Positions 1 to 64,000 of a DNA stretch of 64,000 nt are shown in pieces. The notes under the pieces are model-generated. The model saw nothing but the letters and a program-made list of their open reading frames with translations, searched no databases and was not told the origin of the DNA. Location of the stretch: positions 310,001-374,000 of the forward strand of contig NZ_PXYJ01000003.1 of assembly GCF_003012815.1 (NCBI RefSeq), in the 5' to 3' direction. The position numbers and the translations under genes were made by a program. This DNA comes from Allosphingosinicella vermicomposti (lineage in GTDB: Bacteria; Pseudomonadota; Alphaproteobacteria; Sphingomonadales; Sphingomonadaceae). Numbering within the stretch: the first letter of the stretch is position 1; each line of letters begins with the position of its first letter.

Positions 1-974
1 TGACCGTTGAGGTTCGGGAAGGCGCTGGCGAGAAGCGCCGCCGCCCCGCTGATCACCGGCGCGGAAAAGGACGTGCCGCTCCAATAGAGCAAGGTGCCGT
101 TCTCATCCGGCGCCACCACGCGGCTTCCCAAAGCGGTAAGATAGCTGCCTGCTCCATTTCCCGCCCGATTGGAAAAGGACGATAAGGCTCGTGCTCCATC
201 ATGGGCGCCCGCGATGATGAGCAGGCCGTTGCCCTGCGCTGCCGACTGCAGCGCGAAGCCGCTCGGGTTGGCCTCCCCATCATTGCCGGCCGAGATGACG
301 ACGACGACACCCGCGGCCGTCGCCCGGCTGATCGCGGAGGTGACGGTCGTGCCTGCGCCGTCGCCGCCAAGCGAGATATTGATAACGCGCGCGCCGTTCG
401 TCCGCGCAATGTCGATCGCCCGCCCGATATCGCTGTCGCGATGGAGGCAGCCGTCGTCCGTGCTGCAATCATTGGGGTTGGAGGTGTTCAAGGACAGGAT
501 CGTCGATTCAAAGGCGACGCCCATCATACCGCTCGCGTTGCGGTTCGCCGCAATTACCGCGGAAACGGCTGTGCCGTGCCCCTCGCTGTCTGAAACGCCG
601 CGACTGGCGACGACGTCACGGCTCGCGGGATCGATGCGTCCCGAAAATTCGGCAAGGCCTGCGTTGATGCCGCTGTCGACCACGGCGACCTTAATGCCCT
701 GTCCGCGCCCGCCCGCCTCATAAGCGCTGAGTGCGCCCGCCGCGACCGCGCCGTTCGAATTGCGATATTCCGCAGTGTCGTAATTGACGTTGGCGGGGGG
801 AGGGGGAGGCGGCGGGGGTGGAGGCGGCGGTGTCGGCTCCGGGGCGCTCGGCGGCGCAGGCGTTGGCGCCGGGCGCGTGCCCGAGCTCCCCCCGCCGCCG
901 CACGCGCTGAGTGCGAATGCAAGCCCGCCAACGGACAGGGCAAGTGCGACACGGCGGGAAGATATGTTGGCCAT
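1..974 (-). CDS. S8 (subtilisin-like) serine peptidase lipoprotein, partial
   Basis: This is the N-terminal part of a secreted subtilisin-family protease; the gene runs off the left edge of the window, so its C-terminus is unseen. The start at 974 is preceded by AGAGG at a 6-base spacing. The first 25 residues are a lipoprotein signal ending in the lipobox L-S-A-C (Cys25), followed by a Gly/Pro-rich linker with a long proline run. The catalytic triad blocks are visible: Asp in VAVVDSG, His in EGHGTAVS and Ser in SGTSFSAPV. It is a close paralogue of the next gene on the same strand (1087-3354), sharing nearly the same order of motifs. By analogy it probably carries a C-terminal beta-domain outside the window. 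Substrate unknown. Confidence 0.9.
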   Translation of the reverse strand, partial: MANISSRRVALALSVGGLAFALSACGGGGSSGTRPAPTPAPPSAPEPTPPPPPPPPPPPPANVNYDTAEYRNSNGAVAAGALSAYEAGGRGQGIKVAVVDSGINAGLAEFSGRIDPASRDVVASRGVSDSEGHGTAVSAVIAANRNASGMMGVAFESTILSLNTSNPNDCSTDDGCLHRDSDIGRAIDIARTNGARVINISLGGDGAGTTVTSAISRATAAGVVVVISAGNDGEANPSGFALQSAAQGNGLLIIAGAHDGARALSSFSNRAGNGAGSYLTALGSRVVAPDENGTLLYWSGTSFSAPVISGAAALLASAFPNLNG

Positions 975-1086
975 CAACAACCTCTGATTTGAAAGGCGCG
1001 GGCCAAAGGCGGCGTATCATCCGCCTCCACGTCCCGCCGCTCCCTTAATCGTATTTTCCTTTCAAGATGTTGAATATCAATGAAAA

Positions 1087-3354
1087 TCACAAACCTAAAA
1101 CGAAGCGCAGAGCCGCGCCGACATCCGCGTCGGCGGTGGCGATGTGACCAGGCTGGCGACGGTAAAAAGCATTGGCGCTGACATGCCCGCCAAAGGCCGC
1201 GACGCCATAAGCCGCCTCGAAATCCAGTTCGCGGCCGGTGGGCGCGAGGCTCAGATGCTGCCGTTCGTGGCCAACCGCGCCGGTTTTGTAGTCGTAAGAC
1301 ACCGGCACGTTCATGTCATAGCCCCCCGAACGGACGCGCAGTGGTTGGCTGACGCGCAGGGCAAAATTGTCCCCAGCGCGCCACAGATTGGGCCGCCCCA
1401 AGTCGAAGGAGAAAGCATCGCTGACAAGCCGGCCGCCTTCCACCAGCGTGCTGCCCGCGCCCATGCGCGTCCACCCCCGCCGATAGCTCGCCTCCAGCGC
1501 CCAACCCCCGGCAACCGGGAAGGCAGCCGCCACGTCGAGGAAGCTGGTTGACGAACCGCCGCTGCCGAACAGGCCGGCAAAGCGTCCCCCAAGCACCGTC
1601 TCGCTTTCGCGAAGGGTGTTGAGGCCAAGGCTCAACGTTGCACCTTCGACCGTGCGATCGATCGTTATCCCAGTCAGCCGATAGCGCGCCTGCTCGCCAT
1701 CAACCTCAAATCCGGACCGGTAGACGCCGCCGCTTTCGCTGGTCGCGGTGAGGCCGAAGCCAGCCATGTCCTGCCGCAACGCAAAGCTGCTGGCGTCCGT
1801 GGCATGAAAGCCATGCCGCGCCATCGGATCGCGAGCGACAAGGAAGGCCCCCTGCCCGCGCCCGGCAAGGCGTTGCTGGAGCGCCCGCCCGCTTTCCGAA
1901 AAGCCGTAAGCGGCAGCCATATTTGGTGTTAGGCGTGCAATCGCCATGCCGGCAATCGCCTTGGCTTCGCGATGATCGTCATAGGTAAGCCCCATCTGCG
2001 CGAAACCGATCGAAGCCTTTCCGGTGAAGTCTTGGCTCACGGTAAGCGACATGGCGACCGGCCCTGCACCCGACATGCGAGTGCGGACATTGCCCGCGAA
2101 GGAGGCGGAAAGTGGCCGCTCCTGTGGCGCGCGGGCAAGGGTGCGGCCAAGATTGACCGAATAAGCCCGCTCATAGCGGTCGAGCACGACGACGCCCTTC
2201 ATTGCCATGTCGGCATCACCCATCGGCCCGGAGGTGCCGCCATTGCCGCTCGTCGAAACCGGAACGCCGCTCCCAGCCGCCTTGGTGACACCCTGAGGCG
2301 CGAAGGCGCGGGCGATATTGAGGATGCCGCGCCCATAAGTGGCGTCCTGGCCCACAGCGCCCGCATCGTCGGCGGTACTGAGCAGAATTTCGACAATCTG
2401 GCGCCCGGTCAGGTTCGGAAAGGCGCTGGCGAGCAAAGCCGCCGCGCCGCTGATCACGGGCGCCGAAAAGGACGTGCCTTTCCACGTGTAAAGCTGCCCG
2501 TTTTCGTCGGGCGCGAGGATGTTGCGGCCAAGCGCCATCAGATAATGCGCAGCCGCAGCGCCCGCCTTGTTCGAAAAGTCCGCGCTGGTGCGGTTGCCCT
2601 CGTGAGCCCCCGCAATGATGAGAAGGCCGTTGCCCTGGCTCAGCGCGTCGAGAGCAAAGGCGCTTGGATCGGCGCCGCCTTCATTGCCCGCGGAAACGAC
2701 GACAACAATTCCGGCCGCCGCCGCCTTGCTCAAGGCGGCAAGCGTATCGCTGCCAGCCCCTTCACCGCCGAGGGAAATGTTGATGACACGTGCGCCGTTT
2801 TGAATGGCGACATCGATCGCCTCGCCAATATCCGCGTCATTGTGGCGGCAGCCTCCTGTCGGGCAATTGGCGGGATCGGCGGTGTTGAGGGACAGGATCG
2901 TTGCTTCGAACGCCACGCCCATCATGCCGTTGCCATCGCGCGCGGCGGCGAGCACGGCGGATACCGCCGTGCCATGGCCTTCCTGATCGGTCACGCCGCG
3001 ATTGCCCGCAACGTCGCGGCTCGCAGGGTCGATCCGCCCCCGGAATTCGGGGAGGTTCGCGTTGATGCCGCTATCGACCACCGCAACCTTGATCCCCTGG
3101 CCCCGGCCACCAGCCTCATAAGCGGAGATCGCACCCGCCATGTTGGCGCCGCCCGACCGCTGATATTCAACGGTGTTGTAGCTCGTGCCAGGCGCTGGCG
3201 GCGGAGGGGGCGGCAACGGTACGCTGGCGGGAGGCGAGGAAATCGGCGCGGGGCGGGCACCGCCTCCGCTGCTTCCGCCGCCGCAACCGGCAAGCGCGAG
3301 GGAGGACAGGCAAACCGAAAGAATAAGCGCATGGCGCGTAGCACGAATACCCAT
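1087..3354 (-). CDS. S8 serine peptidase lipoprotein with C-terminal barrel-like domain
   Basis: A 755-residue subtilisin-like protease. I chose the ATG at 3354 because it begins a lipoprotein signal peptide with lipobox L-A-G-C (Cys24); the frame stays open further upstream but has no signal there. A Gly/Pro linker covers about residues 25-58. The peptidase domain follows, with Asp94 (VVDSG), His127 (GHGTA), oxyanion Asn224 (SAGNEG) and Ser295 (GTSFSAP). The last roughly 280 residues alternate polar and hydrophobic or aromatic residues like an outer-membrane beta-barrel, as in autotransporter-type S8 peptidases. A lipobox combined with a barrel-like tail is odd for a classical autotransporter. 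It is a tandem duplicate of the partial gene at 1-974. Family assignment is firm; the barrel is inferred. Confidence 0.92.
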   Translation of the reverse strand: MGIRATRHALILSVCLSSLALAGCGGGSSGGGARPAPISSPPASVPLPPPPPPAPGTSYNTVEYQRSGGANMAGAISAYEAGGRGQGIKVAVVDSGINANLPEFRGRIDPASRDVAGNRGVTDQEGHGTAVSAVLAAARDGNGMMGVAFEATILSLNTADPANCPTGGCRHNDADIGEAIDVAIQNGARVINISLGGEGAGSDTLAALSKAAAAGIVVVVSAGNEGGADPSAFALDALSQGNGLLIIAGAHEGNRTSADFSNKAGAAAAHYLMALGRNILAPDENGQLYTWKGTSFSAPVISGAAALLASAFPNLTGRQIVEILLSTADDAGAVGQDATYGRGILNIARAFAPQGVTKAAGSGVPVSTSGNGGTSGPMGDADMAMKGVVVLDRYERAYSVNLGRTLARAPQERPLSASFAGNVRTRMSGAGPVAMSLTVSQDFTGKASIGFAQMGLTYDDHREAKAIAGMAIARLTPNMAAAYGFSESGRALQQRLAGRGQGAFLVARDPMARHGFHATDASSFALRQDMAGFGLTATSESGGVYRSGFEVDGEQARYRLTGITIDRTVEGATLSLGLNTLRESETVLGGRFAGLFGSGGSSTSFLDVAAAFPVAGGWALEASYRRGWTRMGAGSTLVEGGRLVSDAFSFDLGRPNLWRAGDNFALRVSQPLRVRSGGYDMNVPVSYDYKTGAVGHERQHLSLAPTGRELDFEAAYGVAAFGGHVSANAFYRRQPGHIATADADVGAALRFVLGL

Positions 3355-3480
3355 AGGATAACCCGTTCGATGAGGTTGGAGTATTTTCGCTACGAGGGTG
3401 AGGCTTAGGGCCGAGCCGTTACTTTTTGCTGAGGCTTCATGGTGAAAATGGCGTTCACCATCATTGCAATCCGCGTATTG

Positions 3481-3546
3481 TGCTCCGGCGAAAGCCGGAG
3501 CCCAGCGGCGCCGACCGAACGGCTGGACCCCGGCTTTCGCCGGGAA
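3481..3546. repeat. Palindromic intergenic repeat, family A
   Basis: Inverted arms CCGGCGAAAGCCGG and CCCCGGCTTTCGCCGGG flank a short core. The same arms recur at 20155-20234 and, degenerate, at 27091-27169. It lies in the 229-base gap between the S8 protease and the HAD gene, just ahead of the HAD start. Repeats of this kind are scattered through sphingomonad genomes; function unknown. Confidence 0.8.
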
Positions 3547-3583
3547 CTTCCAAGCTGGCGTCCATAAGACTAAAGCCCAGTCC

Positions 3584-4258
3584 ATGCACGCCGACCTTGC
3601 CCATATCGACGCCTGGATCTTCGATCTCGACAACAGCCTCTATCCGGCCTCGGCCAACCTCTTTTCTCTGATCGATGTCCGGATGGGCGAATATATCGAG
3701 CGGCTTTTGGGCTGCGATTCCGTGGAGGCGCGCCGGGTCCAGAAAGCCCATTTCCTGGAACATGGCACCACGCTTGCCGGGCTGATGGCGACGCACGGCA
3801 TCGATCCGCACGATTTCCTCGATTACGTCCATGACATCGATCTCGCCCGCATCTCCGCCGATCCTGCTTTGGTGAGCGCGATCGACCGGCTGCCGGGCCG
3901 CAAGTATATCTTCACCAATGCGTCGGTCGGCTATGCGGACCGGGTGCTCGACAAGCTTGGCCTCGCCAATTTGTGGGACGGCATGCACGACATCCATGCG
4001 ATGAATTATGTGCCAAAACCCAATCCCCTTTCCTATGCCGCCCTCTGCGAAACCCATGGCATCGATCCGGCCCGCGCCCTGTTCGTCGAGGACATGGCCC
4101 GCAATCTGAAGCCCGCAAAGGCGCTCGGCATGACGACGGTCTGGATCGACAATGGCTCGGAAAGCGGCGGTCACGATGCCGATCCGGCCTTTATCGATTA
4201 CCGGATCGCGGATATCGGCGTCTGGCTAAATGAAATCTTGGGGAATGAGACACGATGA
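3584..4258 (+). CDS. HAD-family pyrimidine 5'-nucleotidase-like hydrolase
   Basis: A 224-residue soluble HAD phosphatase. Motif I is FDLDNSLYP (nucleophile Asp), motif II is the T-N in YIFTNAS, and motif III/IV is LFVEDMARN with a preceding conserved Lys region (VPKPNP). The DxDNxLYP form is typical of the SDT1/pyrimidine 5'-nucleotidase subgroup, which removes phosphate from nucleoside monophosphates; the actual substrate is not provable here. The start at 3584 is used because the upstream open frame is repeat-derived. The stop overlaps the dapD start by four bases (ATGA), so the two are probably translationally coupled, an arrangement also familiar in other alphaproteobacteria. Confidence 0.85.
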
Positions 4259-5082
4259 CGAGCGCGCTGCAGCAGACGATCGAACAGGCCTGGGACGCGC
4301 GCGAGGGCATTTCGCTCACCACCACCGGTGCCGTTCGTGATGCGGTGAATAAAGCGCTCGCCCTTCTCGACAGCGGCGCGGCCCGCGTCGCGCAGCCGGA
4401 CGGTCAGGGCGGCTGGCAGGTCAATCAGTGGCTCAAAAAAGCCGTCCTCCTCTCCTTCCGCCTCAACGACAATGAACTGGTCGACGGCGGCGCGGCGGGT
4501 GCCCCGGCCTTCGACAAGGTTCCGTCCAAATTTTCCGGCTGGGATGAAGCCGCCTTCCGCGCGGCGGGCTTCCGCGCGGTGCCGGGCGCCGCCGTTCGCC
4601 GTGGCGCCTTTATCGGCAAGGGCGCCATCCTGATGCCGAGCTTCGTCAATATCGGCGCCTATGTCGGCGAAGGCACGATGGTCGATACCTGGGCAACCGT
4701 CGGCAGCTGCGCGCAGATCGGCAAGAACGTCCACCTGTCCGGCGGTGCTGGCATCGGCGGCGTGCTCGAGCCGCTCCAGGCCAATCCAGTGGTGATCGAG
4801 GATGGCTGCTTCATCGGCGCACGCGCGGAAGTCGCCGAGGGCGTCATTGTCCGCGAAGGCGCGGTCCTTTCCATGGGCGTCTATCTCGGCGCCTCCACCA
4901 AGATCGTCGACCGTGCCACCGGCGAAGTGTTCCGGGGCGAAGTGCCCCCTTACGCCGTCGTCGTCCCCGGCGCACTGCCCGATCCGAACGGCGGCCCATC
5001 CCTTTATTGCGCGGTGATCGTCAAGCGCGTCGACGCGCAGACGCGTGCCAAGACTGGCATTAATGAACTCCTGCGCGACTGA
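4255..5082 (+). CDS. dapD: 2,3,4,5-tetrahydropyridine-2,6-dicarboxylate N-succinyltransferase
   Basis: A 275-residue cytosolic enzyme of lysine and meso-diaminopimelate synthesis; it transfers succinyl from succinyl-CoA to tetrahydrodipicolinate. The N-terminal helical domain (about residues 1-100) is followed by a left-handed beta-helix made of hexapeptide repeats ([51 protein letters not shown]), with the C-terminal segment that completes the active site. Length matches the family. It overlaps the upstream HAD gene by four bases. dapE is not adjacent, although it often is in related genomes. Confidence 0.97.
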
Positions 5083-5102
5083 AACGCGTTGGGGAGAGCA
5101 TA

Positions 5103-5897
5103 ATCAAGCTGGCCATTGATCTGCGCGAACGCCTGTCCTGGCTCCGCACTGGAGCCGGACGGCGCACCCTCGCTATCGGCCTAGCCCTGCTGGTCGAAGC
5201 GCTCCTGCTCCTCCTTCTGCTCTCGCTCGGCGCGGACAAGCAGCCTGGCCAAGAAAAGAACAGCCTGACGGTCGTCGACCTCAGCGCCTTCGAGGCTTCG
5301 GATGCGCCTGAACCGGACAGCCCAGAGAGCGCGCCACAAGCGGAGGAACAGCCCACCCCGCTCTCGCCGACAGAGCAGCCGCCAGAGCCGCAGCCCGCCG
5401 AACCTCTGCAGCCCGTACAACTTCCGGCAGCACCGGTCGCGCCTCCCGTTCTTCCGACACCCAATCTCCGGCCCTCATCTCCCGAGGCTCCCCGCGCTCC
5501 CGCCCAACCAGCCCCCGCGCGCCGGGCCGTTTATGGACCGCCGGACAAAGGCGGCTCTCCTACGCTCAGGGACAGCGAGCGGGTGGGGACTGCGCCCAAT
5601 GGCGAACCGCTTTATGCCGCGGCCTGGTATCAACGGCCGCGCCCCGACATGCTGCGCGATTATCTGTCGACGGCAAGCGGCCCGGGCTGGGGCCTGATCG
5701 CCTGCCGCACGGCGCCGAATTATCGGGTCGAAGATTGCGTGGGGCTCGATGAATATCCGCAAGGCTCGCAAATCACCCGCGCCGTCCTTGCCGCCGCCTG
5801 GGAGTTCAAGGTGCTGCCGCCGCGGCTCGGCGGCAAAACATTAGTAGGCAGCTGGGTCCGGATCAGGATCGATTACGGCATCGAGCGGCGGCGTTAG
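5103..5897 (+). CDS. TonB-like proline-rich periplasmic protein, apparent ATC start
   Basis: About 264 residues. After a basic N-terminus there is one hydrophobic segment (about residues 22-42, leucine-rich), then a long Pro/Ala/Gln/Glu linker of the TonB type, then a C-terminal domain of about 100 residues containing a Trp-x-Phe-Lys-Val-Leu-Pro-Pro-Arg block (WEFKVLPPR). This layout suggests an energy transducer or periplasm-spanning anchor. There is no in-frame ATG, GTG or TTG upstream of the membrane segment: the first is GTG at 5583, which would remove two thirds of the protein. A strong GGGGAG at 5091-5096 sits six bases before ATC at 5103 (ATA at 5100 is also possible). I therefore place the start at ATC. 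The frame is otherwise intact. Confidence 0.65.
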   Translation: MKLAIDLRERLSWLRTGAGRRTLAIGLALLVEALLLLLLLSLGADKQPGQEKNSLTVVDLSAFEASDAPEPDSPESAPQAEEQPTPLSPTEQPPEPQPAEPLQPVQLPAAPVAPPVLPTPNLRPSSPEAPRAPAQPAPARRAVYGPPDKGGSPTLRDSERVGTAPNGEPLYAAAWYQRPRPDMLRDYLSTASGPGWGLIACRTAPNYRVEDCVGLDEYPQGSQITRAVLAAAWEFKVLPPRLGGKTLVGSWVRIRIDYGIERRR

Positions 5898-5920
5898 CGA
5901 CGAGCGCCAGCTCCGCCGCT

Positions 5921-6484
5921 TCAGCGGGCCTCGGCGATGAGCTTGGCGGCTTCTTCGCCCGCCCAGTCCTTTTCGCCGACCATCCGCCAGACTTCCTTCC
6001 CCTCCGAATCGTAAAGGATCGTCGTCGGTAAGGTGGACGTGTTGAGCGCCATCATCAAAGCTGCGTCGCCATCGAGATGGCTCTCCAGCACCTTCAACGG
6101 CCGCTTGGCGAAGAAGGCATCGACCGCCTCGCGGCCGCCCATATCCTGGCTGATCAGCACGACCTGAACATCGCCTCGCCTCGCCAGCGCATCGAGCGTC
6201 GGCAGTTCGGCGATGCAGGGCGCGCACCATGTCGCCCAAAGGTTTGCGAGCACCGGTTTGCCCGCGAAATCCGCCAGCGTTACCTCCTCGCCGTCCGGCC
6301 CCTGAAAGGCGGTATCTGGCGCGGCTTTTCCCGCCTGGCTGCGGTCGATGCCCTTGCCGCTCGCGGACGCCGGGGTGGGCGCAGTCTCATTGGCCTGCGC
6401 TTGCGGCGCTGGGGCCTTTTCCCTATCGCAAGCGGCGAGCGCCAAGGCGCCGATGATCGGGAGAAAAAAGATCGAAAGCCGCAC
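5921..6484 (-). CDS. TlpA-family thiol:disulfide oxidoreductase lipoprotein
   Basis: A 187-residue membrane-anchored thioredoxin-fold protein. The GTG at 6484 is preferred: GGAG lies six bases upstream and it yields a compact lipoprotein signal ending in A-L-A-A-C. An Ala/Pro linker follows, then the thioredoxin domain with active site W-C-A-P-C ([10 protein letters not shown]) and a cis-Pro loop (STLPTTI). Such proteins act in the periplasm, usually as reductants for cytochrome c maturation or as general disulfide reductases. It is divergent from argH with only 16 bases between start codons, so its promoter must lie inside argH or further out. Confidence 0.88.
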
Positions 6485-6500
6485 GGGCAACTCCAATTCA

Positions 6501-7877
6501 ATGTGGGGCGGGCGCTTCGCCGAAGGGCCGTCTGCTGTGATGCGCGAGATAAATGCCTCCATCCCCTTCGACAAGCGATTGTGGCGGCAGGATATCGCCG
6601 CGTCCAAGGCCCATGTCGCAATGCTCGGCGCGCAAAAGATCGTCGCTGCCGAGGATGTGCGCGCGATCAGCGACGGCCTCGACCGTATCGCCGCCGAATA
6701 TGAGGAAGGCGGCGTTCCGGAGGAACTCGCGCTTGAAGACATCCACATGCACGTCGAAAGTCGGCTGAAAGAGTTGATCGGCCCCGCCGCCGGGCGGCTC
6801 CACACCGCCCGTTCCCGCAACGATCAGGTCGCGACCGACTTCCGCCTGTGGGTGCGCGACGCGATCGACGCGGTTGATGCGGGCCTCGCGGCCTTCCAGT
6901 GCGCGCTTATTGCTCGCGCCGAGGAACATGCCGATACGGTGATGCCGGGCTTCACCCATCTTCAGGTCGCCCAGCCGGTGACGCTCGGCCATCATCTCCT
7001 CGCCTATGTCGAGATGATCCGCCGCGACCGCTCGCGCTTTACCGATGCCCGCGCCCGCATGAACGAAAGCCCTTTGGGCGCCGCCGCGCTCGCCGGAACC
7101 AGCTTCCCGCTGGACCGGGACGCCACCGCGGCGGCGCTCGGCTTCGACCGGCCGATGGCGAACAGCCTTGATGCCGTCTCCGACCGCGATTTCGCCCTCG
7201 ATTATCTGATGGCCGCCACCCAGTGCAGCCTCCATCTCTCGCGTCTTGCCGAGGAGATCATCATCTGGGCGAGCCAGCCTTACGGCTTTGTCGCGCTGCC
7301 CGATGCTTATTCCACCGGCTCATCCATCATGCCGCAGAAGCGCAATCCGGACGCGGCCGAGCTGGTGCGAGGTCATTCGGGCCGCATCACCGGCTGCCTC
7401 ACCAGCCTGATGATGACGATGAAGGGTCTGCCGCTCGCTTATTCGAAGGACATGCAGGACGATAAGCCACCGGTCTTCGAAGCGCATGATCTCCTCGCCC
7501 TTTCCATCGCCGCGATGACCGGCATGATCGAAACCATCGCCTTCCGCCCCGAACGGATGCGCGCGGCGGCGGCGGGTGGCTTTTCGACCGCGACCGACCT
7601 TGCCGACTGGCTGGTCCGCGTCGCCAATGTGCCGTTCCGCGAAGCCCATGAGATTACCGGCAAGGCCGTGCGCGCCGCCGAGCAGAAGGGCTGCTATCTC
7701 TGGGAACTCGATCTAGCCGATCTCCAGGCGATCGATCCGCGTATTAATGCCTCGATCTTCGACGTTCTGAGCGTCGAAGCCTCCGTCGCCAGCCGGACGA
7801 GCTTCGGCGGCACCGCCCCGTCAGAAGTCCGTGTCCGCATCGCGGACGCTCGCCGCCTGCTGGAGAAACAGCCATGA
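6501..7877 (+). CDS. argH: Argininosuccinate lyase
   Basis: A 458-residue enzyme that splits argininosuccinate into arginine and fumarate, the last step of arginine synthesis. The start ATG at 6501 begins M-W-G-G-R-F, the usual N-terminus of the family. The fumarase/aspartase signature [12 protein letters not shown] is present near residue 280, with the catalytic Ser loop and the TxHxxxAQPVT block ([16 protein letters not shown]). Its partner argG lies downstream at 11322, separated by galU, corA and cfa. No clear ribosome binding site precedes the ATG. The stop overlaps the next start by four bases. Confidence 0.97.
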
Positions 7878-8107
7878 AGGCCCTGATCCTCGCCCCCCTC
7901 ATCCTCCTTGCCGCCTGCGGGCAGCGGGAGGCGCTGCGTCCCGCGCCGGGGCAGAGCCTGCCGCCAACCCCGCTCGGCGCCCCCGACCAGCCGACGCCGG
8001 CGGAACTTCTCGAGGTTCCGGCCATTGCGCGTCCGGAGCGAACCGAAGAGGTTTTGACGCGATCGGAAGAGCGCGAGACGGACCGCTTCGATCTGCCGCC
8101 AACCTGA
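7874..8107 (+). CDS. Small proline-rich lipoprotein (LptM-like position)
   Basis: A 77-residue lipoprotein with signal [15 protein letters not shown] (lipobox L-A-A-C, Cys15), then a Pro/Glu-rich tail with no recognisable domain. Translationally coupled to argH through an ATGA overlap. A tiny lipoprotein between argH and the next biosynthetic gene is common in Proteobacteria and is often called YifL/LptM-like. In Escherichia coli, LptM assists LptD maturation; I would not transfer that function without evidence, since only position and signal peptide match. Confidence 0.8.
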
Positions 8108-8129
8108 CCCCCACTCATCCGGAGTTATG

Positions 8130-8990
8130 ATGAAACCCGTTCGCAAGGCAGTCTTCCCGGTCGCCGGTCTTGGCACGCGCTTCCTTCCCGCCACCAAGGC
8201 GTTCGCCAAGGAAATGCTGCCCATCGTCGATCGCCCGCTCATCCAATATGCGGTGGATGAAGCGCGGGAAGCCGGGATCGAGCAGATGATCTTCGTCACC
8301 GGCCGCGGCAAAGGCGCGCTCGAAGATCATTTCGACATCGCATTCGAGCTTGAAACGACCATGGCCGCGCGCGGCAAGTCATTGGATCCGCTCGCCCCCA
8401 CTCGCGCGCCTTATGGCGGCGTCGTGTCGGTCCGCCAGCAGGCGCCGCTCGGCCTCGGCCACGCCGTCTGGTGCGCCCGCGATATCGTTGGCGACGAGCC
8501 CTTCGCCGTCATCCTTCCCGACGATCTCATGTGGGGTAAGCCCGGTTGCCTTGCCGAGATGATGGAAGCCTATCACCGTTATGGCGGCAATATCATCTGC
8601 GTCGAGGAAGTCGCCCGCGAACGCACCGCGAGCTACGGCATCATCACCCCAGGCGCGCGTGACGGCAATGTCACCGAAATCACCGGCCTCGTCGAAAAGC
8701 CGAAGCCCGAAGAAGCGCCCTCCACCCTCGGCGTCATCGGCCGCTACATCCTCCAGCCCGAAGTCATGAAGGTGCTCGACAATCCGGTGAAGGGCGCGGG
8801 CGGGGAAATCCAGCTCACCGACGCCATGGCGACCCTGATGGGCAAGCAGCCCTTCCACGGCGTCACCGTCGCGGCGAAACGCTACGATTGCGGCGACAAG
8901 GCCGGTTTCGTTACCGCCAATATCGCGCTGGCACTGGAGCGTGACGATGTCGGCCCGGCGGTCCGGGACTTCCTGGGCAGCATCGGCTAG
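8130..8990 (+). CDS. galU: UTP--glucose-1-phosphate uridylyltransferase
   Basis: A 286-residue cytosolic nucleotidyltransferase that makes UDP-glucose for envelope polysaccharides. The N-terminal nucleotide-binding motif AGLGTRFLPATKAFAKEML is textbook GalU, with the metal-binding ILPDDLMWG and the EKPKPEEAPS block later. Two ATGs lie in tandem; I chose the second (8130) because GGAG at 8121-8124 is then five bases away. Its product would feed glycosyltransferases such as those at 14-19 kb, but the operon link is not direct. Confidence 0.95.
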   Translation: MKPVRKAVFPVAGLGTRFLPATKAFAKEMLPIVDRPLIQYAVDEAREAGIEQMIFVTGRGKGALEDHFDIAFELETTMAARGKSLDPLAPTRAPYGGVVSVRQQAPLGLGHAVWCARDIVGDEPFAVILPDDLMWGKPGCLAEMMEAYHRYGGNIICVEEVARERTASYGIITPGARDGNVTEITGLVEKPKPEEAPSTLGVIGRYILQPEVMKVLDNPVKGAGGEIQLTDAMATLMGKQPFHGVTVAAKRYDCGDKAGFVTANIALALERDDVGPAVRDFLGSIG

Positions 8991-8992
8991 AC

Positions 8993-9949
8993 ATGCGCTG
9001 CTTCGGCCTCCTTGTCGGCGATGGTCCGGTCCGCCGGATCGCACGCGAGGAGGCCGCAGCTTATCGCGGGCCGGGCTTCGTCTGGCTCCACGCTGAAAAC
9101 GGCATCGACAGGGAAGTCGAATTGCTGGCGGGCGAGGAAGACATTCCCGATGTCGCGGCGAGCGCGCTGACCGCCACCGAAACCCGTCCGCGCTGCGACC
9201 GGATCGGGGACGGCGCGCTCGTCAATCTGCGCGGCCTTGCCGAACAAGGCGTGGAGAGCGCCGACCGACTCGTCTCCATCCGCTTCTGGGTGCGCCACGG
9301 CCGAGTCACTTCGGTCTGCCGCCGCCCGATGTCCGCGACGGACAGCGTGGTGAAGGAGATGGAAGCCGGACGCATCCTCGATCCTGGCGACCTCGTTGCC
9401 GCCTTTGCCCGCACCCTCAGCCAGGAACTCGATCCGGAAGTCGCCGATCTCGGCGACCAGCTCGACGATTGCGAGACGGAACTCGAAACGCGCAACATCT
9501 ACCGCCTGCGCGCCCGCATTGCCGCGATCCGGGTTGAAGCCATCGCCTATCGCCGCTTCGTGGCACCGGACCGCGACGCGCTCCTTAGCCTTGCCGCGAT
9601 GGACTTTGACTGGTTGGCGGAGGAAGACCGGCTCCACATCCGCGATGCCGCCGACCGTTTCGCACGCATGGCGGAGGAGTTGGAGGCCGTCCGCGAACGC
9701 GCCGCGCTCCTCCACGAACAATTGACCGATCTGCGCGCCGAACAGCTCGACGTGCGTTCGCTCATCATCGCCATCGTCGCGCTCATCTTCTTGCCCCTTA
9801 CCTTCATCACCGGCCTTCTCGGCATGAACGTCAAGGGCATTCCCTATGCGCAGGAACCTTGGGCGTTTTGGGGCGTCGTGGCCTTCTGCGCCGTGATCGG
9901 CATCCTTGTCGCGATTTACTTCGCCCGCATTCACTGGTTTCGGCGTTAA
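8993..9949 (+). CDS. CorA/ZntB-family divalent cation transporter
   Basis: A 318-residue inner-membrane transporter. A large cytosolic alpha/beta and helical domain is followed by two C-terminal transmembrane helices; the signature G-M-N at the end of the first helix is seen in TGLLGMNVKGIPYA. The extended GMN loop with Val-Lys-Gly and the N-terminal sequence resemble the ZntB branch more than classical CorA, so Zn2+ or Mg2+ are both possible. It starts two bases after the galU stop, so is probably co-transcribed with it. Confidence 0.88.
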   Translation: MRCFGLLVGDGPVRRIAREEAAAYRGPGFVWLHAENGIDREVELLAGEEDIPDVAASALTATETRPRCDRIGDGALVNLRGLAEQGVESADRLVSIRFWVRHGRVTSVCRRPMSATDSVVKEMEAGRILDPGDLVAAFARTLSQELDPEVADLGDQLDDCETELETRNIYRLRARIAAIRVEAIAYRRFVAPDRDALLSLAAMDFDWLAEEDRLHIRDAADRFARMAEELEAVRERAALLHEQLTDLRAEQLDVRSLIIAIVALIFLPLTFITGLLGMNVKGIPYAQEPWAFWGVVAFCAVIGILVAIYFARIHWFRR

Positions 9950-10024
9950 ACCCGTATTTCCCGTTTCCCCGCTTTATTTTATCCTGAGCGGCGATTTGTG
10001 TTCGGCCTAAAAACGGAGGCGATG

Positions 10025-11257
10025 ATGGGTTCCATGCGATTGCTCGACCATATGCTTGGCCGGATCGTGGAGGAAGGCGAACTCATCGTCACGCAGGCGG
10101 ACGGCACCGTTCACCGCTATGGCCGCCCCGCACCCGGACGCCAGCCCGTCGCCATCCGGTTCACCGACGCGCGCGTGCCGTTCGACATTGTCCGCGATCC
10201 CCGGCTCGGCGCGGGGGAGGCTTACATGGACGGCCGGATCGTCATGGAGCGGGGCGAGATACTCGACCTTCTCGATCTCGTGCGCGGCAATGGGCCCTAT
10301 GAAGCGGGCGCCGCGCGCGGGCTCAAGACGCGGGGCAAGGATCTGCTCGCCCACCTCGATCGCTTCAACTGGCGGCGGCGGTCCAAGCGCAACGTCGCGC
10401 ATCATTACGACCTGAGCGACCGGCTTTACGATCTTTTCCTCGACGCCGACCGCCAATATAGCTGCGCCTATTTCACCGATCCGGAAAAGGGGCTCGAACA
10501 GGCGCAAAGCGACAAGAAGGCGCATATCGCGGCCAAGCTCCACCTGAAGCCGGGACAGAAGGTGCTCGACATCGGCTGCGGCTGGGGCGGCATGGCGCTT
10601 TATCTCAACAAGGTTGCCGATGTGGACGTACTCGGCATCACCTTGTCCGAGGAGCAGTTAAAGGTTGCGCGTGCGCGGGCACAGAAGGCCGGCGTCGCGG
10701 ACCGCGTGAAATTCGAGCTGATCGATTATCGCGATGTGGCCGGTCCCTTCGACCGCATCGTTTCGGTGGGCATGTTCGAACATGTCGGTCCGCCCCATTA
10801 TCGCGGCTTTTTACGCAAATGCCGGGATCTGCTGGTCGAGGACGGCGTGATGCTGCTCCACACGATCGGGCGCATGGGGCCACCGGGCACAACCGACGCC
10901 TGGACGTCCAAATATATCTTCCCCGGCGGCTACATCCCCGCTCTCTCGGAAATGGTCGCCGCGAGCGAGAAGACGAAGCTGATTGTTTCCGATGTCGAGA
11001 CGCTGCGCCTTCACTATGCCTTCACGCTCGACCATTGGTATCGCCGCGTCACGGACCGCAGGACCGAGATCATCGCTCTTTACGACGAACGCTTCTTCCG
11101 CATGTGGCAATTCTATCTGGCGGGCGCGCTGGTCTCGTTCCGTCATGGCGGCATGGTGAATTATCAGCTCCAATTGATCCGCAATCGCCACGCCGTGCCG
11201 CTGACGCGCGATTATATGGCGGAGGCGGAAAGGGCGCTTCGCGGAGAGGCAGCTTAA
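10025..11257 (+). CDS. Cyclopropane-fatty-acyl-phospholipid synthase family protein
   Basis: A 410-residue SAM-dependent methyltransferase that would add a methylene bridge to unsaturated phospholipid acyl chains. The N-terminal lipid-binding domain is followed by the methyltransferase domain with VLDIGCGWGGMALYL (SAM motif I) and the conserved YSCAYF segment, then FPGGYIP and the C-terminal FYL region. I chose the ATG at 10025: GGAGG at 10015-10019 lies five bases upstream. ATG at 10034 is a possible alternative and a GTG at 9998 extends the frame without a good binding site. Confidence 0.92.
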   Translation: MGSMRLLDHMLGRIVEEGELIVTQADGTVHRYGRPAPGRQPVAIRFTDARVPFDIVRDPRLGAGEAYMDGRIVMERGEILDLLDLVRGNGPYEAGAARGLKTRGKDLLAHLDRFNWRRRSKRNVAHHYDLSDRLYDLFLDADRQYSCAYFTDPEKGLEQAQSDKKAHIAAKLHLKPGQKVLDIGCGWGGMALYLNKVADVDVLGITLSEEQLKVARARAQKAGVADRVKFELIDYRDVAGPFDRIVSVGMFEHVGPPHYRGFLRKCRDLLVEDGVMLLHTIGRMGPPGTTDAWTSKYIFPGGYIPALSEMVAASEKTKLIVSDVETLRLHYAFTLDHWYRRVTDRRTEIIALYDERFFRMWQFYLAGALVSFRHGGMVNYQLQLIRNRHAVPLTRDYMAEAERALRGEAA

Positions 11258-11321
11258 ACGCTTGAATAGCGGGCCCTCCCTTGGCATTGCGCCGCGACTC
11301 CTTTGAGAAGGCTCAGGCAAT

Positions 11322-12542
11322 ATGACGCAGACTGTGAACAAGGTGGTGCTGGCCTTTTCGGGCGGCCTCGACACGAGCGTCATCCTGAAATGGCTGAAGG
11401 AACATTATAATTGCGAGGTGGTGACCTTCACCGCCGATCTCGGCCAGGGCGAGGAGCTGGAACCCGCGCGTGCCAAGGCCGAGCTGATGGGTGTTCGCCC
11501 CGAAAACATCTTCATTGACGATCTGCGCGAGGAATTCGTCAAGGATTACGTCTTCCCGATGATGCGCGCCAACGCGCTTTATGAAGGCCTCTACCTCCTC
11601 GGCACTTCGATCGCGCGCCCGCTTATCGCCAAGCGCCAGATCGAGATCGCAAAGATGGTCGGTGCCGACGCGGTGAGCCATGGCGCGACTGGCAAGGGCA
11701 ACGACCAGGTCCGGTTCGAGCTTGGCTATTATGCCCTCGCGCCGGACATCAAGGTGATCGCCCCGTGGCGCGAATGGGATCTGACGAGCCGCACCAAGCT
11801 CATCGAATATGCCGAGGCGCACCAGATTCCGGTGCCCAAGGACAAGCGCGGCGAAGCGCCTTTCTCGACTGACGCCAATCTCCTCCACACCTCTTCCGAG
11901 GGTAAGGTGCTGGAAGATCCGTGGGAGGAAGTGCCGGACTATGTCTATTCGCGCACCGATCACCTCGAAGCCGCGCCGGACAAGGCGGAGTACATCACCA
12001 TCGATTTCGAGCGCGGCGATGCCGTTGCGTTGAACGGCGAAGGCCTGTCGCCCGCGATCCTGCTCGCCAAGCTGAACGATCTTGGCCGCACCCACGCCAT
12101 CGGCCGCCTCGATCTCGTCGAGAACCGCTTCGTCGGCATGAAATCGCGCGGCATGTACGAAACGCCGGGCGGCACGATCCTCCACGCCGCCCATCGCGGT
12201 ATCGAGCAGATCACGCTGGACCGCGGCGCGGCGCATCTGAAGGACGAGCTCATGCCGCGCTATGCCGAGCTCATCTATAACGGCTTCTGGTTCTCGCCGG
12301 AGCGCGAGATGCTGCAGGCCGCGATCGATCACAGCCAGGAAAAGGTCAGCGGCACCGTTCGTCTCAAGCTCTACAAGGGCGGCGCCCACATCGTCGGCCG
12401 CAAGTCGGCCAACAGCCTCTATTCCGAAAAGGTCGTCACCTTCGAAGACGACCAGGGCGCCTACGACCAGCGCGATGCCGAAGGCTTCATCAAATTGAAT
12501 GCCCTGCGCTTGCGTTTGCTGGCACGGCGGGACGGGCGTTAA
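11322..12542 (+). CDS. argG: Argininosuccinate synthase
   Basis: A 406-residue ATP-dependent ligase joining citrulline and aspartate. The N-terminal PP-loop [16 protein letters not shown] is present, as are [13 protein letters not shown] and the C-terminal substrate-binding [11 protein letters not shown]. Length fits the family. AGAAGG lies about ten bases upstream of the ATG. It works directly before ArgH (6501-7877), though three unrelated genes separate them. Confidence 0.97.
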
Positions 12543-12589
12543 CCATTATTTGAAGCCCCTTGCGGAATAGAGACCGCGAGGAGAAACTT

Positions 12590-13963
12590 ATGGACGCTGC
12601 GTTGGCGCCAGGGCGTGACATGGAGGGCGATGGCGCGGGGCGGGACGCCCGCATCGCCTTCCAGAACTGGATGATCTGTTGGGTCTTGCTGCCCAACGCG
12701 CCCTTCTGCCTGCTTTGGTTCATCGGCGGCCCGCAACGGGGCATTGCCATCCTGGTTACCGCCTTCCTGGGCCTCGCACTCAATCGCGCGCCCTTCGCGG
12801 TGCGTTACGTGGGCTTCGTCGCCTCGATCATCCTGTCGTCGCTTCTGCTCGTGTCGAGCATCTTCAACCTTTCGATCCTGTCGCTTTTCGACGCGCTTCG
12901 TTATGCCGGAGAGCTAAAGGCATCCTCGTCGCCGGAATATATCGCCGCCGGTTTGGCAGCTTTTCTGACACTCGCCATTGGCTGGCGGGTGTTTCAGTGG
13001 CCGGGCCGGTTAAGCGGGCGGCCGTATTTTCTGGCTGCGCTAATCGGGGTCGGTTTGCTCCAGATCGCCGATGCGGCAATCGGGCGGAGCGCGCGGGGTT
13101 TTTATGGCCGTGTGCCGTCCATCGATGCGCCATTCAGCTCCGCAGTATCGGAGAGTGGTTTTGAGGCGCTGGCGACGGGCAATCGCCATTTGGTCATCAT
13201 CATGGTCGAAGCCATGGGGGCGCCCGCGACGGATGATCTGAAAGCGCGGCTGATCGACGCCTGGGCGCCGCCGGCCGTTCAGGCGCGCTATGAGGTGTCG
13301 AGCGGCACAAATCTCTATTACGGCTCGACGACCAGCGGAGAATTGCGCGAACTGTGTGGACGGTGGGGCGACTATCGGGATCTGATCGACACGCGCGAAA
13401 CCTGCCTTCCTGCGCGCCTTGCGGCCAAGGGTTACGATACACAGGCCTGGCATAGCTTCGAAGGATCGATGTTCGACCGCAACCTTTGGTATCCCAATAT
13501 CGGCTTCCAGAAGATGGTGTTCAGCGATGCGATCCTGGCCAGCGGTGCCCGGCGTTGTCCCGGCGTATTTCCCGGCGCATGCGATGCCGACGTGCCCGCG
13601 CAGATCGGTGGGGTGCTGAAGGCGGCGAATCGACCGCAATTTCTGTACTGGCTGACGGTCAATTCGCATCTGCCCGTCATCGCTCATGAAGCCTTGGAGA
13701 CGACCAATTGCGTGCATTATGATGCGGGGCTGGCTGCTGACTACCCGATGATCTGCCGTCTTTTCCAGGTTATCGACGGGACCGGGCGCACTGTCGCCCG
13801 CACGATCACCGCCGACGATTTTCCCGAAGCGGACATATTGATCGTCGGCGATCATATCCCCCCATTCTTCCAACGGCGGGACCGCAATCTGTTCCAACCG
13901 GACAAGGTTCCGTGGATGTTGCTGCGGAGAAAGAACGCCACCGCGCCGCACCTTGGTGGTTGA
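12590..13963 (+). CDS. Sulfatase/LTA-synthase-like membrane transferase
   Basis: A 457-residue membrane protein with about four to five N-terminal transmembrane helices (residues 26-165) followed by a periplasmic domain of the alkaline-phosphatase/sulfatase superfamily. Candidate metal and catalytic residues: Glu207 (VEAMG), the nucleophile Thr in STTSGE (Thr248), His288, Trp298, His360 and the G-D-H triad at 420-422 (VGDHIPPF). Members with a Thr nucleophile move phosphoglycerol or phosphoethanolamine from phospholipid to glycans. Several cysteines in the periplasmic domain suggest disulfides. The start at 12590 follows GAGGAG at a good spacing. It heads a block of glycan genes, so decoration of an envelope glycan is likely; the donor group is unknown. 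Confidence 0.8.
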   Translation: MDAALAPGRDMEGDGAGRDARIAFQNWMICWVLLPNAPFCLLWFIGGPQRGIAILVTAFLGLALNRAPFAVRYVGFVASIILSSLLLVSSIFNLSILSLFDALRYAGELKASSSPEYIAAGLAAFLTLAIGWRVFQWPGRLSGRPYFLAALIGVGLLQIADAAIGRSARGFYGRVPSIDAPFSSAVSESGFEALATGNRHLVIIMVEAMGAPATDDLKARLIDAWAPPAVQARYEVSSGTNLYYGSTTSGELRELCGRWGDYRDLIDTRETCLPARLAAKGYDTQAWHSFEGSMFDRNLWYPNIGFQKMVFSDAILASGARRCPGVFPGACDADVPAQIGGVLKAANRPQFLYWLTVNSHLPVIAHEALETTNCVHYDAGLAADYPMICRLFQVIDGTGRTVARTITADDFPEADILIVGDHIPPFFQRRDRNLFQPDKVPWMLLRRKNATAPHLGG

Positions 13964-14014
13964 CCCAGGCGCCCAAACCGGGTGAGAGCCGGATTCCGGT
14001 TCGCGAGGGCGAGT

Positions 14015-15583
14015 GTGAAACAGGGACAGGCGGAATATTGGTGGGAAAAGCCATGGGTCGCGGCATTGGCCGTGATCCTGTCTGCCGTTCCGCTGCTCTG
14101 GCCGGATATCCCGCCCACGGTCGACCTGCCCGGTCATATGGGCCGCTACGAGGTACAGCTGAGCATCGCGGAATCGCCGACGCTGCAGCAATTTTATCAT
14201 TTCGATTGGTCGTTGATCGGCAATCTCGGGCTCGATCTGCTCATCATCCCGTTGTCTGCCATTTTCGGGCTGGAGCTCGCGACTAAGCTGATCGTGATCG
14301 CGATACCGATGATGACGGCGGGCGGTTTCCTGTGGGTAGCGCGCGAAGTGCATGGGCGGATACCGCCGACCGCCTATTTCGCCTTGCCGCTCGCCTATAA
14401 TTTCCCCTTTCACTTCGGCTTCGTCAATTTCGCGCTGTCGATGGGCCTGGCTTTTCTCGCCTTTGCCTTCTGGCTGCGGTTAGCTCGCCTCGGCAAGACC
14501 GGGCTTCGGGCCTGGCTGTTCGTGCCGATTTCCCTCATCGTTTGGGTGACGCACACTTTCGGCTGGGGCACGCTCGGCGTCATGGCCTTTTCGGCCGAGC
14601 TTGTTCGCCAGTTCGACCTGAAGCGTCCCTTCTTCACATGCTGCTTCCGCGCGTGTCTTCACTCGCTCGCTTTGGCACCGCCCGTCCTACTCATGGTCCT
14701 GTGGCGTTCAGGCGGCCACGTGACCGGCGAGACGGCGGATTGGTTCAACTGGGATCGCAAGCTCGACTGGCTGATCATGGCCCTGCGCGACCGCTGGGAG
14801 ATGTTCGACCTAATCTCGCTCGGGATCATCGGCATGGTGCTTCTTTGCGGGCTGCTCTTTTTCCGGAAGCTCCAATATTCCCGCAACCTTGCGGCGTCCG
14901 CCATCTTCCTCGGCCTCGTCTTCCTCCTCCTTCCCCGCATCGTATTCGGATCGGCTTATGCGGACATGCGGCTCGTCCCCTACATGATCGCCGTCGCGGT
15001 GATCGCGATTCGCTTCCGGGGGGCGACCGATCCGCGCTGGGCCCGCGTCATCGCTGTCCTGGCCATCGCCTTCTTCACCGTTCGCACGGCAGGCACGACA
15101 GTCAGCATGTGGCTGTACGACAAGGATTATGACCGGCAGCTCGCGGCGCTGGATCATGTCCCGCGCAATGCCCGCCTCATCACCTTCATGGGCCGCACCT
15201 GCTATGATCCGTGGAAGATGTCGCGGGTCGAGCATCTATCGGGCATTGCGATTGTCCGCCGCCACGCTTTTTCCAACGATCAATGGTCGATGGCGGGGGC
15301 GCAGCTTCTCACCGTCCGTCACCCGCAGGGGCGCGGCTATAATCACGATCCATCGCAGATGGTGACGGATCGCAAGTGCCGGGGCGAATTCTGGCGGCCC
15401 GTCGACAAGGCGCTCGCTCACTTTCCGCGCCAAGGCTATGATTATGTCTGGCTGATCCACCCGCCGGCGTTCGACCCGGTGCTGACCCGGGGCCTGCAGC
15501 CGCTCTGGCGCGATGGCAGCAGCATATTGTATCGGGTCGTGGATCGGACGCCGCCCTTGGCGCCCGCTAAGGGGGCTCCATGA
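14015..15583 (+). CDS. Polytopic GT-C-like membrane protein, unknown
   Basis: A 522-residue protein with roughly ten to twelve hydrophobic segments and a soluble C-terminal portion of about 130 residues. The first periplasmic loop carries V-D-x3-H-M (VDLPGHMGR, Asp37 and His41), a feature also found in the polytopic protein at 17744-19519 and reminiscent of the first-loop acidic motif of GT-C glycosyltransferases. I chose the GTG at 14015, with GAGG six bases upstream; a GTG at 13982 is an alternative. It overlaps the following glycosyltransferase by four bases, so the two are probably coupled. I do not recognise a named family; a periplasmic glycosyltransferase using a lipid-linked sugar is an inference. 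Confidence 0.7.
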   Translation: MKQGQAEYWWEKPWVAALAVILSAVPLLWPDIPPTVDLPGHMGRYEVQLSIAESPTLQQFYHFDWSLIGNLGLDLLIIPLSAIFGLELATKLIVIAIPMMTAGGFLWVAREVHGRIPPTAYFALPLAYNFPFHFGFVNFALSMGLAFLAFAFWLRLARLGKTGLRAWLFVPISLIVWVTHTFGWGTLGVMAFSAELVRQFDLKRPFFTCCFRACLHSLALAPPVLLMVLWRSGGHVTGETADWFNWDRKLDWLIMALRDRWEMFDLISLGIIGMVLLCGLLFFRKLQYSRNLAASAIFLGLVFLLLPRIVFGSAYADMRLVPYMIAVAVIAIRFRGATDPRWARVIAVLAIAFFTVRTAGTTVSMWLYDKDYDRQLAALDHVPRNARLITFMGRTCYDPWKMSRVEHLSGIAIVRRHAFSNDQWSMAGAQLLTVRHPQGRGYNHDPSQMVTDRKCRGEFWRPVDKALAHFPRQGYDYVWLIHPPAFDPVLTRGLQPLWRDGSSILYRVVDRTPPLAPAKGAP

Positions 15584-16602
15584 CCAGACCGGCGCTGTCG
15601 ATCGTCATTCCTTGCTATAATGAAGAGGCCTGCCTCGCCGAACTGCACCGGCGCGTATCGGCTGCGGCGCGCGCGGCGGTGGGTGAGGATTACGAACTCG
15701 TCCTGGTCAATGACGGTTCGCGCGATGGCAGCTGGCAGGTCATGCGGCAGCTGGGCGCGGGCGACCCCCGTCTCGTTGCCATCAATCTTTCCCGCAATCA
15801 CGGACATCAGCTGGCGCTGACGGCCGGGCTCGACCTTTGCTCGGGCTCGCGTATCCTCATCATCGATGCGGATTTGCAGGATCCGCCCGAGCTTTTGTCC
15901 GATATGATGGCCGCGATGGACGCGCAGGAAGCAGACGTCGTCTATGCCGTGCGCCGTGCGCGGGCGGGGGAGACGGTCTTCAAGAAGGCGACGGCTTCGG
16001 CTTTCTACCGCTTGCTCTCGCGTCTGACCGACGTCGAGATTCCCGTCGATACTGGCGACTTCCGATTGATGAGCCGCCGTGCGCTCGACGCGCTGCTGAG
16101 CCTTCCTGAACAGGCGCGTTTCATTCGCGGCATGGTGGCGTGGATCGGCTTCCGGCAAGTGCCATTCCTCTACGACCGGCACGAACGCCATGCCGGGCAC
16201 AGCAAATATCCGCTGTCCAAGATGCTCGCCTTCGCCTTCGACGCGATCACCGGCTTTTCGACTGCGCCGCTGCGTTGGGCGAGTCACTTCGGCCTCGCGC
16301 TCGTCGGCGTATCCTTTCTGCTCCTTGTCTACATCGCTTATGGCTGGCTCGCCGGGAATGCGATCCAGGGCTGGACATCGATGATGCTGGTCGTCGTCGT
16401 CCTGGGTGCCGTACAGATGTTCGTGCTCGGCATGATCGGCGAATATTTGGGGCGGCTCTATATCGAGACGAAGCGGCGACCGCTCTACATCGTAGCGGAC
16501 GTGGTTGGGAAAGCGGGCGGCCGTCAGTCCCTCGGCTATGTCGCCGAAACCACCGCCCCGATCGAGACGCCCGGCGTGAATGGCAACCGCCCGATCGCGT
16601 AA
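15580..16602 (+). CDS. GtrB/DPM1-like polyprenyl-phosphate glycosyltransferase (GT2)
   Basis: A 340-residue GT-A fold transferase with a membrane anchor. The N-terminus reads LSIVIPCYNEE, followed by LVNDGSRDGSW and the metal-binding DADLQDPPE. Two transmembrane helices occur at about residues 232-254 and 266-288, the layout of GtrB and dolichol-phosphate mannose synthase homologues, which charge undecaprenyl phosphate with a sugar on the cytosolic face. It is coupled to the upstream polytopic gene (ATGA). Its 3' end overlaps the convergent methyltransferase gene by 67 bases. With the GtrA-like gene nearby it forms two parts of a possible three-component glycan modification system. Confidence 0.92.
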   Translation: MTRPALSIVIPCYNEEACLAELHRRVSAAARAAVGEDYELVLVNDGSRDGSWQVMRQLGAGDPRLVAINLSRNHGHQLALTAGLDLCSGSRILIIDADLQDPPELLSDMMAAMDAQEADVVYAVRRARAGETVFKKATASAFYRLLSRLTDVEIPVDTGDFRLMSRRALDALLSLPEQARFIRGMVAWIGFRQVPFLYDRHERHAGHSKYPLSKMLAFAFDAITGFSTAPLRWASHFGLALVGVSFLLLVYIAYGWLAGNAIQGWTSMMLVVVVLGAVQMFVLGMIGEYLGRLYIETKRRPLYIVADVVGKAGGRQSLGYVAETTAPIETPGVNGNRPIA

Positions 16603-17264
16603 GCCTCGAGCCCGAACAGGGTTTCGAACAAGCTGTTAATAGGGCTCGGCGGTAGTGCGTCGTCGCTCCCTTCCTTCCCTGTCAGCCGGTCCTTGATCCG
16701 CACGGCTGCGGCGAGAGGGAAAAGGATCGAGTTGAAATAGCTCATCGTTTCGATCCGAAGGCCTGCGGCCTGAACGACGTCCGACAGCGTCTTTTTCGTG
16801 TACCGGCGCTTATGGTGGTTGGCGACATCGTGCGCACTCCACATCCAGGGGTGGGCAGGGACGGTGAGCAGTAATTTGCCGCCCGGCTTCAGGCGTCGCG
16901 CGATCGAGATGAGCGCATCGCGGTCCGCATCGACATGCTCCAACACGTCGAGCAGGGCGATAAGGTCATAGGCCCCCTCGGCCACGCCCGGCAGTTCGGG
17001 GAGGGGGGCATTGCCCACTGCGATGTTCAGGCGTTTCGAGGCGACCGCGCGGGCGTCGTCGTCGATTTCAACCGCATCAACCGCGCCAAACTGGCGGAGC
17101 ATCAGGACATTGTGGCCCGTGCCGCAGCCGATTTCGAGGATATGAGCGTCCCTGGGCAGCGCGATCTTGCGGGCGATGAGGCTCGCCAGCACCTTGCGCC
17201 GCGCGCGATACCACCAATGGCGCTCGTCGAGCTCGGCCATGCGATCGTAGATGATCCGTTCCAT
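16536..17264 (-). CDS. Class I SAM-dependent methyltransferase
   Basis: A 242-residue methyltransferase. Motif I is ILEIGCGTGHNVLML, the acidic residue that binds SAM ribose is in VDAVEIDDDA, and a post-motif block ALLDVLEHVDADRDAL follows. A conserved HWWYRARRKVL segment at the N-terminus is typical of methyltransferases found in polysaccharide clusters. A C-terminal hydrophobic stretch may associate with the membrane. The start overlaps the GtrA stop by one base (TGATG), showing coupling; the 3' end overlaps the GT2 gene. Likely modifies a sugar or lipid carrier; substrate unknown. Confidence 0.85.
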   Translation of the reverse strand: MERIIYDRMAELDERHWWYRARRKVLASLIARKIALPRDAHILEIGCGTGHNVLMLRQFGAVDAVEIDDDARAVASKRLNIAVGNAPLPELPGVAEGAYDLIALLDVLEHVDADRDALISIARRLKPGGKLLLTVPAHPWMWSAHDVANHHKRRYTKKTLSDVVQAAGLRIETMSYFNSILFPLAAAVRIKDRLTGKEGSDDALPPSPINSLFETLFGLEAYAIGRLPFTPGVSIGAVVSAT

Positions 17265-17677
17265 CAGGCGAAAACCCAGCGGCGGTTAAGGGAGAAGGTG
17301 ACGAGGGGGGTGATGAATAGCATCGGGATGGTCGGCCACCAGTCCGGCCCGCCCATCGGCTCGGTCAGCGCCCAGACGAACAGGCTGTTCAGGGCAAGGC
17401 TCACCATCGACACGATGAAAAAGCGGCTGGTGGTCCGCGCCACATTGTCGCGCCGTCCATGGCCCCGGAAGCTGAAGCGGCTGTGCATCACATAGCCGAC
17501 CGCGACCGCAATGGCATAAGCGAGCAAATTGGCGAGAAGCGGCGCGAGATCGGCCATTGTCGCGGCGGCCATATAGACGCCGATGCCGAGCAGGGTTACG
17601 AAGCCCCCCGTCATGCCGAAGCGGACCAGCTGGCCGAACATGACGTAAGCTTCGCTGTCTTTCCTCAAAATATCCAT
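17264..17677 (-). CDS. GtrA-family membrane protein
   Basis: A 137-residue protein with four predicted transmembrane helices, starting VRFGMTGGFVTLLGIGVY and ending NRRWVF, both characteristic of GtrA/PF04138. GtrA proteins are thought to flip undecaprenyl-phosphate-linked sugars made by GtrB across the inner membrane. I chose the ATG at 17677, which starts just before the family domain; the frame is open upstream without support. Coupled to the downstream methyltransferase. Its natural partner GtrB lies on the opposite strand at 15580-16602. Confidence 0.9.
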   Translation of the reverse strand: MDILRKDSEAYVMFGQLVRFGMTGGFVTLLGIGVYMAAATMADLAPLLANLLAYAIAVAVGYVMHSRFSFRGHGRRDNVARTTSRFFIVSMVSLALNSLFVWALTEPMGGPDWWPTIPMLFITPLVTFSLNRRWVFA

Positions 17678-17743
17678 CAACGCCTTTGCCCTTTGCTGCT
17701 CAGCGACTAATGACCGGGCAGGCGCTTGGGAAGAGCAAAGGGG

Positions 17744-19519
17744 ATGATGGCGGATCGGATCACGATGTGGGCGTCGCGGCACTGGCGCTGGCTGGTCGCG
17801 ATCGTCGCGGTGGCGACGGCAGCGTGGCTGCTCAACGAGCGGTGGGCGCTGATCCGGTGGTTCGCGCCCGTCGATACCGACGATCATATGCGCATCATGC
17901 AGGTGCGCGCCCTGCTGGGCGGGCAGGGCTGGTACGATCTTCGCCAATACCGGATGGATCCGCCTTATGGCGCGAATATCCACTGGTCGCGTATCCCGGA
18001 CATGCCGATTGCCGCCTTGATCCTGCTGCTAAAGCCCTTCCTTGGCGGCGCGATGGCGGAGAAGGCGGCCCTGTCGCTCGCGCCGTTCTTGCCGATGGCG
18101 GTGACGATGTGGGCCGTGGCGCTGCTTCATCGTCGCATACTTGGGTCCCTCGCTTTCCTGCTTGGCCTTGCTCTTCTCCTCACAGCGGCGTCGCTGCGCG
18201 GCATGTGGATGCCGCTGCGCGTCGATCACCATGGCTGGCAATTGGCGATGCTCGCCATCGTGATGCTCGGCCTTGCCGATCCGAAGAAGGCCAGGGGCGG
18301 GCTGACCGTTGGCTTGGCCACTGCGGTATCGCTGGCCATCGGGCTTGAAATGCTGCTCTATCTGGCGCTGGCCGGGGCGGCGCTTGCCCTGCTGTGGGTG
18401 TGGGATGGAGAGGAAAAGCCACGGCTTGCCGCTTACGGGGCGAGCCTCGCTGGCGGCACGGGTATTTGCTACCTTCTCTTCGCGTCCGTCGCCAATCGCG
18501 CCCCGGTCTGCGATGCGCTGTCGCCGGTCTGGCTCTCGGCCATGGCGGCGGCGGGCGGGCTTGCGGTGCTTCTCGCCCAAACGGTGCGAGGCGGGCCGCT
18601 GCGCCGCCTGGTGTTCGCGGCGGCGGGAGGTGCTCTCCTTGCCCTTGGCTTCGCGCTTGCCTGGCCGCATTGCCTGGGAAGACTGGAGGGCGTGCCGCCG
18701 GAGCTCGCCCGCATGTGGCTCGACAATGTGAAGGAGGCGCGACCCCTCTACACGCATAGCCTGCAGACAATCGTCACCATCGCCGCTTTACCCTTGGCCG
18801 GAATGGTTGGCTTTACGCTGATGCTATGGCGCGAGCGCGGCAATTGGACCCGTTTTGCGACATGGTCTGCGCTGGCCGGCCCGGCTCTCGTGTCGACCCT
18901 GCTGCTCTTGTGGCAGACACGGGCCGGAGCAGCGGCTCAGCTCCTCGCGGTTCCAGGTGCCGCGGCGCTGATCTGGGTGCTTTGGCCGATCGTGCGCAGC
19001 CGCACCCATTGGCTTGTGCGCCTGATCGGTATGGCGGCGCTCGCCCTGCTGGCATCGGGGATCGGGCCGCAATGGGTCGCCAGTCAGATCAAGAAGCCGG
19101 ACGATAAATTCCGTTCAACCGTCAACCTCGCCAATCGCCGTTGCCCGAGCCTGCCTGCGCTCAAGCCTATCGGTGAACAGCCGCGCGGCTACGTGCTGAC
19201 CTTCGTTGACTTGGGGCCGCGGCTTATCACGGTCACGCATCACGATGCGATCGCCGGGCCCTATCATCGCAACGCGCAAGCGATCCTGGATGTGCAACGC
19301 GCGTTCCGGGGCACCCCCGAAGCCGCCTATGCGATGATCGAACGGCGCGGGATCGATTATGTGCTGATCTGCCCGAACCTGTCGGAATCCACCATCTACA
19401 AGGCAAAGGCGCCGAACGGTTTCTACGCGCAGCTCGCGGCGGGGAGGGTGCCCGCCTGGCTGTCGCCGATCCCGTTGCCGGAGGACAGTCCCTACAAGAT
19501 GTGGCGCGTCAAACCTTGA
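17744..19519 (+). CDS. Polytopic STT3/GT-C-like glycosyltransferase candidate
   Basis: A 591-residue protein with about eleven to thirteen transmembrane segments and a periplasmic C-terminal domain of about 140 residues. Features resembling oligosaccharyltransferase-type GT-C enzymes: VDTDDHMR in loop 1 (Asp44, Asp46, Asp47, His48), HWSRIPDMP at 80-88, a VDHHGWQ motif at 160-166, and in the C-domain TFVDLG (486-491) followed by AGPYHRN (504-510), placed where such enzymes carry WWDYG and its downstream loop. The aromatic core of WWDYG is not conserved, so it may be a diverged or different transferase. Cys467 and Cys543 could form a disulfide. ATG at 17744 or 17747; GGAAGAG lies upstream. The 3' end overlaps marC by 11 bases. 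Confidence 0.7.
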   Translation: MMADRITMWASRHWRWLVAIVAVATAAWLLNERWALIRWFAPVDTDDHMRIMQVRALLGGQGWYDLRQYRMDPPYGANIHWSRIPDMPIAALILLLKPFLGGAMAEKAALSLAPFLPMAVTMWAVALLHRRILGSLAFLLGLALLLTAASLRGMWMPLRVDHHGWQLAMLAIVMLGLADPKKARGGLTVGLATAVSLAIGLEMLLYLALAGAALALLWVWDGEEKPRLAAYGASLAGGTGICYLLFASVANRAPVCDALSPVWLSAMAAAGGLAVLLAQTVRGGPLRRLVFAAAGGALLALGFALAWPHCLGRLEGVPPELARMWLDNVKEARPLYTHSLQTIVTIAALPLAGMVGFTLMLWRERGNWTRFATWSALAGPALVSTLLLLWQTRAGAAAQLLAVPGAAALIWVLWPIVRSRTHWLVRLIGMAALALLASGIGPQWVASQIKKPDDKFRSTVNLANRRCPSLPALKPIGEQPRGYVLTFVDLGPRLITVTHHDAIAGPYHRNAQAILDVQRAFRGTPEAAYAMIERRGIDYVLICPNLSESTIYKAKAPNGFYAQLAAGRVPAWLSPIPLPEDSPYKMWRVKP

Positions 19520-20132
19520 AGCTGACCGCGATGCCGTCGATCACGAACTGAGCGGCAAGCGCGGCAAGGATAACGCCGAGAATACGGGTGATCATCGCCT
19601 CGATCTTCGGGCCGACAAGCCGCATCAACGGCCCGGCAAGCAGCAGGGCGACGAGGGTCAGGGCAAGTATCGACGCCAGCGCGGCAAGGACGATCGCCGA
19701 TTCTTCAGGGCCATCGGAACGCGCCATGAGCAGCATGATAGAAGCGATGGAGCCGGGGCCCGCGATCATCGGGATCGCCATCGGGAAAACCGAGATATCC
19801 TCTGCTTCCGGCGTGGCGGTGATTTCCTGCGCCCGGGTTTCGCGGCGCTGCGTGCGCTTTTCGAAGACCATTTCGAGCGCGATCAGGAACAGCATGATGC
19901 CGCCCGCGATGCGGAAGGCGGCAAGGCTGATGCCGAGCGCGCCCAATAATTTCTCGCCGAGCAGCCCGAAGAAGAGCAGGATCGCGGCGGCGATCGATAC
20001 GGACCGGATCGCCATGGCGCGGCGATGCGCGGCTTCCGTCCCGCTCGTCAGGCTCGCAAAGATCGGCGCGCAACCGGGCGGATCGATGATGACGAAGAAG
20101 GTGACGAAGGCCGAGATGAAGAGGTCGATCAT
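19509..20132 (-). CDS. MarC family integral membrane protein
   Basis: A 207-residue protein with six hydrophobic segments and the MarC/UPF0056 N-terminus FFVIIDPPGCAPIFASLT, plus the conserved AIPMIAGPGSI block in the middle. The family has an unsettled role; a few members were reported to move neutral amino acids, but the name MarC does not imply antibiotic resistance. Convergent with the polytopic gene at 17744-19519, overlapping it by 11 bases. A palindromic repeat lies just upstream at 20155-20234. Confidence 0.92.
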   Translation of the reverse strand: MIDLFISAFVTFFVIIDPPGCAPIFASLTSGTEAAHRRAMAIRSVSIAAAILLFFGLLGEKLLGALGISLAAFRIAGGIMLFLIALEMVFEKRTQRRETRAQEITATPEAEDISVFPMAIPMIAGPGSIASIMLLMARSDGPEESAIVLAALASILALTLVALLLAGPLMRLVGPKIEAMITRILGVILAALAAQFVIDGIAVSFKV

Positions 20133-20154
20133 TCAGCTATTCCCCAACCTGATC

Positions 20155-20234
20155 GTCATTCCGGCGAAAGCCGGAATCTTATGACGAAAATGCGTTTTAT
20201 TCGTCCTGAGACCCCGGCTTTCGCCGGGGTGACG
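20155..20234. repeat. Palindromic intergenic repeat, family A
   Basis: Begins GTCATTCCGGCGAAAGCCGGAAT and ends with ACCCCGGCTTTCGCCGGGGTGAC, giving two nested inverted arms around an AT-richer core. It fills the gap between marC and folD. Same family as 3481-3546 and 27091-27169. Confidence 0.85.
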
Positions 20235-20251
20235 TGATGGGACGGTGCGGA

Positions 20252-21142
20252 TCACAGACCTTTCGGCGCCTCGAGCCCGGCGCGGCGATGGGCTGCGACG
20301 AGCGTGTTGCGCAGCAAAACCGCTATGGTCATTGGGCCGACACCGCCGGGGACCGGAGTGATCGCGCCCGCGATGTCCGCAGCGCTGGCGAAATCAACAT
20401 CGCCGGTAAGGTGGCCCTTGCCGTCTTCGGTCGCGACGCGGTTGATCCCGACGTCGATCACCGTGGCGCCGGGCTTCAGCCAGTCGCCCTTCACCATGTC
20501 GGGCCGGCCAACGGCGGCGACCACGATGTCGGCGCGGCGCACGACGGCGGGGAGGTCTCGGGTGCGGCTATGGGCAATGGTGACGGTGCAGCTTTCCTGA
20601 AGAAGGAGCTGGGCCATGGGTTTGCCGACGATATTGGAGCGGCCGATCACTACGGCTTCCAGTCCTGACAGATCGCCAAGGCGATCCTTCAACAGCATCA
20701 GACAGCCAAGCGGGGTGCAGGGAACGAGCGCGTCGGCATCGCCGACCGCCAGCTTGCCCGAATTGATGACGTGGAAGCCATCCACATCCTTGGCCGGATC
20801 GATGGCCGCGATTACCGCTTTTTCATCCATTCCCGCCGGAAGCGGCAGCTGGACGAGGATTCCGTCGACGGTTTCGTCGACGTTCAATCGCTCGACAAGC
20901 GCAATGAGCTCGGCTTGGCTGGCGGTAGCGGGCAGGCGATGTTCGAAACTCTCCATGCCTGCGGCGACGGTCGCTTTATGTTTTGATCGGACATAGACCT
21001 GGCTTGCCGGATCCTCGCCGACCAGCACGACCGCGAGACCGGGCGCGCGGCCGATTGCCGCCGCGAATGCAGGTATGGCAGCAGCGACACGGCCGCGAAG
21101 CCCCTCGGCAAACGCTTTGCCGTCGATGATCGCGGCGGCCAT
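20252..21142 (-). CDS. folD: Methylenetetrahydrofolate dehydrogenase/cyclohydrolase
   Basis: A 296-residue bifunctional cytosolic enzyme interconverting 5,10-methylene- and 10-formyl-tetrahydrofolate with NADP. Signature blocks are [14 protein letters not shown] (catalytic Lys), [10 protein letters not shown], the Rossmann [18 protein letters not shown] and the C-terminal PGGVGPMT. It begins four bases after the yggT stop, so the two are in one transcription unit. Confidence 0.97.
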
Positions 21143-21146
21143 CGGC

Positions 21147-21431
21147 TTAATATCCGAGCAGCAGGCTGCGAAGCAGGATACGCACCACGGCGATCAGCAG
21201 CAGCACGACGATCGGCGAAAAATCGATGCCGCCAAAGTCGGGAAGCAGACGGCGGATCGGGCGATAGAGAGGCTCGGTTATCCGGTCGAGCGCATAGAGA
21301 AACTGGTTCACTCCGCCGCTGCCGGTATTGATGACATTGAACGCGACGAGCCAGCTGATGATCGCCTGAATGATGATGATCCAGGTGAGGACCGTCAGGA
21401 GCAAAGACAGGATTTCGTAGAGCGCGTACAC
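21147..21431 (-). CDS. YggT family membrane protein
   Basis: A 94-residue inner-membrane protein with two hydrophobic regions and the family motif [11 protein letters not shown] ([16 protein letters not shown]) and [10 protein letters not shown]. The GTG at 21431 is the start because GGAGG lies exactly five bases upstream; an ATG further upstream in the same frame lacks such a site. YggT proteins are linked with osmotic tolerance or cell division in different bacteria; the role here is not known. Coupled with folD. Confidence 0.9.
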
Positions 21432-21548
21432 AATGACCTCCGCCCGGTGGGTGAAACCAGCATGTAGCCACCGGCTTGCCATGGGGCAATGGCGCGGTGG
21501 AGGTTGATGATGATGCGGGGCTGAAGCAGGGCTTGCCGCTAGCCCGCT

Positions 21549-22517
21549 TCAAGGTGCGAAGCGTGGCGGCTCCGCCTCGGCCAGGAGAAGTGCGAACTGA
21601 TCCTGCTCGTCCACATATTCGGCGCGTACGCCCCAACCGGCGGCGTGAAGCAGCAGGCGCGCGTCGCGCGGGCCATATTTATGGCTGTTCTCGGTATGGA
21701 TCGTTTCGCCCGCTTGCATGGCGAAGGGTCGCCCTTCGACGGTGAAGCGGACATCTGCCAGCGCTTCCAGGTGCATTTCGATGCGGGCCTTGCCGTCGTT
21801 CCAGATCGCGCGGTGAGCAAAGGACGCGGTCGGGATCATACCGCGAAGCTCGCGATTGATGCGGTGGAGAAGGTTGAGGTTGAAGGCCGCCGTGACGCCT
21901 TGTGCATCGTCATAAGCGGGAATGAGGATCGAAGCATCCTTGATCCGGTCCATGCCGATCAGGAGGAATGCGCCATCGTCCAATGTGTCCTTCATGGCAC
22001 GGAGCAGGTCGACGGCAGTACGGGGCACCATGTTGCCGATCGTCGATCCGGGAAAGAAGCCGAGCTTGGGGAGGGCCGCGACGGCTTCGGGAAGCGCGAT
22101 CGGCTTCATGAAGTCGGCCTCGACCGGATGGATCGGCAGGGCCGGGAACCCCACTTGCAGGACGGCGGCGGAATCGCGCAGGAAATCGCCTGAAATGTCG
22201 ATCGGCACATAGGCCGCAGGATGGACGCAATTGAGCAGGATGGGCGTCTTGTAGGAGGAGCCTGAGCCGAATTCGATCACCGCGCTGCCCTTGCCGACGA
22301 TCGCAGCGACGTCCGGACAGTGACGCTTCAACAGGGCGACTTCGGTACGGGTCGGATAATATTCGGGGAGCGCCGTAATCTTTTCAAACCATTCCGATCC
22401 CGCGCGGTCGTAAAGCCAGCGGGCGGGGATTGCCTTTACCGGCGCCGAAAGGCCCGCCAGGACATCAGCCCGGAAAGCGGGATCGACATCGATCGAGGCG
22501 CGGATCGCGTCCATCAT
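21549..22517 (-). CDS. egtD: L-histidine Nalpha-methyltransferase (ergothioneine)
   Basis: A 322-residue SAM-dependent enzyme that trimethylates histidine to hercynine. Family landmarks: YDRAGSEWFEKITALPEYYPTR, split here at LPEYYPTRTE, then VIEFGSGSSYKT (SAM motif I), PIDISGDFL, FFPGSTIGN and a C-terminal ENSHKY segment. It overlaps egtB by four bases (ATGA), with AAGGG just upstream, so both enzymes are probably made together. Confidence 0.95.
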   Translation of the reverse strand: MMDAIRASIDVDPAFRADVLAGLSAPVKAIPARWLYDRAGSEWFEKITALPEYYPTRTEVALLKRHCPDVAAIVGKGSAVIEFGSGSSYKTPILLNCVHPAAYVPIDISGDFLRDSAAVLQVGFPALPIHPVEADFMKPIALPEAVAALPKLGFFPGSTIGNMVPRTAVDLLRAMKDTLDDGAFLLIGMDRIKDASILIPAYDDAQGVTAAFNLNLLHRINRELRGMIPTASFAHRAIWNDGKARIEMHLEALADVRFTVEGRPFAMQAGETIHTENSHKYGPRDARLLLHAAGWGVRAEYVDEQDQFALLLAEAEPPRFAP

Positions 22518-23779
22518 AAATCCCTTGCCAGCCGCAGGCCGGAGAACATCCAGCGTTGATGCGGATAGAAGAAGTTTCGATACGTGGCCCGGCTATGGCC
22601 GCGCGGCGTCGCGCAGCTTGCGCCCTTCAGCACGAGCTGGCCGCTCATGAACTTGCCATTATATTCGCCGACCGTGCCCGCCGCGGGCCTGAATCCGGGG
22701 AAGGGCAGATAGGCGCTCATCGTCCATTGCCAGACGTCGCCGAACATCTGGCGCAGACCCGAACCACTCGCGGGGCGGGGCCGGGCGGCACTGGCATCGT
22801 CAAGCTGGTTGCCCGCGCGAGGATCGAGGGTCGCTGCGGCAACTTCCCATTCCTGCTCCGTTGGCAGGCGAGCGCCTGCCCAGCGCGCGAAAGCATCCGC
22901 CTCGTAATAGGAAATGTGGCAGACCGGCTCGGCGGAATCGAGGGGTTGGAGTCCATCGAGGCCGAAGCGAAGCCAGCCCTCCGGGCTTTCGCGCCAGTAA
23001 AGCGGTGCCTTTGCGCCCTCCGCTTGTATCCAGGCCCAACCGTCCGACAGCCAGTGATCCGGCCGCCGATATCCGCCATCCTCGATGAAGTTCAGCCATT
23101 CGCCATTCGTCACCAGCCGGTCGGCCAGCGCATGACGCTGCAATAGGACGGCGTGACGCGGCCCCTCACAATCGAAGCCGAAGCTCCGCCCGTCATGCCC
23201 GACATGGGCAAAGCCGCGACGGCCTTCGACCCATTGGATGTCTGGCACATGAGGTGAACCGGGTTTAACGCGTTCATCCCATACCGCAGGCGCCAGCGGA
23301 TTTTCGGCGAAGGCGACCTTCATATCCATCAGCATCAATTCCTGATGCTGTTGTTCGTGATGGAGGCCGAGTTCCACAAGAGCGCGGGCCGCCCCTTCGA
23401 GCAGGGGCATTGCGTTCGTAAGTGCCGCATCGACATGGCTGCGATAGGCCAGCACTTCGTCAAGGGACGGGCGGCTCAACATTCCCCGGCGTAGGCGGGC
23501 ATGGCGTTCGCCCTCGCCGTCATAATAAGAGTTGAACAGGAACGGCCAGCGTTCATCGAAGAGGCGATAGCCCGGCACATGGTCGCGCAGCACAAAGGTT
23601 TCGAAGAACCAAGTCGTGTGGGCGAGATGCCATTTGGCGGGCGAAGCATCCGGCATTGGCTGGATCGTCGCATCGGCATCCGACAAAGGCGCGGCGATCG
23701 CACGCGATAAGGCGCGAACGGCTTCGAAGTGCCGGCTCAGCTGATCGTCATTGTCGTTCAGGCGCGGATGCGTCGCCAT
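22514..23779 (-). CDS. egtB: Ergothioneine biosynthesis sulfoxide synthase EgtB
   Basis: A 421-residue non-haem iron enzyme that joins a thiol (cysteine or gamma-glutamylcysteine) to hercynine with O2. The N-terminal DinB-like domain carries the three-His iron site: His51 (AKWHLAHT), His141 and His145 (HHEQQHQEL). The C-terminal half is an FGE-sulfatase fold (LPTEQEWEVAA, GDVWQWT, SGLRLARDL). The ATG at 23779 has AGGGG six bases upstream; longer frames upstream lack homology. egtC and the final lyase are not adjacent, so the pathway would need genes elsewhere. Confidence 0.95.
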   Translation of the reverse strand: MATHPRLNDNDDQLSRHFEAVRALSRAIAAPLSDADATIQPMPDASPAKWHLAHTTWFFETFVLRDHVPGYRLFDERWPFLFNSYYDGEGERHARLRRGMLSRPSLDEVLAYRSHVDAALTNAMPLLEGAARALVELGLHHEQQHQELMLMDMKVAFAENPLAPAVWDERVKPGSPHVPDIQWVEGRRGFAHVGHDGRSFGFDCEGPRHAVLLQRHALADRLVTNGEWLNFIEDGGYRRPDHWLSDGWAWIQAEGAKAPLYWRESPEGWLRFGLDGLQPLDSAEPVCHISYYEADAFARWAGARLPTEQEWEVAAATLDPRAGNQLDDASAARPRPASGSGLRQMFGDVWQWTMSAYLPFPGFRPAAGTVGEYNGKFMSGQLVLKGASCATPRGHSRATYRNFFYPHQRWMFSGLRLARDL

Positions 23780-23867
23780 GGCCGTCCCCTGGACACCATT
23801 AGTCTGGGTTAGGACGCGTAATCGAAAAGAATGTTCCGGAGCCGTTTCGGAGCCGAAGCGGTTGCTC

Positions 23868-24428
23868 TTAGCGCGTGGCGCCCGGTTGCCACAGGATTTC
23901 GCCGCCCGCGCGTGAAGCCAGGGTACGCGCCATGACGAACAAGTGGTCGGACAGGCGGTTGAGGTAGATAAGGGCGGCAGGATTGACCTGACCGGCAGCG
24001 ATAGCGTCGCGTTCAGCCCGGCGCACAATTGCGCGGGCGAGGTGGACGGCCGCCGCGCCGCCACGTCCACCCGGCAGGATGAAGCTGCGCAGCGGCGCGA
24101 GCTTTTCATTCATCGCATCGATTTCCCGCTCGAGCCGCTCGATCTGTGAGGCCGTGATGCGGAGCGCCATCTCGGAAGAAGCGAAATCCTCGCCAGGCGT
24201 GGCAAGATCGGCACCCAGGTCGAACAACTCGTTCTGGATCAAGCGCAGGCTGGCCCGTGCTGCATCGTCCGCCACCGCTTCGATCGCGACGCCGATCGCG
24301 CTGTTCGCCTCGTCCACCGATCCGATGGCGGCTATAAGCGTACTTGATTTGGATATGCGCGACCCGTCGGCGAGACCGGTGTCCCCGGCATCGCCGGTGC
24401 GGGTGTAGATTTTGGTGAGCTTGACCAA
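23868..24428 (-). CDS. Cob(I)yrinic acid a,c-diamide adenosyltransferase, PduO type
   Basis: A 186-residue enzyme that transfers adenosyl from ATP to cob(I)alamin to form coenzyme B12. N-terminal ATP-binding IYTRTGDAGDTGLADG and the later RAERDAIAAG and LNRLSDHLFVMAR blocks are diagnostic of the PduO/MMAB family. It sits between the egt genes and a small membrane protein gene on the same strand, six bases after the latter's stop, so it likely shares a transcript with it. Confidence 0.95.
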   Translation of the reverse strand: MVKLTKIYTRTGDAGDTGLADGSRISKSSTLIAAIGSVDEANSAIGVAIEAVADDAARASLRLIQNELFDLGADLATPGEDFASSEMALRITASQIERLEREIDAMNEKLAPLRSFILPGGRGGAAAVHLARAIVRRAERDAIAAGQVNPAALIYLNRLSDHLFVMARTLASRAGGEILWQPGATR

Positions 24429-24434
24429 AAAGGA

Positions 24435-24641
24435 TCAGCTCCGCGCCATCATCAGGAACAGGATCATCAGGATGATCGCCCCGGCCTGAAGCATGACGCG
24501 CTTGCGCATCAATTGCTGGCTGCGCTCGCCGGTCAGATCCTTGCCTTGCGCCATGCCTATAACGCCGCGCACAAGCACGGAGAGCGTCGCGAGGGCAACC
24601 AGAACGATGAGGATGATAAGGAAAGTGTCCATGCCACCCAT
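24435..24641 (-). CDS. Twin-transmembrane HIG1-like small protein
   Basis: A 68-residue protein with two hydrophobic helices (about residues 5-27 and 48-65) separated by a basic loop containing S-Q-Q-L-M-R-K-R-V-M-L-Q-A, which matches the core of HIG1-domain proteins. In bacteria and mitochondria such proteins associate with respiratory oxidases. The start codon directly abuts the gluQ stop codon, and a GGGGG stretch lies just upstream, implying coupling with gluQ. Function inferred only from the small domain. Confidence 0.75.
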   Translation of the reverse strand: MGGMDTFLIILIVLVALATLSVLVRGVIGMAQGKDLTGERSQQLMRKRVMLQAGAIILMILFLMMARS

Positions 24642-25511
24642 CTAATCCCCCGCCGCCAAATATCCAGCCGGGATTCGTCCCGAACGAAGATCGGTGAGGA
24701 GAGCGGCGGGATCCGTGCCATTTGCGCGCAGATCGGCCAGCGCGGGCGCTCCGCTCCGCTTGGCGAGCCTGTTTCCCTTCGCGTCGGTTAGTAAGGCGTG
24801 GTGGTGATAATGCGGCGTAGGGAGGCCGAGCAGGGCCTGGAGCAGGCGGTGAATATCGGTCGCGGCATAAAGATCGCGGCCGCGCACGATGTCCGTCACG
24901 CCTTGCGCTGCATCGTCCACGGTGACGGCGAGATGATAGGAGGTCGGCGCGTCCTTGCGGGCGAGGACGACGTCGCCGAACAGACCGGGCTCGGCCTGCA
25001 CTTCGGTGTCGCCGTCCTCCCAGTAAAGCCGTCCGGCGCAGGCTGCTGCCTTTTCCATGTCGAGCCGCCAGGCGTGGGGCTCGCCGGCCATCCGCCGGGT
25101 GCGCTCGCCATCGCTCAAGGCGCGGCAGGTGCCGGGATAGAGTGGTCCGTCGGGCCCGTGCGGCGCGGAGGCGCTGGCGGCTATCTCCGCCGCGATTTCG
25201 GTGCGTGTGCAGAAGCAGGGATAGAGGAGGCCCATCGCTTTCAATCGCTCCAGCGCTTCGGCGTAAAGCGGCAGGCGATGGGACTGGAAAATAACCTCGC
25301 CATCCCAGTGGAGGCCGAGCCAGCTCAGGTCTTCGACAATCCCCGCCACATGTTCCGGGCGGGCTCGACCGGGATCGATATCCTCGACCCGGAGCAGGAA
25401 GGTGCCGTCGCGCTCCCGTGCATAATCGTGCGCGAGCAAGCATGAATATGCATGGCCGATGTGGAGGCGCCCGGTCGGGCTCGGCGCAAAACGGGTGACG
25501 AGGGGAAGCAT
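24642..25511 (-). CDS. gluQRS: Glutamyl-Q tRNA(Asp) synthetase
   Basis: A 289-residue truncated glutamyl-tRNA synthetase that attaches glutamate to queuosine in tRNA(Asp). The catalytic domain signatures are present (FAPSPTGRLHIGHA and the KRSG loop as LAKRSGAP) but there is no anticodon-binding domain, which separates it from GltX. A zinc-like cluster is visible in YPCFCTR with a distant Y/C pair (YPGTC). The start at 25511 begins M-L-P-L-V-T-R-F-A-P-S-P. It leads the minus-strand group with the HIG1-like and adenosyltransferase genes. Confidence 0.93.
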   Translation of the reverse strand: MLPLVTRFAPSPTGRLHIGHAYSCLLAHDYARERDGTFLLRVEDIDPGRARPEHVAGIVEDLSWLGLHWDGEVIFQSHRLPLYAEALERLKAMGLLYPCFCTRTEIAAEIAASASAPHGPDGPLYPGTCRALSDGERTRRMAGEPHAWRLDMEKAAACAGRLYWEDGDTEVQAEPGLFGDVVLARKDAPTSYHLAVTVDDAAQGVTDIVRGRDLYAATDIHRLLQALLGLPTPHYHHHALLTDAKGNRLAKRSGAPALADLRANGTDPAALLTDLRSGRIPAGYLAAGD

Positions 25512-25704
25512 GGAGAAATCAGGCCTTGACCGCGAATCGCGGCTGGTGTGACATGGCGATGTCACCTTTTGCCCGCAAAGGGTTGGCGGAACACAGGAGA
25601 GGATGGCTGACGAAGCCCCTTCTCCCGCGCTCTGAGTGCGACAGGTACGGGGGCCGGCGTTTCGGGAGGTCATTCTCCAGGAAACGGGAGCTTGTTGCCG
25701 TTTT

Positions 25705-26271
25705 ATGTACCATCCCGACCTTATCCGGCATCCCGAAGCCTGCCCCGCATTGGTGCTGAACGCCGATTATACGCCGCTCAGCTATTACCCGCTTAGCCTG
25801 TGGCCGTGGCAGACCGCAATCAAGGCGGTGTTCCTCGAACGGGTGGATATCGTTTCCTCCTACGAGAGGGAAGTTCATAGCCCGACGCGGGCGATGCAGC
25901 TGCCGTCCGTCATTGCGTTGCGCCAATATGTGAAGCCTTCGGAATTCCCGGCCTTCACCCGCTTCAACCTGTTCCTGCGCGATCGTTTCGCCTGCCAATA
26001 TTGCGGGACGCCGAGGGATCTGACCTTCGATCATGTTATCCCGCGGGCTTATGGCGGTCGCACGACCTGGGAAAATGTCGTGGCAGCCTGCGCGCCGTGC
26101 AACCTTCGTAAAGGCGGCCGGACGCCGGCTGAAGCTCATATGCATCTCTACCGCACCCCCGTGCGCCCGACGAGCTGGCAATTGCAGGATCACGGCCGCA
26201 GTTTTCCGCCCCACTATCTACACCAGAGCTGGCGCGATTATCTCTATTGGGACATCGAGCTGGAGGCATGA
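25705..26271 (+). CDS. HNH endonuclease family protein
   Basis: A 188-residue protein with a C-terminal HNH nuclease core: C-Q-Y-C (zinc pair), FDHVIPRAYGG (catalytic His), N in TTWENVVAAC and the second zinc pair C-A-P-C with N-L-R-K. The N-terminal half (LNADYTPLSYYPLSLWPWQ) is a conserved extension in many Alphaproteobacteria, where this gene is widespread and not part of a mobile element. The start at 25705 begins M-Y-H-P; an upstream GTG is possible. Biological role unknown; DNA repair or nicking is a guess. Confidence 0.85.
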   Translation: MYHPDLIRHPEACPALVLNADYTPLSYYPLSLWPWQTAIKAVFLERVDIVSSYEREVHSPTRAMQLPSVIALRQYVKPSEFPAFTRFNLFLRDRFACQYCGTPRDLTFDHVIPRAYGGRTTWENVVAACAPCNLRKGGRTPAEAHMHLYRTPVRPTSWQLQDHGRSFPPHYLHQSWRDYLYWDIELEA

Positions 26272-26281
26272 TCTTTGTGCT

Positions 26282-26439
26282 GGGTCCGACAAGTTGAGGC
26301 GAAGCGTGCTGGATACGGGCCCCGTCGGTTTCCGGTTGCGTATGGCTACGGATGGAAACCGGCCCCGCTACTGGAAAGTGAGTCACTTTTCTGTTATATA
26401 GGCTCCATCGCGGCGGGTGCGTGATGCGCCCGCTTTTTT
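26282..26439 (+). ncRNA. Possible small RNA ending in an intrinsic terminator
   Basis: The 269-base gap between the HNH gene and carD is rich in structure. Arms CGGTTTCC (26326-26333) and GGAAACCG (26354-26361) can pair, a near-perfect palindrome AAAGTGA-G-TCACTTT follows (26375-26389), then TATATA (26395-26400), then a strong terminator (26413-26439). This could be a short transcript, or just the structured 3' tail of the HNH mRNA. It does not match SRP RNA, 6S RNA or tmRNA by eye. Confidence 0.3.
26413..26439 (+). terminator. Rho-independent terminator
   Basis: Stem GCGGGTGC / GCGCCCGC (one G-U pair), five-base loop, then six T residues. It lies between the HNH nuclease and carD, so ends transcription from the former or from a small RNA in the gap. 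Confidence 0.85.
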
Positions 26440-26540
26440 GGTGATCATTTAAAGATTCGCCGCAAATGGGGATTTTCGGGCCGTGCCAGGGGCAGGTGCG
26501 GGTTGGCTCGATTGACGGCGATCCATAGAAAGGTGCGTAC

Positions 26541-27080
26541 ATGGCGACGAAGGCGTTGGATTTCGACGTTGGCGATTATGTCGTTTACCCCAAGCACGGC
26601 GTTGGCCGGGTTGTTGAACTGCAAAGCACCGATATTGCGGGCATGAAGCTCGAACTTTATGTGCTCCGTTTCGAGAAGGAAAAGATGACGCTGCGCGTTC
26701 CGACCAACAAGGCGGAAAGCGTCGGCATGCGCAAATTGTCGTCGGACAAGACGATGAAGGAAGCGCTCGACACGCTGAAGGGCAAACCGAAGGTGAAGCG
26801 CACCATGTGGTCGCGCCGCGCCCAGGAATATGAAGCGAAGATCAATTCGGGCGACCTCGTATCCATCGCCGAAGTGACGCGCGACCTGTTCCGCGCTGAT
26901 GATCAGCCGGAACAGAGCTATTCGGAACGGCAGATTTTCGAAGCCGCCTCCAGCCGCCTCGCCCGCGAACTTGCTGCGATGGAACAGGTTGACGAGCCGA
27001 CCGCGCTTCAGAAGATCCTCGAAATTCTGAACAAGGCGGCGGCGATCTATAACAAGGATAAAGCTGCGGCTGAGAAGTGA
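26541..27080 (+). CDS. carD: CarD family transcriptional regulator
   Basis: A 179-residue protein with the CarD/TRCF RNA-polymerase interaction domain at the N-terminus (FDVGDYVVYPKHGVGRVV, then LRFEKEKMTLRVP) and a helical C-terminal DNA-binding domain (about residues 70-165). CarD proteins bind the RNA polymerase beta lobe and stabilise open promoter complexes, notably at rRNA promoters. It is flanked by strong terminators on both sides, so is monocistronic. In many relatives fdxA is its neighbour; here fdxA is at 56950-57288. Confidence 0.94.
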   Translation: MATKALDFDVGDYVVYPKHGVGRVVELQSTDIAGMKLELYVLRFEKEKMTLRVPTNKAESVGMRKLSSDKTMKEALDTLKGKPKVKRTMWSRRAQEYEAKINSGDLVSIAEVTRDLFRADDQPEQSYSERQIFEAASSRLARELAAMEQVDEPTALQKILEILNKAAAIYNKDKAAAEK

Positions 27081-27090
27081 GCTCCCTATC

Positions 27091-27169
27091 CGTCACCCGG
27101 CGAAGACGGGGTCTCGGGCGGGGGCGTGACTTCTTCGTCATGAGATACCCGCTTTTGCCGGTATGACGA
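27091..27169. repeat. Palindromic repeat, degenerate family A
   Basis: Starts CGTCACCCGGCGAAGACGGGGTCTC and ends with GCTTTTGCCGGTATGACG. The arms still pair but with substitutions, so it looks like an old copy of the element at 20155-20234. It lies between the carD stop and its terminator. Confidence 0.65.
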
Positions 27170-27184
27170 ATGAGATGTGAAAAG

Positions 27185-27212
27185 GGCGGCTCCATCCGGG
27201 GCCGCCTTTTTT
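27185..27212 (+). terminator. Rho-independent terminator after carD
   Basis: Stem GGCGGCTCC / GGGGCCGCC with one G-U pair, loop ATCC, then six T residues. It ends the carD transcript. Confidence 0.9.
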
Positions 27213-27271
27213 CATTTGCGAAGCCCCCCTCTATGGTGTATTAATCAGACAACACACATGGGAGGATCATC

Positions 27272-28003
27272 ATGCATCTCAGCCTTCTTCTCGCTACGGC
27301 CGCCGCCGCGCTTGCTGGCTGCAACATGTCAGCCAACGCCCAGCGCAACGACACGGCTTCGACCGCCCAGACCCAGCGCAGTTTCGATGTTGGCGCCTTC
27401 GATTCAATAGAATTGGAAGGGCCGCACGATGTGACTGTTGCAGTTGGCAGTGCCCCATCGATTCGGGCCGAGGGCGCGGCAAACGTGCTGGAGGAGATGG
27501 AGGTCGTCGTGGAAAGCGACGGCAACCTCGTCATCCGCGACAAGAAAGACGGCCTCAATTGGGGCCGCAACCGGAAGCCCGCGAAAGTCTTCGTGACGGT
27601 GCCGTCCCTGAAAGCCGCAGCGATCGGCGGGTCGGGCGATATGCGCATCGACCGCGTCACGGGCGACGATTTCGCCGCAGCGGTCGGCGGGTCGGGCAAT
27701 ATCGATCTGGCCTCGCTCACCGTGGCCAAGGCGAGCTTCTCGATCGGCGGATCCGGCAACATCAAGGCGGCGGGCAAGGTCGATGATATGAGCGCGGCGA
27801 TCGCCGGCTCCGGGAATATCGGGGTCGGAGAAGTCGAAAGCCGCCGTGCATCGGTGTCGATTGCGGGCTCCGGCAACGCCAATGTACGCGCGAGCGAAAG
27901 CGCCGACATCAATATCGTCGGATCGGGCGACGTTCATGTCGGCGGCGGTGCCAAATGCACGGTCAACAAAATGGGATCGGGCGACGTCGAATGCGGCGCC
28001 TGA
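27272..28003 (+). CDS. GIN-domain (DUF2807) lipoprotein
   Basis: A 243-residue secreted protein. The signal MHLSLLLATAAAALAGC ends in lipobox L-A-G-C. The rest is a DUF2807 (GIN) right-handed beta-helix: repeated turns with G-S-G at regular spacing (IGGSGDMRI, VGGSGNIDL, IGGSGNIKA, IAGSGNIGV, IAGSGNANV, IVGSGDVHV, MGSGDVECG). GIN domains are adhesin-like and lack known enzymatic residues. A similar, less regular gene follows directly. Two cysteines near the C-terminus may form a disulfide. Function unknown. Confidence 0.9.
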   Translation: MHLSLLLATAAAALAGCNMSANAQRNDTASTAQTQRSFDVGAFDSIELEGPHDVTVAVGSAPSIRAEGAANVLEEMEVVVESDGNLVIRDKKDGLNWGRNRKPAKVFVTVPSLKAAAIGGSGDMRIDRVTGDDFAAAVGGSGNIDLASLTVAKASFSIGGSGNIKAAGKVDDMSAAIAGSGNIGVGEVESRRASVSIAGSGNANVRASESADINIVGSGDVHVGGGAKCTVNKMGSGDVECGA

Positions 28004-28032
28004 TCGCCGGGCTCACCGGCTGTTAACCAAAG

Positions 28033-28074
28033 GGACGGCAAGAGGCTTTCATGAAACGCCTTGCCGTCCTTTTT
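28033..28074 (+). promoter_or_regulatory. Terminator-like hairpin covering a start codon
   Basis: Perfect ten-base arms GGACGGCAAG (28033-28042) and CTTGCCGTCC (28060-28069) followed by T5 (28070-28074). The loop contains the ribosome binding site (AGAGG) and the ATG of the second GIN gene at 28051. It can act as a terminator for the first GIN gene or hide the second gene's start. Confidence 0.6.
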
Positions 28075-28740
28075 CTGTCCTTCATCTCCGCGCCCGCTTT
28101 GGCCGACGAAAGGCGCTATACGATCACCGATTTCGATCGCATCCGGATCGATGGTCCATATAGGGTCGAGGTGAATGCGGGCAGCGCTTCCACCGTAACA
28201 GGCACAGGCGCCCGCGATGCCCTTGATCGTGTGGCCGTGGATGTTGAAGGCCGGGTGTTGCGCATCCGCACGGACAAGAGCAGCTGGAAAGGATCGGGCA
28301 ATGCCGGTCCCGTCTCACTGCGCATCACGACGCGCCAGCTCCGCGGCCTTATCCTGAGCGGCTCGGGCAGCGCTGAGGTGCATGGCATCAAGGGTCTTCG
28401 CTTCGATCTGTCGCTGGCCGGAAGTGGTCAGGCCAAGATTGACAATATTGCCGCCGATCGTGTCGTGGTGACCTTGACCGGCGCAGGCGGTGCGACGTTG
28501 GCCGGGCATGCGAAGCTTCTTGAAGCCAACCTCATCGGATCCTCCTCGCTCGATGCCGCGGCACTGACGGCGGAAGATGTGAAGATCGCGTCGGCGAGCG
28601 CAGGGAATGTCACCGCAGCTGCCCGGCGGACCGCGACGATCACAGGTGGCGGCACAGGTGATATTATGGTGAAAGGATCCGCTGCCTGCACAATCCGGGC
28701 GGAGGGCGCGGGCGCTGTGTCCTGCGGAGATGCCCCTTAA
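28051..28740 (+). CDS. GIN-domain (DUF2807) secreted protein
   Basis: A 229-residue protein with a type I signal peptide (MKRLAVLFLSFISAPALA, then D-E-R-R). The DUF2807 fold begins at YTITDFDRIRIDGPYRVEV, the same opening as its neighbour at 27272-28003, and continues as irregular G-S-G turns. It is a diverged tandem paralogue with a different export route (soluble periplasmic or secreted rather than lipoprotein). Its start codon and ribosome binding site sit inside a hairpin with a T tract. The 3' end overlaps the convergent DUF1489 gene by four bases. Confidence 0.9.
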   Translation: MKRLAVLFLSFISAPALADERRYTITDFDRIRIDGPYRVEVNAGSASTVTGTGARDALDRVAVDVEGRVLRIRTDKSSWKGSGNAGPVSLRITTRQLRGLILSGSGSAEVHGIKGLRFDLSLAGSGQAKIDNIAADRVVVTLTGAGGATLAGHAKLLEANLIGSSSLDAAALTAEDVKIASASAGNVTAAARRTATITGGGTGDIMVKGSAACTIRAEGAGAVSCGDAP

Positions 28741-29138
28741 ATCAGGGCCAGCGATGCCAGCCGGATGGCGAGAGCATCCGGTAAATCCGCGACGCCATCG
28801 CCGCTGCCTATGTCCTGCGGCGCATCGTCCATTTCAAGATAGCGCCAGCCTTGATGAGCGCGCTTGGGCCGGGCTTTGACCGGTACCAGCTGCGCATCGC
28901 AGCGAATGATCGCGCGGCCTTCCTCCGTTTGGTCAAAACCCAGGATCGTCTGACGCGCGACGAGGCGGTGTTTGACGATCCAGAATATCGATCCGCCAAT
29001 CAGTTCATCCGCGCGCTTGGGCTTGAAGCGGGTAACGATCGGCACTTCGCCCGCCGCCGCTCGCCCTTCCATCCGCGCACGCAGCGCGGAAAGGCTCGCG
29101 CATCCGACCGCGACCTTGCTGATATGGAGGTTGGGCAT
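28737..29138 (-). CDS. DUF1489 family protein
   Basis: A 133-residue soluble protein matching the DUF1489 pattern conserved across Alphaproteobacteria: the opening HISKVAVGC, TRFKPKRADELIGGSIFWIVKH, and the C-terminal QGWRYLEMDDAPQD. No function is established for the family. It follows mgtE on the same strand with a 49-base gap, and overlaps the convergent GIN gene end by four bases. Confidence 0.88.
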   Translation of the reverse strand: MPNLHISKVAVGCASLSALRARMEGRAAAGEVPIVTRFKPKRADELIGGSIFWIVKHRLVARQTILGFDQTEEGRAIIRCDAQLVPVKARPKRAHQGWRYLEMDDAPQDIGSGDGVADLPDALAIRLASLALI

Positions 29139-29187
29139 AACCTCTATCTGGGAACCGCGCGTTTCCGGTTCAACGGCTTGAGCGGGT

Positions 29188-30606
29188 TTAGCCGACCAGT
29201 CCCGTTGCCACCGCCAGGCCGAGAAAGGCGAGGAATCCCATCGTATCCGTCGTCATCGTCACAAAGACCGTCGAGGCCACAGCCGGATCCTGGTCGAGCC
29301 GCTCAAGCGCAACCGGCACCAACACGCCCGCCAGTCCGGCGATCAGCACATTGATCAGCATCGCAGCTGCGATGACCGCGCCCAATTGGGGATTGGCAAA
29401 GACGACCGCCGCGCCGAAGCCTACCAGGACGGCAATGGTCAGGCCATTCAGCAGGGCGATGGCGATTTCGCGCTTTATGGTCCGGATCGTGTTCGATTGG
29501 GTGAGCTGATTGGTGGCAAGGGCACGCACCGCCACGGCCATCGTTTGCGTTGCCGCATTGCCGCCGATTGACGCGACGATCGGCATCAGGATCGCAAGCG
29601 CCACCATTTGCTCGATCGCGGCCCCGAACAGCGAAATGACAGAGGAGGCGAGGAGGGCCGTGAAGAGATTGGCGACGAGCCAACGGACACGCGCCTTGTA
29701 ACTGTCCTTGACCGGCTCGTTAATATCGCCTTCGCCCGCGCCGGACAGGAGCAGAGCGTCTTCGCCTGCCTCTTCCTGAATGATGTGCACGATATCATCG
29801 ACCGTGATCATGCCGACAAGGCGGCCGGACGGATCGGTGACGGCGGCGGAGATCAAGGCATATTTCTGGAAGCGGAGCGCCACCTCCTCCTGATCCATCT
29901 CAACCGGGATCAAAGTCTGTTCGCGCTTCATTACATCGGCCATCCGCACATGGCGGGGCGTGCGCAGGATCCAGCTTAAATGCGCCGTGCCGATCGGGTG
30001 GTGCTGCGGATCGACGATGAACACCTCCCAAAAATCGGTGGTCAGCTCATCGCCCGCGCGGAGGTAATCGATAACCTGGCCGACCGTCCAATGTTCGGGC
30101 ACCGCGATCAGATCGCGCTGCATCAGGCGGCCCGCCGATTCTTCCGGGAAGGTCAGCGCTTCTTCGATGGCGGCGCGATCGTCCGGATCGAGAGCGCGCA
30201 GGACAGCGCGCTGCTCATCCTCCTCCAGATCCTCAATCAGCGCGACGGCGTCGTCGGTGTCGAGCTGCCCGGCAATATCGGCGACTTCATGGGGCTCGAG
30301 CGCGTCGATCAGGTCTTCCCGCACCCAATCGTTCATTTCGGAAAAGACGTCGCCGTCCAGCAGGTCGGACAAGGCGGCGGCGAGCGGACGCCGCTGGTCG
30401 GATGCAACCAGTTCGAACAGATCGGCGATGTCGGCGGGGTGCAGCGGCTCGACCAGAGCGCGCGCGCCGTCGGCGTCGCCCGCCTCCACATGTTCCATCA
30501 CGCTGCGGACAAATTCGGGCTTCAGCCGATCGTCCTCATCCAATTGCTCGACGGGGGGAGGGGGCGCCGAATTGGGGAATTGGGTTTCGAGATCGCTATC
30601 GCTCAT
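29188..30606 (-). CDS. mgtE: Magnesium transporter MgtE
   Basis: A 472-residue inner-membrane Mg2+ channel. The N-terminal superhelical MgtE_N domain (about residues 40-150, many acidic residues) precedes two CBS domains (about 155-290) that sense cytosolic Mg2+, then five transmembrane helices. The pore segment is visible as PIVASIGGNAATQTMAV, with the conserved acidic residue in TMTTDTMGFLAFLG at the last helix. Start 30606 has GGGAG upstream. Regulation in this family is by ligand binding to the CBS domains. Confidence 0.95.
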   Translation of the reverse strand: MSDSDLETQFPNSAPPPPVEQLDEDDRLKPEFVRSVMEHVEAGDADGARALVEPLHPADIADLFELVASDQRRPLAAALSDLLDGDVFSEMNDWVREDLIDALEPHEVADIAGQLDTDDAVALIEDLEEDEQRAVLRALDPDDRAAIEEALTFPEESAGRLMQRDLIAVPEHWTVGQVIDYLRAGDELTTDFWEVFIVDPQHHPIGTAHLSWILRTPRHVRMADVMKREQTLIPVEMDQEEVALRFQKYALISAAVTDPSGRLVGMITVDDIVHIIQEEAGEDALLLSGAGEGDINEPVKDSYKARVRWLVANLFTALLASSVISLFGAAIEQMVALAILMPIVASIGGNAATQTMAVAVRALATNQLTQSNTIRTIKREIAIALLNGLTIAVLVGFGAAVVFANPQLGAVIAAAMLINVLIAGLAGVLVPVALERLDQDPAVASTVFVTMTTDTMGFLAFLGLAVATGLVG

Positions 30607-30711
30607 CGCCCGTCTCCCATCGTTACGCGTGAGAGGGCCTTAAGCCCGGTTTCCAACAGTGTCGACACTCTCATTCGCTGCAATCAATGCCAAGCCAAAC
30701 ACCCACCAAGG

Positions 30712-31839
30712 TCAGCCTCTCTTAAACGGCGTCATTTCCGCCAGTTCCTCAATATCCTCTACAACTGCGCGCCGCTCGGCCTCGAGATAACGTGCAACGG
30801 CATCCCGAAAACCCGGTTCGGCAATGAAGTGGGCGGAATAGGTCGGGACGGGTTGATAGCCGCGCGCCAATTTGTGGCCACCCTGGGCACCCGCTTCCAC
30901 GCGCGCCAGCCCATGTTCGATGGCGAAATCGATTGCCTGATAATAGCAGATTTCGAAATGGAGGTGCGGCACCTCCTCAACTGCCCCCCAATAGCGGCCA
31001 TAGAGAGTATCGCCCCCGATAAGGTTGAGCGCGCCGGCAATCGGCCAGCCATTCCGCTCGGCGAACACGAGCAGGAGGCGGTCTGCCATGCGCTCGCCCA
31101 GCAGCGAGAAGAAGCTGCGGGTGAGATAGGGCTGCCCCCATTTTCGGGAGCCCGTATCCTGATAAAAGGTCCAGAAGGCGTCCCAATGCGTCTCGGTAAT
31201 CTCTGGGCCAGTCAGGAGCCTCACGGTAAGGCCGTCGAGCGCAGATGCCCTCTCCTTGCGGATGGCCTTTCGCTTGCGTGAGGCGAGGCTGTCGAGGAAG
31301 TCGTCGAATACCGCGAAGCCCTGATTATGCCAATGAAATTGCCGGTCGATGCGGATCAGCCATCCCGCCTGTTCGAAGAGCGGCACTTCGGCTTCGTCGA
31401 TGAAGGTCGCGTGGGCGGATGACAGGCCGTTATTGCGCACAACCGCTTCGGCAGCGGCGATGAGGCCGGATGCCAGTGCCGGATCGCGGGCGAGGAGCCG
31501 CCGTCCCGGCACCGGCGTGAACGGTACGGCAATCTGGAGCTTGGGATAATAATCCCCGCCCGCGCGCTCGAATGCGTCGGCCCAGGCATGGTCGAACACA
31601 TATTCGCCCTGGCTGTGGCTCTTTGCATAAGCGGGCATGGCGGCGGCGAGCGCCCCATCCGCGCCGTCGATCAGGATCGGCACCGGCTGCCATCCGGTCC
31701 GTGTCGTCGCGCTGCCGGATTCTTCCAGAGCGGAGAGAAAGGCATGGGAAAGAAAGGGATTGCCCGTCCCCGCCAGCGCATCCCATTGCGCGGCGTCCAC
31801 GCTCGAAATCCCTGCCGCCAATCTAGCTACAACATCCAT
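30712..31839 (-). CDS. GNAT-like peptidogalycan/acyl transferase family (COG3146)
   Basis: A 375-residue cytosolic protein of the DUF482/COG3146 group related to the FemAB/GNAT fold. Blocks seen are NPFLSHAFLSALEESGSA at the N-terminus, EYVFDHAWADAFERAGGDYYPKLQ, FHWHNQGFAVFDDFLDSLASRKRK and RYWGAVEEVPHLHFEICYYQAIDFAIEHG, split here by position. The family is widespread in Proteobacteria and annotated as N-acetyltransferase, but no substrate is known. A repeat of the CTTCGACAAGCTCAGG family lies just upstream. Confidence 0.88.
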   Translation of the reverse strand: MDVVARLAAGISSVDAAQWDALAGTGNPFLSHAFLSALEESGSATTRTGWQPVPILIDGADGALAAAMPAYAKSHSQGEYVFDHAWADAFERAGGDYYPKLQIAVPFTPVPGRRLLARDPALASGLIAAAEAVVRNNGLSSAHATFIDEAEVPLFEQAGWLIRIDRQFHWHNQGFAVFDDFLDSLASRKRKAIRKERASALDGLTVRLLTGPEITETHWDAFWTFYQDTGSRKWGQPYLTRSFFSLLGERMADRLLLVFAERNGWPIAGALNLIGGDTLYGRYWGAVEEVPHLHFEICYYQAIDFAIEHGLARVEAGAQGGHKLARGYQPVPTYSAHFIAEPGFRDAVARYLEAERRAVVEDIEELAEMTPFKRG

Positions 31840-31847
31840 TTTCGCAT

Positions 31848-31934
31848 CCGTTCGGGCTGAGCCTGTCGAAGCCCTGCCTTTCTTGCTTCAGCAGGTAAGG
31901 AAGGACAGCCCTTCGACAAGCTCAGGGCGAACGG
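31848..31934. repeat. Palindromic intergenic repeat, family B
   Basis: Two inverted copies of a unit containing TTCGGGCTGAGCCTGTCGAAG and CTTCGACAAGCTCAGGGCGAA about 40 bases apart. This element sits between the acyltransferase-like gene and the glycerophosphodiesterase gene. A second copy is at 61894-61953. Confidence 0.85.
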
Positions 31935-31957
31935 TGATGGTTCCACGTTGCGCGAAA

Positions 31958-32686
31958 TCACGGCCGAACGGGATGTTCATAAATGATCTGGTCCGCGTGC
32001 AGAGCTGCGGATGCGGCGCCCTCTTCGCTTCTCACCGTCCAGCTATAAACGGGCATGCCTCGCGCCCGCGCTCTCGTCGCGAAGGGCGAAGGGAAGTCGC
32101 GCACGTCATAGGCCAGGAACTCCGCCCGCGACCACCAGAGCGACAGGCGGCGCTGGATCGCGCCCTTGAGGCCCCTTTTCCATTCCTCCGTGACGACAAG
32201 GCCGCGCAGCATCTCCGGGCGGTGGCGCGCGAACCAATGGCTGACGGCGGGGTTGAACGACATGATTCCGAAACTGCCCGAATATCGGTCGAGCGCGCCA
32301 GCCACGGCGCGGCAGAGCGCCGCCACTTTGCGATGCGGCGCCTTCACTTCAATGAGTAAAGGTGCGTGCCCGCCGATCAAGGCGAGGATATCGGTTAAGG
32401 TCGGGATGGTTTCGTCCGAGCCCCGGAGGGGGATGCCGCGTAGATCCCCTGTGCTGAAATCCGCGACGCGGCCTTCGATGCCCGTCAGCCGCTCTAGCCG
32501 GTAATCGTGGAAGACGACGGCGCCGTCGCGGCTGCCCTGCACGTCCACTTCCATGCCGTGACCGGCCTCAATCGCAGCGAGAACGGCGGCGCGGCTATTT
32601 TCCACCCGCCCGTCGCCGAACAATCCGCGATGGGCGAAGGGCCTCGCGCCCAGCGCCTCAAGCCGCGCGGATCTGGATGATCGCAT
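31958..32686 (-). CDS. Glycerophosphodiester phosphodiesterase family protein
   Basis: A 242-residue phosphodiesterase (GDPD) that would hydrolyse deacylated phospholipids to glycerol-3-phosphate. Key residues: HRG near residue 18 (PFAHRGLFG) with the following E-N-S, then MEVDVQGSRDGAVVFHDYRLERLTG containing the E-x-D metal pair and second His. No signal peptide, so cytosolic. The ATG at 32686 is the only good start and overlaps the RidA gene by 29 bases; GGAG lies four bases upstream of it. Confidence 0.88.
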   Translation of the reverse strand: MRSSRSARLEALGARPFAHRGLFGDGRVENSRAAVLAAIEAGHGMEVDVQGSRDGAVVFHDYRLERLTGIEGRVADFSTGDLRGIPLRGSDETIPTLTDILALIGGHAPLLIEVKAPHRKVAALCRAVAGALDRYSGSFGIMSFNPAVSHWFARHRPEMLRGLVVTEEWKRGLKGAIQRRLSLWWSRAEFLAYDVRDFPSPFATRARARGMPVYSWTVRSEEGAASAALHADQIIYEHPVRP

Positions 32687-33122
32687 CGATCTCCACGGCG
32701 GCACCCAGCGGCAGGACGGGCACGCCGACCGCGCTCCGCGCATGACGTCCAGCTTCGCCGAACACTTGCTCCATCAATTCCGAGGCACCATTGGCAACTT
32801 TCGGCTGATCGGTGAAGCTGGCCGCGCTGCTCACGAATACGCCGAGCTTTACGATCCGCTCCACACGATCGAGCGAGCCAAGCGCCTTCTGGATCTGGGC
32901 GAGCAGCATGACGCCGCAGCGGCGCGCGGCCTGCTGGCCATAATCGACATCGCGATCTTCGCCGAGGCGGCCGGTCATGAGCTGCCCATCGTCGAACGGC
33001 AGCTGCCCGGAAATATGGAGAAGCCCATTGGCCTCCACCGCCGGAACATAAGCTGCGACTGGCGCGGCGGCTTCGGGAAGGGAGATGCCAAGCTCGGCAA
33101 GGCGCGATGCGATTTTGGTCAT
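32658..33122 (-). CDS. RidA family protein
   Basis: A 154-residue small trimeric-enzyme family member. It has the longer form with LEANGLLHISGQLP-like opening (VEANGLLHISGQLP) and VFGEAGRHARSAVGVPVLPLGAAVEIDAI at the end, with the Arg that binds carboxylates. RidA deaminates reactive enamines such as 2-aminoacrylate; this subgroup often differs in the active site and its substrate is not certain. Its 3' end overlaps the GDPD gene by 29 bases. Confidence 0.9.
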   Translation of the reverse strand: MTKIASRLAELGISLPEAAAPVAAYVPAVEANGLLHISGQLPFDDGQLMTGRLGEDRDVDYGQQAARRCGVMLLAQIQKALGSLDRVERIVKLGVFVSSAASFTDQPKVANGASELMEQVFGEAGRHARSAVGVPVLPLGAAVEIDAIIQIRAA

Positions 33123-33189
33123 AGGGTTCGGGTAAGCATCGCGGCGCGTCGGAGGTCAAGCACAAAGCCCCCCATCAAGGGGAGGGGCT

Positions 33190-33798
33190 CTAAGAAAGCT
33201 TGTCCAGCACCCATGGCAAAGCTTCCTTCCAATCGTCGATCCGCGCATGGGCATGTTCGGCGGGGAGGAGGTTTCGCGCGAGGCGGGGTTCGGCGACCAT
33301 GTGGAGGCGCCAGACGTCCGGCGCGTGCGTGGCGACCGACTCGTGATGGACGGGGAGATCGTCGACGAACACCACTGCGCTGGGGCGCATGTCCGCGACC
33401 AGTTCGGCCACCGGGCGCCCCTTGCCGCCGCGATTGCAGAGCACGCGATGACGGATGTCGAACGCCTCAAGCTGGGCGACGCGATTGGCGTGATATTGAT
33501 CGCCGATATTGGTGACGATGACGATGTCGGCCACCTCGCCGATCGCGCGCAGCGCTTCGCCCGCGCCGGGCACGAGGTTCTGGCGGTGCATTTCGGAATC
33601 GAAGAACGTGTCGAGCAGCGGCCAGACCTGTTCTGGCGCCACTGCGGCGCCGGTCGCCCGGTCGCTCACCGCGCTCGAAAAGCCGGGATCGTCGAGATTG
33701 AAGTGATAGCCATGCTCTTCTCCCAGCCAGTCGGCGAAATGGCTGACCATGTGAAGCAGAACTTCGTCGCAATCGGAGATGAGAAGCGGGCGGCTCAT
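33190..33798 (-). CDS. HAD family hydrolase
   Basis: A 202-residue HAD phosphatase-like protein. Motif I reads ISDCDEVLLHM, where the second Asp position is kept (D-C-D), motif II is VTNIGD (Thr-Asn), and motif III is VVFVDDLPVHHE. The D-C-D-E-V form is common to an alphaproteobacterial subgroup with unknown substrate. The start overlaps the DUF3572 stop by four bases (ATGA), so it is coupled with that gene. Confidence 0.85.
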   Translation of the reverse strand: MSRPLLISDCDEVLLHMVSHFADWLGEEHGYHFNLDDPGFSSAVSDRATGAAVAPEQVWPLLDTFFDSEMHRQNLVPGAGEALRAIGEVADIVIVTNIGDQYHANRVAQLEAFDIRHRVLCNRGGKGRPVAELVADMRPSAVVFVDDLPVHHESVATHAPDVWRLHMVAEPRLARNLLPAEHAHARIDDWKEALPWVLDKLS

Positions 33799-34070
33799 CG
33801 ATCGAGGCTCCGGCGCGCATCGATGAGGGCGGCGGGCGTCGCGCTGATCGCGTCGGCGCAGACGATGAGGTCCGGCTCATGCGCTTCGAGGAAAGCGAGC
33901 ACGGCAGCGAGCACCTCCGGACTGGAGACGCGATTGCGCAGATCGTCGGGGGTGAGGCCGGTCAGCGACAGCAGACGCTGGGCGCGGCCCTCGTCGCTGA
34001 GGATCCAGCCCAAAGCGGCCAGCGCTTTCAGGGTAGCGGAATCTTCATCTCTGGTGTCTTTAATATTCAT
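33795..34070 (-). CDS. DUF3572 family protein
   Basis: A 91-residue helical soluble protein with ALAALGWILSDEGRAQRLLSLTGLTPDDLR, shortened here to its start ALAALGWILSDE, which is the DUF3572 hallmark. This small protein is found next to divK in many Alphaproteobacteria, here divergent from it by 36 bases. No molecular function is known; the conserved neighbourhood suggests cell-cycle relevance. Coupled with the downstream HAD gene. Confidence 0.85.
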   Translation of the reverse strand: MNIKDTRDEDSATLKALAALGWILSDEGRAQRLLSLTGLTPDDLRNRVSSPEVLAAVLAFLEAHEPDLIVCADAISATPAALIDARRSLDR

Positions 34071-34106
34071 GACGTAAGACGCCCTCCCCTCTCAAGGTCT
34101 TGTCGC

Positions 34107-34475
34107 GTGGGACAAAAAATTCTCGTTGTCGAGGACAACGAACTCAATCTGAAGCTGTTCTGTGACCTGTTGCGTGCGCATGATTATAGCGCCGAGCCGG
34201 TACGTGATGGTCGCGATGCCATTGCCCGCGCTCGCGATCTTCGTCCCGATCTCATCGTCATGGACATTCAGATGCCGCATATCAGCGGCCTGTCGATCAT
34301 CGAGGAATTGAAGGCCGATGCGGAGCTGAAGGCAATCCCGATCATGGCCGTCACTGCTTATGCCGCCAAGGGCGATGAAGAGCGCATCCGCGACGCGGGC
34401 GCCGAGGGCTATGTGTCCAAGCCGATATCGGTGGTGAAGTTTGTAAAGGCGGTTGAGGCGCTGCTGGGCCGGTAA
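34107..34475 (+). CDS. divK: Single-domain response regulator DivK
   Basis: A 122-residue receiver-only protein. Phosphoacceptor Asp53 in LIVMDIQMP, acidic pair Glu9-Asp10, switch Thr in MAVTAYAAKGDEERI, and Lys in YVSKPISV. In Caulobacter DivK is phosphorylated by DivJ and PleC and controls the CckA-ChpT-CtrA cell-cycle pathway; the sequence here is close to the whole-length DivK type. Start is the GTG at 34107, with AAGG upstream. Its divergent neighbour DUF3572 supports the identity. Confidence 0.92.
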   Translation: MGQKILVVEDNELNLKLFCDLLRAHDYSAEPVRDGRDAIARARDLRPDLIVMDIQMPHISGLSIIEELKADAELKAIPIMAVTAYAAKGDEERIRDAGAEGYVSKPISVVKFVKAVEALLGR

Positions 34476-34503
34476 ACGATTCGCGGAGCCCGGAAATGCA
34501 GAA

Positions 34504-34520
34504 CCCCGGCAGTGCCGGGG
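34504..34520. terminator. Hairpin between convergent divK and rpmG
   Basis: Perfect CCCCGGC / GCCGGGG stem with a three-base loop in the 78-base gap between two converging genes. The T tracts on either side are poor, so it may be a bidirectional but weak terminator. Confidence 0.5.
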
Positions 34521-34553
34521 CTCAAAGCGAATCGAAATGAGCGGGAAAGCCGC

Positions 34554-34721
34554 TTACTTGATCTTCGCTTCCTTGAACTCGACGTGCTTGCGCGCGACGG
34601 GATCGTACTTGCGGAAGGTCATCTTCTCGGTGATATTACGCGGATTCTTCTTCGTCACGTAGAAGAAGCCCGTGTCGGCCGAGCTGACGAGCTTGATCTT
34701 GACGGTTGCTGGCTTGGCCAT
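34554..34721 (-). CDS. rpmG: 50S ribosomal protein L33
   Basis: A 55-residue ribosomal protein that reads [14 protein letters not shown] at the start and ends E-F-K-E-A-K-I-K. It has the [12 protein letters not shown] core and lacks the zinc-binding cysteines (Cys-minus form), as expected for this group. Length matches the family exactly. A terminator-like hairpin lies about 30 bases upstream of the start on the same strand. Confidence 0.96.
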
Positions 34722-34750
34722 GGCAGCCTCTTCTCACTTCAAAAGGTTTG

Positions 34751-34777
34751 AAAAACAAAAGCGGCGTCGCCGCCGCT
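34751..34777 (-). promoter_or_regulatory. Terminator-like hairpin upstream of rpmG
   Basis: On the minus strand, AGCGGCG and CGCCGCT form a seven-base stem with a four-base loop, followed by TTTTGTTTTT, then about 30 bases before the rpmG start. No minus-strand gene lies upstream to be ended, since the neighbour is divergent, so this may be a leader attenuator of rpmG. Confidence 0.5.
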
Positions 34778-34871
34778 CCAATCGGGTGAGCCTCTGCCGA
34801 TTCACCGCGCTTCTGTCAAGGGGACGCATCCGATCCGCGCGCTGGCGGGTTGTCGAGGCAAAGGAGTTTCC

Positions 34872-35900
34872 ATGACCGGCGATCCCCGAATCGGCTTTTG
34901 CTGCACCTTCCAGTCCCCGATCGGCAATGCTGAGGAAGAGCGGCGCATGAACATGCGCACGACGACCATCGCGCATTTAAAGCGCCTCAGCCCCGGCGAT
35001 GCGTTCGACAAGCTTTCGGGCATCGTGGCGCACAATCTCGACACGCTCGACAATCAATTGGCCTTTATCGCGGAGCTCCCCTCGCTCGAGCGGATGTTTC
35101 GCATTTTGAGCGGCATTTTGCCCGGTTTCTCCCATGCCGAGGTCCGCCACTATTATGAGGACGCCGATCTCAACGCGCTGATCGAGCGGCGGCTCGCCTC
35201 AGCCGGTGCATTCGCCCGCGCCCGCGACATCCGCCTGTCCATGCATCCGGGCCAGCACGCCATTCTTGCCACGCTGCGACCCGAAGCCTTGGCCAATGCC
35301 ATATCCGATGTGATGGAGCATGTCGCGATCATGGCGATGCTCGGCTTTGGCGGCGGTTGGCATCCGCACGGCGCCCACGTGAATATCCATGGCGGATCGC
35401 GCCAGGCGGGGGTCGAAGGGCTGCGGCACGGTATCGCGCAATTACCCGAGGAGGCGCGCAACCTCGTTACGCTGGAAAATGACGAGACGAGCTTCGGCCT
35501 CGACGACCTCCTCGCTGTGAAGGAAGACCTCGCGATCGTCGTCGATTTCCACCATCACTGGATCTTCACGCAGGGCGAATATCTGGAGCCCGACGATCGG
35601 CGCGTTGCCGATATCGAGGCCTCCTGGCGTGGCGTGCGGCCTGCCGCGCACATCTCCGTATCGCGCGAGGCACTTGTGCCTCATCTCTCTCCGTTCGACC
35701 GGCCCGATTATGCAGCGCTGAACGAAGAGGGTTTCAAGGCCGCAAAGCTGCGCGGGCACAGCGACATGATGTGGAATCTTGCGGTCAACGATCTTGTCGC
35801 GCGGCACTTGAGCTGGTGCGACGTTGAGGTGGAGGCAAAGGCGAAGAATCTGGCGAGCGCGCAACTTGCCGATCACGTACGGCAGACACGGTCCCAGTAA
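34872..35900 (+). CDS. UV DNA damage repair endonuclease (UvsE/UVDE-like)
   Basis: A 342-residue TIM-barrel nuclease. Family features: RIGFCCTFQ at the start, a conserved Asn-rich region (HNLDTLDNQLAFI), the metal His and the SMHPGQHAIL block, HVNIHGGS, LENDETSFGLDDL, VVDFHHHW and a late VSR-like Ser-Arg. It would nick 5' of UV photoproducts and some abasic sites, an alternative to nucleotide excision. Start at 34872 has AAAGGAG five bases upstream. It is next to an ATP-dependent ligase, which may help seal repaired nicks, but this is inferred. Confidence 0.85.
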   Translation: MTGDPRIGFCCTFQSPIGNAEEERRMNMRTTTIAHLKRLSPGDAFDKLSGIVAHNLDTLDNQLAFIAELPSLERMFRILSGILPGFSHAEVRHYYEDADLNALIERRLASAGAFARARDIRLSMHPGQHAILATLRPEALANAISDVMEHVAIMAMLGFGGGWHPHGAHVNIHGGSRQAGVEGLRHGIAQLPEEARNLVTLENDETSFGLDDLLAVKEDLAIVVDFHHHWIFTQGEYLEPDDRRVADIEASWRGVRPAAHISVSREALVPHLSPFDRPDYAALNEEGFKAAKLRGHSDMMWNLAVNDLVARHLSWCDVEVEAKAKNLASAQLADHVRQTRSQ

Positions 35901-35901
35901 T

Positions 35902-35985
35902 CGTCATTGCAAGCGCAGCGCGGCAATCCAGTGGCGCCGAGCTTGGCCCCAGGATGGATTGCTTCGCCGCGCCCGCAAAGACGAT
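35902..35985. repeat. Palindromic intergenic repeat, family C
   Basis: Begins TCATTGCAAGCGCAGCGCGGCAATCC and ends with GGATTGCTTCGCCGCGCCCGCAAAGACGA. The two halves are inverted copies with a spacer, the usual GTCATTGCGAGCGAAGCAATCC element. It directly follows the UV endonuclease stop. A short fragment of similar sequence is near 41960. Confidence 0.8.
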
Positions 35986-35989
35986 GGCA

Positions 35990-36076
35990 TCAGAAGATAG
36001 CGTCGAGAAGCCCGAACACCATCAGCAGGGCGAGGACGACAACGGCAACGACGACACATCCAATGGCACGCAGCAT
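35990..36076 (-). CDS. 28-residue single-pass membrane peptide
   Basis: A short frame giving a peptide that begins M-L-R-A-I-G-C and is then almost wholly hydrophobic (Val/Leu-rich, about residues 8-24), ending L-L-D-A-I-F. It looks like a small membrane protein. AAAGGAG lies nine bases upstream of the ATG on the minus strand, an unusually good binding site for a chance frame. It is flanked by the family C repeat and the ligase gene, and is in the opposite direction to both neighbours. No family known to me. Confidence 0.5.
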   Translation of the reverse strand: MLRAIGCVVVAVVVLALLMVFGLLDAIF

Positions 36077-36164
36077 GGGGCAAATCTCCTTTCCCCTCTA
36101 ACCCACCCTCCCGTGTCGCGTTCCATCGGGAACCGAGCGCCCATATTCGTTCGTTACGCGCGCG

Positions 36165-37763
36165 ATGCGCGATTTTTCGAAGCTCCTCGACGCCCTCGTC
36201 TATACCCGGTCGCGCAATGCGAAGCTGAAGCTGATCGGCGATTATCTGCGCGCGACCCCGGATCCAGATCGGGGCTGGGCGCTTGCCGCGCTCACTGGCG
36301 AAATCGACATTCCCGGCGTCAAACCCGCTGTTATTCGCGGCATTGCGGAGGAGCGGGTCGATCCCGTGCTGCTCGCAATGAGCCGCGATTATGTGGGGGA
36401 TATGGCCGAGACGGTCTCCTTGCTCTGGCCCAAGGCGATCGACCAGCCCGGCGATATCGATGACGGAACATTGCGCATTTCCGTAATCGTAGAGCGGTTG
36501 ATGACCCTGGGCCGCGCCGAGGCGCCGGGCGCGCTTGCCGCGATGCTCGATCACCTCGACGCGAGCGGGCGCTTCGCTTTGCTGAAGCTTGCGACGGGCG
36601 CGCTGCGCATCGGCGTTTCCGCGCGCCTTGCCAAGCTGGCGCTCGCCGAAGCCTTCGGCATAGATATCGATGCCGTCGAAGAGGTGTGGCACGGCATTCC
36701 CCCGCCCTACACGCCGATCTTCGATTGGGCCGAGGGGCGCGGCGAACAGCCCACGGCGGCCAACATGCCGGTTTTCCGTCCTTTCATGCTCGCCCACCCA
36801 CTTGAGGAATTGCGCGTCTCGCTCGATGATTATGCCGCCGAATGGAAATGGGACGGCATCCGCGTCCAGATTGTGCGGACGGCGGGTGAAACCCGGCTCT
36901 ATAGCCGGGCGGGCGATGACATTACCCGCAGCTTTCCCGATGTTGCCGAAGCTTTTGCTAGCGATGGCGCCGTCGACGGCGAATTGCTGGTGAAGGGCGA
37001 GGCGCAGGGCGCCGCTGAACATGGCGGCGCGGCGGCAAGCTTCAATGCCCTGCAGCAGCGGCTCGGCCGCAAGATCGTATCCCCCAAAATGCTCGCCGAT
37101 TATCCGGCCTTCGTTCGGCTTTACGACATCTTGATTGATGGTGAGGAAGATGTGCGGGCGCTCTCTTGGGAAGAGCGCCGCGCACGGCTGGAGGCTTTCG
37201 TGCCGGGGCTCGAGCCCGGCCGCTTCGACATATCCGCGCTGATTGAGGCTGATAATTTCGAAGCATTGGAGGAACTGCGCGCACTCGCTCGTGACGCAGC
37301 CATCGAAGGCGTCATGCTGAAGCGCCGCGATAGTCCCTATATTGCCGGGCGCCGGGTTGGCCATTGGTACAAATGGAAGCGCGATCCGCTCACCGCCGAT
37401 TGCGTGATGATGTACGCGCAACGCGGCAGCGGAAAGCGATCTTCTTATTATTCGGATTATACCTTCGGCTGCTGGACCGAAGAAGGCGAGCTATTGCCCG
37501 TCGGCAAGGCCTATTCGGGCTTCACCGACGAAGAACTTCGCTGGCTGGACCGGTTCGTGCGCAACAACACGGTCCAGCGCTTCGGCCCCGTACGCGAAGT
37601 CGAAAAGAGCCTGGTTCTCGAAGTCGCCTTCGATTCGATCCATGCGAGCCGCCGCCACAAATCCGGCCTCGCCATGCGTTTTCCCCGCATTGCCCGCATC
37701 CGCCGCGATAAGCCTGCCAATGAGGCGGACCGGATCGCGGCGTTATTGCGGATGGCCACGTGA
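36165..37763 (+). CDS. ATP-dependent DNA ligase
   Basis: A 532-residue monomeric ligase. An N-terminal helical DNA-binding domain (about 1-200) is followed by the nucleotidyltransferase core with the adenylated Lys228 in motif I (KWDG at 228-231), motif IIIa (VDGELLVKG) and motif IV (EGVMLK), then the OB-fold C-domain. This type belongs with the bacterial ligase-associated repair cluster, whose helicase and exonuclease partners are not adjacent here. It would join nicks during repair and is distinct from the essential NAD-dependent LigA. Confidence 0.93.
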   Translation: MRDFSKLLDALVYTRSRNAKLKLIGDYLRATPDPDRGWALAALTGEIDIPGVKPAVIRGIAEERVDPVLLAMSRDYVGDMAETVSLLWPKAIDQPGDIDDGTLRISVIVERLMTLGRAEAPGALAAMLDHLDASGRFALLKLATGALRIGVSARLAKLALAEAFGIDIDAVEEVWHGIPPPYTPIFDWAEGRGEQPTAANMPVFRPFMLAHPLEELRVSLDDYAAEWKWDGIRVQIVRTAGETRLYSRAGDDITRSFPDVAEAFASDGAVDGELLVKGEAQGAAEHGGAAASFNALQQRLGRKIVSPKMLADYPAFVRLYDILIDGEEDVRALSWEERRARLEAFVPGLEPGRFDISALIEADNFEALEELRALARDAAIEGVMLKRRDSPYIAGRRVGHWYKWKRDPLTADCVMMYAQRGSGKRSSYYSDYTFGCWTEEGELLPVGKAYSGFTDEELRWLDRFVRNNTVQRFGPVREVEKSLVLEVAFDSIHASRRHKSGLAMRFPRIARIRRDKPANEADRIAALLRMAT

Positions 37764-37776
37764 GAGCCCGAAGCTC

Positions 37777-38130
37777 TTATTTGGACATTTCCTGGCCGAG
37801 CTTTTCCATACGCTGCCCGATCGCCATCAAATCGTTCGCTCGTTTCTCGATCTGCTGACCGCAGGACGTCGCAAGCATTTCGATGTCTGGCTGAGTCAGC
37901 GCCTTGGCTTCCGTGACCATCGCGCCCTCAAGGTCGAAACCCGGGGCCCGTCCGTCCAGGCGGCCCAGGAAATATTGGACGCCGATCGCGCCGGTCGTCG
38001 CGGCATCCTTGTCGTCACCCGACGATAGAAGCGAAAAGATGATGAGACAGCGAACGTCATCGCGATTGGAATTCGAAGCAGGCGCGGGTGTCTGTGCCAA
38101 TGCGAGTGCAAGTGCAGTTGTAAAAATCAT
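37777..38130 (-). CDS. Secreted small hypothetical protein
   Basis: A 117-residue protein with a short signal peptide (MIFTTALALALAQT, cleavage probably after A-Q or A-P-A-S). Mature part contains two cysteines (DVRCLIIF and ATSCGQQ) that may form a disulfide and a helical end (LMAIGQRMEKLGQEM). Resembles small uncharacterised secreted proteins of sphingomonads. AGGG lies just upstream of the ATG. It lies between the ligase end and the cold-shock gene terminator; function unknown. Confidence 0.75.
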   Translation of the reverse strand: MIFTTALALALAQTPAPASNSNRDDVRCLIIFSLLSSGDDKDAATTGAIGVQYFLGRLDGRAPGFDLEGAMVTEAKALTQPDIEMLATSCGQQIEKRANDLMAIGQRMEKLGQEMSK

Positions 38131-38142
38131 TTCCCTACCCCT

Positions 38143-38178
38143 AAAAAAGAAGCCCGGCAGCTTCAGGAACTGCCGGGC
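38143..38178 (-). terminator. Rho-independent terminator of cold-shock gene
   Basis: On the minus strand, GCCCGGCAG / CTGCCGGGC form a nine-base stem with a nine-base loop, followed by TTC and six T residues. It ends the double cold-shock gene. Confidence 0.9.
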
Positions 38179-38200
38179 CTCCTTAAGTTCGTTCCAGATC

Positions 38201-39007
38201 TTACTGGAGCGGCTGAAGATTGACTGCCGCGGTCTTGCCGCGACGATCGACTTCCAGTTCGAACTCGAGCCGGTCGCCTTCGTTCAGCGACACCATGCCG
38301 GCGCGCTCGACGGCCGAAATGTGCACGAAAGCATCCGGCTGGCCGTCGTCGCGGCTGATGAAGCCGAAGCCCTTCATGGCGTTGAAGAACTTGACGGTGC
38401 CCGAAGCCTTCTCACCGGTCAGCTGACGCTGCGGTCCGCCACGATCGCCGCCGCCGAAGCCGCCGCGATCTTCACGGGGCGCGCGTTCCGGCACCGGAAG
38501 CGGATCGCCCTCGATCTTGAGGTCGGTCGCCGAAATCTTGCCGCCACGATCGACAAGGGTGAATTCCAGCGGCTGCCCTTCGGCAAGGCCAGTGAAGCCT
38601 GCTTGTTCGACCGCCGAGATGTGGACGAAAACGTCTTCGCCGCCATCGTCACGGACGATGAAGCCGAAGCCTTTCTGGCCGTTGAAAAACTTTACGATGC
38701 CTTTGCCTTCGCCGACAACCTGGGGGGGCATGCCGCCGCCACGGCCGCCGCCGAAGCCGCCACCGCCGCCGCCGAAGCCGCCACCGCCGCGATAGCCACC
38801 GCCACCGCCACCGCCACCGCCGAAGCCGCCGCGGTCGCCATAACCGCCTCCGCCGCCACCGCTGCCGAAGCCGCCGCGGTCACCATAACCACCGCCGCCG
38901 CCGCCGAAGCCGCCACGGTCGTTATAGCCGCCGTAATTTTCGTCACCGAAGCTGTCACGCTTATCTTTGCTGCCGCGTCCGCCGCGACGACCCCTGTCAA
39001 AACCCAT
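38201..39007 (-). CDS. Double cold-shock domain protein with Gly-rich head
   Basis: A 268-residue nucleic-acid-binding protein. Residues about 1-95 are extremely rich in Gly with Arg-Gly-Gly and Tyr-Gly-Asp-Arg repeats, an RGG-like disordered region. Two cold-shock domains follow: [20 protein letters not shown] and later [20 protein letters not shown], each ending VHISAVE (RNP1 and RNP2 motifs). A Gly/Arg linker separates them. Tandem CSD proteins are typical of Alphaproteobacteria and act as RNA chaperones; the long Gly-rich N-terminus is unusual and suggests condensate-like behaviour. Start ATG 39007 begins M-G-F-D-R-G-R-R. Confidence 0.93.
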
Positions 39008-39233
39008 GCAGTCAAAACTCTCTTGCGCCCTAAATCCATTCGAAAACCCTTGCGCGGGGGGCTCATCACGCAAACGGTTCCGGCGCGCTGGGAAGACGCA
39101 CCCGCGACTCTCATAGACCAATTTATCCACAGCCGCGAGTCGGTTTCGGCGGGATTTCGTGATGCGGGCTAGCCTCGCCGCCCATGTTCGTGCATCTGGA
39201 CGAAAATTTTAAGTCAGGGAGCCCGCACAGACC

Positions 39234-40031
39234 ATGGACTCGATCCCCGCCCTTCTTGCCGATCCGGCCGCCTGGGCTGCCCTTGCCACATTGGTGGTGA
39301 TGGAAGTGGTTCTCGGCATCGACAACCTCATCTTCATCTCGATCCTGTCCAACAAATTGCCCGAAGAACAGCGTCAAAAGGCGCGCAAACTCGGCATCGG
39401 CCTTGCCCTCGTCATGCGCCTCATCCTCCTGTCCGGCATTGCGTGGCTTGTCGGATTGACCGCGCCGGTCTTCGATCTCGGCATTACCGGCGCGCCCGGC
39501 GCCCATGGCGAGCCGACCTTCGAAACTCAATTCTCCTGGCGCGACCTGATCCTGATCGCGGGCGGCCTCTTCCTCGTCTGGAAGGCGACGAAGGAAATCC
39601 ACCACAATGTCGATCCGGTTTCGAACGACGATGTGTTCGATACTGCCAAGGTAACACTCACCTTCGGCGCGGCTATCTTCCAGATCCTCCTGCTCGACCT
39701 CGTCTTCTCGATCGATTCGATTCTGACGGCCGTCGGCATGACCGAGCATCTGCCGATCATGATCGTCGCGGTCATTTCCGCCGTCATCGTCATGCTGGTC
39801 GCCGCCGATCCGCTGGCGAACTTCATCCACAAGAACCCGACCGTGGTGATGCTGGCCCTGGGCTTCCTGCTGATGATCGGCGCGGTGCTGATCGCGGACG
39901 GCTTCGGTGTGCATGTACCCAAGGGCTATATCTACACCGCCATGGCCTTTTCTGCCGGTGTGGAGATCCTCAACATCGTCTCGCGCCGTCGCAAGGCGCG
40001 GGCGGAGGCGGCCAAGGTCACCACGCACTGA
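39234..40031 (+). CDS. TerC family membrane protein
   Basis: A 265-residue integral membrane protein with about seven to eight transmembrane helices. The TerC signature [21 protein letters not shown] is present in the first helix region, and its internal repeat [19 protein letters not shown] lies about 150 residues later. TerC/Alx relatives export or balance Mn2+; tellurite resistance is a historical name. The gene stands between a divergent cold-shock gene and ribonuclease D. I looked for an yybP-ykoY type riboswitch upstream and saw none convincing. Confidence 0.93.
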
Positions 40032-40151
40032 TCTTGCGTGCCACGGGCGGGGGCTCCGGCGCTATCGGCCGGATCCCCGCCCGCGCGACACTGGCGCAGT
40101 CTCCACAATCCGGTCATTGAGGAGTCAGGCGCTTGGCCCTATGCGGGGCCG

Positions 40152-40772
40152 ATGAGCGTTTATTTCCATGAAGAAGATTTGCCGGAGGGCGTGTTCGCCC
40201 CCGGCGCCTCCGTTGCCGTCGACACCGAAACCATGGGGTTGCAGCCTGGCCGCGACCGGCTGTGCGTTGTCCAGATTTCCGACGGCGGCGGCGACGAACA
40301 TCTCGTCCGCTTTCGCCCGGGTAGTGATTTCGCCGCGCCGAAACTGAAGGCCGTACTCGCCGATCCCAATCGCCTCAAACTCTATCATTTCGGCCGCTTC
40401 GACCTTGCTTCCATCTACGCCTATCTCGGCGTGATGGCGGCCCCGGTTTATTGCACGAAGACGGCCTCCCGCCTCATCCGTACCTATACGGATCGCCACG
40501 GCTTGAAGGAGATCGTGCGCGAATTGCTGGGCGAGGAAATTTCCAAGCAGCAGCAATCGTCGGACTGGGGTGCCGCTGAACTCAGCGATGCGCAGAAGGA
40601 TTATGCCGCTTCAGATGTGCGTTACCTCCATCGGTTGAAGGAAAAGCTCGATGAACGGCTGGTCCGCGAAGGCCGCGTCGGCCTTGCCCAGGCCTGCTTC
40701 GACTTTCTGCCGCACCGGGCCCTCCTCGACCTTGCAGGCTGGCCGGAGGTGGATATCTTCGCCCATGTCTGA
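40152..40772 (+). CDS. rnd: Ribonuclease D (short form)
   Basis: A 206-residue DEDDy exoribonuclease. Exo I VAVDTETMGL (Asp, Glu), Exo II HFGRFDLAS (Asp) and Exo III KDYAASDVRYLHRL (Tyr, Asp) are all present. The HRDC domains of full-length RNase D are absent, as in most alphaproteobacterial forms. The start ATG at 40152 gives M-S-V-Y-F-H-E-E-D-L-P. It lies nine bases upstream of lptC, suggesting it belongs to the lpt transcript. Confidence 0.92.
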   Translation: MSVYFHEEDLPEGVFAPGASVAVDTETMGLQPGRDRLCVVQISDGGGDEHLVRFRPGSDFAAPKLKAVLADPNRLKLYHFGRFDLASIYAYLGVMAAPVYCTKTASRLIRTYTDRHGLKEIVRELLGEEISKQQQSSDWGAAELSDAQKDYAASDVRYLHRLKEKLDERLVREGRVGLAQACFDFLPHRALLDLAGWPEVDIFAHV

Positions 40773-40780
40773 GGTGGACC

Positions 40781-41419
40781 ATGTCTGAAGCCGCCGATCA
40801 GGAGCGGATCGTCAAGCGCCACTGGGCCGAGCCCGGCAGCGGTCACGACCGCTTCGTCGGCCTGTTGAAGCTTGCGCTGCCCGCCCTGATCGGCGTCCTT
40901 ATCGCCTATCTCGCCCTCGCACCGCTCACCAAGGGTGACGAATTGAGCTTCCTTCTCGACAAGAATGAAGTTGACGTGGCCGAGGAACGGATGCGCGTCA
41001 TGGCGGCCCAATATCGCGGGCAGGACGACAAGGGCCGGTCTTTCACGATCGGTGCGGATTCGGCGATCCAGGCGACATCCGCCGAGCCGATCGTCGATAT
41101 AAACGGCATGGCTGCGCGCATGTTGCTCGAAAACGGCCCGGCGAACCTCACCGCCTCCACCGCCCGCTACAATATCGAAGAGGAAACGGTCGCCGTCACC
41201 GGACCGATCCGCTTCACCGCCGCCGATGGCTATCAGCTCGATACGCGCGACGTGATCGTCGATTTGAACGAGCGCACCTTGTCGGGGGACCAGGGCGTTC
41301 AGGGTCAGATGCCGCTCGGCTCCTTCACCGCTGACAAGATGCAGGCCGATCTTTCCAGCCGCACCGTCACCCTTACCGGCCGTGCCCGCTTGCATATCGT
41401 GCAAGGCGCGGCCAGATGA
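40781..41419 (+). CDS. lptC: LPS export ABC transporter periplasmic protein LptC
   Basis: A 212-residue bitopic protein. One N-terminal transmembrane helix (about residues 29-51) anchors a periplasmic beta-jellyroll domain (YNIEEETVAVTGPIRF region) that passes LPS from LptBFG to LptA. GGTGG/GAGG lies before the ATG. It overlaps lptA by four bases (ATGA). Low sequence conservation is usual for LptC, so identity rests on fold-like pattern and context with lptA and lptB. Confidence 0.9.
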   Translation: MSEAADQERIVKRHWAEPGSGHDRFVGLLKLALPALIGVLIAYLALAPLTKGDELSFLLDKNEVDVAEERMRVMAAQYRGQDDKGRSFTIGADSAIQATSAEPIVDINGMAARMLLENGPANLTASTARYNIEEETVAVTGPIRFTAADGYQLDTRDVIVDLNERTLSGDQGVQGQMPLGSFTADKMQADLSSRTVTLTGRARLHIVQGAAR

Positions 41420-41955
41420 GCGGCATGACCCGGATCCGCACCTTCACCGCTGTTGCGCTCGCCGCGCTCCTTGCCGCCCAGCCCGTGCTTGGCCAGGGAA
41501 CGTCACTCGGCAATCACGACAGCAATGCGCCGATCGATTTCGCCGCCGACCGGATCGAAGTGCAGGACCGCGCCGACCGCGCCGTCTTCTCCGGCAATGT
41601 CGTGGCGCGCCAGGCCGAATTGACGCTCACCGCAGCGCGCCTCACCGTCGCTTATTCCGATGCGGGCGGCATCCAGATCGAGCGGCTGGATGCAAGCGGC
41701 GGCGTGACACTGCGCAGTCCGGACGAAACCGCGCGCGGCAATTTCGCGATTTACGATATCAACCGGCGGATCATCACCCTGATCGGCGGCGTCACGCTGA
41801 CCCGCGGCGCCTCCAACGTGAATGGCGGCCGGCTCGTCATCGATCTCGATAGTGGCCGGGCGGTGATGGACGGCAGCGCGACCGGAGCCCCCGGCACCAC
41901 GACAAGCGGCGGCCGCGTCACCGGCACCTTCACGGTTCCTCAACGCGGAAACTGA
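41416..41955 (+). CDS. lptA: LPS transport periplasmic protein LptA
   Basis: A 179-residue periplasmic protein with a signal peptide (cleavage after AAQPVLG-Q region) and the OstA/LptA domain that starts IDFAADRIEVQDRADRAVFSG and goes through repeated beta-strands. It forms the bridge that carries LPS across the periplasm. Coupled to lptC (ATGA). The C-terminal tail is Gly/Thr-rich. A 193-base gap with repeat-like sequence separates it from lptB. Confidence 0.93.
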   Translation: MSGMTRIRTFTAVALAALLAAQPVLGQGTSLGNHDSNAPIDFAADRIEVQDRADRAVFSGNVVARQAELTLTAARLTVAYSDAGGIQIERLDASGGVTLRSPDETARGNFAIYDINRRIITLIGGVTLTRGASNVNGGRLVIDLDSGRAVMDGSATGAPGTTTSGGRVTGTFTVPQRGN

Positions 41956-42148
41956 TTTCTTCGCTTCGTTCGGAATGACGACGTCTCCGTCCCCGGCATG
42001 AATCTTGCCTGTTGAGGCTGGCGCCTGTCCGGCCTACATGGTTCTTCGACATCTGCGCCGCCCCCGGCCTGCCGCATGAAGCCTTTCCTTTCCCAAGGGA
42101 AAAGCGGCAACGTTCCAAAGGCGGCCCGAATATGACGTGAAGGCCCGG

Positions 42149-42925
42149 ATGAACGACGCGACGACTTTCAGATGCCATGAAACCGATGCGGCGACCGCGC
42201 TCGTCGACGGCCTCAACGTGATGTGCATCGCCAAATCCTATGACAAGAAGGTCGTGCTGACCGACGTGTCGCTTTCCGTCGCGCGCGGCGAAGTGGTCGG
42301 CCTGCTCGGGCCCAATGGCGCGGGCAAGACAACCTGCTTCTATTCGATCATGGGCCTGGTCAGGCCGGACAGCGGCCGCATCCTCCTTGACGGCGCCGAC
42401 ATTACCGGCCTCCCCATGTATCGCCGCGCGGTTCTCGGCCTTGGCTATCTGCCGCAGGAAACTTCGATCTTTCGCGGCATGACGGTGTCGCAGAATATCT
42501 CCGCCGTTCTCGAGGTCGCCGAGCCCGACAAGATCGCCCGCGCGCAGCGTCTGGAGCAGCTGCTCGACGAATTCGGCCTACAGCGCCTGCGCGATGCGTC
42601 GGCCATGGCGCTGTCGGGCGGGGAGCGCCGCCGCTGCGAGATCGCCCGTGCCCTTGCCGCCGATCCCTCGATCATGCTGCTCGACGAACCATTTGCCGGC
42701 ATCGATCCCATCTCCATCTCCGACATTCGCGACCTGGTCGGCGAACTCAAGAAGCGCGACATCGGCGTGCTCATCACCGACCACAATGTCCGCGAGACGC
42801 TCGATATCGTTGACCGCGCCTGCATCATCTATGACGGCAAGGTGCTGTTCGCGGGCAGTCCGCAGGAGCTCGTCGCCAACGAAGACGTCCGCCGCCTCTA
42901 TCTGGGCGAGAGCTTCGAGTTGTAA
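42149..42925 (+). CDS. lptB: LPS export ABC transporter ATP-binding protein LptB
   Basis: A 258-residue cytosolic ATPase. Walker A GPNGAGKT, Q-loop LPQETSIF, signature LSGGERRRCEIARAL, Walker B IMLLDEPFAGIDP, and the H-switch ITDHNVRETL. It powers LPS extraction with LptF and LptG (not seen here). The ATG at 42149 follows AAGG at a five-base spacing and is favoured over a GTG at 42137. rpoN starts two bases after the stop, giving the classic lptB-rpoN pair. Confidence 0.97.
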   Translation: MNDATTFRCHETDAATALVDGLNVMCIAKSYDKKVVLTDVSLSVARGEVVGLLGPNGAGKTTCFYSIMGLVRPDSGRILLDGADITGLPMYRRAVLGLGYLPQETSIFRGMTVSQNISAVLEVAEPDKIARAQRLEQLLDEFGLQRLRDASAMALSGGERRRCEIARALAADPSIMLLDEPFAGIDPISISDIRDLVGELKKRDIGVLITDHNVRETLDIVDRACIIYDGKVLFAGSPQELVANEDVRRLYLGESFEL

Positions 42926-42927
42926 CC

Positions 42928-44412
42928 ATGGCCCTCGGCCCCCGTCTCGACCTGCGCCAAAGCCAATCGCTGGTCATGACGCCGCAGCTGCAGCAGGCTA
43001 TCCGTCTGCTGGCGCTCTCCAATCTCGAAATTGAAACCTTCATTGCCGAGGAATTGGAGCGCAATCCGCTTCTTGAGGCTGGAGGGCAGAACGTCCGCGA
43101 GCGCGCCGAAGCCCCGATCGCCGACGAATATGAAGCCGCGCCCGAACCCGACGCCATCAGCCAGCTCGCGAAAGCCGACGGCGAAACCGCGCTCGACCTT
43201 GGTGAAACCGCGCAGGAAAATACCCACCAGGATAGCGCCGCCGATAGCATCGGCAGCCTCTCCGGCCTGTCGGCAAGCGGCGGATCGGCCGGACCCGAGG
43301 ACGGCCCCGATTTCGACAGTTTCGCGAGTGCGGGCCTTTCCCTCCACGAGCATCTGATCGCGCAGGCGGGCCTCACCTTTCAGGGCGGCGATCTCCTCAT
43401 CGCCACAGCCCTTATCGAACAGATTGACGAAGCAGGCTATTTGACCGCCAATCTCCTCGACATATCCGACCGCCTCGGCGCGCCGCGCGCCGCAGTGGAG
43501 CGGGTGTTGGAGACGCTCCACACATTCGATCCCGCGGGCGTCGGCGCGCGCAGTCTTTCCGAATGCCTTGCCCTCCAGGCAAAGGAAGCGGACCGCTACG
43601 ATCCCGCCATGGCGCGCCTCATCGACAATCTCGATTACCTCGCCAAAGGCAATCTCGCCGCCCTGCGCCGCATCTGCGGTGTGGATGACGAAGATCTCGC
43701 CGACATGATCCGCGAGCTTCGCGCTTATGATCCAAAGCCCGGCTGCCGGTTCGAGCAGAGCACGCGCGTGGATGCGGTCGTCGCCGACGTGCTCGTCGCC
43801 CGCGCCGCCGCTGGCTGGCGGATCGAGCTCAACAGCGCCACGCTTCCGCGCCTGCTCGTCAACCGCACTTATTATGCGGAACTCGCGCGCGGCGCGCAGG
43901 ACCGCAAATCCAAGGCCTGGCTCAGCGACTGCCTGCAAAGCGCAAACTGGCTGATGAAGGCGCTCGACCAACGCGCCCGCACCATCACCAAGGTCGCGAC
44001 CGAGATCGTCAAACAGCAGGAAGAGTTCTTCCGTAGGGGCGTAGCCCACCTCCGCCCCCTTACCCTGCGCACCGTCGCCGAAGCTGTCGGCATGCACGAA
44101 TCGACGATCAGCCGCGTCACGTCGAACAAATATCTGAGCTGCGAACGCGGCCTCTTCGAACTCAAATATTTCTTCACGAGCGGCATCCAGAGCGCGGACG
44201 GCGGCGACGCCGTTTCGGCTGAAGCGGTAAAGAGCCACATCAAGGCCCTGATCGGCGCCGAAGGCGACAAGATCCTCTCCGACGATCAGCTCGTCGACCT
44301 CCTCAAGGCCAAGGGCTTCGACATCGCCCGCCGCACCGTCGCCAAATATCGTGAGGCTATGGGCATCGGCTCTTCCGTGCAGCGGCGGCGGCAAAGGGCG
44401 ATCAGCGGTTAG
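42928..44412 (+). CDS. rpoN: RNA polymerase sigma-54 factor
   Basis: A 494-residue sigma factor. Region I at the N-terminus is Gln/Leu-rich (QSQSLVMTPQLQQAIRLL) and binds enhancer-binding activators; region II is acidic and short; region III includes the core-binding and helix-turn-helix parts; the RpoN box ARRTVAKYRE lies near the C-terminus. It directs transcription from -24/-12 promoters. It directly follows lptB, an order conserved in Proteobacteria. Confidence 0.97.
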   Translation: MALGPRLDLRQSQSLVMTPQLQQAIRLLALSNLEIETFIAEELERNPLLEAGGQNVRERAEAPIADEYEAAPEPDAISQLAKADGETALDLGETAQENTHQDSAADSIGSLSGLSASGGSAGPEDGPDFDSFASAGLSLHEHLIAQAGLTFQGGDLLIATALIEQIDEAGYLTANLLDISDRLGAPRAAVERVLETLHTFDPAGVGARSLSECLALQAKEADRYDPAMARLIDNLDYLAKGNLAALRRICGVDDEDLADMIRELRAYDPKPGCRFEQSTRVDAVVADVLVARAAAGWRIELNSATLPRLLVNRTYYAELARGAQDRKSKAWLSDCLQSANWLMKALDQRARTITKVATEIVKQQEEFFRRGVAHLRPLTLRTVAEAVGMHESTISRVTSNKYLSCERGLFELKYFFTSGIQSADGGDAVSAEAVKSHIKALIGAEGDKILSDDQLVDLLKAKGFDIARRTVAKYREAMGIGSSVQRRRQRAISG

Positions 44413-44518
44413 TCGCTTAGTCGCAGGCGCGTTGCGGCCCCGCCTGTTGGTAAATATTCAGAGTCGATAATCTAATCAGGCCTCAGCGTCTGTTTGGGGA
44501 TTTTGAAGGGGAAGAACG

Positions 44519-45142
44519 ATGACAGCATTGGTATTGACCGCCATGCTATTTGCAACCGCGCCGCAGGCCGCAACATCTGTGGGGGCACCCGATTTGAAAA
44601 GCATGACATGCGCGCAGTTGAAGACTGAAGGCGATCGGCATCTGGCCATCATGATGCACGGGCCGGATCCCGAGGGTACGAAGCTGGCCGAGGAGAAGTT
44701 GAACAGAGACATGACCAATCTCGGCCGCAGCCAAGGCGCCCAGGGCGCCTTGCTGGGGGTTGCCCAGGCCGTTGGAGGGGTATTAGTCGGCGCCGGTGCC
44801 GCGATTGGCGTAGACGCGGCCAATAAAGCCGCCACTGCGGCCAATATGGGCCAGCGCGCAGAAATCATGGCGCGCGCCGATAGTCTTCATAACTCCAACC
44901 AGAAGGCCCAAAACACATCGGGCGATCTGTTCATGACAATTTCGGCGGAGTATCGTCGCCGCGGTTGTGAAAGCCCGACCAATATCCAGGTAACGCCGCC
45001 CAAGATCGATGGATCGGGAACGGGTGTTTCCGTTGAATCCATGAAAGCACGCGCTCTTGACGAGCTTTCGGAAGATCTCATGAAAGAATTTGAGGAAGAC
45101 AGCAAAAAGAAGCAGGGGGTTTACAACGGCCAGCCCGATTAA
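44519..45142 (+). CDS. Secreted hypothetical protein with Gly-zipper-like segment
   Basis: A 207-residue protein with a signal peptide (MTALVLTAMLFATAPQAA). Residues about 75-100 form a Gly/Ala-rich hydrophobic stretch (LLGVAQAVGGVLVGAGAAIGV) like a glycine zipper that could insert in a membrane. The C-terminus is charged (Glu/Lys) and possibly helical. Two cysteines are present in the mature protein. AAGGGG lies just upstream. Codon usage is less GC-rich at third positions than the neighbours in places, so later acquisition is possible. No known family. Confidence 0.7.
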   Translation: MTALVLTAMLFATAPQAATSVGAPDLKSMTCAQLKTEGDRHLAIMMHGPDPEGTKLAEEKLNRDMTNLGRSQGAQGALLGVAQAVGGVLVGAGAAIGVDAANKAATAANMGQRAEIMARADSLHNSNQKAQNTSGDLFMTISAEYRRRGCESPTNIQVTPPKIDGSGTGVSVESMKARALDELSEDLMKEFEEDSKKKQGVYNGQPD

Positions 45143-45219
45143 ACGGGCTAGCTCTGCACATTCTTTCTTCGCTCCTTATCCATCAGGACGTCCGAGCCCA
45201 AGACTAATTTCTGGACTAC

Positions 45220-47793
<2,574 letters not shown>

Positions 47794-47885
47794 TCATCTT
47801 TGTCAGTTTTCGCCCCTTTGCCCCGAGAAATTCCAGACCGGCATGACGGCAAAAGGCCGTGTGGGAAATGGATTTTGGGGCGACG

Positions 47886-49022
47886 TTATCCGGGCGCTCC
47901 GGGCAGGCACCGTCCAAGAGAGGGGCCGTTCTCTCGCGTCCTGCTCAGCCCTTGTGCCGCCGCCAGCGTCGCCTGGGTCAGCGGATAGGATTTTTCGAGC
48001 CTTTCGCTCGTGCGCAGCGCCTGATCATAAGCGAGAATGAAATGTTCGGGGGGCAGGGAGAGGACGCAGACCAGCGCCTGAGGCCCGAAATCCCGATCGA
48101 TCTCCGCCGCCATCTGCTCCCCGACAAAATAGGAGAGTTCGCCGAAAGCGCCATCGAAGGCGAGGCCGTAAAGCTCCTTGAAGTGCGCCCCGTAATCCTG
48201 CCGGGGCTCGGCCAGCGCTTCGACGACCAGATTGAACAGGCGGAAATTGTAGGTGAGCCGCGACCGGTTGCGCCTTGCGTCCTCGCGCGATCGGGTGGCG
48301 TAGCGGCCATCGCCTGCCACCTCGGCCATGCGCGCGACATAGGTAGCGGAGCCCTCGGCGGCGAGCCGGTGAAACAGATATTCATGCGCCTCGGCAGGGG
48401 TGGCCACGGTCGACAGGCTCGCTTTGGGATCGGGCATGAATTCGCCCTGGACGGCATGATAGGTTTCATGCGCGACAAGGCGGCGAACCGCGTCGAATTC
48501 CCCCTCTACCTGCTCGGCGATGCAGGGAAGGTCGATGAAGAAGTGGCCGCCGCGCGCGAAACCGCCGCAGGACAGGGTGGCGGGCGCCAGGACGACGCTG
48601 CCCGCGAAGCGCGTTCCGGCGGGCACATAGGGCGTCGTCAGCGCTGCCGCTCCGTCGCCAAGCTCGGCCTTGCGGGCGGAAAGGGTGGCGATCGCCTTGG
48701 CCATCTGGCCGCGCTGCGTGACCAAAGCGGTAAAGCGAAACGGATCGGGATCGGGCGCCTTGCACGCCGCGATCGAACGGACCCCGGCCACATAATTTTC
48801 CAGCGAATATTTTTCGCCGAAGCGGGCGTGATGGGCGAGCTGCGCCTTGAGCAGCGAGGAAGCGGCAAATTCGGCTTCGTCCACAGGCTGGCCGGAGCAG
48901 CTCAGCGTCAGCAGCCGGTTGGCGAGGGCCGTATCGACGTCGATCGTGATTTCCGCCGCGTCCGTCCGACCGGTGAGCGTCAGGCCCAATAGAAGGCCCA
49001 TGAGTGACATGATCGACCGCAT
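47886..49022 (-). CDS. Putative periplasmic zinc-dependent protease (DUF5700-like)
   Basis: A 378-residue protein with a signal peptide (MRSIMSLMGLLLGLTLTGRTDA, ending A-E). A HExxH zinc motif reads AHETYHAVQGEF, and a downstream E-G-S-A-T-Y (about 40 residues later) offers the third ligand as in gluzincins and DUF5700 proteins. Active site and domain order support a metallopeptidase; substrate unknown. The ATG at 49022 gives the signal peptide and has GGGGGAG upstream. It lies between recF and gyrB on the same strand, which is not usual. Confidence 0.8.
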   Translation of the reverse strand: MRSIMSLMGLLLGLTLTGRTDAAEITIDVDTALANRLLTLSCSGQPVDEAEFAASSLLKAQLAHHARFGEKYSLENYVAGVRSIAACKAPDPDPFRFTALVTQRGQMAKAIATLSARKAELGDGAAALTTPYVPAGTRFAGSVVLAPATLSCGGFARGGHFFIDLPCIAEQVEGEFDAVRRLVAHETYHAVQGEFMPDPKASLSTVATPAEAHEYLFHRLAAEGSATYVARMAEVAGDGRYATRSREDARRNRSRLTYNFRLFNLVVEALAEPRQDYGAHFKELYGLAFDGAFGELSYFVGEQMAAEIDRDFGPQALVCVLSLPPEHFILAYDQALRTSERLEKSYPLTQATLAAAQGLSRTRENGPSLGRCLPGAPG

Positions 49023-49070
49023 ATTCCTCTCCCCCAACGGCGGAATGCCATAATGCGACAGATGTAGCAA

Positions 49071-50261
49071 CTAGCCGTGGTGGACGTTCCCGTTGGCGAC
49101 AGTCAACAGAGTCGCGTCCCCACCGAGCCCTTCGAACAAAGCCCTTTCGGTGCCCGTCATCCAGACCTGACCCCCGGCGCTTTCAAGACGGGCGAACAAG
49201 GCCGTCCGCCGCGATGGATCTAGATGCGCCGCCACTTCGTCCAGCAGCAGGATGGGGCGCCGCCCCGCCCGGTCGGCGACGAGATCGGCATGAGCGAGGA
49301 TGATCGAGAGCAGGAGCGCCTTTTGCTCGCCGGTCGAGCAATGTTCGGCAGCCTGCCCCTTGGCGAGATGGGTGACGAGGAGGTCGGTGCGGTGGGGCCC
49401 GGCAAGCGTCCGCCCCGCCGCGCCGTCGCGCCCGCGCGCCGTCTTGAGTTCGGCCCGGAAGGCGCTTTCGGCGTCCTCAGCGGGGCGCCAGCCGCCGAAG
49501 GCGAGCCCGGCGCGGGCGAACGGCCCGTCGGCTTGCGCCGCCAGCCTTTCGCCGAGCATTGCCAAGGCCCGCTCCCGCGCCTCGGCAATGCGTGCGCCAT
49601 GTTCGGCCATTCCCGCTTCCAGAGCCGAGAGCCATGCGGGGTCGGCGGTTTCGGGTTCAGCGAGCAATTTATTGCGCGCCCGCATCGCCGCTTCGTAGCG
49701 GGCGGCGTGGGTGGCGTGGGACGGTTCGAGCGCCAGCACGAGCCGGTCGAAGAAGCGGCGGCGGCCTGAGGCGCCTTCGGTGAACAGGCGGTCCATGGCC
49801 GGGGTGAGCCAGAGGATTGAGAGCCATTCGCCGAGCGCGGTCGCGGAGCCGGTGGCCCCGTTGATGCGGACTTGGCGGCGCTCGGGCGCGGTGGCAAGGA
49901 TGCCGGTGCCGATGTCGATGCCCCCCTCCCCCTCAGGGGAGTGGCTGGGGGTGGGGACGGTCGGCGCCATAAGGCTCGCCTCTTCGAGGCTCGCACCCAC
50001 CCCTCGATCCCCTCCCTTGAAAGGGGGGGGAGGTAGGAGGCGCGCCGCCACGCTGAAGCCCCCAGCACCTGCCTGCCGGGCCATGTCGGACAGGCTCGCG
50101 CCCCGGAGCCCCCGTCCAGGGGTCAGCAGCGACACCGCCTCCAGAATGTTCGTTTTGCCCGCGCCATTCTCGCCGGTCAGCACGACAAGGCCCGGTCCCG
50201 GCGACAGGACGGCGTCGGCATAAGAGCGGAAATCGGTGAGGGAGAGGCGGGAGAGGTGCAC
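49071..50261 (-). CDS. recF: DNA replication and repair protein RecF (with in-frame insertion)
   Basis: A 396-residue SMC-like ATPase. Walker A is [10 protein letters not shown] (residues 29-38) and the C-terminal Walker B region is [11 protein letters not shown], with the signature STGEQKALL. RecF loads RecA at gapped DNA with RecO and RecR. The protein is longer than usual because residues about 75-114 are encoded by an inserted palindromic repeat (49921-50040): a Pro/Gly/Ser-rich stretch unlike the rest of RecF. The frame is kept. The normal sequence resumes at IDIGTG and ERRQVRING. Confidence 0.93.
49921..50040. repeat. Palindromic repeat inserted inside recF, family E
   Basis: Two inverted G/C-rich arms: CCCCTCCCCCTCAGGGGAG with GGGGGTGGGG on one side, and CACCCACCCCTCGATCCCCTC with AAAGGGGGGGG on the other. 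These are like the intergenic repeats of sphingomonads, but this copy lies wholly within the recF reading frame, adding about 40 codons without a stop. Confidence 0.75.
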
Positions 50262-50314
50262 CCATGCCTCTTACGCCTGCACCCGGCCAGGCGACAACCT
50301 CGATCGACTGTTTA

Positions 50315-50400
50315 GACCGTCATCCTGACCTTGTTCCAGGATCCATGCCGGGCATCGCGCCTGACGCTGGAATGGATGCTGAAACAAGTTCAGCATGACC
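50315..50400. repeat. Palindromic intergenic repeat, family D
   Basis: Contains GTCATCCTGACCTTGTTCCAGGATCC and, inverted, TGGATGCTGAAACAAGTTCAGCATGAC, the CATCCTGAACTTGTTTCAG type of element. It lies between the dnaN stop and recF start. Confidence 0.85.
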
Positions 50401-50412
50401 AATGCGGATGGC

Positions 50413-51522
50413 TTACACCCGCATCGGCATCAGGACGTAGAGCGCCGGCGCGTGGTCGTTTTCGCGGAGGAGGGTCGGCGCAGCGGCGTCTGCGAGATGG
50501 ACTTCCACCGTGTCGCCTTCGATCTGGCCGAGAATGTCGAGCAGATAGCGGGCGTTGAAACCGATCTCGAAGCCTTGCGCATTATAGTCGCCGGGCACTT
50601 CTTCGGCCGCCGTGCCGTTTTCGGGACTAGTCACTGAGAGAGTGACCTTGTCGCGATCGAGCGCCATTTTCACGGCGCGGGTTTTTTCGCTGGCAATGGT
50701 GGCGACACGATCGACGCCCTGCATCAGGCTCTTCGGATCGATCTTCAAGAGCTTGTCATTCGCGGTCGGGATGACGCGGGTGTAATCCGGGAACGTGCCG
50801 TCGATCAGCTTCGAGGTGAGGATCGCATTGCCCAGGCCGAAGCGGATCTTCGATTCCGATAGCGAAACCTGCACGGTGCCGTCCACTTCGTCGAGAAGCT
50901 TGCGAAGTTCCGTCACGCACTTACGCGGGATGATGACGTCAGGCATTCCGGCGGCGCCTTCCGGGCGCGGCACGGTGACGCGGGCGAGGCGGTGGCCGTC
51001 GGTCGCGGCGGCCTTCAGCACCGGCTGCGCGTCGTCCGAAACGTGAATGAAGATGCCATTGAGATAATAACGCGTTTCTTCGGTCGAAATGGCGAAGCGC
51101 GTCTTGTCGATGATCTGGCGGAGCGTCGCGGCGGGAAGCTCGAACTGGGTCGGCAAATCGCCTTCCGCGATCACCGGGAAATCGTCGCGCGGCAGGGTCG
51201 CGAGATTGAAGCGGGCGCGGCCCGCGACGACTTGCATCTTGCCTTCGGCGGCGGTGATTTCGACCTGTGCGCCTTCGGGCAGCTTGCGGGCGATGTCGAA
51301 GAGCGTGTGCGCGGACACGGTGGTCGCGCCGGGCTGGCTGACATTGGCTTCGACGATTTCGTTGACCTGAAGATCAAGATCGGTCGCCATCAGGCGCAGG
51401 CCGCCTTCCGTCGCATCAATCAAAACATTGGAGAGAATGGGGATCGTGTTTCTGCGTTCCACCACGGATTGCACATGGCCAAGGCTCTTGAGCAAGGTGG
51501 CCCGTTCGATCGTCGCCTTCAT
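50413..51522 (-). CDS. dnaN: DNA polymerase III sliding clamp (beta subunit)
   Basis: A 369-residue ring-forming clamp with three repeated domains. The start MKATIERATLLKSLGHVQSVVERRNTIPILSN and the GLRLMATDLDLQVNEIV block are typical, and the protein ends VLMPMRV, the usual P-M-R C-terminus. Length is standard. It is upstream of recF on the same strand; dnaA is not in the window. Confidence 0.98.
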   Translation of the reverse strand: MKATIERATLLKSLGHVQSVVERRNTIPILSNVLIDATEGGLRLMATDLDLQVNEIVEANVSQPGATTVSAHTLFDIARKLPEGAQVEITAAEGKMQVVAGRARFNLATLPRDDFPVIAEGDLPTQFELPAATLRQIIDKTRFAISTEETRYYLNGIFIHVSDDAQPVLKAAATDGHRLARVTVPRPEGAAGMPDVIIPRKCVTELRKLLDEVDGTVQVSLSESKIRFGLGNAILTSKLIDGTFPDYTRVIPTANDKLLKIDPKSLMQGVDRVATIASEKTRAVKMALDRDKVTLSVTSPENGTAAEEVPGDYNAQGFEIGFNARYLLDILGQIEGDTVEVHLADAAAPTLLRENDHAPALYVLMPMRV

Positions 51523-51605
51523 TCTTAACCCCTATTTTCCCGCATGGATGCCGGACGGACGGGTTATAACGAGACTGCGCCGCGCCGCTAGAGGCATTTC
51601 GCGCC

Positions 51606-51642
51606 AAAAACAGGGGGCCGAGGCTTAAAAAGCCCCGGCCCC
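51606..51642 (-). terminator. Rho-independent terminator of outer-membrane protein gene
   Basis: On the minus strand, GGGGCCGGGGCTT / AAGCCTCGGCCCC form a 13-base stem with one G-U pair and a three-base loop, followed shortly by TTTTT. It ends the outer-membrane barrel gene at 51687-52364. Confidence 0.85.
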
Positions 51643-51686
51643 GGTACGCCCCAGCGCCCTAAGGCTTTGGGAAAGGGTATAAGGAT

Positions 51687-52364
51687 TTAGAAACGCATGC
51701 CGACGGACGCGACCACCTGGTGACGGTCAAGATCGATGTCGGTGCCGAAATCCTCGGCCTCGAACTCGTCGAGATCGAAATTGTCGCTGAAGTCGAGGTT
51801 AGTGTAGTTCGAATAGCGATATTCGAGCTTGCCGTAGAGGTTCGAACCAAACTTCTGCTCGACACCGGCGCCCAGCCTCCAGCCGTCGACATTGCTGTCG
51901 AGCTCATAACGATCGCTCGACGTCTCATAACCGGCTTCGATGCTGGTGTTGGTGTAGCCGCCCTTCACATACAGAAGGGTCGACGGCGTCACCGGGACAC
52001 CGATACGGCCACCAACATAGATATCGCGACCGGTTTCGACGCGGGAGGCAATTGCGACGTCGTTGATCGTCTCGTTGGCATCCTGCTTGCCGGAAGATTC
52101 GGTATATTCGGCTTCGACACCGGCGACTACGCCGCCAAGGTCGAAATCATAACCAACGCCGACGCCGTAGACGACGCCATCGATGGTTTCATCGCCCTGG
52201 TCTTCGCCGGTATCGACGCCATCGCCTTCACGATCGCCGGACTTCAGCTGATCGTAACCGACAATGCCTTCGACGCGGGGACCGACAAAGGCGGAAGCGT
52301 CCTGCGCCAGGGCAGGTGCCGCGGTCGTGCCTGCAAGAAGCGCGGCAAGAACGACTTTACGCAT
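51687..52364 (-). CDS. Outer membrane beta-barrel protein
   Basis: A 225-residue OmpA/OprF-like eight-strand barrel (PF13505 type). Signal peptide MRKVVLAALLAGTTAAPALA (cleaved before Q-D-A). Repeated aromatic-ended strands such as VGVGYDFDLGGVVAGVEAEY, LYVKGGYT, LYGKLEYRYSNY, and the final Phe (VASVGMRF) used by the BAM assembly machine. One acidic loop is rich in Asp/Glu (DREGDGVDTGEDQGDET). Common abundant surface protein in sphingomonads. A good terminator follows. Confidence 0.92.
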   Translation of the reverse strand: MRKVVLAALLAGTTAAPALAQDASAFVGPRVEGIVGYDQLKSGDREGDGVDTGEDQGDETIDGVVYGVGVGYDFDLGGVVAGVEAEYTESSGKQDANETINDVAIASRVETGRDIYVGGRIGVPVTPSTLLYVKGGYTNTSIEAGYETSSDRYELDSNVDGWRLGAGVEQKFGSNLYGKLEYRYSNYTNLDFSDNFDLDEFEAEDFGTDIDLDRHQVVASVGMRF

Positions 52365-52499
52365 AACAAAACTCCATGGTTAACATGTGCATTAAGCAAC
52401 GGCCGGTCCAGCGCCCAACCCCCTGAAAAGTTTCATGAACGCCAGATAAACGGGATTGTTCTGGCATCTTGGCTGCTTCTGTTTCATGATTGGCGCATC

Positions 52500-52982
52500 A
52501 TGCGGGGTTGGGTATTTTTCGTTGGTTTTCTGTGCCTTGCATCACCTGCCGTTGCAGCGCGGCAACAGGTGGGGCAGTTTTACGGCTGGGGCGCATTTTC
52601 CGAGCGCGCGGCGGGCCGGTGCTTCGCCGCGTCCGAACCGGCGGGGCGGCAGGGCTCCGGCGGCGCGGCTTTCGTCACCTTCTGGCCCGATGCCGGCAAT
52701 CGCGCCCGGCCGAGCTTCCGCCTGCGTAGCCCGCCGCGCGCCGGATCGGCGATCCTGCTGCTGATCGGCGGACGAAGCTTTCCGCTGAAATCGATTGGAG
52801 GCCGCGAGGTCATTCCCGCCGATCCGCGTGTAGAGGGCGCGATCCTTGCCGCGATGCGCAGCGAACCGCGCTTGACGATCGTTACCCGCACCGCGCGCGG
52901 CGGGCGTATCCGCGACGATTATGCGCTTACCGGCTTCTCCTCGGCGGTGGATGCCGCAGCACTCGCCTGCGCCCGCCCATAA
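52500..52982 (+). CDS. Secreted protein, invasion-associated-locus-B-like
   Basis: A 160-residue protein with signal peptide [19 protein letters not shown] (cleavage before A-R-Q). The mature part has GRCFAASEP with Cys, [19 protein letters not shown] and a C-terminal Cys (LACARP), a spacing seen in invasion associated locus B (IalB) proteins near rlmN in sphingomonads. IalB was described in Bartonella as important for red cell invasion; no such role should be inferred here. The start ATG 52500 is chosen because it opens the signal peptide. Lies directly before rlmN with a 49-base gap. Confidence 0.7.
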
Positions 52983-53031
52983 ACCCGCGCCCGCTGGTAA
53001 AATCGCCACATTTCCCCTACATGGGCGCCAT

Positions 53032-54228
53032 ATGACAGCAGCGATGGCCATTCCGGGGCATATCGACCCCGTTCCCGTTCCGCGCCCTCAAGTCGCGAGC
53101 GACGACGCGCGCGTGGACATTCTCGGCCTTTCGCGCGAGGCGATCCGCGATGCCCTTCTCGAAGCCGGGCTCGACGAGCGGCAGGCGAAATTGCGCGCCA
53201 AGCAGCTCTGGCACCAGATGTATAATCGCGGCGCCACCGATTTCGACGCGATGAGCGACATTGCCAAGCCGCAGCGCGCCTGGCTCGCCGAACGGTTCAA
53301 GGTCGGAAGGCCCAACACTGTCGTCCAGCAGGTATCGACCGACGGAACCCGCAAATGGCTTTTGAAGACCGATGACGGCCATGATTTCGAGATGGTGTTC
53401 ATCCCGGATGCCGATCGCGGGACGCTCTGCGTGTCGAGCCAGGTCGGCTGCACCTTGAATTGCCGCTTCTGCCACACCGGCACGATGCGCCTCGTCCGCA
53501 ACCTGACGCCGGGCGAGATCGTCGGCCAGGTGATGCTGGCCCGCGACGCGCTTGGCGAATGGCCGAGCCAGCCGGAAGGCCGCATGCTTTCGAACATCGT
53601 GATGATGGGCATGGGCGAGCCGCTCTACAATTTCGACAATGTCCGCGATGCCCTCAAGATCGTCATGGACGGCGACGGCATCGGCCTGTCACGCCGCCGC
53701 ATCACGCTTTCGACCTCCGGCGTCGTGCCGATGATGGAGAAAGCGGGCGCGGAGATCGGTGTCAACCTTGCCGTCTCGCTCCACGCGGTCACCAAGGAAG
53801 TGCGCGACGAGATCGTGCCGCTTAACCGCAAATATGGCATCGAGGAGCTGCTCCAGGCCTGCGCCGATTATCCCGGCGCCAACAATGCCCGCCGCATCAC
53901 CTTCGAATATGTGATGCTGAAGGACAAGAATGACAGTGACGAGGACGCCCGCGAACTCGTCCGCCTGATCAAGAAGTACAAGCTGCCCGCCAAGGTGAAC
54001 CTCATCCCGTTCAACCCCTGGCCCGGCGCGCCATACGAATGTTCGTCGGACGAGCGGGTCAATCGCTTCTCCGACATCGTGTTCGAAGGCGGCATCAGCG
54101 CGCCGATCCGCCGCCCGCGCGGGCGCGACATCATGGCTGCCTGCGGGCAATTGAAGTCGGCGGCTGAGAAAAAGAGCCGGGCCGAGCTCGACAAGCTGGC
54201 GGAAGAGAAACTCGCCGCCCTGGGCTGA
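53032..54228 (+). CDS. rlmN: 23S rRNA (A2503-C2)/tRNA (A37-C2) methyltransferase RlmN
   Basis: A 398-residue radical SAM enzyme. The [4Fe-4S] cluster motif CxxxCxxC is Cys140-Cys144-Cys147 ([12 protein letters not shown]). The resolving/methylated Cys is in the C-terminal MAACGQLK. Other blocks: [25 protein letters not shown] and [18 protein letters not shown]. It methylates A2503 of 23S rRNA and A37 of some tRNAs. Start at 53032 begins M-T-A-A-M-A-I-P. Confidence 0.96.
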
Positions 54229-54322
54229 AACGCGCGCCGCCGCGCAATCTTTGCGAAATCGGGCTTCCGCTTCGCGGATCACAGGTCTAATCCTGGGTTT
54301 GGCGACGCGAAAGCAGGTTCAT

Positions 54323-56290
54323 ATGGTCATTTCTGCGCAGGATCGGACTTCGGGTGCCCCCCGATCCATGCGGGAGGCGATCAACCAGTTCGATTGGGCA
54401 TCAACCTCGCTCGGACCGAAAGGCGAATGGCCCGCCGCTTTACGCTTCGCGGTCGATCTGTGCCTTCGATCGCCCCTGCCGATCTCTATCTATTGGGGCC
54501 CAGATTTATGCCTCCTTTATAATGACGCCTGGATGGCGGCCGCGGGGGACCGGCATCCGGGGGCTCTCGGGCGCCCGGCGAAGGAGGTGTGGGCGGATCT
54601 TTGGGACAGGTTCGGCCCCCAGTTTGAAACCGTGTGGCGTACCGGCGACGCGGTAAGCGCGGACGCCATGCTGCTGCCGGTCGTCCGCGACGGATGGCGA
54701 TCGGACTATTATTGGACCTACGCGCTCACGCCCCTGATCGGCGAGGATGGCGTGATCGCCGGAATATTGAGTCAGGGCGCGGATATGACGGGCGCCGTGC
54801 TGGCGCAGCGGCGGCTGGCATTTCAGGTGCGGCTGGCGGACGCGCTCAGAAACGGGGCAAGCGCGGATGCTGTCAAGGCGACGGCGGCGCGGTTGCTTGG
54901 CGAGCATTTGAGCGCAAGCCGGGTTGGATATAGCGAAGTCGATCTGGAGCAGCAGACCCTGTCGACCAGCACCGATTGGACGCGCGACCCATCGATTCCA
55001 AGCCTGGTTGGTGTCAGTCGGATGCTTGGTGCCTTTGGCGAAACATCCCATGAATGGCTGCTCGACGGGCAACCTTTAGCGGTGACCGATCACCGCATCG
55101 ACCCGCGCACCGCCGATCCGGAGATCCAGGCGACATTCGATGGTATTGGCGTCCGCGCGATGATTGTCGTGCCGCTGATCGGCCAAGGTGTTCTTCGCGC
55201 CATTCTATATGTGCACGATGTCAAACCCCGGGAATGGGCGGCTGCGGATATCGAGATTGCGCGCGACACCGCCGAGCGAACCTGGGAAGCGGTTCAGCGG
55301 GCACAGTCGGAACAATCCCTTCGCGAGAGCGAGGATCATTACCGCCACGCCGTGGAGCTTAATCCGCAAGTGACATGGACGGCCACGCCGGAAGGTCGAA
55401 TCAACCGTGTATCATCCCGCTGGGAAGACTGGACCGGCACATCCGGTATCGGCGAATCCTGGTCCGCAGCAGTTCATCCCGACGATCTTGCGCGCACGGC
55501 AGCCGCCTGGGAGCAGTCGCTGCGGACGAGTACGCCGCTGGATGCAGAATCGCGGATTAAACGCCAAGACGGCACCTATCGCTGGGTGCGTTCCCGCGCC
55601 TATCCGCGCTTCGCCGCCGATGGCAGCGTCTGCCTGTGGTACGGCACGACGGAAGACATTCACGAGCGCCATCAGGCACAGGATCATCAGCGTCTGCTCA
55701 TCAACGAGCTCAATCACCGGGTGAAAAACACCCTGGCGACGGTTCAGGCGATCGCGTTCCAGACCCTGAAGGGCGATATTTCGCTGGCTGACGCCCGCGC
55801 CCGTTTCGAGGCACGGCTGCTGGCCCTCTCCCGCGCGCATAATCTGTTGACCGAAGAAAATTGGGAAGGTGCGCCAATCTGGCGTGTGGTGGCCGATTCC
55901 ATCGCGCATCTGTCCGCCGAATCCGGGCGTTTCGTGCTGAATGGCGAGCCAATGTGGCTGGCGCCACGCGCCGCCCTCGCTCTTGCCCTTGCTTGCCATG
56001 AACTCAGCACCAACGCCGTCAAATATGGCGCGCTGTCGAACGACCGCGGTCATGTCGAGGTGACGTGGCAGAAAAGGGCTGGCCAACTTTGCATCGAATG
56101 GAAGGAAAAGGATGGGCCGCCCGTCGCGCCGCCATCCGAGCGCGGCTTCGGATCGCGTCTTATCGAGCGCGGCCTCGCGGGAGACCTCGACGGCAAGGCG
56201 CGTCTCGACTTTGAACCCGACGGCCTTCGCTGCATGATCGAAGCGCCGCTCAGCGCGGTGCTGATTCGGGAGGGGCAGGTTGACGGATAG
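54323..56290 (+). CDS. HWE-family sensor histidine kinase (PAS-GAF-PAS)
   Basis: A 655-residue cytosolic sensor with no transmembrane segments. N-terminal PAS-like domain (NQFDWASTSLGPKGEWPAAL to DMTGAVL), then a GAF-type domain (about residues 165-330), then a second PAS with PAC (VELNPQVTWTATPEGRINRVSS). The kinase domain has the phosphoacceptor His465 in ELNHRVKNTLATVQAIAFQT, an HWE hallmark, and HELSTNAVKYGAL for ATP binding. ATG at 54323 has CAGG upstream. It overlaps the response regulator gene by 11 bases. Ligand unknown; GAF/PAS may bind light or redox cofactors. Confidence 0.92.
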   Translation: MVISAQDRTSGAPRSMREAINQFDWASTSLGPKGEWPAALRFAVDLCLRSPLPISIYWGPDLCLLYNDAWMAAAGDRHPGALGRPAKEVWADLWDRFGPQFETVWRTGDAVSADAMLLPVVRDGWRSDYYWTYALTPLIGEDGVIAGILSQGADMTGAVLAQRRLAFQVRLADALRNGASADAVKATAARLLGEHLSASRVGYSEVDLEQQTLSTSTDWTRDPSIPSLVGVSRMLGAFGETSHEWLLDGQPLAVTDHRIDPRTADPEIQATFDGIGVRAMIVVPLIGQGVLRAILYVHDVKPREWAAADIEIARDTAERTWEAVQRAQSEQSLRESEDHYRHAVELNPQVTWTATPEGRINRVSSRWEDWTGTSGIGESWSAAVHPDDLARTAAAWEQSLRTSTPLDAESRIKRQDGTYRWVRSRAYPRFAADGSVCLWYGTTEDIHERHQAQDHQRLLINELNHRVKNTLATVQAIAFQTLKGDISLADARARFEARLLALSRAHNLLTEENWEGAPIWRVVADSIAHLSAESGRFVLNGEPMWLAPRAALALALACHELSTNAVKYGALSNDRGHVEVTWQKRAGQLCIEWKEKDGPPVAPPSERGFGSRLIERGLAGDLDGKARLDFEPDGLRCMIEAPLSAVLIREGQVDG

Positions 56291-56639
56291 GCGCTACAAG
56301 GTGCTGATCGTCGAGGACGAGATGCTGGTCGCGATGAATATCGAGGATATGCTGACCGACATCGGCTACGAAGTGGCGGGGATCGCGAACCGCCTCGATG
56401 CCGGGATCGACCTTGCCCGCACCGCCAATTTCGACATCGCCATGCTGGACGTCAATCTCGCAGGCGATCTTTCCTTTCCCATCGCGGACATATTGGAAGA
56501 GCGCGGTATCCCCTATCTGTTCGCCACAGGTTATGGGCGGAAGGGCGTGAAGGAAGATTATGGCGCCGCGCCTGTGCTCCAAAAGCCGTTCCGAGCCCGC
56601 GACCTTGAGGAAGCGATCCGCATCCTCCCCGTGCAGTGA
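56280..56639 (+). CDS. Single-domain response regulator
   Basis: A 119-residue receiver domain. Acidic pair Glu12-Asp13, phosphoacceptor Asp57 (MLDVNLAG), Thr/Ser switch in LFATGYG and Lys in LQKPFRA. It has no output domain. The start is a TTG at 56280, inside the kinase gene's 3' end, with GAGGGGCAGG just upstream. The next gene begins inside its stop (GTGA), so all three are coupled. The partner of the HWE kinase. Confidence 0.9.
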   Translation: MTDRRYKVLIVEDEMLVAMNIEDMLTDIGYEVAGIANRLDAGIDLARTANFDIAMLDVNLAGDLSFPIADILEERGIPYLFATGYGRKGVKEDYGAAPVLQKPFRARDLEEAIRILPVQ

Positions 56640-56929
56640 GTGAGATAGAAGCGGAAGGCGATGAGCGCTGCTTCCTTTGCGGCCGCCCCTTGGGCAAGCG
56701 GATAGAATGGCATCATCCCGTCCCCAAAAGCCGCGGCGGGCGCGAGACGCGGCCGATCCATCCGATCTGCCACCGAACCGTTCATGCGACGTTCGATAAC
56801 AAGGCGCTGGAACGGCGTTATGCCGACCCGGATGCTCTACGCGCCCAACCGGACATTGCCGCCTTCCTCACATGGATCGCGGACAAGAATCCCGATTTCC
56901 ATGCGCCTACGCGGAAACGGAAGCGTTAG
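56636..56929 (+). CDS. Small HNH-nuclease-like protein
   Basis: A 97-residue protein with zinc-finger-type pair C-F-L-C, then EWHHPVPKSRGG (catalytic His-His), P-I-C-H-R-T-V-H and a basic C-terminus. This order fits the HNH superfamily in a reduced form. GTG start overlaps the response regulator stop by four bases. Its place in a two-component operon is unusual and its role is unknown. Confidence 0.75.
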   Translation: MSEIEAEGDERCFLCGRPLGKRIEWHHPVPKSRGGRETRPIHPICHRTVHATFDNKALERRYADPDALRAQPDIAAFLTWIADKNPDFHAPTRKRKR

Positions 56930-56949
56930 CGTTAGCTAGTATCGGGCGA

Positions 56950-57288
56950 TCAGTCGCCCTGGCCGGGCTCCGGCGAGAAATACTTCTCGAACTTGCCCGC
57001 TTCGCCCTTGTGCTCGTCGGCGTCGGCGGGTTGTTCCTTCTTACGGGTGATGTTCGGCCATTCGGCGGAGAATTGGGCGTTGATCTCCAGCCACTTTTCC
57101 TGATTGGCTTCGGTATCGGGCACGATAGCTTCGGCCGGACATTCAGGTTCGCACACGCCGCAATCGATACATTCGTTCGGATTGATGACGAGCATGTTAT
57201 CGCCTTCGTAGAAGCAATCGACCGGACACACTTCCACGCAATCCATATATTTGCAGCGGATGCAATTTTCGGTGACGACGTAGGTCAT
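56950..57288 (-). CDS. fdxA: Ferredoxin FdxA (7Fe-type)
   Basis: A 112-residue ferredoxin. Seven cysteines arranged [16 protein letters not shown] and [12 protein letters not shown] suit one [3Fe-4S] and one [4Fe-4S] cluster, as in Azotobacter FdI-type proteins, with the C-terminal helical extension ([16 protein letters not shown]). Acts as an electron carrier in the cytosol. Adjacent to an S4-domain protein and a Suv3-like helicase gene, a conserved neighbourhood in Alphaproteobacteria. Confidence 0.96.
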
Positions 57289-57316
57289 GGGTCGATTTCT
57301 CCTGAACGGCCCTGCT

Positions 57317-57622
57317 CTAATCGGGCCTGAGTCCCCCAGTCAACGCCCCTGTTCCGGTCTTTTCTCCGATTTCCGTATAGAGAGACCGGGCCTCGGCGGG
57401 CGGCCCGCGCCGGACGGGGAGGACTTCGATGCGGATCACTCGCACCGTGCCCCGCTGCGCAAAGGCGAGCACATCGCCCACACGAACAGGGGCGTGGGCG
57501 CGGTCGACGACGCGGCCGTCAAGGCGCAGCCGCCCGTCCTCCGCCATCGTCTGGGCAAGGCTGCGCGTCTTGGCGATGCGCGCAAACCATAGGAATTTAT
57601 CGATCCGCAGGGTTTCAGCCAC
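57317..57622 (-). CDS. S4 RNA-binding domain protein (Hsp15-like)
   Basis: A 101-residue protein with the S4 RNA-binding fold: [20 protein letters not shown], then [23 protein letters not shown]. It resembles Escherichia coli Hsp15 (HslR), which recycles stalled 50S subunits. Start is the GTG at 57622; upstream open frame has no homology. It overlaps the upstream helicase by eight bases, so the two are coupled. Confidence 0.9.
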
Positions 57623-60116
57623 GGCGCAAGCCGGCGAGCGCCGCAAAGGGATTGGACGGATCGACGGCGCGCTTTTCTTCCCGCTCCCGCACACGTCCGC
57701 GCCAGATCCAGCCGGCCTCGCTCGCCGCCGGGCGGAAACCGAGGTCGCGCATCAACCGGGCGATGGTCTGCGGCTGGAGGCCGAGCGAGGTGGCGAGGCT
57801 TTCGTTCACCACCATCTCCTGCTTGCCGCTCCGCGCTTCATGAGCGTGAGTGGCGAGCCGTTCGACCATATCGATGCGCACCATTTGGGGCCCGAGCACG
57901 CGGAAGCCGAGACGGCTCAAAAGCTGGCGGTCCTTATCCTTGGGCGCGGAGATGACCGCGGCTGCCTCGGGCGGCAAGGCAGGCATGAGCTGCGCGGTCG
58001 CGGCGATGCGCAAAGCGGTGCGCCAACGCTTGGCTTCCGGCTTCAACATGTCGGGCATGAAGAGGTCGAGCGCGCCGATCCGGATGCGAAGGCGGTAGAG
58101 GGTATGACGCTCGGCCTTGTCGAGCCGGGCGAGCGGCCCCGCAACCGCGTCGCGCGCGATAATCCCGCCTTCGTCAACCAGCAGGGCAAGCACGGCGCGA
58201 AGGGCGGGTGACGCGGTCGCTTCCCGCGCGGCAAGTCCGGCCCGGCGAAGCGGCGCCAGATGCCGCTCGACCCCCGCCGCCACCCACGCCTTCAGCCGCT
58301 GCGCCACGGCATCCTTGCCGCCCGGGGACAGGCGCTCCAGCCGGCGGTCGAGCAGGATGTTGGGCGACAGGAGGTTCTTGCCCGGCATAAGCCGCGCGAC
58401 ATCGTGACCGCGCCAGAGGATCGCAACCGGATCGCCGGGCGCGGTATGAAGCGTGAAATGCTGGTCGCTGTCGGCCGCGAGCGCGGCGGCACGCTTTTCA
58501 TATTCACCGCCCAGCCGACGCTCGGCCGTGGCGAGCAGCATCTTGCGATCGCCCGCGCGGGCGGCGGGATCGACCTCGAAATTGAATCCGGTCATCCGCC
58601 CGATCGGGTGGCTGCCGACGCTCACCTCGCCCTCCGCGTCGACGACCACCGGAAATTCGCCCACGCCCTTGGCGCCGAGGTCGCGCATCAAGACGGCGGT
58701 GCGGCGATCGACGAAGCGCTGGGTCAGCCGTTCGTGGAGCGCGTCGGACAGCCGCTCTTCCAAATCGCGCGCGCGCGCGGCCATTTCCTCCGGGTTGAGC
58801 AGCCAATCGGCGCGATGCGCGATATAGGCCCAGGTTCGGATACCCGCGATCCGATCGGCCAGCGTGTCGATATCGCCCTGGACATTGTCGAGCGCGGCGA
58901 TCTGCGCGGCGTAAAAGGGCTGTGGAATGCGGCCATTGCCTTCGGTCAAATGAAGGTAGAGGCGCTGGACGAGGCGGGCGTGATGATCCGCGCCGGTCTT
59001 CCTGAAATCGGGAAGGCCGCAGGCTGCCCATAGCCGCCGCACCCGTTCGGGCGAATTGGCACGGGCGCGAACGTCCGCATCTTCGGCAAGGCGCTTCAGC
59101 ACGGCAAGATCGACGGCTTCGGGCGCGGGGCGAAGGCCCGGCTCGGACGGACGGCGTTCCAGGTCGCGGATCAAGGCGTCGATACTGCGCATGGACGGGT
59201 CGCCGTCGCGCCAGAACAGGAAGTCGAGCGGCGGAAAGCGATGCTCCTCGATCGCCGCAATCTCTTCGGCCGTGAATTCGGGGCTCGCCTCGCCTTCGAA
59301 GGTCAAGGTGCCGAACGTGCCGTCGCGCTGGTGGCGCCCGGCCCGGCCGGCAATCTGTGCCATCTCCGCCACCGTCAGGCGCCGCCGCCGCTTGCCGTCA
59401 TATTTGGAGAGGCCTGCAAAGGCGACATGGGCCACGTCCATATTGAGGCCCATGCCGATCGCGTCGGTTGCGACGAGATAATCGACCTCGCCCGCCTGAT
59501 ACATGGCGACCTGGGCGTTGCGCGTACGGGGGCTGAGCGCACCCATGACGACCGCCGCGCCGCCGCGCATCCGGCGCAGCATTTCGGCGACCGCGTAAAC
59601 CTGCTCGCCCGAAAAGGCGACGATGGCGGACCGCGGCGGCAGGCGGGAAAGCTTGCACGGACCTGCGAAGCTCAACGTGGAAAAGCGCGGGCGGCTGATG
59701 ATCTCGGCCTTCGGGATGAGCGATTTCACCATCGGCTTCAGGCTTTCGGAGCCCAGGATCATCGTCTCTTCCCGCCCACGCGCGTGGAGCAGGCGATCAG
59801 TAAAGACGTGCCCACGCTCGGGATCGCTGCCGAGCTGCGCTTCATCGAGTGCAACGAAGGCGAAATCCCGCTCCATCGGCATCGATTCGGCGGTGCAGAG
59901 GAACCAGCGTGCGTCCTTGGGCAGGATCTTTTCTTCGCCGGTGATGAGGGCGACCTGATTCTCGCCCTTCAATTTCACCACGCGATCATAGACCTCGCGC
60001 GCCAGCAGGCGGAGCGGGAAGCCGATCATGCCGCTGGAATGGGCGCACATCCGCTCGATCGCCAGATAGGTCTTGCCGGTATTGGTGGGCCCGAGGACGG
60101 CGACGGGATGGGTCAT
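57615..60116 (-). CDS. Suv3-like DEXH-box helicase
   Basis: An 833-residue RNA/DNA helicase. Walker A is VLGPTNTGKT, motif II is ALDEAQLGSDPERG (DEAQ), motif VI is QIAGRAGRHQRDG. The C-terminal half has the Suv3-type extension (SUV3_C) and a Zn-less tail rich in basic residues. It is the bacterial relative of mitochondrial Suv3, which works with the RNA degradosome; here the coupled S4 protein and ferredoxin gene accompany it. Start at 60116 begins M-T-H-P-V-A-V-L-G. Confidence 0.93.
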   Translation of the reverse strand: MTHPVAVLGPTNTGKTYLAIERMCAHSSGMIGFPLRLLAREVYDRVVKLKGENQVALITGEEKILPKDARWFLCTAESMPMERDFAFVALDEAQLGSDPERGHVFTDRLLHARGREETMILGSESLKPMVKSLIPKAEIISRPRFSTLSFAGPCKLSRLPPRSAIVAFSGEQVYAVAEMLRRMRGGAAVVMGALSPRTRNAQVAMYQAGEVDYLVATDAIGMGLNMDVAHVAFAGLSKYDGKRRRRLTVAEMAQIAGRAGRHQRDGTFGTLTFEGEASPEFTAEEIAAIEEHRFPPLDFLFWRDGDPSMRSIDALIRDLERRPSEPGLRPAPEAVDLAVLKRLAEDADVRARANSPERVRRLWAACGLPDFRKTGADHHARLVQRLYLHLTEGNGRIPQPFYAAQIAALDNVQGDIDTLADRIAGIRTWAYIAHRADWLLNPEEMAARARDLEERLSDALHERLTQRFVDRRTAVLMRDLGAKGVGEFPVVVDAEGEVSVGSHPIGRMTGFNFEVDPAARAGDRKMLLATAERRLGGEYEKRAAALAADSDQHFTLHTAPGDPVAILWRGHDVARLMPGKNLLSPNILLDRRLERLSPGGKDAVAQRLKAWVAAGVERHLAPLRRAGLAAREATASPALRAVLALLVDEGGIIARDAVAGPLARLDKAERHTLYRLRIRIGALDLFMPDMLKPEAKRWRTALRIAATAQLMPALPPEAAAVISAPKDKDRQLLSRLGFRVLGPQMVRIDMVERLATHAHEARSGKQEMVVNESLATSLGLQPQTIARLMRDLGFRPAASEAGWIWRGRVREREEKRAVDPSNPFAALAGLRRG

Positions 60117-60331
60117 GAGCGATAGATCGGCACTTGAGGGAAGAAAGGCAATGATCTTCGCCGGTTCCGCATAACTCGAACGCTTCGTCGGCCTGCCGCC
60201 CCGGCCCGCCGCATCGACGGGCAGCCCGGCTGGGCTTTAATTTGACTTTAACCCTGTTTCTCCACAGTCCTCGCCACCTGGCAGCGAGAGCGGGCCGGGG
60301 GTGAAAGCAACGTCCGCAGGGGCATAACCTT

Positions 60332-61828
60332 TTGTATCAGTTCACTGACTTCGGCCAGATTTCAGGCGGTGGCGCGATATCCTTGCGCAGCCCCGCTCTT
60401 GCCCCCCCGCCAATGCGTCCGGGCTTTGCGGCAAGGCTCCGGGATTTGCGGAGCGGGCGTGCAAGCCTCATCGTTGATCTGGGCAGCGATATCGGATCGC
60501 GCGACTGGCTGCGCGGCGCGGCTACCTGCCTTGCCCTGTGCCTCTCCGCGCTGGCCCTCTCACCGGGAGGTGAAACCGAAGCTCCTGTGCCCGCGCCGCT
60601 CAGCGACGCGCAATGGGAAGAGGCGCGCGCCTTGTCCTATGCGCCGCTTGCCTTTGGCGGCGACACCGGCCGCCGCATGGCCGCGACCAAAGCGGTCGAA
60701 GCCCTCACCGAAACGCCCGAGCGTCCGCGGATCGACCTTAACGCGACGCTGGGCCGGGGCGACACGCTGGCCGACGTCCTGCGCCGTTCGGGGGTTTCCC
60801 GTGCCGAGGCCGATCAGGTCGCCAGCCTGATCGGCGGCGCTATCGACCTGTCGGATATCAAGGCGGGGATTGGCCTTAACGTCACGCTCGGCCGCCGCGA
60901 GGCGCGCAACATGCCGCGCCCGCTCGAATCCCTCGCCTTCCGCGCGCGTTTCGACCTGAAGCTCGCCGTTGCGCGGCAGAACGGGGCGCTGACGCTCGAG
61001 CGCACCGTGATTGCGGTCGATAACACGCCGCTTCGCGTTCAGGGCGTGGTCGGCTCCAGTCTCTACAAGTCCGCACGCGCCGCAGGCGTACCGGGAAGCG
61101 CGATCCAGTCCTTCCTTCGCGCCGTTGATGCGCATGTGAGCGTCGGCTCGCTCGGCGCCAACGACCGGTTCGACATGGTGATCGAACATCGTCGCGCCGA
61201 AACCGGCGAAACCGAAACCGGCCAGCTTCTCTATGCAGGTCTCGATAGGGCCAAGGGCAAGGATCTCCAGCTCCTGCAATGGACGCAGGGCGGCAAGGCG
61301 CAATGGTTCGAAGCGTCGGGCGTCGGCCAGACGAGCGGGCTTCTCCAGCGACCGGTGCCGGGTGCCGTATCCTCCAATTTCGGCGCGCGGCGTCACCCGA
61401 TCCTTGGCTATACCCGGATGCACAAGGGCCTCGATTTCCGCGCAGGGCATGGCACGCCGATCCTCGCCGCCGCTGACGGCCGCGTCACCCGCGCCGGATG
61501 GGCGGGCGGCTATGGCCGTCAGGTGCGCCTCAATCATGATGGCGGCCTTGGCACATCCTATTCGCATATGAGCCGGATTTCGGTGAAGCCGGGTCAGAGC
61601 GTGCGCCGCGGCCAGGTGATCGGCTATGTCGGCTCGACCGGCCTCTCGACTGGCCCGCATCTTCATTATGAAATGTACCGGGGCGGCGTTGCGGTGAACC
61701 CGGCGTCGGTCAAGTTCACCACGCGGGCGCAATTGAGGGGGGGCGAGCTTGCCAATTTCCGCGCGAGGCTGCGGAGCCTGCTGGCCACGCCGGTCGGTGG
61801 GGCTCAGATCGCACAGAAAACGCCCTAA
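60332..61828 (+). CDS. M23 family metallopeptidase (LysM-like/OapA-type)
   Basis: A 498-residue membrane-anchored or periplasmic peptidoglycan hydrolase. An N-terminal cytosolic segment and one transmembrane helix (about residues 65-80) precede a domain resembling the M23 N-terminal domains of sphingomonad proteins, then the lysostaphin-type peptidase: HKGLDFRAGHGTPILAA (zinc ligands His and Asp), SHMSRI and PHLHYEMY (HxH). Probably cuts cross-links during growth. Starts with TTG at 60332 (AGGGG about ten bases upstream); the ATG at 60413 is an alternative. Confidence 0.88.
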   Translation: MYQFTDFGQISGGGAISLRSPALAPPPMRPGFAARLRDLRSGRASLIVDLGSDIGSRDWLRGAATCLALCLSALALSPGGETEAPVPAPLSDAQWEEARALSYAPLAFGGDTGRRMAATKAVEALTETPERPRIDLNATLGRGDTLADVLRRSGVSRAEADQVASLIGGAIDLSDIKAGIGLNVTLGRREARNMPRPLESLAFRARFDLKLAVARQNGALTLERTVIAVDNTPLRVQGVVGSSLYKSARAAGVPGSAIQSFLRAVDAHVSVGSLGANDRFDMVIEHRRAETGETETGQLLYAGLDRAKGKDLQLLQWTQGGKAQWFEASGVGQTSGLLQRPVPGAVSSNFGARRHPILGYTRMHKGLDFRAGHGTPILAAADGRVTRAGWAGGYGRQVRLNHDGGLGTSYSHMSRISVKPGQSVRRGQVIGYVGSTGLSTGPHLHYEMYRGGVAVNPASVKFTTRAQLRGGELANFRARLRSLLATPVGGAQIAQKTP

Positions 61829-61845
61829 CAACACCGCTAGGGCTG

Positions 61846-61893
61846 GTGATGGAAACGCGCTGTCCCCCGGACAGCGCTCTGGCGTTCCATCAC
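61846..61893. terminator. Long two-part hairpin after M23 peptidase
   Basis: Outer arms GTGATGGAAACGC and GCGTTCCATCAC enclose inner arms GCGCTGTCC / GGACAGCGC. No clear T tract, so it may be a weak terminator or a repeat element. It lies between convergent genes. Confidence 0.45.
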
Positions 61894-61953
61894 TGTCGAA
61901 GCCCGTGTGAATCGTGCTCTGCCCACGCCCTTCGACAGGCTCAGGGCTAGCGG
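61894..61953. repeat. Palindromic intergenic repeat, family B (short copy)
   Basis: Contains TGTCGAAGCCCGTGTG and CCTTCGACAGGCTCAGGGCTAGC, the same motif as 31848-31934, in inverted orientation. Lies just after the hairpin that follows the M23 peptidase gene. Confidence 0.75.
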
Positions 61954-61969
61954 CTGTTCTTTACGAAAA

Positions 61970-63655
61970 TCAGCGCCCCTGATTGCGCCAGCGCTTGACC
62001 ACGCGGCCGACGATCGCGTCTTCGTCCCCGGTCTGCCGCCACAATTCGGAGAAGAGCGGATCGGCCGATGCCGGGCGGCGATAGGGTTCAAGGTCGTCGA
62101 ACGCGACGCGGATCGGGATCGCCACGCCTTCTCCGCAGACGATGCATTCCCGGTTGCGGAGCGCCGGTATGGCGTCGAGGAAGCCGCGCGCGCCTTCCGG
62201 CATGGCGGACTTCACATAAGCTTGGTCGCGGTCGTTGTTGAGGCGCATCGAGATGATCGTGCCGCATTGCGAGAGTACGCCTTCGGCAAGGTCCGAAGGG
62301 CGCTGGGTGATTAGGCCCAGCGAGACGCCATATTTACGGCCTTCCTTTGCGATCCGTTCCAGAATCTTGCGGACGGCCTGTCCACCCGAAGTCTTGTCGG
62401 CCGGAATGTAACGGTGCGCTTCTTCGCAAACGAGGAGGACGGGGCGCTGCGGCTCGTTGCGCGACCAGATGGCGTAATCGAAGACGAGGCGCGCGAGTAC
62501 CGCGACCACCACGGAGGTGATGTCGGACGGCACGCCGGACACGTCGACGATCGAGATCGGCTTGCCGTTTGACGGCAGGCGGAAAATCTTGCCGATGAAA
62601 TTCGCCATACTGTCCGCGACCAGCATGCCGGAGAACATGAAACTATAGCGCGGATCCTGCTTCAGTTCATCGATCTTTGTCTTGAGCCGCATGAACGGAG
62701 CGGTGTCCGTCGCCTTGTTCAAAAGGCCCATTTCATTACTGATCGCGGTCGTCAGATCCGACAGCAAATAGGGAACCGGCGAATCGACGGTGAGCTTGGC
62801 AATCCCCTCAGCGGCGCGATTCTTCGAGCGGGCGGCGAGCAGACATTTGGCGAGGATATCGCGATCCTGCTGCAAGTCGGCGCCGGACGAGGTGATGAAC
62901 ACCTCGCAATGCTCTTCGAAGTTCATCAGCCAATAAGGCATGGCGAGATTGTCGACGTTGAAGATTTCGCCGTTCGACTTGAACGCAGCGGAATATTCGC
63001 CGTGCGGATCGATCATCACAACATGGCCGTCCGGCGCCTCGTCGCAAATGCGGTGCAGGATGAGCGAGGCCGAGGTCGACTTGCCGGTACCCGTCGATCC
63101 CAACAGCGCGAAATGCTTGCCGAGCAGGGCATCGATATAGAGCGCGCCGCGCACGTCCCTGGTCGGATAGACCGTGCCGATCTCGATATGGGCGCGATCA
63201 TCGGCCGCGAACATCTGCTTAAGGTCCGATCCGGTGACCGGATATAATTTGTCGCCCGGGATGGGGTATGAGGTGATGCCACGGCGAAAATTGACGAGGC
63301 GGCCGGTCTGCTCGTCCTCGTCGCCCTCGCCAAGAAAGTCGATGCCCGCCGTGATGAAGCCGCCATCTTCCATGCGCAGATCGCGAACGTTGGCGAGCAG
63401 CCATTTGCCGCCCGACTGCAACTTGATTTGACTCCCGACCTGGCCCGAAAGCGCGACGCTCGGGTCGCTATCTTTTTGCAAGTCCTTGAGGCCCGCCGCG
63501 CCCATACGAATGCGCGCGCCGCCGCCGCTGATTTCGACGATCTCGCCTATGGCCGGATGGCGCTGCACCGCCGGAGCCGCGCTGCGGATCGGGCTCATAA
63601 CTGGGCCAAGGCCGCTTTCCTGCGGCTGAAGCGGCGTGCTGGACAGATCGTTCAT
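61970..63655 (-). CDS. HerA-like ATP-binding protein (DUF87)
   Basis: A 561-residue FtsK/HerA-family ATPase. An N-terminal beta-barrel (HAS-barrel type, about residues 30-110) precedes the ATPase with Walker A LLGSTGTGKSTSASLIL, Walker B VVMIDPHGEYS-type strand and LVCEEAHRYIP, and arginine finger region near LGLITQRPSDLAE. HerA works with NurA on DNA ends in archaea; bacterial homologues are less studied. No nurA-like gene is next to it here. Confidence 0.9.
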   Translation of the reverse strand: MNDLSSTPLQPQESGLGPVMSPIRSAAPAVQRHPAIGEIVEISGGGARIRMGAAGLKDLQKDSDPSVALSGQVGSQIKLQSGGKWLLANVRDLRMEDGGFITAGIDFLGEGDEDEQTGRLVNFRRGITSYPIPGDKLYPVTGSDLKQMFAADDRAHIEIGTVYPTRDVRGALYIDALLGKHFALLGSTGTGKSTSASLILHRICDEAPDGHVVMIDPHGEYSAAFKSNGEIFNVDNLAMPYWLMNFEEHCEVFITSSGADLQQDRDILAKCLLAARSKNRAAEGIAKLTVDSPVPYLLSDLTTAISNEMGLLNKATDTAPFMRLKTKIDELKQDPRYSFMFSGMLVADSMANFIGKIFRLPSNGKPISIVDVSGVPSDITSVVVAVLARLVFDYAIWSRNEPQRPVLLVCEEAHRYIPADKTSGGQAVRKILERIAKEGRKYGVSLGLITQRPSDLAEGVLSQCGTIISMRLNNDRDQAYVKSAMPEGARGFLDAIPALRNRECIVCGEGVAIPIRVAFDDLEPYRRPASADPLFSELWRQTGDEDAIVGRVVKRWRNQGR

Positions 63656-63714
63656 TCATTCCCCCGGGACGATGTTGCGGCCATGGTTAATGGCCAAGCG
63701 TAAATAAGCGGTTG

Positions 63715-64000
63715 CTAGCTTCTGCGGAAAGCCGCGCTTCCAGCCCAGCCCAGGCCAAGCGACAGGAGCACGGACAGGATGCCGTAGGCGAAGGACCAAT
63801 CATCGGCAAAATCGGCCACGGCCTTTTCGAAACCCAGTTTCTCAATCCTGATTTCGCGCGCCGCGCCCGCAATAACGCGGCCCTCGCGGATCAGAAAGGT
63901 TTCGGCGGTGTAGGTGCCGACCGGCACGCGCGCCGGGATCGAAATGCGGGCCCGGTAGAGGACATTTTCGCTAATCTCCACGCCACGCGGATTCTCATAG
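63715..64000 (-). CDS. TIGR02186-like transmembrane protein, partial
   Basis: Only the last roughly 95 residues are inside the window; the N-terminus lies beyond 64000. Visible are an ISENVLYRARISIPARVPVGTY block, an FLIREGRVI segment and one C-terminal transmembrane helix (WSFAYGILSVLLSLGLGWAG) ending AAFRRS. This matches the C-terminal pattern of TIGR02186 family proteins, whose genes often sit beside a TauE-type exporter; the function is unknown. Confidence 0.7.
   Translation of the reverse strand, partial: YENPRGVEISENVLYRARISIPARVPVGTYTAETFLIREGRVIAGAAREIRIEKLGFEKAVADFADDWSFAYGILSVLLSLGLGWAGSAAFRRS

Follow-up and report, generated by a model that had tools for sequence, protein, structure and literature searches.

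In-frame palindromic repeats at one RecF loop in sphingomonads, apparently acquired on several occasions

In Allosphingosinicella vermicomposti, one copy of a dispersed palindromic repeat lies in frame within recF, where it falls on the tip of a RecF beta-hairpin, and related repeats are present at the same position in nine clades. Similar repeats seem to have entered this RecF loop about seven to nine separate times in the sphingomonads. Palindromes lying in frame within genes are already known, from the Rickettsia RPEs and from REPs in repair genes; what is new here is the recurrence of insertions at one loop. The pattern is very probably the result of neutral spread of repeats into flexible loops, where they are putatively translated as linkers.

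In the window, by which we mean the whole stretch of 64,000 nucleotides analysed, recF (49071..50261, (-) strand) lies downstream of dnaN (50413-51522) and encodes 396 residues with the inserted element, as judged from relative matches and alignment. The frame is open throughout 49071-50261, insert included. The protein scores 233 bits with NCBIfam TIGR00611 (recf), above the cut-off of 172, and the match is split into two stretches. A RecF match was present in 97 of 98 relative genomes, and many of these matches stop at about residue 75 and restart at about residue 113. Alignment with the relatives and the match breaks place the insert at codons 76-114 (39 codons; 49920..50036, (-) strand), with the extra residues flanked by FSVAARL and IDIGTG. 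Two residues occupy this site in L009, the nearest relative that lacks the insert, giving the window recF a net gain of 37 codons. The initial annotation had proposed a repeat lying in frame inside recF, and this is confirmed by the position of the insert, the open frame and a copy elsewhere at 80% identity.

The recF element is G/C-rich, about 117 bp long, and consists of two hairpins in inverted arrangement. In the coding sense, the first hairpin (50010..50033, (-) strand) runs C-rich arm, loop, G-rich arm, and the second is at 49923..49944 on the same strand. Besides the two hairpins there is an internal pair, GGGGTGGG / CCCACCCC, at 49948-49955 and 49996-50003. By motif comparison, GGGGTGGG (coding sense, 49996..50003, (-) strand) is the would-be third strand of a first triplex-type motif, and CCCCACCC (coding sense, 49948..49955, (-) strand) is its counterpart in a second. 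The inverted repeat described initially therefore holds as regards its inverted G/C-rich arms, but the element is not one simple inverted repeat. With up to three mismatches, CCCTCCCNTNNANGGGAGGG occurs at three sites in the 64 kb, two of them within the insert, against 0.32 expected, and none of 100 shuffles reached three sites. The window insert has a moderate folding z-score of -3.1, and of 32 windows taken elsewhere in recF two were equally stable; this moderate stability reflects the divergence of the hairpin arms. As sole evidence, hairpin stability is too weak for the window copy, so we used copies elsewhere and empty sites. Between dnaN and recF, at 50318-50399, there is also an inverted palindrome pair (CGTCATCCTGACCTTGTTCCAGGATCCA and a similar one facing it), which resembles the CGTC-type REP dimers described in PMC3733652 and belongs to a different family from the recF insert.

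Elsewhere in the genome (G000), a copy of the insert is intergenic, between glyS and the next gene (G000:C1:627392-627505; 80% over 114 bp, E 6.4e-21). Aligned to this copy downstream of glyS, the recF element extends over 49925..50041 on the (-) strand (G000:C3:359925-360041; 80% identity, E 3.8e-21). A pair at C2:281903-282009 matches more weakly, and at a looser threshold 25 matches to the element are listed in G000. Each element combines two oppositely oriented hairpins. In this genome, all eight single motifs of the CTCGATG/CTTGATG type fall outside ORFs of at least 150 aa. One repeat, at G000:C1:13699-13802, gives a transporter-like ORF its last residues and its stop.

The RecF loop was read in 110 rows, namely the window and 109 of 110 loci, L026 being unreadable by the loop motif. 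We kept 103 distinct rows after dropping the window's own duplicate, the fragment L137 and five identical rows. Between two fixed columns, the loop has 31-63 residues in 18 of the 103 rows, 22 in one, and 5-15 in the other 84; a near-uniform loop of 5-6 residues occurs in 59. All insertions of at least 17 residues in the 110-row alignment are at this one site, and elsewhere in RecF there are only smaller ones, of 16 residues (L010) and of 10 residues (two identical rows). An ancestral RecF loop that only looks repetitive could draw on the length variation that is also seen among loops of up to 22-25 residues, but the element copies at other places in the genome and the empty sites in most relatives reduce its probability to almost nothing, and we rejected it on those copies and on the 84 short-loop rows. 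The same rows uphold the initial view of the segment as an insertion. Most relatives are without it, its residues are unconserved where it is present, and similar repeats do occur elsewhere in the same genome.

On a RecF tree built without the loop, the 18 long-loop rows form nine clades and require nine changes (bootstrap range 9-9), seven of them forced by well-supported branches, where a change can be a loss as well as a gain and three changes could equal one gain and two losses. A looser cut, adding the 22-residue row for a total of 19, gave ten changes, eight of them forced. The clades are the window with L007; L008; L062 (S. hylomeconis); L065 (a Parasphingopyxis MAG); L072 (S. pruni); L084 (MAG-45); L094 (NFR15); L104 (S. 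kyeonggiensis); and nine rows of the S. faeni/aurantiaca group. The inserts of the relatives belong to several repeat subtypes. The hairpin core is read in frame 0 in L084, in frame 1 in the S. faeni group, L072, L094 and the second hairpin of L104, and in frame 2 in L007, L008 and L062. We read most of the changes as gains because the empty loops are short and alike, the subtypes differ, and the hairpin core occurs in three frames.

In the window, L007, L008, L084, L095, L104 and L120, the recF insert has a clear match in its own genome, and in L072 and L094 the match is modest. For L062 and L065, each compared with two own loci, the own-genome match was poor, and another species matched better. 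In L084 the insert is a 168-nt composite containing a nested hairpin; the RNase R gene of that genome has a second copy of the composite, 81% identical over 168 nt. Nested palindromes, with a second hairpin unit inside the first element, were seen in the recF loops of L072 and L084, and also in L325.

A single ancestral recF insertion, precisely lost in the majority of lineages and made uniform with the resident repeats of each genome, would agree with the tendency of subtypes to match those repeats and with the presence of several insert clades within related Sphingomonas; loss of a palindrome is also plausible, and one gain with two losses can mimic three changes. We nevertheless regard this history as unlikely. 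It would need many exact losses, each restoring the near-uniform 5-6 residue loop, and conversion alone would not shift the frame of the hairpin core, which across the clades lies in all three. Filled and empty sisters are also close, L104 standing beside the empty L079 (distance 0.113) and L083, and L084 beside the empty L086 (distance 0.211).

The RecF sequence around the insert is under strong purifying selection and the insert itself is not. In seven pairs, dN/dS was 0.59-1.91 for the insert and 0.053-0.095 for the rest of RecF, the insert values coming from short sequences whose alignment is partly uncertain. An AlphaFold model of the window RecF (61-row alignment) has a mean pLDDT of 91.5, falling to about 49-54 at residues 81-110, and places the insert at a beta-hairpin tip joining strands 69-76 and 115-122. 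Compared with the PDB, the model matches RecF entries best. A decaying recF, or an insert skipped in translation, is very improbable, even if strong hairpins might in principle stall ribosomes: the flanks are under strong purifying selection, and all 110 RecF rows are stop-free across the loop, which a skipped segment need not be. In the pair formed by the window and L007, the insert DNA diverges more slowly than a plain neutral reading predicts, with 19 of 114 insert sites different (0.167) against 0.47 of the synonymous sites outside. This slow divergence may be caused by constraint at the DNA level, by conversion, or by chance.

Such elements recur not only in the same RecF loop but also in the uvrA and glyS loops of the same genome, which goes beyond the initial annotation. 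In G000, in-frame elements are found in glyS (C1:625976-626094) and uvrA (C4:96538-96654), and in the sister genome G008 the same uvrA loop carries another repeat subtype (L198). Among 30 glyS loci, the loop has at least 23 residues in 18 and at most 12 in 12; a stem of at least 8 bp occurs in 13 of the 18 long loops and is unmatched by any same-gene window in 7 of those 13. Among 30 uvrA loci, 14 loops are long, 5 are short and 11 were unreadable by the script (L240 from G008 included), and 8 of the 14 long loops have a stem of at least 9 bp, never equalled in control windows. Another type of peptide, with VRPERSRG ... STTLGTNEV and ASTGSARTG, occurs in the glyS loops of L214 and L217 and the uvrA loops of L244-L246. 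It looks like a candidate second dispersed repeat family in the same loops, with short stems.

Further hosts were found in a survey of genomes that had been chosen through their recF inserts, and the share of repair genes among the hosts is for that reason biased. The S. aurantiaca genome (G106) has 39 places with the CCCCTCCC motif, of which the 38 besides recF were tested by script; the convincing in-frame cases are recF, leuS, hrpB and a biotin-carboxylase gene. We did not count a further in-gene candidate in G106 (L281), which would need a family scan to be convincing. In G101, where 18 of the first 20 places listed were tested, the in-frame cases are leuS, RNase R and recF, and the leuS insert site is identical in G101 and G106. 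An element lies in frame at one common site of mfd in G006 and S. echinoides, another in ileS of G109, and two more in an XrtA-type glycosyltransferase gene and a GspE-like gene of G107; the names mfd, RNase R, GspE-like and biotin-carboxylase come from best hits that stay under the curated cut-off, in part because the loci are truncated. The ileS of G109 (L152) seems to have two separate proline/glycine-rich inserts, with the CCCCTCCC motif in the first only.

The recurrence of repair genes among these hosts (recF, uvrA, mfd) raises the question of whether the insert has been put to use, either altering RecF activity or, through an mRNA hairpin, changing the amount of RecF. Predicted hairpins of -58 to -123 kcal/mol in most long loops, and the lower divergence of the window/L007 insert relative to synonymous sites, would fit such a role. 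We consider it improbable, since the insert dN/dS is near or above 1, any reading frame serves, and the hosts also include leuS, ileS, glyS, hrpB, RNase R and biotin carboxylase, quite apart from the biased choice of genomes. Stable folding (z of -2 or lower) is found in 15 of the 18 long loops and not in L094, L104 and L118, some loops having decayed; that of L118 has no hairpin core.

The repeats fit a published intrastrand-triplex motif type and are predicted, from their letters, to belong to it. The motif CCCCTCCC-N3-7-GGGAGGGG-N2-5-GGGGNGGG is present in 16 of 18 genomes, and its reversed control in none of the 18. Among genomes with the CCCCTCCC-type motif, the window's genome has the fewest copies (10) and G101 the most (226). 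Seventeen of the 18 genomes have a longer-stem type (control 0), and G013, whose recF is empty, has neither type. The window recF copy matches the triplex motif only with mismatches. At 193 of 195 distinct CCCCTCCC-type sites, which are not independent events, the third-run letter facing stem A is A or T, a preference that matches what purine-type triplexes allow. The uvrA copy at G000:C4:96538-96573 fits, letter by letter, the TM(ECO) pattern CCCTCNCCC-N3-6-GGGNGAGGG-N3-GGGNGAGGG as published in PMC4666352 (Holder et al. 2015). That paper gives TM(ECO) the same order of C-rich arm, loop, G-rich arm, short gap and second G-rich run. The elements here differ from TM(ECO) as described there: most have a stem of 8 nt and are arranged as inverted pairs, and the recF copy has diverged. 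Neither "in-frame" nor "Sphing" occurs in the text of PMC4666352.

As to mobility, PF01797 (Y1_Tnp, RAYT type) was not found in G000 and was found in 2 of 17 genomes; 14 motif-bearing genomes had no PF01797 match, all these counts applying to assemblies that may be incomplete. A RAYT-driven REP is unsupported on these grounds. Inspection of the element sequences by eye revealed no GTAG/CGTC tag beside the stems, and comparison of filled and empty sites by eye revealed no target-site duplication, the flanks having diverged. The 42 complete elements have 143 of 252 frames open (0.567), equal to shuffled sequence (0.569), with no sign of selection for coding capacity.

Neutral spread into flexible loops would proceed as follows. 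Repeats would multiply as non-coding elements, with some copies landing in genes and, judging by the PF01797 search, with no need for a RAYT transposase encoded in the host genome. Being G/C-rich and poor in stops, they would have about 57% of frames open from composition alone, so that translation can continue through a copy whose net length is divisible by three. Selection would then remove harmful insertions and leave those in flexible surface loops, where the inserted peptide would be a disordered, essentially neutral linker, decaying afterwards. The tolerated loop insertion offered as one possibility in the initial annotation is the best-fitting reading.

The comparison with Rickettsia made initially is apt insofar as the element, like the RPEs, is a palindrome of about 100-150 bp in frame within a conserved gene. 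RPEs are described, in PMC10969869 and PMC2229807, as palindromes of about 100-150 bp lying in frame in unrelated conserved genes and encoding a conserved peptide in one ORF. By these accounts the present elements differ in having no fixed reading frame: all three frames are used, and their openness equals that of shuffled sequence. Plain RPE membership was rejected on this frame use. The accompanying idea that coding palindromes are rare outside Rickettsia is too strong. PMC3733652 describes REP palindromic dimers in frame in repair genes (uvrA included), tRNA-synthetase genes and others, also in the sphingomonads S. alaskensis and E. litoralis, with one site, in recB, common to two species. 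These GTAG/CGTC REPs resemble the recF insert as in-frame palindromic dimers in repair genes, and the recF element falls outside their definition, of which the GTAG/CGTC tag is a feature. The terms "recF" and "mfd" are absent from the main text of PMC3733652. Enterobacterial and neisserial elements also count against rarity: ERIC/RU-1, RU-3 and the 107-bp Correia element are, in PMC2229807, small non-autonomous repeats (MITEs) fused in frame into ORFs, and the element here is like them in being a non-autonomous repeat that becomes part of ORFs. The same paper gives TA termini or target duplications for most MITE families; none were seen here by eye. We found no report of in-frame repeats of the present kind in Sphingomonas in the literature searched.

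PMC3733652 also proposes mutator effects of REPs in repair genes. A related but quite doubtful reading is that the loops of RecF, UvrA, Mfd, GlyS and LeuS are standing acceptor sites that repeatedly capture triplex-forming palindromes faster than neutral tolerance would allow, either because the elements are attracted there or because altered repair proteins are favoured, as a natural mutator switch. RecF would be its clearest case, with seven to nine captures in one beta-hairpin and three frames.

The RecF loop provides a natural experiment with replicates, showing how non-coding repeats turn into protein: a single loop is involved, its fold is known, sister species with and without the insert exist, and there are several repeat subtypes and three frames. 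It adds to the known in-frame palindromes a repeat type that the literature searched does not describe as coding. The proposal that repeats modify repair proteins, as put forward in PMC3733652, becomes directly testable through pairs of RecF, UvrA and Mfd proteins. Annotators should also be aware that stretches rich in proline and glycine in the proteins of sphingomonads may derive from repeat DNA.
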